This document shows, piece by piece, positions 1 through 45,531 of a DNA stretch of 45,531 nt. Location: the NCBI GenBank assembly GCA_036141575.1, contig JAYZXF010000013.1, forward strand, positions 1 through 45,531, written 5' to 3'. Numbering within the stretch: position 1 is the first letter of the stretch; every line of letters starts with the position of its first letter. The notes beneath the pieces were generated by a model, which was not told where the DNA came from, ran no database searches, and saw only the letters and a list, made by a program, of their open reading frames with translations. Position numbers and translations under genes: made by a program. The stretch comes from Pseudomonadota bacterium (GTDB lineage: Bacteria > Pseudomonadota > Alphaproteobacteria > UBA2136 > JAPKEQ01).

Positions 1-858
1 ATACGGCGCCTCATGGCTGGTTGGACGCGATGTTTCAATACAACCACCTTGGTCAATTGAAATATCAACAATCACCGAACCTTCCCTCATCATCTTCACT
101 TGTTCAGCGCTCACCACTGTTGGTGCTTTACGGCCTAGTACGTACACTGCACCCACAAGCAAATCACATGTTGGCAACAGCTCATTGATGGTTTCCGTAT
201 TTGAAAGACGTGTGTTAATAGCAGGATATTTTGCCTTCACTTCTTTCAAGCGCTCTTCATTCAAGTCAAGCAGGGTTACATTTGCACCCATACCTGCAGC
301 AAGAATAGCAGCTTCCCTACCGGCAACACCTGCACCAATCACCATAACGTTACCAGCACTATGGGTAGAAATACCACCCAGAAGAACACCGCGACCACCC
401 TTAGACGAATGCAGGAAAGATGTGCCGTTTTGTGTTGCCAAGCGCCCAGCAATAGCACTCATTGGTGCAAGAAGTGGTGTTTTACCATCTTCAACAACAG
501 TTTCAAACGCAACGGCTGTCAGGCCAATATTTTTCAGGTCTTCTGTAAGCTTTGGTTCTGCTGCAAGGTGCAGGTAACAGAACAAAAGGTGATCTTTTGT
601 CAGTCTGTCAACGTCCCCTTGCTGAGGTTCTTTTACCTTTACAACCAAATCAGCCATGGCATAAAGAGCATCTGCATCTGCGCAAATACGACAGCCAGCT
701 GCTGCATAGTCATCATTACTGAAGCCTGCGCCTTCACCAGCACTGGACTCAATCCACACTGTATGGCCAGCATCAACGAGTGTCCCCGCATCAGCAGGTG
801 TCAGCGCTACGCGCATTTCAGCAGGTTTGGTTTCTTTAGGAACTCCGATATGGGTCAT
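1..858 (-). CDS. ald: Alanine dehydrogenase (3' part cut off by the window edge)
   Basis: Catalyses NAD-dependent interconversion of L-alanine with pyruvate and ammonia. The reading frame is open from an ATG at 858 to base 1 with no stop, giving 286 residues of a family usually about 370 long. Visible family marks are MRVALTP near residue 15, KVKEP around K74 and CYLHLAAE around H97 (the substrate-binding Lys and His of the family), and the NAD-binding Rossmann loop GAGVAGREAA near residue 170. It is transcribed leftward, divergent from the BI-1 gene. Identification is secure; the C-terminal part cannot be assessed. Confidence 0.95.
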   Translation of the reverse strand, partial: MTHIGVPKETKPAEMRVALTPADAGTLVDAGHTVWIESSAGEGAGFSNDDYAAAGCRICADADALYAMADLVVKVKEPQQGDVDRLTKDHLLFCYLHLAAEPKLTEDLKNIGLTAVAFETVVEDGKTPLLAPMSAIAGRLATQNGTSFLHSSKGGRGVLLGGISTHSAGNVMVIGAGVAGREAAILAAGMGANVTLLDLNEERLKEVKAKYPAINTRLSNTETINELLPTCDLLVGAVYVLGRKAPTVVSAEQVKMMREGSVIVDISIDQGGCIETSRPTSHEAPY

Positions 859-959
859 ATTCGTACCCCTTCATTTCAAAAGGTTTCAGATAAATAGGAC
901 GAGTCTTGTTCGGTTTTTATTGATTTTTTGGCGTAATGCCTCAATATATCCCTATACAA

Positions 960-977
960 GCACGTATATTACCGTGC
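960..977. repeat. Short inverted repeat between ald and the BI-1 gene
   Basis: GCACG and CGTGC arms separated by eight AT-rich bases, 36 bases upstream of the BI-1 start. It could be an operator or a 5' leader hairpin. The arms are only five bases long, so chance is possible. Confidence 0.25.
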
Positions 978-1012
978 GATGATAATGAAATTTAAACAAA
1001 AGGACAAATGAA

Positions 1013-1726
1013 ATGAATATGTCTCACGCTGCATCAACAGTACGCACAAATGACGCCGCTGTTGCTGCATATATGCGCATGATTTTCAACTACATGACTG
1101 GTGGAGTTGCCCTAAGTGGCCTTGTTGCCTTCCTTACAATTAACTCTCCAGGTCTGCTTCAAGTTGCTGTAAACCCAGCGACTCAGCTTATCTTTATGGT
1201 TCTTTGGATTGGTTCTGGCTTTGTAATGGCTGGCCTAATTAACCGCCTACAGCCTGCTGTTGCGCTAGGCTTGTTTGCATTCTTTAGTGCTTTGACAGGG
1301 TTTGCTCTCGCACCTATCGCTCTTGTTTACACAGGCGCAAGTGTTTTTCTAGCCTTCTTTACAGCTGCAGGCATGTTTGCTGGTGCAAGTGCTTACGGTT
1401 ACGTAACAGGTAAATCACTTTCTGGTTGGGGTAACTTCCTAATGATGGGTGTCTGGGGCCTATTCTTCGCTGTGATTATCAACATTGTTGGTAGCCTTAT
1501 GGGCTTCCAGATGAGCGGCCTAGACTTCATGATTAGTCTTCTTGCTGTTCCTTTATTTGCAGGTCTTACAGCTTACGAAACAAACATGCTACGTGATATG
1601 TACCATCAGCACGCTGGTGATGATGTATCAACGGCACGTCGCGCGATCTACGGTGCTTACACACTTTACGTTAACTTCGTAATTATGTTTATCCACCTAC
1701 TTCAGCTGATTGGCGAGCGTCGATAG
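1013..1726 (+). CDS. Bax inhibitor-1 (BI-1/YbhL/YccA) family membrane protein
   Basis: A 237-residue, very hydrophobic protein with about seven membrane helices, the usual size and topology of bacterial BI-1 proteins. The N-terminus (about 25 residues) is soluble and is followed by evenly spaced hydrophobic segments. The C-terminal part has the family's conserved LTAYETNMLRDMY stretch near residue 185. Bacterial members have been linked to calcium leak and to FtsH-dependent membrane quality control; the role here is inferred from family only. An AAAGGA ribosome site precedes the ATG. It is followed directly by a strong terminator. Confidence 0.93.
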   Translation: MNMSHAASTVRTNDAAVAAYMRMIFNYMTGGVALSGLVAFLTINSPGLLQVAVNPATQLIFMVLWIGSGFVMAGLINRLQPAVALGLFAFFSALTGFALAPIALVYTGASVFLAFFTAAGMFAGASAYGYVTGKSLSGWGNFLMMGVWGLFFAVIINIVGSLMGFQMSGLDFMISLLAVPLFAGLTAYETNMLRDMYHQHAGDDVSTARRAIYGAYTLYVNFVIMFIHLLQLIGERR

Positions 1727-1739
1727 CATAAAGCTCTCA

Positions 1740-1770
1740 AAAAAGGCTACCCACCTGGGTAGCTTTTTTT
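1740..1770 (+). terminator. Rho-independent terminator of the BI-1 gene
   Basis: Stem GCTACCCA / TGGGTAGC with a two-base loop, flanked by an A-run and followed by seven T. It ends only two bases before the next proposed start codon. Confidence 0.9.
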
Positions 1771-1772
1771 AT

Positions 1773-2402
1773 ATGATGAACTTTATGAGCTTTTCAAAAT
1801 TACATTTTTACCTCACTGTCCTTGCTATTACAGCAGTTTTTTTATTCCTTACGTTTCATGAATCTCCAGTAAAACAACCTGATGGAATCCTTATAAAAAA
1901 AGAACCTCTACAAGAACAAACATCTGAACTCCCTTTTAAGAAAGGAAAGTTTTTAATTACACCTCTACAATATTATAAACTCCGTGCGAGAGTTCTTGGT
2001 AAAAAACATTACAGGTTTTCAAAATGGGCAGACCTTTCCCCTGTAGACCTTGCTTTAGGCTGGGATGTTATGAGCTCTAATTTTTATTTAGATCAGTTAA
2101 AAATTAAGCAAGCGCGCCGTTGGTACTATGTAAAGTGGGGCAATTCTGCTGCTGTTTCAGAACAGAAAATTTTTAATAACAGCGCGAATGTTCACATTCT
2201 CCCAGCAAATGAGCATGTGGCAACTATGGTTAAAAAATTCAAAGAAGGCACACTTGTTGATTTACAAGGATATTTAGTTCGTGTTGATGACGAAGAAAAG
2301 AATCGTTGGTGGATATCCTCTCAGAGCCGAACAGACAGAGGTGATGGGTCTTGTGAAGTTTTTTATGTAACACAAGCAAGCTTTACCTACTCCGACAAAT
2401 AA
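1773..2402 (+). CDS. Unnamed membrane-anchored protein with a conserved C-terminal domain
   Basis: About 209 residues: one N-terminal membrane helix (roughly residues 10-28), then a soluble, probably periplasmic domain. Striking segments are KWADLSPVDLALGWDVMSS, the tandem tryptophans in RRWYYVKWG, and a C-terminal GYLVRVDDEEKNRWW followed by SRTDRGDGSCEVFYV. I believe this matches a family of unnamed proteobacterial proteins, but I know of no function. The start is uncertain: ATGs at 1773, 1776 and 1785 are in frame, none has a clear ribosome site, and the terminator of the preceding gene ends at 1770. The frame is also open upstream to a TTG at 1710, which is unlikely because it lies inside the BI-1 gene. 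It converges with rho. Confidence 0.8.
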   Translation: MMNFMSFSKLHFYLTVLAITAVFLFLTFHESPVKQPDGILIKKEPLQEQTSELPFKKGKFLITPLQYYKLRARVLGKKHYRFSKWADLSPVDLALGWDVMSSNFYLDQLKIKQARRWYYVKWGNSAAVSEQKIFNNSANVHILPANEHVATMVKKFKEGTLVDLQGYLVRVDDEEKNRWWISSQSRTDRGDGSCEVFYVTQASFTYSDK

Positions 2403-2426
2403 AACCCCCGCTACTGCGAGGGCTTT
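2401..2426 (-). terminator. Terminator downstream of rho
   Basis: Read on the minus strand: CCCTCGC, loop AGTA, GCGGGGG, then T-run. It has one G-T wobble on this strand. On the plus strand the same hairpin carries a C-A mismatch, so it serves rho better than the upstream convergent gene. Confidence 0.75.
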
Positions 2427-2441
2427 AAACTTTTTGAGAAC

Positions 2442-3704
2442 TTACTTGTTCATGCTTTGGAAGAACTCTGCGTTGTTCTTCGTTGCACGCATCTTACCAA
2501 GTAGGAACTCCATAGATTCTACAGGGTTCATTGGCTGAAGAATACGACGCAGCAACCATGTACGCTGTAGATCGTCCTTACCAATCAGAAGCTCTTCTTT
2601 ACGTGTACCAGACTTAGTAATATCTACCGCTGGGTATGTACGTTTTTCAACAAGCTTACGATCTAGCCAGATTTCACTGTTACCTGTTCCTTTGAATTCT
2701 TCAAAGATCACTTCATCCATACGAGAACCTGTTTCAATAAGAGCCGTTGCAATAATTGTAAGAGAGCCACCCTCTTCCACATTACGCGCCGCACCAAAGA
2801 AACGCTTTGGACGTTGTAGAGCATGTGCATCCACACCACCCGTTAAAACTTTACCAGAGCTTGGCACAACTGTGTTGTAAGCACGAGCAAGACGTGTCAA
2901 AGAGTCAAGAAGGATGACAACATCCTTACCTTGCTCAACAAGGCGTTTCGCTTTTTCAATCACCATTTCACTCACTTGGACGTGACGGCTTGCAGGCTCA
3001 TCAAACGTAGAAGAAACAACTTCACCTTTTACGTTACGCTGCATGTCTGTTACTTCCTCAGGACGCTCATCAATCAGAAGAACAATCGTGTGAACGTCAG
3101 GTTGAGTCTTCTCAATTGCGTGAGCAATAGACTGAAGCATCATTGTTTTACCAGCTTTTGGTGGGGCAACAAGCATTGCACGTTGACCTTTACCAATTGG
3201 AGCGACAAGATCAATGATACGACCTGTCATGTTCTTTTTATCTGTTGGGTCGTCACCTTCAAGGTTGAACTTCTCGTTCGGGTAAAGTGGAGTAAGCTTC
3301 TCAAAGTTACGACGAGACTTAGAATTTTTAGGGTTTTCGTAGTTAATCGTCTCAAGTTTAAGCAGAGCAAAGTAACGCTCACCTGGGTTAGGTGGACGTA
3401 CAGAACCTGTAATCGTATCACCAGTTCTTAGACCGTAACGACGAATCTGACTTGGAGAAACATAAATATCTTCTTGTACAGGGAAGTAGTTACTGTCTGG
3501 AGAACGCAAGAAACCAAAACCATCTTGTAGAACTTCAAGAACACCTTCTGCTTTTACATCACGCTCTTCTTCTGGAATTGCTTTGACAATTTCAAACATG
3601 ATTTCTTGGCGTTTCATGGCTGCTGGGTCATCAATACCCATAGCTGAAGCCACTTCAATAAGCTCTTCTGTGCTTTTGTTTTTTAGTTCACTTAGGTGTT
3701 TCAT
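2442..3704 (-). CDS. rho: Transcription termination factor Rho
   Basis: Hexameric RNA-dependent ATPase that ends transcription. At 420 residues it has the normal length. Domains: N-terminal Rho_N helices (1-45), cold-shock-like primary RNA-binding domain with DGFGFLRSP at 61-69, then the RecA-type ATPase with Walker A APPKAGKT at 180-187 and Walker B VILLDSLT at 263-270. The Q-loop region and the [14 protein letters not shown] segment around 283-296 are intact. It lies downstream of hemJ and hemE on the same strand, a standard alphaproteobacterial order, but the 133-base gap to hemJ leaves room for its own promoter. Confidence 0.99.
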
Positions 3705-3837
3705 TAGATTTTGTATCTGCTTTTGATTGATTAAATGGAAATTTGTTTACTTAATTTTGAAATTTGCAGCGTCTGGAGATGCACTGATACGTTCATTTAA
3801 AATGGATTGTGTGCAGCCGTCAAGCTTTTTGTGATCC

Positions 3838-4263
3838 TTAGAAAGGTTTTGTCACAGCAAGAATCACCACAATAATAAGGAAAAGTGTTGGTACTTCATT
3901 TAAAATTCTAAAGTATTTGCCAGACTTTTCCACCCGATCAGCCTGAACTTCACGGTTATATTTAATAAGAATCATATGGTAAATCGTTAAAAGAACCACG
4001 CATGTAAGCTTCACATGAATCCAACCCTGTTCAAACAGGTAAGGATTTTGGATAAGAAGGATCAAACCAAAGATCCAAGACACAATGGCTGCAGGTGTTG
4101 TGATGTAGTTTAAAAGCTTATAAGACATTGTTTGTAGAACTTGCTTAGTCTCTTCTGTCTTTGCACGTTCAACGTAATACACAAAGATACGTGGCAAATA
4201 GAACAAACCAGCAAACCAGCAAACAATGGCAATAATATGAAGAGCTTTAAACGTTAGGTACAT
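3838..4263 (-). CDS. hemJ: Protoporphyrinogen oxidase HemJ
   Basis: Membrane protein of 141 residues that oxidises protoporphyrinogen IX to protoporphyrin IX, the penultimate heme step, in many Alphaproteobacteria. It has four hydrophobic helices, starting with the typical MYLTFKALHIIAIVCWFAGL, whose conserved His is expected to bind heme. The start lies two bases after the hemE stop, so both are almost certainly one transcript. Length and N-terminus match the family closely. Confidence 0.95.
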   Translation of the reverse strand: MYLTFKALHIIAIVCWFAGLFYLPRIFVYYVERAKTEETKQVLQTMSYKLLNYITTPAAIVSWIFGLILLIQNPYLFEQGWIHVKLTCVVLLTIYHMILIKYNREVQADRVEKSGKYFRILNEVPTLFLIIVVILAVTKPF

Positions 4264-4265
4264 CT

Positions 4266-5303
4266 TTATTTCCCTTGTACCGCTTCAACCATAGCCTGAA
4301 CATTTTGGGTAGGTGTTTTAGGTGTAACACCATGGCCAAGGTTAAAGATGTATCGCTGTGTAGGGTCTACCTTAAGAAGTGTATCTTCTACATGAGCTTT
4401 TACTGTTTCAGGATCTGTCATCAGTACCATAGGATCCATGTTTCCTTGTAGGGTTACATGCTTTTGGAGATGAGCCACATGCTCAAGTGGTGTTGAATAA
4501 TCCACACCAAGACCGTCAAACAGGTCACCAAATCGTTCTATCATCATTTCTAGGGTACGACTGTCCACACCACGAGGAAATAGAATAATCGGCGTCTCAG
4601 GGTGTTTATCTTTAAGTAGACGACACATTTCTTGAAGAGGGTTCATCACCGCGTCTTCGAACAACACAGCCGGTACTGAAGCTGCCCAGCTATCAAAAAT
4701 TTGTAGAACCTGAGCGCCTGCTTCAACCTGTTTGCTGAGATAATCTGCTGAAATGCGTGCAAGATTCAGCATTTCTTCTGCCCAAAGAGAAGGATTTTGA
4801 AACGCCCAAGTTTTGAGGTTATCAATACTCTTAGAAGGTTTTGCATCTGTCATATATGCTGCCACCGTCCAAGGTGCACCACAAAAACCAATAAGCGTTT
4901 TATCATCTTCTAAATTTTCACGAATAGAAGAAACAGCCTTATACACAGGATCTAAATGTTGGTGATATGTATCCTTACTCACTTTAAAGTAATTTGAGAA
5001 CTCTTGAAGTGTACTTGCACGTCCAAGAACAGGGCCTTCCCCAGCTTCAAATCTTAAGCTCATACCAAGAGCATGGGGAATAACAAGGATATCACTAAAG
5101 AGAATTGCTGCATCAAAAGCAAAACGTCTTAAAGGCTGAAGTGTGACTTCTGTTGCATACTTAGGTGTATAGCTTAAAGTTAAGAAGTCACCTGCTTCTG
5201 CTCTAAGTTCTCTATATTCAGGAAGGTAACGACCTGCTTGTCTCATCATCCAACAAGGAGGTGTTTCATGTGTAGATCCATGGAGTGTGTTTAATAGTTT
5301 CAT
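4266..5303 (-). CDS. hemE: Uroporphyrinogen decarboxylase
   Basis: Converts uroporphyrinogen III to coproporphyrinogen III in the cytoplasm. The protein has 345 residues, normal for the family. Recognisable segments are WMMRQAGRYLPEYRELR near residue 18, the FSDILVIPHALG substrate loop near residue 70, GFCGAPWTVAAYM near residue 138, and FNLGHGVTPKTP near the C-terminus. It is the first gene of the leftward hemE-hemJ(-rho) group and abuts the probable origin, an arrangement known from Caulobacter and Rickettsia. Confidence 0.99.
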   Translation of the reverse strand: MKLLNTLHGSTHETPPCWMMRQAGRYLPEYRELRAEAGDFLTLSYTPKYATEVTLQPLRRFAFDAAILFSDILVIPHALGMSLRFEAGEGPVLGRASTLQEFSNYFKVSKDTYHQHLDPVYKAVSSIRENLEDDKTLIGFCGAPWTVAAYMTDAKPSKSIDNLKTWAFQNPSLWAEEMLNLARISADYLSKQVEAGAQVLQIFDSWAASVPAVLFEDAVMNPLQEMCRLLKDKHPETPIILFPRGVDSRTLEMMIERFGDLFDGLGVDYSTPLEHVAHLQKHVTLQGNMDPMVLMTDPETVKAHVEDTLLKVDPTQRYIFNLGHGVTPKTPTQNVQAMVEAVQGK

Positions 5304-5364
5304 AAGTTCACACTATACGAAACTTTCTTTTAATTCTAGTCCACATGTGCAGGTTTATTCATCG

Positions 5365-5382
5365 TTAGAATTTAACTTCTAA
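5365..5382. repeat. Inverted repeat inside the probable origin
   Basis: TTAGAA, six-base spacer TTTAAC, TTCTAA. It lies between two weak DnaA boxes and next to the AT-rich block. It may be a regulator site or part of an origin structure. Confidence 0.3.
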
Positions 5383-5592
5383 ACAATCCACATCTACGGA
5401 CTATAAAATAATATATATAAATATATAAAAAATAATTTTTATATTAAGACACAGGGATAATAAGGATAACTTTTATTTAGTTTTTAACATAAAGGACTTA
5501 CATGCATCTTCCACCTTGGAAAACTTCTGTAAATCTATGTGGAGAATTGTGTGTAAAAATATGAGCCTTTTTGAGGGCGTAAGTTTTCACCG

Positions 5593-5601
5593 TTATCCAC
5601 A
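5593..5601 (+). promoter_or_regulatory. Perfect DnaA box 1
   Basis: TTATCCACA, identical to the bacterial consensus. It faces the second perfect box 13 bases away, in opposite orientation. Confidence 0.85.
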
Positions 5602-5614
5602 GGCTTTTTCTTTT

Positions 5615-5623
5615 TGTGGATAA
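5615..5623 (-). promoter_or_regulatory. Perfect DnaA box 2 (inverted)
   Basis: TGTGGATAA on the plus strand, i.e. TTATCCACA on the minus strand. Together with box 1 it forms an inverted pair about 80 bases before the Tim44-like start. Confidence 0.85.
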
Positions 5624-5703
5624 ATCCGTAAAATGAGCCTTGAGAAAAGAAGACGAAGTGAGTACTCTTGGGGTGAATAGGTTATCTAATAAAGGGAAGA
5701 ACA

Positions 5704-6300
5704 ATGCAAGAAGGCCTTACTTTAATCGATTTTATTTTCCTCATTGTTGTTGGAATCTTTGTATTTTCGAGATTTTTCCAAACAAAACTTCCTAAGGATG
5801 ACAAAAAGAAAGAGAAACCACCTCTCAAAACATTTATTGGCTCAACAGAGGATGATTTTGTTCAAGCCACTAAAGTTGTTCCTCTTAAATCTAAGAAGAA
5901 GGACGATAAACCTCTTACAGGTGTGGATAAACTTAAGTCTATGGATCCTTTCTTTAAAGAAGGTAAGTTCCTGAAGGGAGCTGATAATGCCTTTAAAATG
6001 TACTACGAATCTCTTAAAGATGATGATGAAGAATTTCTTGAAGACTTCCTTTCTCCACGTCTCATGGATGAAACCCGTGATTACCTCGATTCAAACCCGA
6101 AAGGTCTTAAGCTTGTTGATAAGATCAAAACATCAAGCATTGTGAATGCGGACGTAAAAGGTCGTACTGCTTTTGTTGATGTGATGTTTGATGTCTCATT
6201 TGATGATAAGTCATCTGAAAAAGTGATTTGGACACTAGCACGTCCTGTGGACAGTGATGATCCAAACTGGGACTTGGATAAAATCCAAAAACCTTCTTAG
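5704..6300 (+). CDS. Tim44-like domain protein
   Basis: 198 residues: one N-terminal membrane helix (about 7-25), a charged Lys-rich linker, and a C-terminal Tim44-like domain from about residue 75, beginning with DPFFKEGKFLKGADNAF. Bacterial relatives of the mitochondrial import subunit Tim44 sit at the inner membrane; in Alphaproteobacteria the family is called TimA, of uncertain role. An AAAGGGAAG ribosome site precedes the ATG. It is the first rightward gene beside the probable origin and is followed 12 bases later by mltA, so they are likely cotranscribed. Confidence 0.88.
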   Translation: MQEGLTLIDFIFLIVVGIFVFSRFFQTKLPKDDKKKEKPPLKTFIGSTEDDFVQATKVVPLKSKKKDDKPLTGVDKLKSMDPFFKEGKFLKGADNAFKMYYESLKDDDEEFLEDFLSPRLMDETRDYLDSNPKGLKLVDKIKTSSIVNADVKGRTAFVDVMFDVSFDDKSSEKVIWTLARPVDSDDPNWDLDKIQKPS

Positions 6301-6312
6301 GGGTTAAACCTC

Positions 6313-7386
6313 ATGAAAAAACTTTATGCCGCAGCTTTTTGTTCTGTTGCTCTTGTTGGATGTGAACAAACATCTATAAAAGAAGTGTCTTGGGATTCTT
6401 ATAAAGAGCAAGATATCCAGTATGCCTATACAAATATTCTTGCATTCTGCGAAAAATCTAAAAAGGGCCCTACTTTTGTAGCGGGAGAATCTTTTGATTT
6501 TAAGCCTGCTTGTAAAAGCCTTAAAGAAGATTCATCACTGGAAACCTTTAAAGCAGTGTTTACCCCTGCTGAAATTCATAAGACAAAGAATCAATTTTTC
6601 CGTAAGCCATCTGCAAAGGTCACTGCTTATTATACCCCTGCCCTAAGTGGGTCTTATACAAAGACAGAAACATATAACGTTCCAGTACATTCAAAACCAA
6701 AAAATCTTGTTCAAATTCATACCAAGCTTTTTGATGAAGATGAAAGCAATGTTTGGATTGGTATGATTCAAGGAAATAAAGTGGTGCCTTATTATGAACG
6801 CGCTGAAATTGAACAAATGAACGGTGATGTTCTCTTCTATACAGATAGCCTTGTTGATAAGTTCTTCCTTCAAGTGCAAGGCTCAGGCTATGTGAATTTT
6901 GAAAATGGTGAAAAGAAGCTTGCCGCTTTTGCTGCTCATAATGGAAAACCTTATACAAGTATTGGTAAAGTTCTTGTTGATGACGGTGAGCTCACACTAG
7001 AAAACGCAGATATGTTTTCTATTAAATCTTGGATTCAAGGGAACCCTGAGCAAATGAAACCTCTCTTTAATACCAATCCTCGCTATATCTTCTTTGGTTG
7101 GGGTAGAGATGTGAAAGGGTCCTCTAAAAAAACATTAGAAGCATTTAGAAGCGCTGCCATTGATCCAAAAACGATGAGCTACGGCCTACCGTTTATCCTT
7201 AAAACAACACGTACTGTTGATAATACAGAACAAACATATAGGCTCCGTGCAGATGATACAGGTGGGGCAATCAAAGGTGTTGGCCGGGTGGATATCTATG
7301 CTGGTGATGGCAAAGAAGCTGAAAAAATGGCGGCTCATCAAAATAGTGATGGAGAAATGGTTGTCTTTTTACCAAGAGCGTTGTAG
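6313..7386 (+). CDS. mltA: Membrane-bound lytic murein transglycosylase A
   Basis: Cleaves peptidoglycan to form 1,6-anhydromuramyl ends. 357 residues with a lipoprotein signal ending LVGC (Cys17), so it should be outer-membrane anchored. The MltA domain covers about 100-260 (LTAYYTP-like KVTAYYTPALSGSY near 97; FFLQVQGSGYV near 185), and the C-terminal 3D domain carries DDTGGAIKGVGRVDIYAGDG near residue 315, with the family's catalytic Asp region intact. It follows the Tim44-like gene, a usual alphaproteobacterial pairing. Confidence 0.96.
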   Translation: MKKLYAAAFCSVALVGCEQTSIKEVSWDSYKEQDIQYAYTNILAFCEKSKKGPTFVAGESFDFKPACKSLKEDSSLETFKAVFTPAEIHKTKNQFFRKPSAKVTAYYTPALSGSYTKTETYNVPVHSKPKNLVQIHTKLFDEDESNVWIGMIQGNKVVPYYERAEIEQMNGDVLFYTDSLVDKFFLQVQGSGYVNFENGEKKLAAFAAHNGKPYTSIGKVLVDDGELTLENADMFSIKSWIQGNPEQMKPLFNTNPRYIFFGWGRDVKGSSKKTLEAFRSAAIDPKTMSYGLPFILKTTRTVDNTEQTYRLRADDTGGAIKGVGRVDIYAGDGKEAEKMAAHQNSDGEMVVFLPRAL

Positions 7387-7420
7387 CGTGTGCTCATAAA
7401 CAGAAGGAACACATATCCTC

Positions 7421-8356
7421 ATGAAAACGCTAAAACTTGGTACACGTCGTAGTAAACTTGCTCTTGTTCAAGCAAACCTTGTGAAAAAACACATTGAAGA
7501 TGCGTGCCATGATATTCAAGTTGAGATTGTTGAGTTTGTCACCACTGGTGACCGTTCACAGGCTTGGGGAAACAGAGCAAAGTTGAGTGGTAAAGGTGAT
7601 TTTACCAAAGAAATTGAAGACGCTCTTCTTGATAAATCTATAGATCTTGCAGCACACTCTATGAAAGATGTTCCTGTTCACCTTCCAGAAGGGCTTGAAA
7701 TTAAAGCTGTACTTCCGCGTCACGATCCAAGAGATGTTTATATTTCAAATAAATATGACTTTGAAAAACTTCCAGCAAAGGCTGCTGTTGGTACTGGCGC
7801 TATTCGCCGTGTTTCACAATTGAAAAACATGTTTCCAGATTTGAATATTCAACCGATTCGCGGAAATGTAGAAACACGTATCCAAAAAATGAAAGATGGT
7901 GAATTTGACGCCATTATCCTTGCAAAAGCTGGGCTAGACCTTCTTGGACTACAAAAAGAAATTCATACTGTTTTTGAACCTGACCTTATGTTGCCGGCTC
8001 TTGCGCAAGGTATTGTTGGTGTTGAATGTCGCAGCGATGATGATGTAGCACTTGAAGCGCTTTCTGCCATTAACCATGCAGAAACATGGGCCTGTGTAAC
8101 AGCAGAACGCTCTCTCCTTGAAAAACTTGGTGGAGATTGTAAAACGCCTGTTGCTGGATACTGTCAGGCCACGGCTGGCGGAAACCTTCGTTTGATTGCA
8201 ATGGTTTCTTCAATGGATGGCCAAACTGTGTTCCGTGCCCGTGAAAAAATGCCAGTAGAAGATCCATATACTCTTGGCCAACATGTTGCTGATGTTCTTA
8301 TAGAGCAAGGTGCAGATAAAGTGATTGCAGAATGCAAAGCCGCATTATCATCGTAG
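7421..8356 (+). CDS. hemC: Porphobilinogen deaminase (hydroxymethylbilane synthase)
   Basis: Joins four porphobilinogens into hydroxymethylbilane. 311 residues, normal length. N-terminal LKLGTRRSKLALVQANLV, the central HSMKDVP and GAIRRVSQL motifs, and the cofactor-binding loop LGGDCKTPVAGY with Cys240, which should carry the dipyrromethane cofactor. An AGAAGGA ribosome site is present. The end overlaps hemD by 25 bases, indicating translational coupling. Confidence 0.98.
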   Translation: MKTLKLGTRRSKLALVQANLVKKHIEDACHDIQVEIVEFVTTGDRSQAWGNRAKLSGKGDFTKEIEDALLDKSIDLAAHSMKDVPVHLPEGLEIKAVLPRHDPRDVYISNKYDFEKLPAKAAVGTGAIRRVSQLKNMFPDLNIQPIRGNVETRIQKMKDGEFDAIILAKAGLDLLGLQKEIHTVFEPDLMLPALAQGIVGVECRSDDDVALEALSAINHAETWACVTAERSLLEKLGGDCKTPVAGYCQATAGGNLRLIAMVSSMDGQTVFRAREKMPVEDPYTLGQHVADVLIEQGADKVIAECKAALSS

Positions 8357-9054
8357 GCTCGCGTGAGCGAACTCCAGCCTTTCAGCAGGCCTTTTCAGAA
8401 CATTTTCAAAATGTGGAATCTTTTCCAATCTCAAAACATGAACTCAGTTCAATTTACTTATCTGAATTAGAGCTTAGGGATATTGATGGGCTTATTATTA
8501 CAAGTGCATTGGCAGTAGAAAGTTTTCAAGAAAAAGACCTTTCAAAGTTCCCACCTTTCTATTGTGTTGGTGAAAAAAGTACAGAATCTGTAACTTTTTT
8601 GGGAGGAACAGTTGCTCTTACAGGCCAAGGTTCAGCAACAGATTTAGCAAAAGATATTGTAACGACCAAAGGCGCTGGCCACTTTGTTCATTTAGCAGGC
8701 TCTTCAGCAAAAATAGATTGGTATAGCCTTATTAAAAACAGCGGTGGTTCTGTTAAGACTCAAGTTTGTTATGAGGTATCTTATAAAGAAAAGCTTTCAC
8801 CTGCTGAGATACAGTCATTCCGAAACCTTTCAAAGGATATCTTTGTCTTTCTGTCAGAAGCAGCTTTAACGACAACACAAAATCTTTTCATAAATGGAAA
8901 TATTGATTTTAGCTCAGCAACGGCTGTGTGTTTAAGTGAAGACATTTCAAAACATTCAAAAGGTTGGAGTCAGGTGTTGTTTGCAAACACACCAACTAAA
9001 GAAGATCTTATCAGTAAAGTGAAGCAGGAAATCAGTACATCTGGCTCTCTTTAG
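8332..9054 (+). CDS. hemD: Uroporphyrinogen-III synthase
   Basis: Cyclises hydroxymethylbilane to uroporphyrinogen III. 240 residues. Sequence is weakly conserved, as usual for this family, but the two-lobe pattern is present: IIIVGSRERTPAF at the N-terminus, ITSALAVESF near residue 58, and FVFLSEAALTTTQNLF near residue 163. Its position, overlapping the 3' end of hemC and preceding mitofilin and HemY, supports the call more than sequence alone. No clear ribosome site of its own is seen, which fits coupling to hemC. Confidence 0.9.
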   Translation: MQSRIIIVGSRERTPAFQQAFSEHFQNVESFPISKHELSSIYLSELELRDIDGLIITSALAVESFQEKDLSKFPPFYCVGEKSTESVTFLGGTVALTGQGSATDLAKDIVTTKGAGHFVHLAGSSAKIDWYSLIKNSGGSVKTQVCYEVSYKEKLSPAEIQSFRNLSKDIFVFLSEAALTTTQNLFINGNIDFSSATAVCLSEDISKHSKGWSQVLFANTPTKEDLISKVKQEISTSGSL

Positions 9055-9106
9055 CCTTTTATGTCATCATAGTTCTCAAGTTTATAAGCAAAAAGGACAT
9101 ACCAAT

Positions 9107-10057
9107 ATGGCCACAAAGAAAAAAGCAACAAAAGCGGTAGAAGCACCTAAAAAGGATGATAAACCGCAAAAGAAAAAAAACGGTAAAAAGTCGTCACAGA
9201 CAAGATCGCCTTGGGCGTTAGCGTTTTTTGCTGTTTTAGGTATGTACCTACTCACTATTGTATGGCCAACACCATTTGAAAAAATCACAACCCTCCCTGT
9301 GGTTGAAGATATTCTTCCAGCGCCAACTCTTGCTGAAACAAAGCCTGCCCCTGTAAAAGAAGTGGTTATTGAAGATGCAGGCGTAAATATGAATGTAACT
9401 ACCCAGGAAGCTGTAGAAACAGAAATTACTTTCATTGAAGAAGAGCCAATCATTGATGAATATATTGAAGTCATTAATCAGCTGAATCAAAAAATTAACG
9501 CATTGACAGAAATTACAGAAACACAGTCACAGGAAATTGAATCTCTCAATATGCAAACCGAAGAGCAGCGTGTTGCACTTATGGCTTTAAGTAATCCTGC
9601 TTCAGTAGTTGATGTCTTGAAAACAGAACCAGCTTTTGTTGGTACAGACTTTTCTCTCCTTGCTGGTAAAAGACTGTCAGCAAATAAAACTGTTGTTAAA
9701 CTCTTAGATGCGATTCATAAAGGCCCCCTTTCAAGAGAAGAGCGCGCTCAGGAAGTTAGTGGCAATATCCTTGCTGAAAGCGATTCTACATGGAAGAAAT
9801 CTCTTTCTAAATGGGTGACAGTGAAGAAGCAAACTGTAGAAGATTATGCCATGTCATATGACGAACAATGGGAAGCACATAGTGATAAGCTGAAAGCGCA
9901 TCTTATGGATGGTAACTATGAAGCGACGGTGGCTTGGATTCAAGAAAGTCCAATACTTTCAGTAGATCGTCGTTTTACTGAAGGTGGTAAAGAACTACTT
10001 ACTTACATGAACCAGCAGAAACTTTTAGAGCGTGTGAGGGCTTTTTATGCTCGTTAG
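9107..10057 (+). CDS. Mitofilin/Mic60-like inner-membrane protein
   Basis: 316 residues: a Lys-rich cytoplasmic N-terminus (1-35), one membrane helix (about 36-53), an acidic Pro/Val-rich stretch, a coiled coil (about 120-165, EYIEVINQLNQKI and following), and a C-terminal helical domain. This is the layout of alphaproteobacterial Mic60, the bacterial relative of the mitochondrial cristae protein mitofilin, and the position between hemD and HemY is the one reported for it. Family members shape intracytoplasmic membranes and bind outer-membrane partners; the role here is inferred. The 3' end overlaps the HemY gene by 11 bases. Confidence 0.85.
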   Translation: MATKKKATKAVEAPKKDDKPQKKKNGKKSSQTRSPWALAFFAVLGMYLLTIVWPTPFEKITTLPVVEDILPAPTLAETKPAPVKEVVIEDAGVNMNVTTQEAVETEITFIEEEPIIDEYIEVINQLNQKINALTEITETQSQEIESLNMQTEEQRVALMALSNPASVVDVLKTEPAFVGTDFSLLAGKRLSANKTVVKLLDAIHKGPLSREERAQEVSGNILAESDSTWKKSLSKWVTVKKQTVEDYAMSYDEQWEAHSDKLKAHLMDGNYEATVAWIQESPILSVDRRFTEGGKELLTYMNQQKLLERVRAFYAR

Positions 10058-11372
10058 AGGAATTATTCTTTTCCTGTGTGCCGCAGCTTTAGGGCTTATC
10101 ACACAAAACATCACAAGCAACCCTGGTGACGTTGTTATTGTTTGGCAAGGGTATGATATCCGCTTCTCTACAACAGTGCTTTGTGTCGCGCTTGTCTGTG
10201 GCCTTGGTGGATTTTTCTTTGCGGGGTATCTGTTTTCATGGGTTAAAATGTTTCCAAAGCTTTTACAAGCGCGCCGTGGCCGCAAATCAGAGGCTAAAGG
10301 CCTTAACTACTTATTTGAAGCCTTTGAATCTCTAAGCCTTGGTGATGCGAAAGAGGCCCAAAAAGCAGCGCATAAGTCTGCTGCTTTTCTTGCAGATACA
10401 AGACTCAGCCGCGTAGTCGAAGCCCAAGCACTCTCCCATCAAGGGAAAGCTGACAAAGCTGAAGCGCTTTATATTGAGCTTGCAGCAGAAAAGAAAAGCC
10501 AACTTGCAGGATTACGTGGTCTTCTGGCTCAAAGTATTAAAGAAAAAAACTGGCATGAAGCAGAACTCCTTCTAGAAAGTTGTCAGGAAGAATACCCAAA
10601 GAACGGTTGGGTTGCTAAGCAAGCGATGCTGATTTACCTCCACCAAGGTGCTTTTTATAAAGCACAAGATCACTTGAAACTGTACCTTGCTCATGCTGAT
10701 GACTCAGAAGAAGAAAAGCAAACAGTACAAAGAGCCTTGGCGTTACTTAAAGGTGAAGACGCTCCAAAAATGGTTGAACTTGCAAACAAGAAACTTGGTC
10801 TCACACTGCCAACAGCGCTTTATCATCTCAACCGTCTTATTGATCAAAAGAAATGGCGCGCGGCCTTTAATTTTGCTGGAGAAATGTGGAAACACCTCCC
10901 TCACCCTATGATTTACAGTGTTTGGGTTGAGCTTATGAAGAAGCGTTACCGTAAGCCTGATGTCGTGAAGCAGACGCTTCTTCTTGTACAAGGTATTGCA
11001 GAAACACCTGAAGCCATCATGCTTATGGCTGCCGCTCACCTTAAATCTGGAAATGCCCTTAAGGCAAGACAGCTCCTTATTAACCTTTCAGAAGAGCATA
11101 ACTACAGAGAAGTTTATGACCTGCTTATTGAAGCAGAGCGTGCTTTAAACCCCCATGCGAAAGAAGTTGCTCAGTGGACAGAAAAAGCATTGAACGCGCC
11201 TCGCCTTCCACAAACTTATATGGAATCTTCTCATGCGCTCTATGCATGGTTTGATGCCTTTGCTGCTCCTATTGATTTGGAAGAGTTTTCCATAAATGAA
11301 ACTCTTAAAAAGCTTGGTGCAGAAGAAGTTCTAGAGCTTGATGAGCCAGTGACAGAAGTTGTGGTGGCATAG
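10047..11372 (+). CDS. hemY: HemY-like membrane protein with TPR-type repeats
   Basis: 441 residues. Two N-terminal membrane helices (about 4-22 and 40-64) form the HemY_N region, followed by a long cytoplasmic or periplasmic array of helix-turn-helix TPR-like repeats (about 90-400). This is the E. coli-type HemY of the hemC-hemD operon, not the Bacillus protoporphyrinogen oxidase of the same name. Its function is unproven; a link to late heme synthesis or membrane assembly is assumed from context. The overlap with the mitofilin gene suggests coupling. Confidence 0.88.
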   Translation: MLVRGIILFLCAAALGLITQNITSNPGDVVIVWQGYDIRFSTTVLCVALVCGLGGFFFAGYLFSWVKMFPKLLQARRGRKSEAKGLNYLFEAFESLSLGDAKEAQKAAHKSAAFLADTRLSRVVEAQALSHQGKADKAEALYIELAAEKKSQLAGLRGLLAQSIKEKNWHEAELLLESCQEEYPKNGWVAKQAMLIYLHQGAFYKAQDHLKLYLAHADDSEEEKQTVQRALALLKGEDAPKMVELANKKLGLTLPTALYHLNRLIDQKKWRAAFNFAGEMWKHLPHPMIYSVWVELMKKRYRKPDVVKQTLLLVQGIAETPEAIMLMAAAHLKSGNALKARQLLINLSEEHNYREVYDLLIEAERALNPHAKEVAQWTEKALNAPRLPQTYMESSHALYAWFDAFAAPIDLEEFSINETLKKLGAEEVLELDEPVTEVVVA

Positions 11373-11378
11373 TTTCTT

Positions 11379-11972
11379 ATGGCGAAAGATTGGCATGAAT
11401 GGCTTGAAGAAGTAGATGACGTCAAGCCTCTTAAAGGTAAGAAGAAGGCAGAGCTTCCTGAGGAAGCAAAAGAAGAAACTCAAAAACCTGCTGTAGAAGA
11501 ACCCGAAGATGAAATTGTTGTTTCTAAAGGGCCTTCGGCAGCGCAGCTTCTTATTGAGAAATTCAAAGGAAAATCCAAAAAACAACCAGAGGGTATGCAC
11601 CATAAGGATACTTCTCGCGCGGATCATATGTCTGCAACGCGTGCCAGTGTGGATGAGAAAACGCGCCGCCGCCTTATGAAAGGGAACTTTGCCATTGATG
11701 CAAGGTTAGACCTTCATGGCATGACTGTGAATGAAGCAAAAAATCGTACAGAGGATATTCTTGCGCGCTGTGCAAAATCTGGCTCTCGTGTGCTTCTTCT
11801 TGTCCATGGTAAAGGCTCTGGCTACGGTGAAAAAGGTAATATGGGTGCCATTAAATCTCAGGTTACAGACTGGTTGATTGATTCTCCATATGTATTGGCC
11901 TTCCACTCCGCTAAACCTAAGCATGGTGGTGTTGGTGCTTTGTATGTACTCATTAAACGTTTGAGAGACTAA
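11379..11972 (+). CDS. Smr domain protein
   Basis: 197 residues. The first 80 are charged and probably unstructured. The C-terminal Smr (MutS2-type) domain starts near residue 105 with the signature LDLHGMTVNEAKNRT and includes the loop LLLVHGKGSGYGEKG near 145 and the end HSAKPKHGGVGALYVLIKR. The family has nicking or RNA-cleaving endonuclease activity in some members; the cellular role of stand-alone Smr proteins is not settled. The gene is 6 bases after HemY and is the last of the tight hemC-to-Smr run. Confidence 0.93.
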   Translation: MAKDWHEWLEEVDDVKPLKGKKKAELPEEAKEETQKPAVEEPEDEIVVSKGPSAAQLLIEKFKGKSKKQPEGMHHKDTSRADHMSATRASVDEKTRRRLMKGNFAIDARLDLHGMTVNEAKNRTEDILARCAKSGSRVLLLVHGKGSGYGEKGNMGAIKSQVTDWLIDSPYVLAFHSAKPKHGGVGALYVLIKRLRD

Positions 11973-12053
11973 AAGAAATAAGTTTATTTGAGTAACTCTT
12001 TGCTTTTCTCGCTTTTTAAGTAGAGCGTCTACTCTACAAATCATCAAAAAGGC

Positions 12054-12089
12054 AAAGCCTTACAACAAAACAAAGCGCTCAGGCTTTTT
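12054..12089 (+). terminator. Possible long-loop terminator after the Smr gene
   Basis: AAAGCCT and AGGCTTT arms with a 20-base loop followed by TT. The loop is long and the T-run short, so this is a weak candidate. Confidence 0.3.
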
Positions 12090-12156
12090 AATTCTTATTC
12101 CTATCTTTTTATAAAAAAGAGTCGTTTTAAATTCATGAATCCGTTATTTTGGCTTT

Positions 12157-14889
12157 ATGGAAAAATTGGAAAAGAATAACACCCCTCACCTCGTCATTAT
12201 TGATGGATTTAGCTTTCTATTTCGCGCGTATCATGCGGTGCGTATGCTTAATAAAACAGATGGAACACCAACTAACGCTCTGTACGGTTTCTCGCAGATG
12301 ATGATTAAGGTTCTGACTGACCTTAAACCTGACCTTTGCGCTGTGGCACTGGATAGCCCTGTGAAAAATTTCCGTTATGATATTTACCCAGACTACAAAG
12401 CAAACCGTAGTGAAATGGACGACGATATGAAGGCACAAATGCCTTTCTTCGAACCACTTATTGCTGGGTTTGGTGTCCCTGCCCTACGTGTAGACGGCTA
12501 TGAGGCGGATGATATTATCGCGACTCTTGCGAAAGACTACGGTGACAGCCATAAAGTTACGATTGTTTCTTCTGATAAAGACCTGATGCAGTTGGTGACA
12601 AATAACGTATCTATGCTTGATACCATGAAGAACAAGTCTATGAGCTTTGAGGAGGTGATGGATAAATTTGGTGTAACGCCGGATAAGGTAATTGAAGTCC
12701 AAGCTCTCATCGGTGATAGTAGTGATAACGTACCAGGTGTGCCAAGTGTTGGCCCTAAAACAGCAGCGCAGCTGATTGGTGAGTATGGTTCACTTGAAAC
12801 ACTTTATGCGAACCTTGATGATATTAAAAAGCCGAAACTCCTAGAAAACCTCACAAACAATAAAGATAAAGCCTTTATGTCTCGTGAGCTTGTTTCTCTA
12901 AAGAGTGATGTGCCTCTCTCTGTGACTGGCGAAGATCTAGATTTTCACCCTGATTGCTCAGAAGCGGCAGACATTCTTACAGAACTTGAATTTTTCAGCC
13001 TGGCGAAAAAAGTAAAAGCTGAAGGTGAAAAACACAGGAACGGTGATACTTCTGCTGATGCTGTTGTTGAAGAAGAGTCTGAGAAAAAGTCTTATCAAAC
13101 AGTAGATACCCTCCCAGCCCTAAAGGCGTGGATGGATAAAATTAAAGCCAAAGGTTTTGTGGCTTTTGATACTGAAACAACAAGCCTTCATGTGCAAGAA
13201 GCCCAGCTAGTAGGTTTTTCACTTTCTGTAGAAGCGGGTGAAGCATGTTATGTACCACTCAACCACAAGGTTGACCTCCTTAGTCAAACACCTCAGTTAA
13301 CAGAATCTGAAGCTCTTCCATTTTTGAAAGAGATACTTGAAGACCCTGAAATTAAAGTGATTGGTCAAAACATTAAGTACGATATGCATATCATGCATAA
13401 GTACGATGTTCATGTGAATAATGTACAAGATACAATGCTTATGTCTTTCGCGCTGAACGCAGGTAACCATGCTCACAATATGGATGACCTATCCCAGCGT
13501 TACCTAGGTATTACGCCTATTCCATATAAGAGTGTTGCCGGTACTGGTCAAAAACAAGTGACGTTTGATCATGTGGATATTGTTTCTGCGACAGCTTATG
13601 CAGCAGAAGACGCAGACATTACGTTGCAGCTGTACCTTATTTTTGAGGAAATGCTGAACCAAGATCAAAATGCCGGTGTTAAAAAAATTTACGAAGAGCT
13701 AGAGCTTCCACTCCTTGAAGTACTTCGTTCTATGGAACGTAAAGGTGTAGAAGTAGACGCCAAAGTTCTACAAGAGATGACAACAGTGTTCTCAGCAAAG
13801 CTTGAAGAGCTTGAAAAGTCTATTTATGGCGAGACAGGTTCAGAGTTTAATCTAAACTCTCCAAAGCAGCTTTCAAAAGTTCTCTTTGAAGATATGGCGT
13901 TGACACTGAAAGGCAAAACACCGAAGTCAACAAATGTAACAGTCCTTGAGGCTCTTGCAGATGAAGGCCATGACATTGCCGCACAGGTTTTAAACTACCG
14001 TAAGCTTGCAAAACTGAAGAGCACGTACACAGAAGCCCTTCAGGAACAAATCGCAGCAGATGGGCGTGTACATACCAGTTATAACCCTGTGGGTGCTTCT
14101 ACGGGCCGTCTATCGTCAACTGACCCTAACTTACAGAACATTCCTATCCGTACTGAGGAAGGCCGTAAAATTCGTACAGCCTTTGTGCCTCGCACAGGCT
14201 ACAAAATGGTGAGTTTAGACTACTCTCAGATTGAACTTCGCCTTCTTGCAGATATGAGTGGCGCTGAAGGTCTACTTGAAGCCTTTAATGGCGGACAAGA
14301 TATTCACGCATTCACAGCACATCAGATCTTTGGAACACCTCTTGATGAAGTCACATCAGAGCAGCGTAGTATTGCTAAGTCTATTAACTTTGGAATTGTT
14401 TACGGTATGGGTGCCCACAGTCTTGCGCGCCAGGTTGGTGTAAGCAACAAAGAGGCAGCTCAGTATATTCAAAACTACTTTGAGCGCTATTCAGGTATTA
14501 AAGACTACATTGAAGGCCAACAAGAGTTTGCCCGTGAAAATGGCTATGTAGAAACGCTAATGGGGCGCCGTTTGTGGTTGCCAAATATTAATGCTTCTAA
14601 CGGTATGTTGAAATCTGGCGCAGAGCGCGTTGCAATTAACGCTCCTCTTCAAGGTGGTAATGCGGACCTCATTAAAAAAGCCATGATCCAAATCCATGCA
14701 AAATATCTTGGTAGTATAGATGTTCGCATGCTTCTTCAGGTGCATGATGAATTGATCTTTGAAATCAAAGAAGATGTTCTAGAAGTCGAAGTCGCAAATA
14801 TTGAAAAAATTATGGAAAACATTATACCCCTCAAAGTGCCATTAAAAGTTGGTGTGGGTATAGGTAACAATTGGGATGAAGCCCATTAA
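12157..14889 (+). CDS. polA: DNA polymerase I
   Basis: Repair and Okazaki-fragment processing polymerase, 910 residues. It has the 5'-nuclease domain (LVIIDGFSFLFRAYHAV from residue 12; IGDSSDNVPGVPSVGPKTA near 190), the 3'-5' exonuclease with FDTETT (D338, E340) so proofreading looks intact, and the polymerase domain with motif A DYSQIELRLLA (D688), the O-helix region RSIAKSINFGIVYG and motif C VHDELIFE (D864). No ribosome site is seen before the ATG, and the message may start close to it. It stands alone between the Smr and HIT genes. Confidence 0.98.
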   Translation: MEKLEKNNTPHLVIIDGFSFLFRAYHAVRMLNKTDGTPTNALYGFSQMMIKVLTDLKPDLCAVALDSPVKNFRYDIYPDYKANRSEMDDDMKAQMPFFEPLIAGFGVPALRVDGYEADDIIATLAKDYGDSHKVTIVSSDKDLMQLVTNNVSMLDTMKNKSMSFEEVMDKFGVTPDKVIEVQALIGDSSDNVPGVPSVGPKTAAQLIGEYGSLETLYANLDDIKKPKLLENLTNNKDKAFMSRELVSLKSDVPLSVTGEDLDFHPDCSEAADILTELEFFSLAKKVKAEGEKHRNGDTSADAVVEEESEKKSYQTVDTLPALKAWMDKIKAKGFVAFDTETTSLHVQEAQLVGFSLSVEAGEACYVPLNHKVDLLSQTPQLTESEALPFLKEILEDPEIKVIGQNIKYDMHIMHKYDVHVNNVQDTMLMSFALNAGNHAHNMDDLSQRYLGITPIPYKSVAGTGQKQVTFDHVDIVSATAYAAEDADITLQLYLIFEEMLNQDQNAGVKKIYEELELPLLEVLRSMERKGVEVDAKVLQEMTTVFSAKLEELEKSIYGETGSEFNLNSPKQLSKVLFEDMALTLKGKTPKSTNVTVLEALADEGHDIAAQVLNYRKLAKLKSTYTEALQEQIAADGRVHTSYNPVGASTGRLSSTDPNLQNIPIRTEEGRKIRTAFVPRTGYKMVSLDYSQIELRLLADMSGAEGLLEAFNGGQDIHAFTAHQIFGTPLDEVTSEQRSIAKSINFGIVYGMGAHSLARQVGVSNKEAAQYIQNYFERYSGIKDYIEGQQEFARENGYVETLMGRRLWLPNINASNGMLKSGAERVAINAPLQGGNADLIKKAMIQIHAKYLGSIDVRMLLQVHDELIFEIKEDVLEVEVANIEKIMENIIPLKVPLKVGVGIGNNWDEAH

Positions 14890-15040
14890 TTCCGCCCCTG
14901 TGGCACTGCAAACTGGTTTTTGCTGCGCTCCTCATGCTCATGTATGATGATATATACTCCGCTTGAGTTCTCGCAAAAACACAATTTTCGTGGACCACAT
15001 GAACAAAATTAATAAATAGCTAATAATGTGAGTTAGAAAT

Positions 15041-15412
15041 ATGTACGAACAAGATATCCAAAATAACGAGACAATCTTTGGTAAAATCCTACGTGGTGAA
15101 ATTCCATGTGACAAGGTTTATGAAGATGAGCATGTCCTTGCTTTCCGTGACATCTCACCTGCAGCTAAAGTACATGCGCTTGTTATTCCTAAAAAGCTTA
15201 TCCCTTCAGTGAATGAAGCAACAGCAGAAGATCTTACTCTTCTTGGCCATTTACAAACAAAAATTCCTGAGATTGCAAAGCTTGCGGGCTGTGATGCGCA
15301 TGGCTACCGTGTTGTTACAAATGTAGGCCCAAATGCAGGTCAAGAAGTCTTCCATGTGCATTATCACATCCTTGGTGGAGAGAAGCTTTCAGGGTTAAAT
15401 CCAAAAGCATAA
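15041..15412 (+). CDS. HIT family nucleotide-binding protein (HinT-like)
   Basis: 123 residues, the usual size. The histidine triad HVHYHILGG is at 105-113 (H105, H107, H109), preceded by the family motif FRDISPAAKVHALVIPKK near 35-52. HinT proteins hydrolyse purine nucleoside phosphoramidates and acyl-adenylates. The gene has its own terminator, so it is transcribed separately from mnmG. Confidence 0.95.
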   Translation: MYEQDIQNNETIFGKILRGEIPCDKVYEDEHVLAFRDISPAAKVHALVIPKKLIPSVNEATAEDLTLLGHLQTKIPEIAKLAGCDAHGYRVVTNVGPNAGQEVFHVHYHILGGEKLSGLNPKA

Positions 15413-15428
15413 AAAGTCCCCTACTCTT

Positions 15429-15465
15429 TAAAAAGGCCTCTTTTTCAATAAAGAGGTCTTTTTTT
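15429..15465 (+). terminator. Terminator of the HIT gene
   Basis: Strong hairpin with arms AAAAAGGCCTCTTT and AAAGAGGTCTTTTT, a short loop and a following T-run. Confidence 0.9.
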
Positions 15466-15544
15466 ACATGTCTAAAGCTTGATTTTTAACGGTCTATACA
15501 TTAGATCAAAGAGATAGTTTTTTATGTATGCAAAAGGAAAAGAG

Positions 15545-17434
15545 ATGAAATATACATATGATGTGATTGTTGTTGGTGGTGGGCACGCAGGTTCTGAGGC
15601 GGCTGCTGCGGCTGCGCGCATGGGCGCAGATACTCTTTTGCTTACAGGTAACCTTGATACAATTGGTCAAATGTCATGTAACCCAGCTATTGGTGGTCTT
15701 GCTAAAGGGCACCTTGTACGTGAGATTGATGCCTTGGACGGCATCATGGGACGCATGACAGATGTTTCAGGTCTTCAGTTCCGTATTCTTAATGCGAGTA
15801 AAGGTCCTGCTGTCCGTGGTCCACGTGCACAGTCAGATCGTAAACTGTACCGCGAAGCGGTACAAATGGAACTTCTGGGTACAGAGAACCTAACAATCAA
15901 GCAGGCAATGGTTGATGATATTGAGCTTGATGAAAACGGTGAAGTCTCTGCTGTTGTCACGTCTATTGGTCTTAAGTTCCATGCCCCGTCTATTATCCTT
16001 ACAACAGGAACATTCCTAAAAGGTCTCATTCATATCGGTGACTCTAAGCAGTCAGCTGGTCGTGCAGGTGAGCCTGCTTCTATGAAGCTCAGTGAAACTC
16101 TAGGCCGCCTTAACTTTAAGCTTGGGCGTTTAAAAACAGGGACACCCCCTCGCCTAGATACACGCACCATTGATTATTCAAAGCTTGAAGTGCAGCACGG
16201 TGATGATGTTCCAGTACCGTTCTCGGACCTGACTGAGACAATTGAGCAGGAGCAGATTCCTTGCCATATCACATATACAAATGAGAAAACTCACGAAATT
16301 ATTTGTGAAAACCTAAGTCGTTCACCACTTTATGCTGGTGTAATTGAAGGTGTTGGGCCACGTTATTGCCCATCTATTGAAGATAAGGTTGTGCGCTTTG
16401 CTGAGAAGAGCCGCCACCAAATTTTCCTAGAACCTGAAGGTTTTGATAGTGTAGAGGTTTACCCGAACGGGATCTCTACTTCTCTTCCAATTGATGCTCA
16501 GATTGAGATTGTGCGCTCTATTGAAGGGCTTGAGAATGCTGAAATTCTGCGTGCAGGCTATGCAATCGAGTATGATTACATTGATCCAACAGAGCTCACA
16601 CATACATTAGAGACAAAGAAGATTAAAGGTCTCTTCCTGGCAGGTCAGATTAATGGCACAACTGGTTATGAAGAAGCCGCAGCTCAAGGTCTTATGGCAG
16701 GCCTTAATGCAGCCCTAAAAGTCAAAACAAATCAAAAGTTTAAGCTAGATCGAGCAGATGCGTACATAGGGGTACTTATTGATGACCTTGTTACACGTGG
16801 AACATCTGAGCCGTACCGTATGTTTACCTCGCGCGCAGAGTACCGTTTACTGCTGAGAGCGGACAATGCGGACCTTCGTTTGACACAGAAGGGTATGGAC
16901 ATTGGCTGTATCTCTGAGCGCCGCCAAAAGCACTTTGCAGCGCGCCTTGAGGCACTCTCTCAGGCAGAGACATACTTTAAGGAAACAAAGATCAAGCCTT
17001 CAAGTGAGCTAGGTGCTCATGTACAGGAGGTCTCAGGTCGTTATGAGCATAGCCAGAGCCTGTTTCAGCTTCTTAAGCGCCCTCAGATTACGCTAGAGAG
17101 CCTTAAAGCTTTTGATGGCTCTATTGATACCTTGGCGCCTAAGGCGCTTGAGCAGGTAGAGATTGAGGCTCATTATGATGGTTATTTGTCCCGTCAGAAG
17201 GCTGAGATTGATGCTATGCGCATGGATGAGGCTCTAGAGATTCCAGTTGATTTAGACTACAGCAAGGTCGGTGGCCTCTCTAATGAGGTGGTTGAAAAGC
17301 TTAAAACCTATCAGCCAGCCAGTATTGGTGCAGCGAGTCGTATTAGTGGTATGACCCCTTCTGCTCTGACAGCTTTATGGATTTATATAAGGAAGAATAA
17401 CCCAAATGGTGAACAAAGCACTCAAGCAGGATAG
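15545..17434 (+). CDS. mnmG: tRNA uridine 5-carboxymethylaminomethyl modification enzyme MnmG (GidA)
   Basis: FAD-dependent partner of MnmE in wobble-uridine modification of tRNA. The start at 15545 is chosen because AAAGGAAAAGAG precedes it and the product then has 629 residues, the E. coli length; an in-frame ATG at 15524 would add seven residues. The FAD loop [10 protein letters not shown] is at 11-20, with [14 protein letters not shown] near 46, and KTGTPPRL and [17 protein letters not shown] further on. The 3' end overlaps rsmG by 29 bases. mnmE, commonly next to it, is not in this window. Confidence 0.98.
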
Positions 17435-18059
17435 AGATGTCTTCTTACAGGAGATTAAGTCTCTTCCTTTTACAATAAATGATGATCAATTAGCTCTTCT
17501 GGATACTTATGCGGAAGAGCTTTTCAAATGGTCAGGTAAAATAAATCTTATTGGACCTGATACAAGAACTAAGATTTATACAAGACATATCTTAGATGCT
17601 TTACAACTTGTTCCATATGTTTCACATGAAACACAAATACTCGATATAGGATCTGGTGCAGGTGTACCAGGTATTATTCTATCTATAATGGGATATAAAA
17701 ATGTAACGACATGTGATGTTGTGAATAAAAAGATAATTTTTCAAAATTCTTTTGCTAAAAAGTATTTAAAGGGATGTGATTTTTCTGCAAGATGTATTTC
17801 TATTGAAGAAATAGATTTAGAAAATGAAAAAAGAATCCTTATAACATCAAGGGCTTTCGCGGCATTGTTGAAAATATTTGAAATGACAAATCATTTACAT
17901 GACCGTGTTGATCAAATGGTTTTATTAAAAGGTGAAAACTTTAATGATGAAATATTAGAGTGTTCTAAAAAATATCAGATGACATATGAAACGTTTCCGA
18001 GTATAACTAAAGAGGGTGCGAAAATTATAAAAATAACGCAATTCGTAAAAACCCAATAA
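17406..18059 (+). CDS. rsmG: 16S rRNA (guanine527-N7)-methyltransferase RsmG (GidB)
   Basis: Methylates G527 of 16S rRNA. 217 residues with N-terminal [11 protein letters not shown] near 41 and the SAM-binding loop [14 protein letters not shown] at 79-92. The gene starts inside mnmG and ends 13 bases before parA. Its base composition is clearly more AT-rich than its neighbours (14 G+C in 17701-17760 against 27 in 17161-17220 of mnmG), with many ATA and AGA codons. A near-perfect parS site lies within codons 71-76. Confidence 0.96.
17618..17633 (+). promoter_or_regulatory. parS centromere-like site inside rsmG
   Basis: TGTTTCACATGAAACA, 15 of 16 bases identical to the widely conserved ParB site TGTTTCACGTGAAACA. 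Both seven-base arms are intact. It is 440 bases upstream of parA and about 12 kb from the probable origin, as expected for ParABS. Confidence 0.88.
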
Positions 18060-18072
18060 AGGAAAAACTCGA

Positions 18073-18870
18073 ATGGCTCATGTGATAGCAATTGTTAACC
18101 AAAAAGGCGGTGTTGGAAAAACAACAACGGCGATGAATTTGTCAACAGCTCTTGCAGCGTGTGGAAAAAAAGTACTACTTGTAGATTTTGATCCTCAAGG
18201 TAACGCGACAACAGGCTTTAATTTGGATAAATCATCTAATAAACAAAATTCATACTCTTTAATTATGCAAAAAGCTGCAGTTGAAGATACAATCCTATCT
18301 ACAAGTGTTCCAAATTTGAGCCTTATTCCTTCAACAATTCATTTATCAGGTGCTGAAGTTGAACTTGTACCGGTTATGGCGCGTGAGTACCGTCTGCGTG
18401 ATGCTCTAAAATCAGTGCATGACCAATATGATTACATTTTTATTGATTGCCCACCTTCTCTTGGGCTCCTTACATTGAATGCTCTTTCAGCATCTACAGA
18501 AGTTATGGTTCCTCTTCAGTGTGAATTTTTCGCAATGGAAGGTGTTTCTCAACTTTTACAAACTGTGAAACTTGTAAAGCGTAACCTAAACCCGAATATT
18601 GAAGTTGGTGGCGTACTGCTAACAATGTTTGATGTTCGTAATAAGCTTTCAGGCATGGTTGAAAAAGAAGTTCGTGAACATCTGGGTAGTCTTGTGTATA
18701 AAACGCTTATTCCTCGTAATGTGCGTGTGTCAGAAGCACCTAGCCATGGTAAACCTGTTCTTCTTTATGATGTGAACTGTGCTGGTAGCCAGGCATACAT
18801 TCGCCTAGCTGGTGAAATGATTCGTCGCCATAACCAGCTTTCAAGCACTAAAGTGGGAGTAGCTGCATAA
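18073..18870 (+). CDS. parA: Chromosome partitioning ATPase ParA
   Basis: Walker-type ATPase that moves ParB-bound origins along the nucleoid. 265 residues, the chromosomal (Soj-like) length without an N-terminal HTH. Deviant Walker A KGGVGKTT at 11-18, VDFDPQGNATTG near 41, and DYIFIDCPPSLGLLTLNAL near 120. AAAGGAAA ribosome site before the ATG. It overlaps parB by one base (TAATG). Confidence 0.98.
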   Translation: MAHVIAIVNQKGGVGKTTTAMNLSTALAACGKKVLLVDFDPQGNATTGFNLDKSSNKQNSYSLIMQKAAVEDTILSTSVPNLSLIPSTIHLSGAEVELVPVMAREYRLRDALKSVHDQYDYIFIDCPPSLGLLTLNALSASTEVMVPLQCEFFAMEGVSQLLQTVKLVKRNLNPNIEVGGVLLTMFDVRNKLSGMVEKEVREHLGSLVYKTLIPRNVRVSEAPSHGKPVLLYDVNCAGSQAYIRLAGEMIRRHNQLSSTKVGVAA

Positions 18871-19733
18871 TGAATAAAGGTCTTGGTAAAGGTCTAGGTG
18901 CTCTACTAGATGATAGTGATTTTGCTGTAGGTAGTGGTTTTGAGAGTACTGGTGCACCACAAGTGTTGTCAGTAACACTTCTTGGCCCTTCAGATGCGCA
19001 GCCACGCCGTACATTTGATGAAGATGCATTAAAGGCTCTTTCTGAATCTATTAAGTCTCAGGGTGTACTTCAACCCTTACTTGTTCGTCCTACTGGGGAT
19101 CGTTATGAAATTATTGCCGGTGAGCGTCGCTGGAGAGCTTCACAAATGGCTGGTCTTTCAGAGGTTCCTGTTATTGTAAAAGAGATGGATGATGGCCGCG
19201 CGCTTGAGATTGCTCTTGTTGAAAACGTCCAGCGTTCAGACTTGAACCCAATTGATGAAGCTGATGGTTATTTGCGTCTTATGAATGAGTTCAATTATAC
19301 CCATGAACAGATCGCAAAAGTGACAGGTAAGAGTAGAAGTCATGTCACAAACCTTATGCGCCTTCTCTCTTTACCTAAAAAATTGAAAGAATGTGTGAGT
19401 GAAGGTTTACTTACAATGGGACATGCCCGCGCTCTTCTTGGGCTTGCACATGATGAATCATTACAGCTTCGTATCGCAAATCAGGTCATTAAAAAGACAC
19501 TTTCAGTGCGTGAAACTGAAGATTTAGTACGAAAACACTCTGATGGAAAGAAGAAAAAAGAGCCTCGCCAGAGAAATGTAAGCCCAGCAACTTTAGAGCT
19601 AGAATCTCGCATGCAAACAGTGCTTGGTTCTAAGGTTCAAGTCACCCAAAAAGAGGGTGTTGGACACATTAAAGTATTCTTTGAGGATTCAAAAGAGCTT
19701 CTTGATATTGTAAACAAGATCTCGCAGTCATGA
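18870..19733 (+). CDS. parB: Chromosome partitioning protein ParB
   Basis: CTP-dependent DNA clamp that loads at parS. 287 residues. N-terminal KGLGKGLGALL typical of ParB; QPRRTFDEDALKALSESI near 48; CTP-binding box GERRWRA near 86; ENVQRSDLNPIDEADGY near 116; HTH region with KVTGKSRSHVTNLMRLLSLP near 150; C-terminal dimerisation region. Its stop overlaps the convergent yggS stop within the palindrome TCATGA. Confidence 0.98.
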   Translation: MNKGLGKGLGALLDDSDFAVGSGFESTGAPQVLSVTLLGPSDAQPRRTFDEDALKALSESIKSQGVLQPLLVRPTGDRYEIIAGERRWRASQMAGLSEVPVIVKEMDDGRALEIALVENVQRSDLNPIDEADGYLRLMNEFNYTHEQIAKVTGKSRSHVTNLMRLLSLPKKLKECVSEGLLTMGHARALLGLAHDESLQLRIANQVIKKTLSVRETEDLVRKHSDGKKKKEPRQRNVSPATLELESRMQTVLGSKVQVTQKEGVGHIKVFFEDSKELLDIVNKISQS

Positions 19734-20354
19734 TCTTTCGCCGAAAAGCGCGGTGCCTACTCTAACAAAGGTAGCGCCGTGCTTTAAGGCTTCTTTATAG
19801 TCACCAGACATTCCCATTGAGGCATCCTTAAGTTGGTACTTTTCCATAAGCTCAGCAATGATTTTAAAGGATTCTTCAGGTTCTACTTGTAAGGCAGGTA
19901 TACACATTAAGCCGCAAAGGTGGATATGTCGGCAGTTTTCTTTGATATATAAAATAAGGTCTTCAACCTCATTTAAAGCACATCCAGACTTATTGTTATC
20001 TTGGTGGGTTTTGACATGTAGAAAGATATTTTGTGTTTTTTCTAGCTTTCCTGCTTCTTTTTCAATGCTTTTGATAAGTTTTAAGCGATCTACAGAGTGA
20101 ATAAAATCAAAGTTTGTTACAGCTTCTTTGGTTTTGTTGGTTTGCAAGTGCCCAATAAAGTGTGTTGTGCAATCTAAAAAAGCGCCATCATTTATCTTAC
20201 CAAGAGCCTCTTGAATGTAGTTTTCACCAAAATGAGTGATGCCTAATTCTTTAGCTTGATTGATTTTGTATACGGGTTGTTTTTTGCTAACAGCAATAAG
20301 AGTTGCACCCTGTAAGTCAAGCTCAGCATTGATTTTGTCATAAAAGTCTTTCAT
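19728..20354 (-). CDS. Pyridoxal phosphate homeostasis protein (YggS family)
   Basis: 208-residue PLP-binding TIM-barrel protein without known enzyme activity that buffers free PLP. The PLP lysine is K24 in LIAVSKKQP, followed by HFGENYIQEA near 41, HFIGHLQTNK near 65, and the C-terminal SMGMSGDYKEAL and VRVGTALFG motifs. It is convergent with parB, overlapping it by six bases. Confidence 0.95.
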   Translation of the reverse strand: MKDFYDKINAELDLQGATLIAVSKKQPVYKINQAKELGITHFGENYIQEALGKINDGAFLDCTTHFIGHLQTNKTKEAVTNFDFIHSVDRLKLIKSIEKEAGKLEKTQNIFLHVKTHQDNNKSGCALNEVEDLILYIKENCRHIHLCGLMCIPALQVEPEESFKIIAELMEKYQLKDASMGMSGDYKEALKHGATFVRVGTALFGERS

Positions 20355-20438
20355 GGGAACTTACTATAATGCAAAGTCTTTGAAGAATAAAGCGTTACAT
20401 AAATGGCACACACCCCCTTCTCTAAAATGCCCAAACAC

Positions 20439-20467
20439 TTGACCCTACTTATATAGACCTTTATCTT
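20439..20467 (+). promoter_or_regulatory. Candidate promoter of the porin gene
   Basis: TTGACC at 20439-20444 and TATCTT at 20462-20467 with a 17-base spacer, in the gap before the porin gene. A sigma-70-like arrangement; the match in the -10 box is moderate. Confidence 0.4.
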
Positions 20468-20532
20468 ACTGCTTGGTGATAGAGATTCGTCTCGCTCATG
20501 GTAATAAAAGAAAATCCTTAGGGAGAAATATA

Positions 20533-21633
20533 ATGAAAAAAGAACTGTTGATTGCTGCTTCAGCTGTTGCGGTTGCTGGTGTTGCGTCTAACGCAAACGC
20601 TATCGACGTAGAGCTGTACGGTCAAGTAAACAAAGGTGTTATGATCGTTGATGACGGTACTGACACTGAGTTCAACGTTGTTGACAACGACTTCTCAAGC
20701 ACACGCTTCGGTCTTAAGGGCGAACAAGCTCTTGATAACGGCCTAACTGCGTCTGCTCTACTTGAAATGGAATACCAGACTAACGCTTCTGATGTTCTAA
20801 CTCAAAACCAAACAATTGCTAACGCTCAAAACACTCCTAACGGTGTTGTTGGTAACCTTGCTGCACGTCACTCACGTGTAGGCCTTGGTGGCGACTTTGG
20901 TGCGATCTTTGTAGGTCACACTTCTACAGCTACTGACGGTGTTACTGAGCAAGACATGGCCGGTGCTGGCGATGTTCTAGGTTCAGACATTGAAGACCTT
21001 GGTGGTGCAATGTTCTTCCGTACTGCTGGTGGTGGTTACTCTACTGACTCTGTTGGTACAGCTACTGACAACATGGACGGTAACGGTCGTCAAGATCTAG
21101 TACGTTACGACTCTCCAATCTTTAACGGCTTCCAAGTACGTGTTTCTGCTGCTCAAGGCGGTGACATGGACACTGGTGTATTCTACCACGGCCGTATCGA
21201 TGAGTTTGCTATTAAAGGTGGTCTAGGTTACGTTGCATTTAACACTGCTGCTACTGGTACTGTTGGCGCTGAAAGCCAAATCTCTGGTTCTCTATCTGCT
21301 AAGCATGACAGCGGCTTTGGTGCGACTGTTGCTTACGGTCAGCAAGAGCTAGAAAACGGTGTTGCTGGTACTAACGATGACCCAACTTTCTACTACGTGA
21401 AACTAGGTTACACTTGGGACGCGTTTGAAGTTGCTGCTGACTACTCTAAGCACGAAAACGGTGCTGGTGTAGCTGACGACGAGACTACTTACTACGGTCT
21501 TGCTGGTCAGTACAACCTAGGTCACGGTGTATCTGCTGCTGCATACTACAAAAACTTCGAGTTTGACGATAGCACTGCTACAAGCTTTGAAGACATGAGT
21601 GTGTACGGCGTTAACATGCGCGTTAAGTTCTAA
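20533..21633 (+). CDS. Outer-membrane porin (Gram-negative porin family)
   Basis: 366 residues from the ATG at 20533, chosen because GGGAGAAA precedes it and MKKELLIAASAVAVAG begins a clear signal peptide (cleavage after about ANA, residue 23). The mature part begins IDVELYGQVNKGV, a typical first beta strand, contains alternating strands and Gly/Asp-rich loops, and ends in VNMRVKF with the C-terminal Phe needed for BAM insertion. Codon use is strongly biased and the gene has a strong terminator, so it is probably one of the most abundant proteins. Substrate preference cannot be told. Confidence 0.95.
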   Translation: MKKELLIAASAVAVAGVASNANAIDVELYGQVNKGVMIVDDGTDTEFNVVDNDFSSTRFGLKGEQALDNGLTASALLEMEYQTNASDVLTQNQTIANAQNTPNGVVGNLAARHSRVGLGGDFGAIFVGHTSTATDGVTEQDMAGAGDVLGSDIEDLGGAMFFRTAGGGYSTDSVGTATDNMDGNGRQDLVRYDSPIFNGFQVRVSAAQGGDMDTGVFYHGRIDEFAIKGGLGYVAFNTAATGTVGAESQISGSLSAKHDSGFGATVAYGQQELENGVAGTNDDPTFYYVKLGYTWDAFEVAADYSKHENGAGVADDETTYYGLAGQYNLGHGVSAAAYYKNFEFDDSTATSFEDMSVYGVNMRVKF

Positions 21634-21647
21634 GCAGAACTTTTTAT

Positions 21648-21681
21648 AAAAACAGGCAGCGGGATGCTGCCTGTTTTTTTT
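21648..21681 (+). terminator. Terminator of the porin gene
   Basis: Arms AAAACAGGCAGC and GCTGCCTGTTTT around a GGGAT loop, followed by a T-run. Very strong. Confidence 0.95.
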
Positions 21682-21766
21682 GTGTCTTGCACCTTGTTAA
21701 ACATGAGAAAACAGTACTATAATGGCGCTCGTACAAAGATTTTTATGTTTTGGGAGAAAAGTATAC

Positions 21767-22276
21767 ATGAAGAACACTGCAAAAAGCTTAACAATTCTAA
21801 CTTCAATTGCTCTAGCAGCATGTGGTAGCGGTCTAGAAAGAACAGACCCAAACCCAAAACCTCATGACGCTCCAGATGGGCCAGGCCTTTTTTCTGGAAA
21901 GTCAGGTAACCTTTTAGATTCTTTCAATAACCTTGATTCAGCAAGCGCAAGTATTGGTGTTGATCCATACCTATGGCGTTCTTCACTTGAAGCTGTTTCT
22001 TTCATGCCTATTTACCAAGCTGATAGTGCTGGTGGTGTTATTTTGACAGACTGGTATACAAACCCATCTAATTCAAAAGAACAGTTTAAGGTAAACATTA
22101 TGCTACTTGGTAAAGAGCTTTCACCTTCTGCTTTGAATGTAAGTGTATTTAAGAAATCAAAAACTCCTACTGGTTGGGAGGACCTTGGATCTCAAGAAGC
22201 AACAGCTAAAGAACTTGAAGAAACAATCCTAACAAACGCACGTTCTTACCGTGTGCGTGCAAAAGCTAGCCAATAG
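21767..22276 (+). CDS. DUF3576 family lipoprotein
   Basis: 169 residues from the ATG at 21767, which has a GGGAGAAA ribosome site and begins a lipoprotein signal with ALAAC (Cys19); the longer open frame from 21722 would bury it. The mature part includes IGVDPYLWRSSLEAVSFMP, the family core, and GVILTDWYTNP. Members occur in Alphaproteobacteria just upstream of leuS, lptE and holA, as here. Function is unknown; an outer-membrane location is inferred from the lipobox. Confidence 0.87.
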   Translation: MKNTAKSLTILTSIALAACGSGLERTDPNPKPHDAPDGPGLFSGKSGNLLDSFNNLDSASASIGVDPYLWRSSLEAVSFMPIYQADSAGGVILTDWYTNPSNSKEQFKVNIMLLGKELSPSALNVSVFKKSKTPTGWEDLGSQEATAKELEETILTNARSYRVRAKASQ

Positions 22277-22294
22277 AGAAGAAATAGAACAACT

Positions 22295-24844
22295 ATGCAA
22301 AAGTACAATCCTTTTAGTATTGAAGAAAAATGGCAGTCTTGCTGGCTAGATAACAAAGCCTTTAAGAGTGAAGCAACAAAAGATAAGCCAAAGTATTATG
22401 TTCTTGAGATGTTCCCTTACCCATCGGGTAAGCTGCACATGGGACATGTAAGAAACTACACAATTGGTGATGTTGTTGCGCGTTATTACCGTGCTAAGGG
22501 GTACAATGTACTACACCCAATGGGGTGGGATGCTTTTGGTCTTCCGGCTGAAAACGCAGCTTTGAAGAATAATAAGCACCCAGAAGCTTGGACTTTGTCT
22601 AATGTGGAAGCTATGAAGGTTGATTTAAATAAGTTTGGTCTTTCATATGATTGGGATCGCGAAGTTGCTACTTGCCTTCCTGTATACTATGGGAAGCAGC
22701 AAAAATGGTTTTTAGATTTATATGAAAAGGGGTTAGTGTACCAAAAAGAATCACTTGTGAATTGGGATCCTGTTGATCATACGGTTCTAGCTAACGAACA
22801 AGTGGTTGATGGTAAAGGCTGGCGTTCTGGGGCTCCTGTAGAGCGTAAGGCTATGAACCAGTGGTTTTTGCGCATTACAAACTATGCAGATCAGCTTCTA
22901 AATGACCTTGATGACCTAAAAGGTTGGCCTGAGCGTGTAAAAACAATGCAGGCGAACTGGATTGGTCGTAGTGAAGGTCTTGAGTTTACTTTTGATGTAA
23001 ACGGTTGGGACCAAGGACTTACGGTATACACAACACGCCCTGATACGTTGATGGGCTGTACATACTGTGCAATTGCACCAGAGCACCCTCTTGCTGCTAT
23101 GGTTGCTGAGAGCGATTCTAAGGCTGCTGAGTTTATTTCTGAGTGCCAAGCGCTTGGTACGGCTGCTGAGGATATTGAAAAGGCTGAGAAGCGCGGATAT
23201 AAACTTGAGCAAACTGTTGTACACCCTATTACTGGGGAAGAGCTACCAGTTTATATCGCAAATTTTGTTTTGATGTCTTATGGGACAGGGGCGATTATGT
23301 CTGTTCCTGCGCATGATGAGCGTGATTATGCCTTTGCAACAAAGTATAACTTGCCAATTAAACAAGTGATCAACGCTCCTGAAGAAAATGAATCTGACAG
23401 CGATGTTTACACTGGTCAGGGAATACTTACTAACTCTGGTGAATTCGATGGTTTAAGCTCTGAAAAGGCCCGAGTAAAAATTTCTGAATTTATTGAAGCC
23501 CTTAACAAAGGTGAGCGTAAAGTAAACTTCCGTTTGAAGGACTGGGGTATTTCACGTCAGCGCTATTGGGGCTGCCCAATTCCATTTATTGAGTGTAAAG
23601 ACTGTGGAACAGTTCCTGTTCCTGCAGAACAGCTTCCTGTAGAACTTCCAAAAGATGTTTCTTTTGATACGCCTGGTAATCCTCTTGATCGTCACCCGAC
23701 ATGGAAGCAAGTGTCTTGCCCATGCTGTGGTAAGGACGCTGAACGCATAACGGATACAATGGATACATTCATGGACTCTTCATGGTACTTCCTTCGTTAT
23801 GCAGATGTAGAAAGCAGTAAGCCAATTGGTGATGAGGCTGCATACTGGATGGAAGGTGGTGTGGATCAATACATCGGTGGTATTGAACATGCTGTGCTTC
23901 ACCTGTTGTACTCTAGATTTGTGACAAAAGTGCTTAAGGACCAAGGGTATGTAAATACTCACGAACCTTTTAAGTCATTGTTAACACAGGGGATGGTGAT
24001 TAATAACTCTTACCAAGATACTTCTGGCGAATATATCAATCCTGACGATGTTGAATGGGATGGTGAAACAGCTAAGCATGCTCAAACAGGCGAAACGCTT
24101 AAAGTAAATCGCATGGAAAAAATGTCTAAATCTAAGAATAATGGTGTAGACCCTAATATTCTTCTTGAACGTTATGGTGCAGATACTCTGCGTACATTTA
24201 TGATGTTTACGGCACCTCCTGAGCGTGACCTTGAATGGAGTGATGGTGCTATTGAAGGTGCGTGGCGCTTTATGGGTCGCGTTTGGTCTCTTATTCAAAA
24301 AGCGAGTGAAAATGCGCCAAAACAGTATACAGAATCATGGGGTAGTGACTCCCTAAAGCCTGTACACCGTGCAATACATAAGACAATTGCTAAGGCATCT
24401 AAGGATATTGAAGCTTTCCAGTTTAATACTTTAATTGCAGCTATTATGGAGCTTTCAAACACTTTATCAGGAATGAAACTTAACGATGACGCCGCAAAGT
24501 CTTTGTTTAAGTATGGTTGTGACGTTGTTATGCAGCTTCTAAACCCTGTAGCTCCTCATATTACAGAAGAGCTTTGGGCGTCTGCTGGCCATAAGATGCC
24601 ACTTTATGAAGCAAGTTGGCCTGAATTTGATGCAGAAATCGCAAAAGACGATGAAATTACCATGGTTGTACAAGTTAATGGTAAGCTGAAAGAGAAACTT
24701 ATGGTGCCTGCTGGTCTTCCTAAAGATGAAATGGAAGTTAAAGCACGTGAAGCGGCAGCAAGTCACCTTGAAAATCAAGATGTATTGAAGTGCGTAGTTG
24801 TACCGAACCGTCTTGTTAACTTTGTAGTAAAACCGGTAGCATAA
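22295..24844 (+). CDS. leuS: Leucyl-tRNA synthetase
   Basis: Charges tRNA-Leu. 849 residues, bacterial type. HIGH motif HMGH at 48-51, KMSKS at 609-613, a large CP1 editing domain between them (TTRPDTLMGCTY near 250), and a zinc-type cysteine segment with paired Cys-x-x-Cys motifs near 433 and 470. It is the second gene of the DUF3576-leuS-lptE-holA run. Confidence 0.99.
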   Translation: MQKYNPFSIEEKWQSCWLDNKAFKSEATKDKPKYYVLEMFPYPSGKLHMGHVRNYTIGDVVARYYRAKGYNVLHPMGWDAFGLPAENAALKNNKHPEAWTLSNVEAMKVDLNKFGLSYDWDREVATCLPVYYGKQQKWFLDLYEKGLVYQKESLVNWDPVDHTVLANEQVVDGKGWRSGAPVERKAMNQWFLRITNYADQLLNDLDDLKGWPERVKTMQANWIGRSEGLEFTFDVNGWDQGLTVYTTRPDTLMGCTYCAIAPEHPLAAMVAESDSKAAEFISECQALGTAAEDIEKAEKRGYKLEQTVVHPITGEELPVYIANFVLMSYGTGAIMSVPAHDERDYAFATKYNLPIKQVINAPEENESDSDVYTGQGILTNSGEFDGLSSEKARVKISEFIEALNKGERKVNFRLKDWGISRQRYWGCPIPFIECKDCGTVPVPAEQLPVELPKDVSFDTPGNPLDRHPTWKQVSCPCCGKDAERITDTMDTFMDSSWYFLRYADVESSKPIGDEAAYWMEGGVDQYIGGIEHAVLHLLYSRFVTKVLKDQGYVNTHEPFKSLLTQGMVINNSYQDTSGEYINPDDVEWDGETAKHAQTGETLKVNRMEKMSKSKNNGVDPNILLERYGADTLRTFMMFTAPPERDLEWSDGAIEGAWRFMGRVWSLIQKASENAPKQYTESWGSDSLKPVHRAIHKTIAKASKDIEAFQFNTLIAAIMELSNTLSGMKLNDDAAKSLFKYGCDVVMQLLNPVAPHITEELWASAGHKMPLYEASWPEFDAEIAKDDEITMVVQVNGKLKEKLMVPAGLPKDEMEVKAREAAASHLENQDVLKCVVVPNRLVNFVVKPVA

Positions 24845-24848
24845 TAAT

Positions 24849-25349
24849 ATGAAAAAAACATTCTTTACTCTTAGCCTTTGCTTAGCAACGACAGCCTGCT
24901 CTTATGCACCAATGTATGAGGCTTCAACTATTGATTCTGGAAAACAAGTGTCTGTGGGAACCGTTCAAATTAGCGGTGTTGAGATGAATGTTGGCTCTCG
25001 TCGTATGCCTCAAAGGCTTTCACAAAAGTTAAACGCAGCTTTTCCTGAAGGTAATGGTTTGTATACCTTGAATGTAACACTTGATGAGGCAACAAAAGCC
25101 CTTGCAACAAACCGTACTGCTGCTGATGAGCGTTACCAGCTTCAGGTTGTTGCCCATGTGAAAATGCTTGGGGTTGATGGTAAAGAGGTTTTGAAAACGC
25201 GTTTGAGCCAGCTGGTGGCTTATAACGTTCAAACAACAGGTTTTGCAACGGATAGTGAAGAAGAGGCGGCACATGATCGTGCGGTTGATCGTCTAGCTGA
25301 AGATATTATTCAGCAAGTATATTACAAAATGTACGCGATGGACCGTTAA
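24849..25349 (+). CDS. lptE: LPS assembly lipoprotein LptE
   Basis: 166 residues with a lipoprotein signal ending TTAC (Cys17). It plugs the LptD barrel that places LPS in the outer leaflet. Recognised by FxPMYE-like start of the mature protein (YAPMYEAST), the mixed alpha/beta pattern, and the invariant position between leuS and holA. LptE proteins are poorly conserved, so context carries weight. It overlaps holA by one base. Confidence 0.9.
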   Translation: MKKTFFTLSLCLATTACSYAPMYEASTIDSGKQVSVGTVQISGVEMNVGSRRMPQRLSQKLNAAFPEGNGLYTLNVTLDEATKALATNRTAADERYQLQVVAHVKMLGVDGKEVLKTRLSQLVAYNVQTTGFATDSEEEAAHDRAVDRLAEDIIQQVYYKMYAMDR

Positions 25350-26386
25350 TGAAACTAACGGAAGCGAGTCTTAAACCTTACCTCTCAGGCTCAAAGCCTC
25401 TTTCTCCAATTGTTTTTATTTATGGAGATGACTCAGGAAAGGTTAAGGAGTTTGCTGATAAAGTTATTCCCCTTATTACAGATCAGCCAGATGACCCATT
25501 TTTGCACGATCGTTTAGATGTGTCTGATTTAATGGAAGAGTCCTCGAGGCTTTTTGAGTCTGCAACAACACTTTCTTTCGGTGGTGGCACAAGACTTGTG
25601 CGCATTGATGGTTTACATGGTGCTTTGGATACAAAGAGTATTAATGCTGTGCTTTCTGCCCTTAATGAGCTTGCAAGCCAGTCTTTAAGTGATGTTGTTG
25701 TTTTGGTACCTGCTCCTGGTGTTGATGCAAAACTTGCACAGGTGAAAGCTCTTGAAAAATTAGAGAATGTGATGTCTGTAAGGTGTTTCCAAGAAGGTGC
25801 TCGCGATCTTTCAGCAACGGTTTCATCCTTCTTTAAAGAGAAGAATAAAGTCGTTTCTCCAGAAGCTATGAGCTTTTTGCTTATGTACTTGGGCCATGAT
25901 AAAGCCTCTACATTACTTGAGTTGGAAAAAGTAGATCTATACACGCTAGAAAAGGCCTCAGTTGATTTAGATGACTGTCAGGCTGTCCTCTCTAATGCGC
26001 CGGCTATGAATGTCTTTAAGCTGTGCGATATGCTCGGTCAGAAGCAATTCTTAGAAGCTGATAAGCTTTATCATGCGATGTTAGAAGAAGGGGAAAGCGC
26101 ACAGGGGATTATAATCCTTGTACAACGCCACTTCCGTCGTTTGTCGCAGCTTAGACAGGCTATGGACTCAGGGATGAACCCATATCAGGCTTGCTCTAGC
26201 CTAAAGCCTCCTGTGTTTGATAGTCAAAGAGCTGAGTTTATTGCTCAGGCGCAAAAGCTTGCACCAGGTATGGTGTCTGAAGCTGGAAAGATGATGTGGT
26301 CAGATCTTTCTACATTGCGTGATGGCTCTTCAGAAGAAAATACAGCTGTATATATGGCTCTTAAAAGCTATATGACGGCTTCTTAG
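25349..26386 (+). CDS. holA: DNA polymerase III delta subunit
   Basis: 345 residues. Clamp-loader subunit that opens the beta ring. The N-terminal FIYGDDSGKVKEFADKVI is the family start, followed by GGGTRLVRIDG near 74 and DVVVLVPAPGVD near 115, then C-terminal helices with LVQRHFRRLSQLRQAM near 252. TAATG overlap with lptE indicates coupling. The stop overlaps the convergent LpoA-like gene by four bases. Confidence 0.95.
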   Translation: MKLTEASLKPYLSGSKPLSPIVFIYGDDSGKVKEFADKVIPLITDQPDDPFLHDRLDVSDLMEESSRLFESATTLSFGGGTRLVRIDGLHGALDTKSINAVLSALNELASQSLSDVVVLVPAPGVDAKLAQVKALEKLENVMSVRCFQEGARDLSATVSSFFKEKNKVVSPEAMSFLLMYLGHDKASTLLELEKVDLYTLEKASVDLDDCQAVLSNAPAMNVFKLCDMLGQKQFLEADKLYHAMLEEGESAQGIIILVQRHFRRLSQLRQAMDSGMNPYQACSSLKPPVFDSQRAEFIAQAQKLAPGMVSEAGKMMWSDLSTLRDGSSEENTAVYMALKSYMTAS

Positions 26387-28062
26387 AACCACTCAATATA
26401 GAAATCTTCTTTCTTCTCTTTCTTTGGCTTTTGAGGGCGTTGCTGGGTGTTTCCTGTCCAGCCGCTATCGCCACCCCAGCCACTTCCTGAGAAGAATGGG
26501 TTTCTTTTCACTGATTCATAGTGTTTGTGTGTTGCAAGTCCTGTGACTTGGGTAATAGGAATGAGCTTTCTTTTAGACAACTTAGAGATACCATATTTGC
26601 GGATGTTTTTACCGTTATCAAGAAATCTGATCGCGCCACCGTAGCCCCAAAAGCCTGATGGACGCTCAAAAACGTCTTCATTGAAGCGACCATTAGAAAT
26701 AAGTGCAACTTCATTCAAAATCTGGATGGCATCATAGGCAAGAACATCAAGGTTTTTAGCTTTTTTACCCGTTGCTTCATTAAAGATTTTTTTAAACTCT
26801 TTAATCGCAGCTTGGTCTGGTGTTGGCAGGAGTGCACCTGATAGGCTGCTTGGGAAATCCTTACGTCCAGAAAGGTTAGCAAGTGGGTAAAGGCCGAGGA
26901 TTTGAGTTTTCCTTGCATCAATATCATAGAAAGCCAGCTGATGTGACAAGGTTTTAGCTTCCTTAGGTGTAGAAGGTAGGAATAGGCTTTCAAAAGGAAT
27001 CAGAGATGACAGGTTATCATTCTGCAGTTCCTGGAAGAGTTTATTCTCTTCTTCTGTAAGTACTTCTGTATTGCTAAGAGATTCAACCAGCGATTCTTGT
27101 GTTGTGAGTAGAGAATTGTGGCCAATGAGTTGTTGAATATCGCTCTTATTGTTGTTTGTTGATGGGTCGTAACTCCACGTAGGGTGGATATATGCCTGAT
27201 TGTATGTTGATGATTGAATATGTCTAATAAATGTATCTGACAGCGAGTTTTGAGTCGCGTCACTGTTAGACATAAATGAAGAAACCTTTGTTTTATCGGT
27301 TGCAAGAGCATGATCAGATAGGGCTGAAACTTGGTCGTGAGGAAGGTAGCTAATAGAGTATAGCCCTTTACGAAGGATAGACTCTGTATTGGTAAAGCTA
27401 ATTACAGGAATATTACGTAGAGCACTTTTTACAAAGTTTGCTTGGTCAGCGCGAATAGGCCCAAGGGCCACTTGAATGCCATCTTGTTTTGCAAGATTTG
27501 TTGCCTTAAATGCTTGGTTATCTGAGTTACCAATATCGTAAACATAAATTAAAACATTGTTATTCTCTAACTCAAAGAGAGCCGTCTGTACGGCTGAAAG
27601 AATACTTTTAGATACATTTTTTAGTGGACTGCTAATTGGCAGAAATACGCCAACTTTAAGGTAGTTTGATGTGGTTTTAGGATTGTTTAGAGCTTCTACA
27701 GCTTCTTTGATATCAGGGTACTCCTCTCCCATAGAAAGCATAGAGTAGGGGAGGGGGAGGCCTTTTTTAAGGGCGATGTAGTTTTCAATGGTTGGAGAAA
27801 CTTTGTCTGAGTCTGCAGCTTCTTCAGAGTTAAACATAAAGCCTGTCTCATAGAGAGTCTGCAGTTTCTGCTCTTTAGACTTCTTTAATGTTTGAAGCAT
27901 ACCTTGTGTGCTGAGGTAGTTTTCATTGAAATGAATTGTAGGAGCAATAGTTTCTGAAGTAGTTTCAACTTCTTCCGCCATATATAGAGGCTGTTCAAAC
28001 TCTTGAGCCCATGCTGATGTGCTAACAAGTGCTGTAAGTGCGAAAGTAGAGAGTGTGCGCAT
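26383..28062 (-). CDS. LpoA-like periplasmic penicillin-binding protein activator
   Basis: 559 residues with a signal peptide (MRTLSTFALTALVSTSAWAQ) and a type-1 periplasmic-binding-protein fold (about 130-510): LKVGVFLPISSPLKNVSKSIL near 135, YDIGNSDNQAF near 175, and ALGPIRADQANFV near 200. The family contains LpoA, which activates PBP1A. The divergent yraN and BON-lipoprotein genes match the E. coli lpoA-yraN-diaA-dolP cluster. It lacks an obvious lipobox, so it may be soluble rather than outer-membrane bound. The C-terminal tail is Gly/Trp then Lys rich. Confidence 0.82.
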   Translation of the reverse strand: MRTLSTFALTALVSTSAWAQEFEQPLYMAEEVETTSETIAPTIHFNENYLSTQGMLQTLKKSKEQKLQTLYETGFMFNSEEAADSDKVSPTIENYIALKKGLPLPYSMLSMGEEYPDIKEAVEALNNPKTTSNYLKVGVFLPISSPLKNVSKSILSAVQTALFELENNNVLIYVYDIGNSDNQAFKATNLAKQDGIQVALGPIRADQANFVKSALRNIPVISFTNTESILRKGLYSISYLPHDQVSALSDHALATDKTKVSSFMSNSDATQNSLSDTFIRHIQSSTYNQAYIHPTWSYDPSTNNNKSDIQQLIGHNSLLTTQESLVESLSNTEVLTEEENKLFQELQNDNLSSLIPFESLFLPSTPKEAKTLSHQLAFYDIDARKTQILGLYPLANLSGRKDFPSSLSGALLPTPDQAAIKEFKKIFNEATGKKAKNLDVLAYDAIQILNEVALISNGRFNEDVFERPSGFWGYGGAIRFLDNGKNIRKYGISKLSKRKLIPITQVTGLATHKHYESVKRNPFFSGSGWGGDSGWTGNTQQRPQKPKKEKKEDFYIEWF

Positions 28063-28119
28063 AAGGCTCCAATAATATTATTTATTGATAAAACATAGTG
28101 GATTCTATAAATTTTTTGC

Positions 28120-28461
28120 ATGAGAGACAATAGACTTACCGGAGAAATAGGTGAATGGATCGCTTATTTTTACTTTTTACTGCGCGGTTATAGGGTAAAG
28201 CGTGATCAAAAGCTTTCTGGTGTGCAAATTGACCTTGTTGCCAAGCGTGGATCTGAGGTTGTTCTTGTTGAGGTTAAATCTCGAAAATCAAAATCAAACG
28301 ATCATAAAGTTATAAGCACTAATCAGTTAAACAGAATAAAAACAGCAAGCAAGGTTGCTGTGATGCAAAATACAGCATGTGATATAAGAATTGATTTGTT
28401 TGTTGTATACTTTTCACCTTTAAGGGTTGAGCATATTAGAAACGTATGTGATATTAGTTAA
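28120..28461 (+). CDS. yraN: YraN family (UPF0102) endonuclease-like protein
   Basis: 113 residues. Opens with RLTGEIGEWIAYFYFLLRGY, then QIDLVAKRGSEVVLVEVKSR near 39-60, giving the D...E-x-K pattern of restriction-endonuclease-like folds. Biological role unknown. It is divergent from the LpoA-like gene and followed 22 bases later by the BON lipoprotein gene. Confidence 0.93.
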   Translation: MRDNRLTGEIGEWIAYFYFLLRGYRVKRDQKLSGVQIDLVAKRGSEVVLVEVKSRKSKSNDHKVISTNQLNRIKTASKVAVMQNTACDIRIDLFVVYFSPLRVEHIRNVCDIS

Positions 28462-28483
28462 GTAACAAAAATAAAGGTTCACC

Positions 28484-29083
28484 ATGAAAACAAAACTTAT
28501 CGTTCCTGCTCTTATGACTCTTCCACTTCTTGCTGGGTGTGTTCCTCTCGTTCTAGGAGGTGCTGCAGTTGCAGGTATGGCGGCAACGCAGGATCGAGAG
28601 ATTGAGACATCGTTCAAGGATGCTTCAATTGCGGCTAAAATGAAGGCAGGGCTTGCTAAGATCGATTTTGGCGCTGTTCCTTCTGTAGATGTGTCTGTGT
28701 ATGGTGGAAACGTTTATTTAGTGGGTTCTGTAGCCAGTGAGGATGTGCGCCGTAAGGTGTTGGATGCTGCTTATGAGGTTTATGGTGTTACTGGTGTTAC
28801 GGACATTATGGATGTGGACTCAAGCTACCTTAGACGTAAGTATGCATATGATGCTGGACTTGCAACAAAGGTACGTAGTCGCATTATTGGCTCATTTAAA
28901 ATAAATCCGAATGACCTATCTGTGGTTGTTCATAAAGGCAACGTTTACCTGATTGGTGTTGCATCTAAAGAGAGTACACGAGAGCAGATTGTTTACTTGG
29001 CTCAAACAACAAAAGGTGTTGTGGCCGTGTACGATTATTTCCAGGTTGTTAAAAATAAATCTGCGATGAATCCTTCTTCATAA
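28484..29083 (+). CDS. BON-domain lipoprotein (DolP/YraP-like)
   Basis: 199 residues with lipobox LLAGC (Cys19) and two BON domains (about 48-115 and 123-190), each with the VxVYGGNVYLVGSV or VVVHKGNVYLIGVA core. DolP of E. coli keeps the outer membrane intact and supports BAM. The same neighbours (LpoA-like, YraN) support this match. A ribosome site AAAGG precedes the start. Confidence 0.92.
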   Translation: MKTKLIVPALMTLPLLAGCVPLVLGGAAVAGMAATQDREIETSFKDASIAAKMKAGLAKIDFGAVPSVDVSVYGGNVYLVGSVASEDVRRKVLDAAYEVYGVTGVTDIMDVDSSYLRRKYAYDAGLATKVRSRIIGSFKINPNDLSVVVHKGNVYLIGVASKESTREQIVYLAQTTKGVVAVYDYFQVVKNKSAMNPSS

Positions 29084-29138
29084 TAGTGTGAAAAAACGCT
29101 CAAATTTCTGCTGGGTGTAGACTTTCTTTGAAATGTTT

Positions 29139-29158
29139 GTAAGTTTTTACTTACTTTT
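29139..29158. terminator. Hairpin between the BON gene and hemW
   Basis: GTAAGT, loop TTTT, ACTTAC, then TTTT. It lies between two convergent genes and could serve the BON lipoprotein gene. Confidence 0.5.
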
Positions 29159-29160
29159 GT

Positions 29161-30294
29161 TTAGTTGAGTATTTTCAGTAAGATATCATCGGTAAGTTGG
29201 GTGTGTTGTTGTGGTATTGTAAGGGTGTTGTTTTTCCATGTTATAACACCTGATTTAAGAAGGTTTGGCACTTGTTCTTGGTCAAGTTTTGTGAACTCTT
29301 TATCGGTAAGATGGATGCCTTTTTTTAATCGTATACCAAGCAGGACCTTTTCAAATAGAGCTGTTTCAGTATCTGTTTCTTGTGACATAAAAACACCGTG
29401 TTGGTTTTGGGCAGCTTTTTCTATATACCTTAATGGCAACTTATAGTTTTGTGTGGCTGTGACTATTTTGTTGTGCAATCTGCCGTGGGCACCAGCACCA
29501 ATGCCTAGGTAAGAGCCGTATTTCCAGACATGTACGTTGTGTTTGCACTCTTGATCTTGCTTGGCAAAATTGGAAATTTCGTAGTTTGAGTAAGCGTTTT
29601 GAGTCAGTTTTTCGCGTGTAGCATCAAAGAAATCTGCCTGTAATTCGTTTGGCATAGGGGTCAGGTTGTTCTTGCGCATGTCGCTGTAAAACTTAGTGTT
29701 TGGCTCAATTGTGAGCTGGTAAGCACTAATATGGCCGGTACCCACTGAAACGGCGTAGGCAAGGTCTGACAGCCACTGCGTAAGGTTTTGCTCTGGTAGG
29801 CCGTAAATAAGGTCAAAATTGATCCTAGCCCTTGTTTTTAAAGCCTGTTCTACAGTATAGAGGGCCTCTTTAGAGCTGTGTTCACGGCCTAAAAACTGTA
29901 GATGCTTGTCCTGTAGAGATTGGACACCAATAGAGAACCTGTTTACACCGGCAGCTTCAAAATCTAAAAACTTGTTCAAAGAAGAGGAGGTGGGGTTAGC
30001 TTCGAGTGTAATTTCAACTTTGTCTGATGATGTGCCAAAAAATTCACAAACCTCTTTAATGAGTTTTTCTGTTGTGAGGGGATTCATCAGGGAAGGGGTG
30101 CCGCCACCAAAAAAAATGCTCACTAAATTTTTGCTAGCAAAATTTTTGGACTGCGCCCTAAAGTCACTTAAGAGTGCGTTAAGATAATCTTCTTCAGGTA
30201 AATGGTCACTAACATGTGAGTTAAAGTCACAGTAAGGACACTTCCTCTTGCACCATGGCCAGTGAATGTAAACTGCAATGTCGTTATGCGGCAT
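29161..30294 (-). CDS. hemW: Heme chaperone HemW (radical SAM)
   Basis: 377 residues. Radical-SAM cluster CKRKCPYC (C15, C19, C22), GGGTPSLM near 65, SIGVQSL near 122, and the HemW-type HNVHVWKYGSYLGIGAGAH near 254. HemW was long annotated as oxygen-independent coproporphyrinogen oxidase but transfers heme. It overlaps rdgB by 11 bases as the last gene of the leftward bcp-rph-rdgB-hemW run. Confidence 0.96.
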   Translation of the reverse strand: MPHNDIAVYIHWPWCKRKCPYCDFNSHVSDHLPEEDYLNALLSDFRAQSKNFASKNLVSIFFGGGTPSLMNPLTTEKLIKEVCEFFGTSSDKVEITLEANPTSSSLNKFLDFEAAGVNRFSIGVQSLQDKHLQFLGREHSSKEALYTVEQALKTRARINFDLIYGLPEQNLTQWLSDLAYAVSVGTGHISAYQLTIEPNTKFYSDMRKNNLTPMPNELQADFFDATREKLTQNAYSNYEISNFAKQDQECKHNVHVWKYGSYLGIGAGAHGRLHNKIVTATQNYKLPLRYIEKAAQNQHGVFMSQETDTETALFEKVLLGIRLKKGIHLTDKEFTKLDQEQVPNLLKSGVITWKNNTLTIPQQHTQLTDDILLKILN

Positions 30295-30862
30295 CCAGGC
30301 TCTTCAGGTGTTCAATGAATTTTTTCAATGCAATTGTTCTATGACGAATTGGTAGGACAGTTTCTTCATCTAAGCTCGCCACTGTTTTTGAAAATCCTTC
30401 TGGAATGAAAACAGGATCAAAACCAAAACCGCCATCGCCAGACATCTCTTCTGCGATGCTGCCTTCAAGGTTGCCTTCAAACTTTAGAATTGTTTCATGT
30501 GAATCCTTGTAGGCGAGGCAACAGTGATAGTGCGCTTTACGGTTTGTTTCTGGTGCTTTCATGGCATCTAGAAGTTTTTCCATACCGCCATATCTTGCTG
30601 TATAGATGCCAGGGGCACCGTCAAGGGCGTCCACGCATAGTCCGCTATCTTCTGCAAGAACAGGCATGCCAGTAAGCTCAAAGGCAGAGTCAGCTTTAAG
30701 TTTTGCGTTTTCAAAGAAGGTGACACCTGTTTCATCTACATCGGGGAATTCAACATCATTCAATGTTTTTAGCTCAATGGGTAGACCTTCAAACAGAGCT
30801 TGGTATTCTTTGAGTTTACCCATGTTCTTCGTTGCGAGTAAAATCGTCTTTGGGAGTGCCAT
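30284..30862 (-). CDS. rdgB: Non-canonical purine NTP pyrophosphatase (RdgB/HAM1)
   Basis: 192 residues. Removes dITP, XTP and similar nucleotides. N-terminal LLATKNMGKLKEYQALF, ENAKLKADSAFELTGMPVLA and the EDSGLCVDALDGAPGIYTAR stretch near 71, and GFGFDPVFIPEG near 145. One-base overlap with rph. Confidence 0.97.
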   Translation of the reverse strand: MALPKTILLATKNMGKLKEYQALFEGLPIELKTLNDVEFPDVDETGVTFFENAKLKADSAFELTGMPVLAEDSGLCVDALDGAPGIYTARYGGMEKLLDAMKAPETNRKAHYHCCLAYKDSHETILKFEGNLEGSIAEEMSGDGGFGFDPVFIPEGFSKTVASLDEETVLPIRHRTIALKKFIEHLKSLDAA

Positions 30863-31614
30863 TATGACAGCTCTCCAGTGGCTTGTTTTTGCAGTTGGAT
30901 AAGCTCTGAAACGCCTTTTTCAGCAAGGGTTTGCAGGCTTTGAATTTCTTCTGAGCTAATCGGAGCTTGCTCAGCTGTAACTTGTTGTTCAATCCACATT
31001 TCAGTACCCGTCATCACGAAGTTTCCGTCGGCTTTAGCGTTAGAATCTTCCTTGTAATCAAGGTCAAGAACGGCGCCTGCTTCGGTTACACCGCAGCTGA
31101 TAGCTGCAATGTAATCTGTAAGTGGCATTGTCTCAATTTGCTCCTCTTTAAAGAGCTTTTGAATGGCGAGATGTAGGGCTACATAAGCGCCTGTAATGGC
31201 TGCTGTACGTGTACCACCATCTGCTTGAATGACATCACAATCTAGCTGAATTGTACGCTCACCAAGGGCTTTAAGGTCTACAATGCTGCGCAGGCTTCTG
31301 CCAATAAGGCGTGAGATTTCTTGTGTGCGACCAGACTGTTTACCGCGTACGGCTTCTCTGTCCATGCGCTCGTGTGTTGAGCGAGGCAGCATGCCGTATT
31401 CAGCTGTTACCCAGCCTTGTTTTTGGCCTTTAAGCCAGCGTGGGACAGTGTTATTTACGCTTGCAGTACAGATAACCTTGGTGTTGCCAAAACTAATAAG
31501 GCAAGAGCCTTCTGCATAAGCATTTACGCCCGTTTCAATAGAAACTGGGCGCATTTCATTGTTAAGGCGGCCACTTGGGCGCTTGCTCATAGATTTGATG
31601 TTAGGCTGCGACAT
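30862..31614 (-). CDS. rph: Ribonuclease PH
   Basis: 250 residues. Phosphorolytic 3' processing of tRNA precursors. N-terminal [34 protein letters not shown] near 75, [20 protein letters not shown] near 123. The start at 31614 is supported by AAAGGAGGTGA (plus strand 31618-31628), an extended match to the 16S anti-Shine-Dalgarno sequence, placed within the last codons of bcp. The next in-frame ATG (31593) gives a start closer to other RNase PH proteins but lacks such a site. Confidence 0.97.
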
Positions 31615-32086
31615 CTTCTGTCACCTCCTTTAAAACTTTAAGAACGTCATCGAGATGTTTCTTTGGAGAAACTTTAGGGAAGACGTGATGGATTTTACCT
31701 TCAGGGCTAATGATGTATGTCATGCGTGCGACGCCCATGTATTTGCGTCCGTACATGCTTTTTTCAACCCAAGTTCCATATTGTTCCAGCACATTATGCT
31801 CCGGGTCGCCGACCAGAGTAAAATTAAGGCTCTCTTTCTCTTCAAATTTCTTCAATTTTTTGGATTCGTCACCACTAACGCCAATCACGGTGGCGTTAAA
31901 AGAAGAAAGCTCCTCAAGACCGTCGCGGAGGGCACAAGCTTGTGTTGTGCAGCCCGGGGTCAATGCTTTAGGATAAAAATAAAGGACAACCCACTTGCCT
32001 GAGTAATCAGCAAGAGAAACATCCTCAGCGTTTTGGTTTTTCAGAGTAAAGCTTGGGGCAGGTGTGCCAACCTCTAAAAAGCTCAT
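31601..32086 (-). CDS. bcp: Thioredoxin-dependent peroxiredoxin Bcp (PrxQ)
   Basis: 161 residues. Reduces peroxides. [17 protein letters not shown] gives the peroxidatic Cys46 and resolving Cys51, five apart as in atypical two-Cys PrxQ. The end overlaps rph by 14 bases and contains the rph ribosome site. Confidence 0.97.
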
Positions 32087-32173
32087 CTTTTATCCTTTCT
32101 GGGCATTGGGCTTATAGTGTCGGGCAGATCACTATAGGTTTATTTTATCTACATATTCTTTATAAGGTAAAGC

Positions 32174-33526
32174 TTACATCAACACAAGCTCTTCCGCCGA
32201 AGACGGATGAAGTGCGACGGTGTTGTAAAAATCACTCATTTTGGCATTCATGCCAACGGCAACACCAGCTGCTTGGATGATTTCTGCAGCATCAGCACCA
32301 ACCATATGGCAACCAATAACGGTTTGATCATCCTTCTTAAGGACCATCTTCATCTTAATAAGTGGTTTAACCTCAGTAAAACTGTACTTCATAGGCTTAA
32401 ATGAAGTTGTTTTAATCTCAATGTTATCGCCATGCTCTTTGCGGGCTTGTTCTTCAGTGAGGCCAACCGTACCAAATTGAGGTTCGCTGAAAACGGCTGT
32501 AGGTAGGGCTTTGAAACCGATTTTAAGCTCTTTGCCACCAAAGTGATGGTCTGCAATGGCGCGACCATCGCGAATTGCAACGGGTGTAAGAGCGTAGTGG
32601 TTAATCACATCACCTACAGCATAGATATGCTCATGTTGAGTTTGCCTGTTATCGTTTACAGGTACAAAGCCACGTTCAGTCTCAATACCAATGTTATCTA
32701 GACCGATGTCGTAAGTGTTTGGTGTGCGGCCTGTTGCCATGAGAACGTGCATTGAAGAAACTTTACCTTTGTCTGTTTGGACTTCTAGGCCTTTAGCGGT
32801 TTTCTCTACCTTTGTAGGAGATGTGCAAGGGTGGAGAGTGATGCCTTGTTCTTTCATGCGTTCCTCAAGGTGTTGGACCATTTCATGATCAAACCCTCTG
32901 AGAATGTGATCTGCTCTATATATAAGGTGAACCTGAGAGCCGAGCGCTTGCATAATGCAGGCAAACTCAATACCAATAAAGCCTGCACCAATAACAGTGA
33001 GTGTTTCTGGAATTTCAGTCAGGCTCCACATATCATCTGATGTCATGCAGTGCTCAGCTCCATCAATAGGAGCTTTTACCGGCTTTCCACCCGTAGCAAT
33101 CATGATTTTGTCAGCAGTGTAATCTGTTTGAGTGCCATCTTCATGGCTTACAGTTACAGTGTTTGTATCTTTAAATGAAGCGTGGCCTTCAATAAGGTCA
33201 ACGTTTGAGCCTTCTAGCATTGTTAGGTAGATGCCGTTGAGGCGGTCAATTTCAGCATTACGCTTTTCCACAAAGGTTTTGAAGTTGAGTTTTGGCATTT
33301 CGCCTTCAAAGCCGTAGTCAGCCATAAGTTTCTCTGATCGTTTTAGATCTGCAAGGTATGTCATGATTTTCTTAGGGACACAGCCACGAATCACGCAAGT
33401 ACCGCCAACGCGACCCTTTTCAATAATACCAACTTTAGCGCCATAGCTTGCTGCTCTGCGTGCAGAAGCAACACCGCCTGAACCTGCGCCGATAACCAAA
33501 TAATCAAAATGTTTTGTAGTTCCCAT
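32174..33526 (-). CDS. gor: Glutathione-disulfide reductase
   Basis: 450 residues from the ATG at 33526 (a GTG at 33541 would add five). FAD loop GAGSGGVASARRAA near 13, redox motif GGTCVIRGCVPKK (Cys44, Cys49), NAD(P)H loop GAGFIGIEFA near 173, GRTPNT near 272, and the active-site HPSSAEE near the C-terminus. Pairs with Bcp downstream in oxidative defence. The 87-base gap to bcp leaves cotranscription open. Confidence 0.95.
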   Translation of the reverse strand: MGTTKHFDYLVIGAGSGGVASARRAASYGAKVGIIEKGRVGGTCVIRGCVPKKIMTYLADLKRSEKLMADYGFEGEMPKLNFKTFVEKRNAEIDRLNGIYLTMLEGSNVDLIEGHASFKDTNTVTVSHEDGTQTDYTADKIMIATGGKPVKAPIDGAEHCMTSDDMWSLTEIPETLTVIGAGFIGIEFACIMQALGSQVHLIYRADHILRGFDHEMVQHLEERMKEQGITLHPCTSPTKVEKTAKGLEVQTDKGKVSSMHVLMATGRTPNTYDIGLDNIGIETERGFVPVNDNRQTQHEHIYAVGDVINHYALTPVAIRDGRAIADHHFGGKELKIGFKALPTAVFSEPQFGTVGLTEEQARKEHGDNIEIKTTSFKPMKYSFTEVKPLIKMKMVLKKDDQTVIGCHMVGADAAEIIQAAGVAVGMNAKMSDFYNTVALHPSSAEELVLM

Positions 33527-33622
33527 AGATATTTCACTCACAATTCGTTAGACTGACCCCGCTCAATATACGCTTTTGTGTGTGAGGGGTCAAAAAATAA
33601 CAGGGTGATAAAGGGATAGAGA

Positions 33623-34117
33623 ATGGCTAAGAAAAAAGAAGAAGCTAAAGAAACTCCAAAAGCAACGTTTCAGCTGGTACACCAGTACGCAAAAGATGTT
33701 TCGGCAGAATGTTTTGTTTCTAAAAGCGCCTTTGAGGGTGAAATGCAGACAAGCCTAGATGTGGGCCTCGCAACAAAACCTCTTAAAGATGATACCTATG
33801 AAGTGCTCTTAAAGCTACGTTGTGAAGGTAAGGTTGGTGACAAGCCAGTCTATCTTGTTGAAACGGAATATGTAGGTGAGTACCTACTTACAAATATTGA
33901 TGATGAGCGTAAAGAAGCCTTGCTTGCTATTGATGGCGCTTCGCTCGTTTTCCCATTTGCCAGACAAGTGATTATGAACGGCGTAACCTCTCTTGGTTAC
34001 CAGCCTCGTATGATTGAGCCAATCCACTTTGCAGGTCTTTACATGCATAACAAGCAGATGCAGGCTAAACAAGCTGCAGAAGCGCAGTCTGTTGATAAAA
34101 AGAAACTAAACGCCTAG
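33623..34117 (+). CDS. secB: Protein-export chaperone SecB
   Basis: 164 residues. Holds preproteins unfolded and hands them to SecA. Family segments YAKDVSAECF near 22, EVLLKLRCEGKVGDKPVYLVE near 58, and the region SLGYQPRMIEPIHFAGLY near 128. It is divergent from gor and convergent with the CDF gene, overlapping it by four bases. Position near the origin is common in Alphaproteobacteria. Confidence 0.96.
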   Translation: MAKKKEEAKETPKATFQLVHQYAKDVSAECFVSKSAFEGEMQTSLDVGLATKPLKDDTYEVLLKLRCEGKVGDKPVYLVETEYVGEYLLTNIDDERKEALLAIDGASLVFPFARQVIMNGVTSLGYQPRMIEPIHFAGLYMHNKQMQAKQAAEAQSVDKKKLNA

Positions 34118-35250
34118 TTTTTCGTTTTAATGTTTTTCCAGAAGGTGACGTGATCAAACGCGCCTTCTGGTTTTTTTAGGTCTTTAGATACCTTGTCTAG
34201 GGCTTTTTCTTGCTCTTTTGTGAGCTCTGATAGGTGAACGCTGAGATAAAGGCCAGATTCAAGGTCATCAATATTTACTTTTGTTGAATGGATATCGTGC
34301 TTGATGTGCGCGCTCAGGCTTTTCTGTACCTGGGATCTGAGTTTCTTTGTGCTTTTTGTTGTGCCATGAACAGCGCCAGAAGGTTCTACATGGACAGTAA
34401 TGTCGTACAGCGTTTTATGGGCTTTAAGGAGTGCTCTTTCTAGAGTTTCTGCAATGGTATGGCCTTCTGATACAGAAATAAGGGGATCAACCTCAATATT
34501 AACATCTGCATATGCTTTATTAGAGACACGGCGCGCGCGAAGCGATGATATACCGATAACACCGTCATGATTATGAATGCTTTGTGTAAGGCGTTCTAAA
34601 AATTCAGGATCTACAGCTGCATCAACAAGGTCGTGGAAAGACTCGATGCCAATATCAAAGGCGATCTTGAGGAGTAGAACTGTTACAACAAGGGCGGCAA
34701 GGGTATCAAAAATAGGAAAGCCAAGCATACTCACGCTTAGGCCGGCAAGTACCGCAAGAGAGGAAAGGCTGTCTGTACGGTGGTGCCAAGCGTTCGCGAT
34801 TAAAATTGGAGATTCAACTTTTTCACCAAGGCCTTTTGTATAGAAATAGAGAAACTCATTAATAAGGATAGATCCTACCGTTACCACAAGGGCGATGGGC
34901 GTAATGTTAAGTGTGTGGCCGTGAATCGCGTTTTCAAGGGCGCTATAACCAATACTTAGGGCAATAATAGCCAAAATAACAGCAAGCACAAGGGTTCCAG
35001 CTGTTTCAAACTTAAGGTGGCCGTATGGGTGGTCATCATCAGGGGCTTGCACACCAATTTTCAGCATAAAGTAAGCAAACAGGTCTGTAAAAGCGTCAGC
35101 AATGGAGTGCAAAGCATCGGCAATAAGAGCTGCTGAGCCTGAAAAAAGTCCAACAGCACCTTTGGCGACACCCATGCCAACATTTAAAGCAACGCCCATC
35201 CTTGTTGCTTTGTAGCCAGCATCTAAAACCTGTTTGTCAGTATGGGGCAT
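34114..35250 (-). CDS. Cation diffusion facilitator family metal transporter
   Basis: 378 residues with five or six membrane helices in the first 210 residues, then a cytoplasmic ZT-dimer-type domain, longer than usual at the C-terminus. The metal site motifs are present: DALHSIADAFTD near 45-56 and HHRTDS near 155. Exports divalent cations such as zinc, iron or manganese; which one cannot be told. One-base overlap with the upstream YggT gene indicates a two-gene operon. Confidence 0.94.
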   Translation of the reverse strand: MPHTDKQVLDAGYKATRMGVALNVGMGVAKGAVGLFSGSAALIADALHSIADAFTDLFAYFMLKIGVQAPDDDHPYGHLKFETAGTLVLAVILAIIALSIGYSALENAIHGHTLNITPIALVVTVGSILINEFLYFYTKGLGEKVESPILIANAWHHRTDSLSSLAVLAGLSVSMLGFPIFDTLAALVVTVLLLKIAFDIGIESFHDLVDAAVDPEFLERLTQSIHNHDGVIGISSLRARRVSNKAYADVNIEVDPLISVSEGHTIAETLERALLKAHKTLYDITVHVEPSGAVHGTTKSTKKLRSQVQKSLSAHIKHDIHSTKVNIDDLESGLYLSVHLSELTKEQEKALDKVSKDLKKPEGAFDHVTFWKNIKTKN

Positions 35251-35558
35251 TATTGTAGTCCTACACCAATTTGGTAAATAGAAGGCAGAATGCCACGTTG
35301 AACCAGAATAATGATTAAGATTGTGTAAAGCGGGATAAGATCGACTTGTCCATAAATCCAGTATTTAGACGGGATCTTCTTTCTCAGCATTCCAAATACA
35401 GGGAGGGTCATGGAGTGAACTGCCATAACCAGCCTGTTACGAGGGTTTGCATTCATAAGTGAAATCACCGCAGATGCAACGATCAAAAGCGTAAACAGTG
35501 ATAAAACTGCATCTAGGACGTGGGTAACTCCAATAATGAGATTTCCAAGAATAAACAT
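35250..35558 (-). CDS. YggT family membrane protein
   Basis: 102 residues with two membrane segments (about 10-30 and 75-92) around the family signature NPRNRLVMAVHSMTLPVFGMLRKKIP. YggT proteins are of uncertain function, with links to osmotic tolerance and membrane organisation in some species. It precedes and overlaps the CDF gene. Confidence 0.9.
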   Translation of the reverse strand: MFILGNLIIGVTHVLDAVLSLFTLLIVASAVISLMNANPRNRLVMAVHSMTLPVFGMLRKKIPSKYWIYGQVDLIPLYTILIIILVQRGILPSIYQIGVGLQ

Positions 35559-35708
35559 GAAATATTCCTTATTTATAGGGTTTAGGCGTCTATATACCGT
35601 TTTCCAGTGCTTGCGCCAACCTCTTTATGGCATCATACTAGCATAACTGTCATGAATGAAAATAATGATAAACAGCATAAATCCTTAGGAAAGGTGTATG
35701 GTGAACAT

Positions 35709-36701
35709 ATGGCGTATAAACTGATTCTTTCAGCAATTCTAGGTATAGCTCTGCATGGGAGCTTGTTTGCGCAAACGTGTATTAGTTATACAGCAGAGGG
35801 GATTTCTGGCTGTATGGATAATGATGCCTACGCAGAAGAGGAAGAAGTAGTTGAGGCGACGCCTTTGCCGCAAGTGCCTCAGCAACAGCAGCAGGTCATG
35901 CAGCCTGCGCTAACACAGCCGATGAAGACAGAAATGGATTTGAAGGTTGAGGAGTTCTATAATACATACGATAAGCCACCAAGAGAGTTTGCTGAATGGA
36001 CGGTCAATCCAACAGTTGAAAACGCTCTACGCTGGGCACGTAAGTATGATGAAATGATGACGCGTAACCAAAAGATGGCGGAAGCTTGGCAGGCAGCTCA
36101 AAAGATTTATAAACAAACAAAAGATCAAGGTGGCGAGCTTCCAGAGCTCTCTAAGCCTTTGCCACCAATTCCAGAATATCCTGGTTTGATGCCTCCACCA
36201 GGGTCAAAGCCACCAAGTATGGCGCAAAAGAAGGAAAATCCTTACAATCGTACAAGTGATGCGATCTCGTTTGCGCGTGAAAATGTATCAGCAAGTGGCT
36301 CTTTAACACCTATTGATGCTTATGGTGGTAAAAGTAATACGGCAGCCCCTCAAGGGCCTATTGAGGTGAGTTACTACTTTAGTAATGTTTGCCCGTTTTG
36401 TAAGAAGTTTGAGCCAGAGCTTCGTCTTGCTATGGATCGCATATCTAGCTCTGACGTGAAGCTGACTTGTGTAGATACATCTCCAAAAGAGCAAAAGAGA
36501 GAAAATATTGCAGGCATTATTGACTGTGACTGGCGTCCACTTCTTCCGGGCGAGCTGGAAGCTTTTGGTGTAAGAAGTACACCAACACTTCTTATTAGTA
36601 CGGGCCCTAAGGCGCCTCTTATTAAGAGAGAAGGGGTGCTTGTGGCAACTGAAATTGAAATGCTTCTAAAGAATCTTGCCAAATCACGCTCAAAGTCTTA
36701 A
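35709..36701 (+). CDS. TraF-like periplasmic thioredoxin-fold protein
   Basis: 331 residues from the ATG at 35709, chosen because MAYKLILSAILGIALHGSLFAQ is a clean signal peptide; the open frame reaches back to 35607. The N-terminal half is Pro/Gln rich, followed by FAEWTVNPTVENALRWARKY, which resembles the family core (LLDPTPENVRRYM) of conjugation protein TraF (pfam13728). The C-terminal thioredoxin-like domain has YYFSNVCPFCKKFEPEL with Cys228 and Cys231, and VRSTPTLL as the cis-Pro loop. F-plasmid TraF lacks an active CxxC, so this one may be a true disulfide enzyme. First gene of the secretion-like locus; nine bases before the next gene. Confidence 0.78.
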   Translation: MAYKLILSAILGIALHGSLFAQTCISYTAEGISGCMDNDAYAEEEEVVEATPLPQVPQQQQQVMQPALTQPMKTEMDLKVEEFYNTYDKPPREFAEWTVNPTVENALRWARKYDEMMTRNQKMAEAWQAAQKIYKQTKDQGGELPELSKPLPPIPEYPGLMPPPGSKPPSMAQKKENPYNRTSDAISFARENVSASGSLTPIDAYGGKSNTAAPQGPIEVSYYFSNVCPFCKKFEPELRLAMDRISSSDVKLTCVDTSPKEQKRENIAGIIDCDWRPLLPGELEAFGVRSTPTLLISTGPKAPLIKREGVLVATEIEMLLKNLAKSRSKS

Positions 36702-36710
36702 GGTCGGTTT

Positions 36711-37031
36711 ATGAATAATCCAGCTAAGAAGGACGTAGCATATGAGTATCAGGCGATCGCTGCAGAACGCCTGGCTTGGGTTATGCGCCCTGTTTTCTTC
36801 TTTTCTATTGTGGCTTGGGTTTTGAGCCCTGGAACAGTACATCCGCAAAGTTTAGACCGAAGCACGCTGCTTGGTTTCCTTTTAGGGGCACTTTTTGGTA
36901 TTGTATTAAACTATGGCGTACTTAAGCATTACCTTGTTGTGCGTCGTAAGGATACAAAGAACCGCAAAAACCGTATGCCAGATGAGTACTACTTTGGTAA
37001 GGTTATGGAAGTTTTACAAAAGTCTGAGTAA
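36711..37031 (+). CDS. Small two-helix membrane protein next to the coupling ATPase
   Basis: 106 residues with hydrophobic segments at about 26-42 and 57-78, and a basic cytoplasmic tail (VVRRKDTKNRKNRMPDEYY). I do not recognise the family. The gene sits 9 bases after the TraF-like gene and 12 bases before the ATPase gene. The ATPase itself lacks the usual N-terminal membrane anchor, so this protein may supply it. That is inference. Confidence 0.78.
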   Translation: MNNPAKKDVAYEYQAIAAERLAWVMRPVFFFSIVAWVLSPGTVHPQSLDRSTLLGFLLGALFGIVLNYGVLKHYLVVRRKDTKNRKNRMPDEYYFGKVMEVLQKSE

Positions 37032-37043
37032 GCTGGAGAACCC

Positions 37044-38471
37044 ATGTCAAAATCACCTCTACCAGAATCTGAGGATATTAATATTTCTTCAAGCTTGATG
37101 ACAAGGCATTGCCTTGGTATTGCTGCGACGGGTGGTGGTAAGTCTAATTTCCTGAACCTGATCCTTAAGCAGCAGATGATGCGTGGTGGTGGGGCGATTC
37201 ATATTGATGGTAAATCTTCTAAAGAGGCAGCGCTTGAGTTTCTTAACCTTGCCCGCCAACATGATCGTTGGCAGGATGTTCGTATTATTAATATTGCAGA
37301 TCCAGATTTTTCTAATACATATAACCCGCTCCTTCGTGGTGACCAGGATGAGGTGACCAGCCGTATTATGGAGCTCATCGGAAATAAAGGTGATCCTTTC
37401 TTCCGTGGGCAGGCTGCGCGTGGTATGCGTGCGATTGCAGGTATTCTTAAGGTGATTGGTAAACCTTACAACTTTGGTGACTTAAACGTTTTGATGACAA
37501 ATGAAGTGGCGATGCGCCAACTTCTAGAAGATGCGCCAAAATCGACCAAAGAATACAGCGATTTCAAAATTTTCTTTGACCAGATGACGGAAATTGATCC
37601 GAAAACGGGTAAGCAAAAGCTTAATGCAAGCAAGCTTCAGCATACATTTGGTGACTTGTCGTCTCGCCTGCACAGTTACTATGTTGGTACGGCAGGTCGC
37701 GTGCTGAACTCGTACGCACCAGAGGTAGACCTTTATCAGGCCATTAAAGAGAACCTTTTGGTTTATGTAGCCCTGCCAATGCTCAATAAGCGTGAAGCCG
37801 CGATTGATTTTGCCAAGTTCTTTATTAGTGATTTGAAAACGGCTATTGGTCAGATTCAAAATGATAAGTATAAGCCGCACCCAACGTTCCTAACGTTGAT
37901 GGATGAGTTTTCATCTTACGCACAGCCGTCACTTGCCCCCGTGTTTGAGCAGGCCCGTTCAGCAAATGTATGTTTGTTCCCGTTCATTCAAACGTATTCA
38001 TCTCTTACAGATAAGGAGGCAGGTCTGAGTGATGACTTTGCCGCCAAAGTGTTTGGTAATACATGGAACAAAATTTCCTTCCTGCTTCAAGAGCCTGAAA
38101 GTTGTGAGATGATGTCTCGCGCGGCTGGTGAAATCCTTAAAGAGTCTGTTTCTGAGAGTTTTGGTGAAAGCCTTTCATTTGCTTCTGGTGAAGATGATGC
38201 CTCTGCACTGCGTACCGGTGGTCGTGGTAAGAGTTTTGGTAAATCGATTTCATACTCTTATAGCGCTGTTGTGCGACCAGAAGACTTTAGAAACTTGAAA
38301 GACGGTGAGGCGATTTACATTGGTAGGAACAGTGTTTATAAGCTGAAAGTGCCACTTGTTATGTTGGACAAAACCAACAAAACCCTTGACTTCCCACGCT
38401 TTAAGATGCCAAAAGTACAAGGACTATCTGTGGCAGAGCGCTACCAAACGCTCTCCGGATTTGAAATGTAA
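37044..38471 (+). CDS. Type IV secretion coupling ATPase (VirD4/TraD/DotL-like), without membrane anchor
   Basis: 475 residues. Walker A IAATGGGKSN at 26-35, HIDGKSSK near 53 (usual D-x-K in this place), TYNPLLRGD near 92, Walker B TLMDEFSSY at 284-292 (D287, E288), and IQTYSSLTDKEAG near 315 as the motif III region. These features place it with TraG/TraD/VirD4/DotL-type coupling proteins, which pick up substrates at a type IV secretion channel. Residue 1 starts only 25 residues before the P-loop, so there are no membrane helices in the chain. Ser/Gly-rich insert at 367-405. Normal family proteins are 550-780 residues. Confidence 0.88.
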   Translation: MSKSPLPESEDINISSSLMTRHCLGIAATGGGKSNFLNLILKQQMMRGGGAIHIDGKSSKEAALEFLNLARQHDRWQDVRIINIADPDFSNTYNPLLRGDQDEVTSRIMELIGNKGDPFFRGQAARGMRAIAGILKVIGKPYNFGDLNVLMTNEVAMRQLLEDAPKSTKEYSDFKIFFDQMTEIDPKTGKQKLNASKLQHTFGDLSSRLHSYYVGTAGRVLNSYAPEVDLYQAIKENLLVYVALPMLNKREAAIDFAKFFISDLKTAIGQIQNDKYKPHPTFLTLMDEFSSYAQPSLAPVFEQARSANVCLFPFIQTYSSLTDKEAGLSDDFAAKVFGNTWNKISFLLQEPESCEMMSRAAGEILKESVSESFGESLSFASGEDDASALRTGGRGKSFGKSISYSYSAVVRPEDFRNLKDGEAIYIGRNSVYKLKVPLVMLDKTNKTLDFPRFKMPKVQGLSVAERYQTLSGFEM

Positions 38472-38492
38472 AGTGAGTTAAGGGGATACTTT

Positions 38493-38777
38493 ATGACGGT
38501 CGAAAAGTTTGCATATCTATACGTGCACTACCTTCTGCCAGGTTTTAAGATCTTTGTATTTTTGCTTTTGGTTCTTTTAGTGCTGGCCTTTTGGGCGAAA
38601 GCTAAAGAAGGTAAGCTGATGGATCTGCCGAGCCAGATCTTTAACGGCACATTCTCATTCATATATAAAACCTGCTTGTACATATATCTCGCCATTGCTT
38701 TTGTGTTTGGCACGATTATGCGTATGTTTCGTATTATTATGGCGACGCTTCGTGACTTCTTTATGTCTCGTATTTAA
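38493..38777 (+). CDS. Small two-helix membrane protein downstream of the coupling ATPase
   Basis: 94 residues with hydrophobic segments at about 16-36 and 58-78. No family recognised. It is 22 bases after the ATPase gene and is followed by a terminator, so it closes the rightward TraF-like/membrane/ATPase/membrane unit. A part in the coupling complex is inferred from position. Confidence 0.72.
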   Translation: MTVEKFAYLYVHYLLPGFKIFVFLLLVLLVLAFWAKAKEGKLMDLPSQIFNGTFSFIYKTCLYIYLAIAFVFGTIMRMFRIIMATLRDFFMSRI

Positions 38778-38791
38778 GCCTCAAAAAATTC

Positions 38792-38817
38792 AAACCCCAC
38801 CAATGGTGGGGTTTTTT
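38792..38817. terminator. Bidirectional terminator
   Basis: AAACCCCACC and GGTGGGGTTT arms, loop AAT, T-run on both strands. Serves the rightward four-gene unit and the leftward 122-residue gene. Confidence 0.9.
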
Positions 38818-38824
38818 GTATCGA

Positions 38825-39193
38825 TTAAGCGCTGTGAGCCTGCAAGTGTTTATAGAAGGTTTCAATAAACTGTGTGATGGCGTCACGCGTGCTGCTGGAA
38901 ACACCAATCCAAAACAGGTAGCCAACTTGGCCATGGATGGTTGTGATTTCCTGCGGAAGGTTTTGAAGGATGTCCTCCTTACTTCCTGCAATCAGTTGAG
39001 TTTCATAAAGCCCTTCAAGGAAGGGGGTGAGGTATTCATCAAAAGGCTGGTCTTGTTGAATGAACTCATTAAACAGATTGATGCCTTTGGTGATGGAAGA
39101 TTCAAACTCAGATGTTTGAAAGTTTTGCAGGGCATTTACACCGTTAAGAAGGTGTTTGATGCTGTCGTGCGCAAGGGTGTTTTTCTCTGTCAT
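38825..39193 (-). CDS. Hypothetical helical protein
   Basis: 122 residues, acidic, soluble and predicted mostly helical (SITKGINLFNEFIQQDQPF, DAITQFIETFYKHLQAH). No family recognised. The opposite strand also has a long frame (38816-39220), but that one begins inside the terminator and has a Cys-rich, shadow-like composition. I favour the minus-strand frame. It could be a chaperone-like partner of the secretion locus, but nothing direct shows that. Confidence 0.6.
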   Translation of the reverse strand: MTEKNTLAHDSIKHLLNGVNALQNFQTSEFESSITKGINLFNEFIQQDQPFDEYLTPFLEGLYETQLIAGSKEDILQNLPQEITTIHGQVGYLFWIGVSSSTRDAITQFIETFYKHLQAHSA

Positions 39194-39336
39194 GGGAAAA
39201 CTCTAAAAAATGGAAAATAAGATGTAAATTAAGGTAAATATGCCTATGTACTAGGCAGGCCGTCAACATAAAAACATCACTTTTGTGTGTCTTGTGCAAC
39301 AGGGCAAGAAAATAACTATATTTAGTGATTGGGCAC

Positions 39337-39366
39337 TTGCGTTTACCTATATGATGTGTGTATTAT
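39337..39366 (+). promoter_or_regulatory. Candidate promoter upstream of the lipoprotein gene
   Basis: TTGCGT at 39337-39342 and TATTAT at 39361-39366 with an 18-base spacer. The -10 lies within an inverted repeat. Confidence 0.4.
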
Positions 39367-39374
39367 GCATCATA
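39350..39374. repeat. Inverted repeat overlapping the candidate promoter
   Basis: TATGATG, 11-base spacer, CATCATA. It spans the candidate -10 box and could be an operator for the secretion-like genes. Confidence 0.4.
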
Positions 39375-39433
39375 CAGAAGATGTAACAAGCCCAAGTTAT
39401 CTCTTCCTAAATGTTTGAGGAATAAGAAAAATA

Positions 39434-40423
39434 ATGAAAAACAAAAGTACTCTCAGTCTGTCATGTGTCGCAGTTGCGGCCCTGCTATCGGCGTGTGGAA
39501 ACTCTCAAAGAGGTCTTCCTAACGGCCCAACGCCAATGGGATATGGGGTAACTGGTCAAGCAAGCCCAGCTTACAGTCAACCTTATGTCGAGCCAGCCCA
39601 AGCTCCAGTACCAATGATGCCTCAGGCTTCCTCTCCTGTGCAGTATCAAACAATGGACCAGACAGCCCCTCTAGCTGAATTACAAGTACTTCGTGAGCGT
39701 CTTAAAAGAGCCGAACGTGCAATGCTTCGTCTTGATAAGCGCATGCAGCTCCTCGAACGCAATGAACTCTCTCGCATTTCTGGAATGGAAATGAATGGTG
39801 CAGGAACACAAGCTCCCTCAGGTATGTTTCAGCCAATGAGTTATTCTGAGACTAGCTCTCATGTATCCGGATCAGCGTCGCCATTGGGTATGAATTCTTT
39901 TCAACCGGTTGAACCCAATGCAATGCTGCAAAACGGACACAGGGGTTATGACGAACAACAAGGATTTTCAGGGGCAGCTCTTCGCCCTGTTGGATATAAC
40001 CTGCCAAACGATGGTATGGTAACATCAAGTTTGCAAGCAGCACCTGCCCAGGTGACTGGCCAGCAAACAGCAACTTTAGCGTCACGCACGCCCAGACTGC
40101 CCAGTCTAGCGGACGCAGATAACGGCTCTGATGAAGCGGATAAGTCTATCGCTGTATGGTCTATCGCTTATGAAGCCGGCAAAGTATGGCCAGAAAAAGC
40201 CCAGTTGACTCAGTCTCGTGATGTGATTGAAGCAATTCGTAACAGTGAACAGGTAACTGTTTATGCGCGCGGTGGTAAGCCAAACTCTCGTGAGTTTCGT
40301 GATCGTGTTCGTGCAGTGAGCAAATACCTAAGTAAAGTTTCGAACGTAGAATCTGTGCCGATTGCATCTATGCCAGCTGATCACCTTGGTGGTGATGTGG
40401 TTGAGATTATGGTAGTACGCTAG
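39434..40423 (+). CDS. Lipoprotein with coiled coil and a small C-terminal domain
   Basis: 329 residues. Lipobox LLSAC (Cys21), then a Pro/Gln/Met-rich flexible segment, a charged coiled coil (about 78-112, LRERLKRAERAMLRLDKRMQ), another low-complexity stretch, and a compact C-terminal domain (about 235-329) with VTVYARGGKPNSREFRDRV. The last domain faintly resembles an OmpA-like peptidoglycan-binding fold, which is uncertain. The layout suggests an outer-membrane lipoprotein reaching into the periplasm. No family recognised. Confidence 0.85.
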   Translation: MKNKSTLSLSCVAVAALLSACGNSQRGLPNGPTPMGYGVTGQASPAYSQPYVEPAQAPVPMMPQASSPVQYQTMDQTAPLAELQVLRERLKRAERAMLRLDKRMQLLERNELSRISGMEMNGAGTQAPSGMFQPMSYSETSSHVSGSASPLGMNSFQPVEPNAMLQNGHRGYDEQQGFSGAALRPVGYNLPNDGMVTSSLQAAPAQVTGQQTATLASRTPRLPSLADADNGSDEADKSIAVWSIAYEAGKVWPEKAQLTQSRDVIEAIRNSEQVTVYARGGKPNSREFRDRVRAVSKYLSKVSNVESVPIASMPADHLGGDVVEIMVVR

Positions 40424-40526
40424 TAAAAGCGTATTATTCTGCTGCCTAAATATAGTTCCTTTATTAGGCCTTAGGTTCCACAAAATATACTTTTAGGGGT
40501 TGAAATGTTCTCAACCTCACCTATTC

Positions 40527-40546
40527 TTTTATTTACGTAAATAAAA
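40527..40546. repeat. 20-base perfect palindrome
   Basis: TTTTATTTAC followed immediately by its reverse complement GTAAATAAAA, 82 bases before the next start codon. With no loop it is more likely a protein-binding site than a terminator. Confidence 0.65.
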
Positions 40547-40627
40547 AGGCGTTAAGCCTCTAGAACTGATTTTTGGCTTTTAATTGGCCAAACTGTAAAA
40601 CTGCAAACTTTGAAAGGACACGGTAAA

Positions 40628-41083
40628 ATGTCAAACAAGTCTCAAGCGTTTCAAGCGCGCCTTGAAAACCAAAAAACACAACTTGAACGTCACGGTAACA
40701 TGGCCGAGGTTGTGATTCGCACAACTCCAGAAGCAACAGATATTATTAATGCAGCTCGCCTTTGGGAGCATGTCATGATTCAAGCAGATCGTCGTACGCG
40801 TGGTTACGTAGCTAAGCAAAGCCGTGATGCCTTTGATGATACAAGAAAAGATTTTGATGAAGCTCTAGGCTTTATGATGGAAAAGCTGAAGGCTTGTGTT
40901 GAGCGTCATGAGATTGACCTGACAGGTAACAACTTTGTTTCTCGTATTGCGCAGCGCTATAAGCTTGCAGAGAAGAGAAAGCAAAAGCCAAAAGCTAAGC
41001 CTGCTGAAGCAGCGCCAGTGAAAGAAGAGAAGCCAGTAGAAGAAGCACCAGTTGCAGCTGCTGAAAGCTCTGACGGCTTTTAA
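40628..41083 (+). CDS. Hypothetical cytoplasmic protein with Ala/Pro/Glu tail
   Basis: 151 residues from the ATG at 40628, preceded by GAAAGGA; the frame is open from 40610. Helical, charged body (residues 1-110) and a Lys/Pro then Ala/Glu-rich tail, with no signal peptide or membrane segment. No family recognised. It is 22 bases before the next small membrane protein gene and probably shares its transcript. Confidence 0.78.
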   Translation: MSNKSQAFQARLENQKTQLERHGNMAEVVIRTTPEATDIINAARLWEHVMIQADRRTRGYVAKQSRDAFDDTRKDFDEALGFMMEKLKACVERHEIDLTGNNFVSRIAQRYKLAEKRKQKPKAKPAEAAPVKEEKPVEEAPVAAAESSDGF

Positions 41084-41105
41084 AGTTTGATAGGGGGGAA
41101 ATATA

Positions 41106-41411
41106 ATGGACTTTGCTAAGACCGCATTTCTTGTGTTCTCAATTCTTGGGATTGCGTGGTGGGTTGGTACAGTTATGAAAGCAGAAGGTGATGATAAGCT
41201 TCTTGAGGCTTGCCACCCTGTTGTGATTGTAACGGATAGCCTGATTAAGGTAACAACTGGCCTAACTGGTTTTACACCAAATTGGACGCTTGGGACAAAG
41301 CGCGTTCTTGAGGGTGGTTGCTACTACTTCTTTGAAACGTTCTTGTTTACATCTATTGATGAAACTGATGGAGACCTTCTTCCTACTGAAGGTGGTGTTC
41401 GAACCAAGTAA
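41106..41411 (+). CDS. Small membrane-anchored hypothetical protein
   Basis: 101 residues with one N-terminal hydrophobic helix (about 5-24) and a mostly periplasmic remainder containing two Cys (LEACHPV and GGCYYF) that could pair. GGGGGAAA ribosome site. No family recognised. It is the last gene before a strong terminator. The two Cys would make it a possible substrate of the CPFC protein encoded upstream. Confidence 0.75.
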   Translation: MDFAKTAFLVFSILGIAWWVGTVMKAEGDDKLLEACHPVVIVTDSLIKVTTGLTGFTPNWTLGTKRVLEGGCYYFFETFLFTSIDETDGDLLPTEGGVRTK

Positions 41412-41414
41412 CTC

Positions 41415-41441
41415 AAAAAACCCCGCATGAGCGGGGTTTTT
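41415..41441. terminator. Bidirectional terminator
   Basis: AAAAACCCCGC, loop ATGA, GCGGGGTTTTT. Ends the rightward 40628-41411 unit and the leftward pirin gene. Confidence 0.92.
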
Positions 41442-41453
41442 ATGCTTTTAACT

Positions 41454-42365
41454 TTACTCTGGTAGAGGAATAAACTCCTCACAATCATTGGGTACCTCTG
41501 GAAATTCCTTAGCCTTCCAGCGACGCTTAGCCTCTTCCATAAGCTCTTTATCTGAGGCGACAAAGTTCCACCAAATATGGCGAGGGCCATCCATGGCTGC
41601 ACCACCTAGGAGCATCATGTGAATATCTTGAGTTGCTTTAACAGTCACAACGTCTCCCGCTCTAAGTACCATCATTTGACCTTTTGGATAAAGAACACCC
41701 CCAATACTAATTTCACCCTTTAGAAGGTAAAGTGCACGCTCTTCGGTACCAGCATCAAGGCTGATAGATGTGCCTGTTCCCATTTTAAGTTCAACATATA
41801 GTGTGTCCCACTCCGTCTCTACGGGAGACTTAAGTCCGTGGAAGTTGCCAAGTACGACACGACCAGACACGCCATTTTCTTCAAAGGTTGGAAGGTCGTT
41901 TTTAGGGAAGTGTACAAAGCTAGGCGCTCCTTGCTCTGAGCTTTTTGGTTGGGCAATCCAGCTTTGAATGCCGTATAGGGAGGATGGTTGTTGCCTGATG
42001 TCTTGTCCTGTGCGCTCACTATGTACAATGCCGTTCCCTGCTGTCATAAGGTTCAAGTCACCAGCAGAAATGCGCATGTCTGTGCCAAGAGAATCTTTAT
42101 GGTCCATGGTTCCTTCAAATAAAAATGTAAGTGTTGAAAGCCCAATGTGTGGGTGGGGGCGCACGTCCACGCCTTGCCCTGTAATAAATTCACCTGGGCC
42201 CATTTGATCCCAAAAAATAAAAGGGCCAACCATGCGCTTATCTTTAAATGGGAGGGCGCGGTGGACTTCAAAATTACCAATATCGCCTGTACGAGGAAAA
42301 ATAGTCATTTCTACAGATCCTTCACATGGGGCAAGGTCTGCATCGGGGCAATTGAAATGGCTCAT
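41454..42365 (-). CDS. Pirin family protein
   Basis: 303-residue bicupin. N-terminal cupin has RPHPHIGLSTLTFLFEG near 68 and GIVHSERTG near 112, supplying the metal-binding His and Glu set. C-terminal cupin is degenerate as usual. Members act as quercetin dioxygenases or iron-dependent regulators; substrate unknown. It splits the secretion-like locus and is divergently placed relative to its neighbours, with no sign of being part of it. Confidence 0.94.
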   Translation of the reverse strand: MSHFNCPDADLAPCEGSVEMTIFPRTGDIGNFEVHRALPFKDKRMVGPFIFWDQMGPGEFITGQGVDVRPHPHIGLSTLTFLFEGTMDHKDSLGTDMRISAGDLNLMTAGNGIVHSERTGQDIRQQPSSLYGIQSWIAQPKSSEQGAPSFVHFPKNDLPTFEENGVSGRVVLGNFHGLKSPVETEWDTLYVELKMGTGTSISLDAGTEERALYLLKGEISIGGVLYPKGQMMVLRAGDVVTVKATQDIHMMLLGGAAMDGPRHIWWNFVASDKELMEEAKRRWKAKEFPEVPNDCEEFIPLPE

Positions 42366-42400
42366 GGATTTTTCTTTCTTAACCTCTTAAAGGGGGATGG

Positions 42401-43795
42401 TTAACCAAGTGTTTGGGTTGGTGGGGTGCTGTTCATTTCTTGAATAAGTATATCCACTTTTTGGCTTTTATCTTTAATCTGTTCAAGGTAGCTTACAGCA
42501 TCTTGTTTTACATCAATGATGCCTTTGTATGCTGGCAAGCTGTCAAGGGATTGTCTAAGTGTTGGGTATTGTGTAACCGGCAAGTTAAGAACAACACAGT
42601 TATCAAAGGCCATGTCATCTGCCGTGAGTTGAAATAGGCTGTCAGTTGATTTGGCATTGTTGAACTCTGTTTTGAGTAAGCCGAGCTGGTTTGTGAGCAT
42701 ATCAATAAAGTACGGCCAGCTTGCATGTGGTCGGTTATCAAGAGACCAGAGTCTGAAGTCACTGCGAATTGTTGGGTTGAGTGTTGTGGCATATTTTTTA
42801 ACAAGGGCGCACATGCGCACAATAAGGATGCCGTTCCCCATGTAAATACCAGCGCTATCTTCAGTGATGTCAGCTGGGTTTACATCAAGGTCTTCAATGA
42901 CTGTTTGGAAATATGCAGCAGCATTGGTTCTAAATAGGCTGACTTGCTCTTCTGTTGGGGCAAATGTGCTGTCATTACTCTCTGCTGATTTGAGTGAAAT
43001 TTGGTATGAGCGGTGCAAGCACTCATAAATATCGCGTGCGAGAGGGTCGCAATTGTTTGGAATGCTGCTTGGGTTGTCCCTGTATTTGACTGCTGTTGTT
43101 AGGGCGCGTCTGAGAGCTCTGTTTTTATCAGGATCGTGATGCAGCTTTCTGAAGCTTGGGAATGTTGTGAGGATAAAAGCTGAGAGCCCGCCATGTTCAT
43201 CGCAGCGTCTTGAGTAAGAGACGTCGTCCATTTTCCAAAAGCTTGTAATGGGGTGCATTTTACGCTTTTCTTCGTAGGCGTAAATAAGGGATAGGTCTTG
43301 GGCAAGGGCAGCAATACGGTGGTAAGGTGTACAGCCTTCAAGGGTGTTCATGGCTTGCCATTGCTTCATGGCGTGTTCAAATAAAGTTTCATTTGTGTTG
43401 CCGCTAATATCGTAAGGCCAGTGACGGTAGCCATTTAAAAAGCCAAGAAGTTCCGATTCAAGGGGGTGTCTTGTACTTGTTGGTGGTGGGCAGGCGATAA
43501 GCTCAGGGATGAACTTGCTGAGGGATACGCTGAAGTTAAAAGAGGTGCCACTGTCATCCGTTTTTGAGGCTTCAAATCCAGTCTTTTTAAATCGCTCAGC
43601 ATTAATAAACTTGATGCAAATCCATACAAAAACGAATCCTCCAAGGGTCGCGCCGCTTACAGACATGATACCGTTAAAGTACTCACCAATAGAGAGGCCG
43701 GGTTGGAAGATAAGGTAGTATGTGACACGTACAATGGTAAATACCATTAAAATCAGGCAGATAAGTAATGCGAGTCTGAACCTAGGATCATACAT
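42401..43795 (-). CDS. Membrane-anchored protein resembling a degenerate TraI_2/MobH HD domain
   Basis: 464 residues. Two N-terminal membrane helices (about 7-30 and 43-63), then a cytoplasmic helical domain. Its motifs run in the order of conjugation TraI_2 (MobH) HD domains: TLFEHAMKQW (H141), RIAALAQDLSLIYAYE (QD at 166-167 where HD is expected), DEHGGLSAFILTTFPSF (H201), VKYRDNPSS (RD at 239-240 where HH is expected) and DPLARDIYECLHRS (D250). The metal ligands are thus partly lost. Topology also resembles the coupling-complex proteins DotM/IcmP and TrbA. The alignment is by eye and needs a profile search. Confidence 0.6.
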   Translation of the reverse strand: MYDPRFRLALLICLILMVFTIVRVTYYLIFQPGLSIGEYFNGIMSVSGATLGGFVFVWICIKFINAERFKKTGFEASKTDDSGTSFNFSVSLSKFIPELIACPPPTSTRHPLESELLGFLNGYRHWPYDISGNTNETLFEHAMKQWQAMNTLEGCTPYHRIAALAQDLSLIYAYEEKRKMHPITSFWKMDDVSYSRRCDEHGGLSAFILTTFPSFRKLHHDPDKNRALRRALTTAVKYRDNPSSIPNNCDPLARDIYECLHRSYQISLKSAESNDSTFAPTEEQVSLFRTNAAAYFQTVIEDLDVNPADITEDSAGIYMGNGILIVRMCALVKKYATTLNPTIRSDFRLWSLDNRPHASWPYFIDMLTNQLGLLKTEFNNAKSTDSLFQLTADDMAFDNCVVLNLPVTQYPTLRQSLDSLPAYKGIIDVKQDAVSYLEQIKDKSQKVDILIQEMNSTPPTQTLG

Positions 43796-43936
43796 TGTTA
43801 ATTTACAACACTTTGTTTATTTTTTATGCTTTATATTATCACATTACCTTGGTAATCTAATGACAATTTATATGTAAAAGTCTACAGTAAAGACAATAAT
43901 AAAAAGCATTTTGCTACCAAAAAAGAAGGCAAAACG

Positions 43937-45139
43937 ATGAAAGTTGGTGTCATTCTTGCCGCAACAGTGGTTGCGTCGAGCTTACATGGGGTTGCAGCCC
44001 AAGCTGCCCCTGTTCCAGGTTATGTTCCTCCAGTAAACTACCAAAACGTCCCTGATTACGCGGATGACACACGTGGTGTGTTTGTTCCAACACATGGTCA
44101 GTACCGTTTAAAAACTGAGACGGAGCTATCACAATTTAACGCGCCAATGTACGAGCGCCCGTCTTATGTTGCTGGTATGGGATCTTCTGCAATGTCTGAA
44201 GATGCATACGAGCGTGAACTGAACCGTATCAGTGCAGGTCACCTTGCCCGTGAAGCAAACTTGGATATGGTTGCACGTAACCCAAACATGATTGAACCTG
44301 CTGCCGGCCCTGCGCCAACAATGGCAAATGGTGGTGCAATGTATCAAGTAAGCCAAAACACAATGGGTTCACCTATGTATGGCCAGCCTGCAATGCCAAC
44401 AATGGCTCCACAGCGCAACCCTTACAGCTACAACCCGCCTTCTGTAGCTCTAGATGTAACTGCTGGTGAAGAAATTGCTCGTGGTCAGGTTTACAAAAAC
44501 AGTGTTGATATGACAAATGCACTTGTTCGTCTCCGTGAAGATCGCATTACAATTCGTCGCGCGCTTCAGCGTATGATGGATCAGATTGGTGGTGGTGACT
44601 GGACAGTAGTTTGGGATCTTGCTGAGCAAAATGCAGGTCTACCAGAGATGGAAATCTCTATTTACTCTGAAGAGCCTTTTATGAGTGTTCTTAATGCCCT
44701 TCTTGCTCGTGTTCAGTCTCGTAGTGGCCAGCCGCTACGTGTTGTACGTTATGATAATACACAGCGCCTTGTGATTACGGATCAAGCTGGTGGTAGTAAC
44801 CTTGCTGGTAAGTCTTCTGCTGCTGGAATTGATGAAGATGAAGGTCTGGCTGTAACAGAACAAGTTCTTAAAGAGGCAATGGTTTCTCTACATTATGATG
44901 AGATTCCTCTTGTAGATGCTCTTGAAAATGTTGTGAGTCAAGCTGGACGTGGCCAGTGGCGCCTGCGTATGTACGCGGGGTTAGATCAGGTTCTTAAGCC
45001 TGCTCACATTGAAGAGCCTTTTGGTATTGCAATGGAGCGTCTTCTTAAGCTCTTTAACCTAAAATTTGAAGTATTCCCTGGCGGTAAGTTGATTGTTGTG
45101 ACGCATAACAACCGCTTTGGTTACGGGAGTGTGAAATAA
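43937..45139 (+). CDS. Periplasmic protein with two secretin-N/TcpQ-like domains
   Basis: 400 residues. Signal peptide cleaved near AQA (residue 23), a Pro/Met/Tyr-rich flexible region to about 165, then two similar domains at about 200-284 and 310-398. Shared pattern: I-x-[IL]-x-x-AL, Q-x-G-x-G-x-W, EEPF, and a terminal [RK]L[IV][IV]T[DH]. This looks like an internal duplication of the small secretin-N/STN-type domain found in type IVb pilus proteins (PilL, TcpQ) and secretins. It overlaps the following lipoprotein gene by one base (TAATG), so the two are translated together. Confidence 0.75.
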   Translation: MKVGVILAATVVASSLHGVAAQAAPVPGYVPPVNYQNVPDYADDTRGVFVPTHGQYRLKTETELSQFNAPMYERPSYVAGMGSSAMSEDAYERELNRISAGHLAREANLDMVARNPNMIEPAAGPAPTMANGGAMYQVSQNTMGSPMYGQPAMPTMAPQRNPYSYNPPSVALDVTAGEEIARGQVYKNSVDMTNALVRLREDRITIRRALQRMMDQIGGGDWTVVWDLAEQNAGLPEMEISIYSEEPFMSVLNALLARVQSRSGQPLRVVRYDNTQRLVITDQAGGSNLAGKSSAAGIDEDEGLAVTEQVLKEAMVSLHYDEIPLVDALENVVSQAGRGQWRLRMYAGLDQVLKPAHIEEPFGIAMERLLKLFNLKFEVFPGGKLIVVTHNNRFGYGSVK

Positions 45140-45531
45140 TGAAAACAAAGCTTCTTTATACAACAGCTCTTCTTGGAGCGACGTTACTTTCTGCGTGTGG
45201 TGATGACATCAGTTATGTGCAGAGAGAAAGTCCTTCTAACCCTTATAAGGATTATTTAAATGAGTCTGCAGCTGTTGTTGGAGTTGGTGAGCCTGTAAGC
45301 AAGCAACGTATGAAAGCGAATGCGACGTTTAGTGTTAAAGGTCGTACAACTCTTGAAGAAGCAATGACACGTATTGCGGATACCTATAATATTGCTGTGA
45401 GATATGGTGATGGTGTGCGTACAGAAGTACGTGAAGACCTTGTTGTTGCAGACCTGACTTTTGATGAAGCGCGCTCTTACCTTGAAGATGTCTACGGTGT
45501 GCAAATTATCCGTGAGGGTGAGCGCCGTGTA
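45139..45531 (+). CDS. Secretin-like lipoprotein, N-terminal part (cut off by the window edge)
   Basis: 131 codons without a stop. Lipobox LLSAC (Cys20), then from about residue 55 an STN-like domain: TFSVKGRTTLEEAMTRIADTY, with LVVADLTFDEARSYLEDVYG as the second half. This fits the start of a type IVb pilus secretin such as PilN/BfpB, or of a DotD-like T4BSS lipoprotein; the missing C-terminus prevents a choice. It is coupled to the preceding double-domain gene. Confidence 0.75.
   Translation, partial: MKTKLLYTTALLGATLLSACGDDISYVQRESPSNPYKDYLNESAAVVGVGEPVSKQRMKANATFSVKGRTTLEEAMTRIADTYNIAVRYGDGVRTEVREDLVVADLTFDEARSYLEDVYGVQIIREGERRV

Follow-up and report, generated by a model that had tools for sequence, protein, structure and literature searches.

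The window, i.e., the whole stretch of DNA analyzed here (45,531 nucleotides, contig C13 of the genome of an uncultured alphaproteobacterium), carries a gap at positions 5304-5703 between the divergent genes hemE and a gene for a Tim44-domain protein. The GC content of this gap is 31% vs. 45% genome-wide; an A/T content above the genome average and hemE as one of the two boundary genes are both traits of the hemE-linked origins of Alphaproteobacteria. The features of the locus are as follows:

4266-5303, minus strand: hemE, uroporphyrinogen decarboxylase (Pfam URO-D, E 1.4e-109)
5304-5703: hemE/Tim44 gap, candidate oriC, supported by the skew minimum of the joined contigs at 5066 and by a top DnaA-box score tied with contig C10
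5337-5345, plus strand: weak DnaA-box match TAGTCCACA (7/9)
5384-5392, plus strand: weak DnaA-box match CAATCCACA (7/9), directly ahead of the A/T block
5402-5447: 46-base A/T-only block, proposed DNA-unwinding element, longest A/T-only run of the genome
5452-5469, minus strand: abutting weak DnaA-box tandem TTATCCTTA-TTATCCCTG, directed toward the A/T block and hemE
5538-5546, minus strand: DnaA box TTCTCCACA (8/9)
5550-5558, minus strand: weak DnaA-box match TTTTACACA (7/9), overlapping TTACACACA at 5548 (minus strand)
5593-5601, plus strand: perfect DnaA box TTATCCACA, aligned box conserved in genome G003
5615-5623, minus strand: perfect DnaA box TTATCCACA, inverted relative to the box at 5593, aligned box conserved in G003
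5704-6300, plus strand: Tim44-domain protein (Tim44/TimA-like; Pfam Tim44, E 2.1e-12)
5922-5930, minus strand: third perfect DnaA box, within the Tim44 coding sequence
16789-16804: parS-like palindrome TGTTACACGTGGAACA (1 mismatch)
17618-17633: parS-like palindrome TGTTTCACATGAAACA (1 mismatch)
18073-19733, plus strand: parA and parB (Pfam)

The list of open reading frames bears out the leftward orientation of hemE, hemJ and rho described in the first-pass annotation, and the unbroken rightward run to parB comprises 13 genes where fourteen had been counted. The parABS system, placed about 12 kb away, is indeed found there, as parA starts at a distance of 12.4 kb and the parS-like sites lie at 16789 and 17618. 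The match of the Tim44-domain protein to NCBIfam was below the cut-off. The plasmid DNA search returned no match, and nothing meaningful was obtained with Rfam for positions 5304-5703. Also, positions 18001-18400 of the window, at the start of parA, match the DnaA box with one mismatch at two sites and with two mismatches at five sites within 400 bases, a box score among the highest of the genome.

DnaA boxes are clustered in the gap beyond chance, with two perfect, one one-mismatch and five two-mismatch matches. The two perfect inverted boxes announced at 5593 (plus) and 5615 (minus) are present, separated by a spacer of 13 bases, and so is the 8/9 box at 5538-5546 (minus). Two 7/9 boxes had been claimed; we counted five such matches in the gap, at 5337 (plus), 5384 (plus), 5461 (minus), 5548 (minus) and 5550 (minus), and the perfect box inside the Tim44 gene was missing from the earlier description. 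Perfect boxes number only 23 in the 1.85-Mb genome. When the gap was subjected to 2000 dinucleotide shuffles, none reached at least two perfect boxes, at least three boxes with one mismatch or fewer, or at least eight boxes with two mismatches or fewer. The windows over the gap have the highest DnaA-box score of the genome, a rank shared with a cluster on contig C10.

The gap also contains an A/T-rich region suited to unwinding. The block of about 50 bases, almost entirely A and T, that had been proposed is real, with a length of exactly 46 bases (5402-5447). It exceeds every other A/T-only run in the 1.85-Mb genome, the second longest being 29 bases, and none of the 2000 dinucleotide shuffles gave a run of 46 bases or more, their largest being 32. 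The box tandem at 5452-5469 adjoins this region, an arrangement that is similar in four relatives. The bacterial basal unwinding system consists of two DnaA boxes, a spacer and DnaA-trios (PMC8287927). Like this system, the gap has tandem boxes that face an A/T-rich block for unwinding, in a position shared by the window and related genomes. The gap differs from it in that a run of DnaA-trios (3'-GAT-5') is not clear there when judged by eye; trio-like CTA steps are clearer in genomes G003 and G017 than in the window.

GC skew was computed on all 19 contigs, together 1,849,498 bases of a genome that is 97.7% complete. Every contig except C13 lies on one replication arm, with a single skew sign over almost its whole length, C16 having a weak end effect. 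As the left arm inside the window measures only 5.3 kb, the remainder of that arm depends on a join with contig C18, which, once reversed, connects to the left of C13 through a 20-base exact overlap of its end with the first bases of C13; this join is supported by G001, a genome of the same genus, whose contig C66 spans both. In the joined contigs (113 kb), the cumulative GC skew reaches its minimum at window position 5066, with a mean skew of -7.3% on its left side and +8.0% on its right, and a switch of t 12.3 (1-kb windows). The minimum falls 238 bases inside hemE, which is within the resolution of the method, since values within 60 of the minimum extend from 743 to 7495. Other large t values (C11 13.1, C8, C2) separate segments of the same sign, and a sign change at 56 kb of C16 was rejected as an origin, being small and weak and without a perfect box. 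The first-pass annotation had made its reading depend on where the skew minimum would lie, and the sole strong minus-to-plus switch of the genome is the one at the hemE/Tim44 gap. Also, at the end of contig C11 (267000-275984), the skew rises abruptly to +22%, a value far above those seen elsewhere in the genome.

The boxes, the A/T block and the skew switch, all seen directly in this genome, recur in relatives of the same order. G003, a member of another family, retains the hemE/Tim44 gap, in which two boxes are perfect and three have one mismatch; the strong box module can be aligned with that of the window (GTTATCCACAG ... GTGGATAAAT), the A/T run of 32 bases is the longest in the 200 kb scanned, and the skew minimum lies at 351,099, just inside hemE (240 kb). 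In G004, from a third family, the gap is bounded by mltA and hemE and holds DnaA boxes and an A/T run of 27 bases, with a skew minimum at 47,354, inside hemE (140 kb). In both genomes, no A/T run in the stretch read is longer than the one in the hemE-side gap. Among five members (G000, the present genome, with G003, G004, G006 and G017), the 40 bases of lowest GC are on the hemE side, and reverse GGATAA boxes come after the A/T-rich block, toward the other gene. This block has the same relative place in the four relatives as at 5402-5447, and each of them has a reverse GGATAA box where the tandem (5452-5469) stands in the window. The closest relative, G001, remained outside this comparison as its hemE and Tim44 genes both end at contig ends; in the HemE search of the genome contigs, only G001 matched. 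In G008, a relative of G003 that yielded neither hemE nor Tim44, a dense array of DnaA-box-like repeats (TTATCCACAGGTTTCCCACAACGATATCCACAGG...) occupies C71:3272-3465.

One family of the order, f2, stands apart. In its members G002 and G007, strong DnaA boxes and a skew minimum are both absent near hemE, and the neighborhood of hemE and Tim44 lies there in uniform positive skew (G002:C2, ~544 kb; G007:C6, ~356 kb). The lack of boxes and of a skew minimum at hemE indicates that the origin of these genomes is located elsewhere, so that the linkage to hemE is not universal in the order. The origin of this family has thus apparently shifted away from hemE.

Could replication instead start elsewhere in the genome, with the gap having another role? 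It is hardly conceivable that the origin adjoins dnaA, as in many bacteria, and that the gap is merely a DnaA-regulated promoter region. Two perfect boxes do lie upstream of rpsT-dnaA-dnaN on contig C8 (50509 and 50596), but they are only two and explicable by DnaA autoregulation, and the skew of C8 is positive throughout; without a skew switch, this locus was rejected. The cluster of the uvrC/glmU gap (C10:8010-8512), strongly conserved in the order, equals the hemE/Tim44 gap in box score: two of its boxes are perfect and three have one mismatch. However, the skew of C10 is negative throughout, and in G003 about 379 kb separate the corresponding element from hemE, where the deep skew minimum lies, so that this cluster was also rejected and is a very improbable start of replication. 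Some DnaA-box clusters are known to regulate rather than to serve as origins (PMC5742627), and, the flanking genes being divergent, the hemE/Tim44 gap might be their promoter or a DnaA-titration region, retained for DnaA regulation of hemE or Tim44. We find this highly unlikely, as it explains neither the switch in skew, seen in this genome and in two relatives, nor the position beside the boxes of an A/T run that no other run in the genome equals in length.

The box and A/T statistics, the skew switch, the recurrence of this switch in the gap beside hemE in two relatives that belong to other families, the layout common to five members and the proximity of parABS support the candidate oriC of the first-pass annotation, and, judging from the sequence, we are highly confident that the gap 5304-5703 is the single chromosomal replication origin of this uncultured alphaproteobacterium. 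The locus upstream of uvrC is conserved but is not the origin. It comprises two perfect boxes of like orientation at a distance of about 180 bases (C10:8311-8512), and this pair is found in nine genomes of the order as well as in G075, from another family outside the order; in most, the box near uvrC stands between two weaker boxes, one of like orientation and one inverted. Rfam gave nothing meaningful on these loci. This locus may act in the manner of datA/DARS or as a promoter under DnaA regulation, and as a non-origin box pair it is more unusual than oriC itself. A CtrA-free alphaproteobacterial origin whose firing would be tuned by this distant locus, like datA or DARS of Escherichia coli, is a tentative and rather doubtful proposal. 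At C10:8573-10160, glmU is seemingly split into two adjacent frames, one for the N-terminal pyrophosphorylase part and one for the C-terminal hexapeptide-repeat part, followed by glmS.

Other control sites were scanned for in the gap. No CtrA site (TTAA-N7-TTAA) was detected in its sequence, and the ctrA gene was not found in the 97.7% complete genome: the only Trans_reg_C protein, an OmpR-type regulator, is closest to KdpE and scores 148.5 bits with the CtrA model vs. a cut-off of 350. A consensus scan for IHF sites yielded no WATCAANNNNTTR match in the gap, and the GANTC scan of the gap gave nothing. The other boundary gene is neither COG1806 nor COG1253 but Tim44; the Kinase-PPPase domain (PF03618, COG1806) was absent from the genome search, for which the control in Caulobacter was positive.

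Origins between hemE and COG1806 have been described in Caulobacter and Rickettsia, and between hemE and COG1253 in Wolbachia, Ehrlichia, and Anaplasma (Ioannidis et al., PMC1914354). The origin of Caulobacter crescentus, Cori, lies in a hemE/COG1806 gap of 404 bp (PMC1914354, PMC4468827) and contains weak G-boxes (TGATCCACA), W-boxes (TCCCCA) and five CtrA sites (PMC4468827, PMC4285127). The gap of the window resembles it as an interval of about 400 bases beside a divergent hemE, A/T-richer than the genome, with DnaA boxes and parABS nearby (PMC1914354, PMC4468827). It departs from Cori, whose G- and W-boxes are weak, by its perfect TTATCCACA boxes of the E. coli type, by having no CtrA site and no detected CtrA gene, and by Tim44 in place of COG1806. 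The origins predicted for Rickettsia, Wolbachia, Ehrlichia and Anaplasma, of 383-620 bases and thus similar in size, likewise keep the hemE flank with a variable other flank and are A/T-rich (PMC1914354); the present gap differs from them by its Tim44 side (mltA in one relative) and by having no match to the CtrA or IHF consensus. The likeness to Caulobacter and Rickettsia origins first put forward for the hemE side holds for that flank only; the gap has neither CtrA sites nor COG1806 as a neighbor. It is almost certainly a hemE-linked alphaproteobacterial oriC, otherwise ordinary, that differs in its Tim44 flank and shows no sign of CtrA control.

By analogy with established DnaA/oriC biology, DnaA-ATP would bind first to the strong inverted pair at 5593/5615 and to the 8/9 box at 5538, and would then spread onto the weaker boxes, among them the abutting tandem (5452-5469) that faces the A/T-only block. 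The DnaA filament would open the block at 5402-5447, where the replicative helicase may be loaded for two forks, one leaving leftward through hemE-hemJ-rho and the other rightward through Tim44 toward parAB.

We found no described origin in the literature for this order of Alphaproteobacteria. The present data would fix the origin, and hence the replication arms, for an uncultured order. That the hemE flank is retained in the absence of the other flank and of CtrA control agrees with reports on Wolbachia-like bacteria. Also, the link to hemE has seemingly been lost in one family of the order, which would make it a small natural case of origin relocation.
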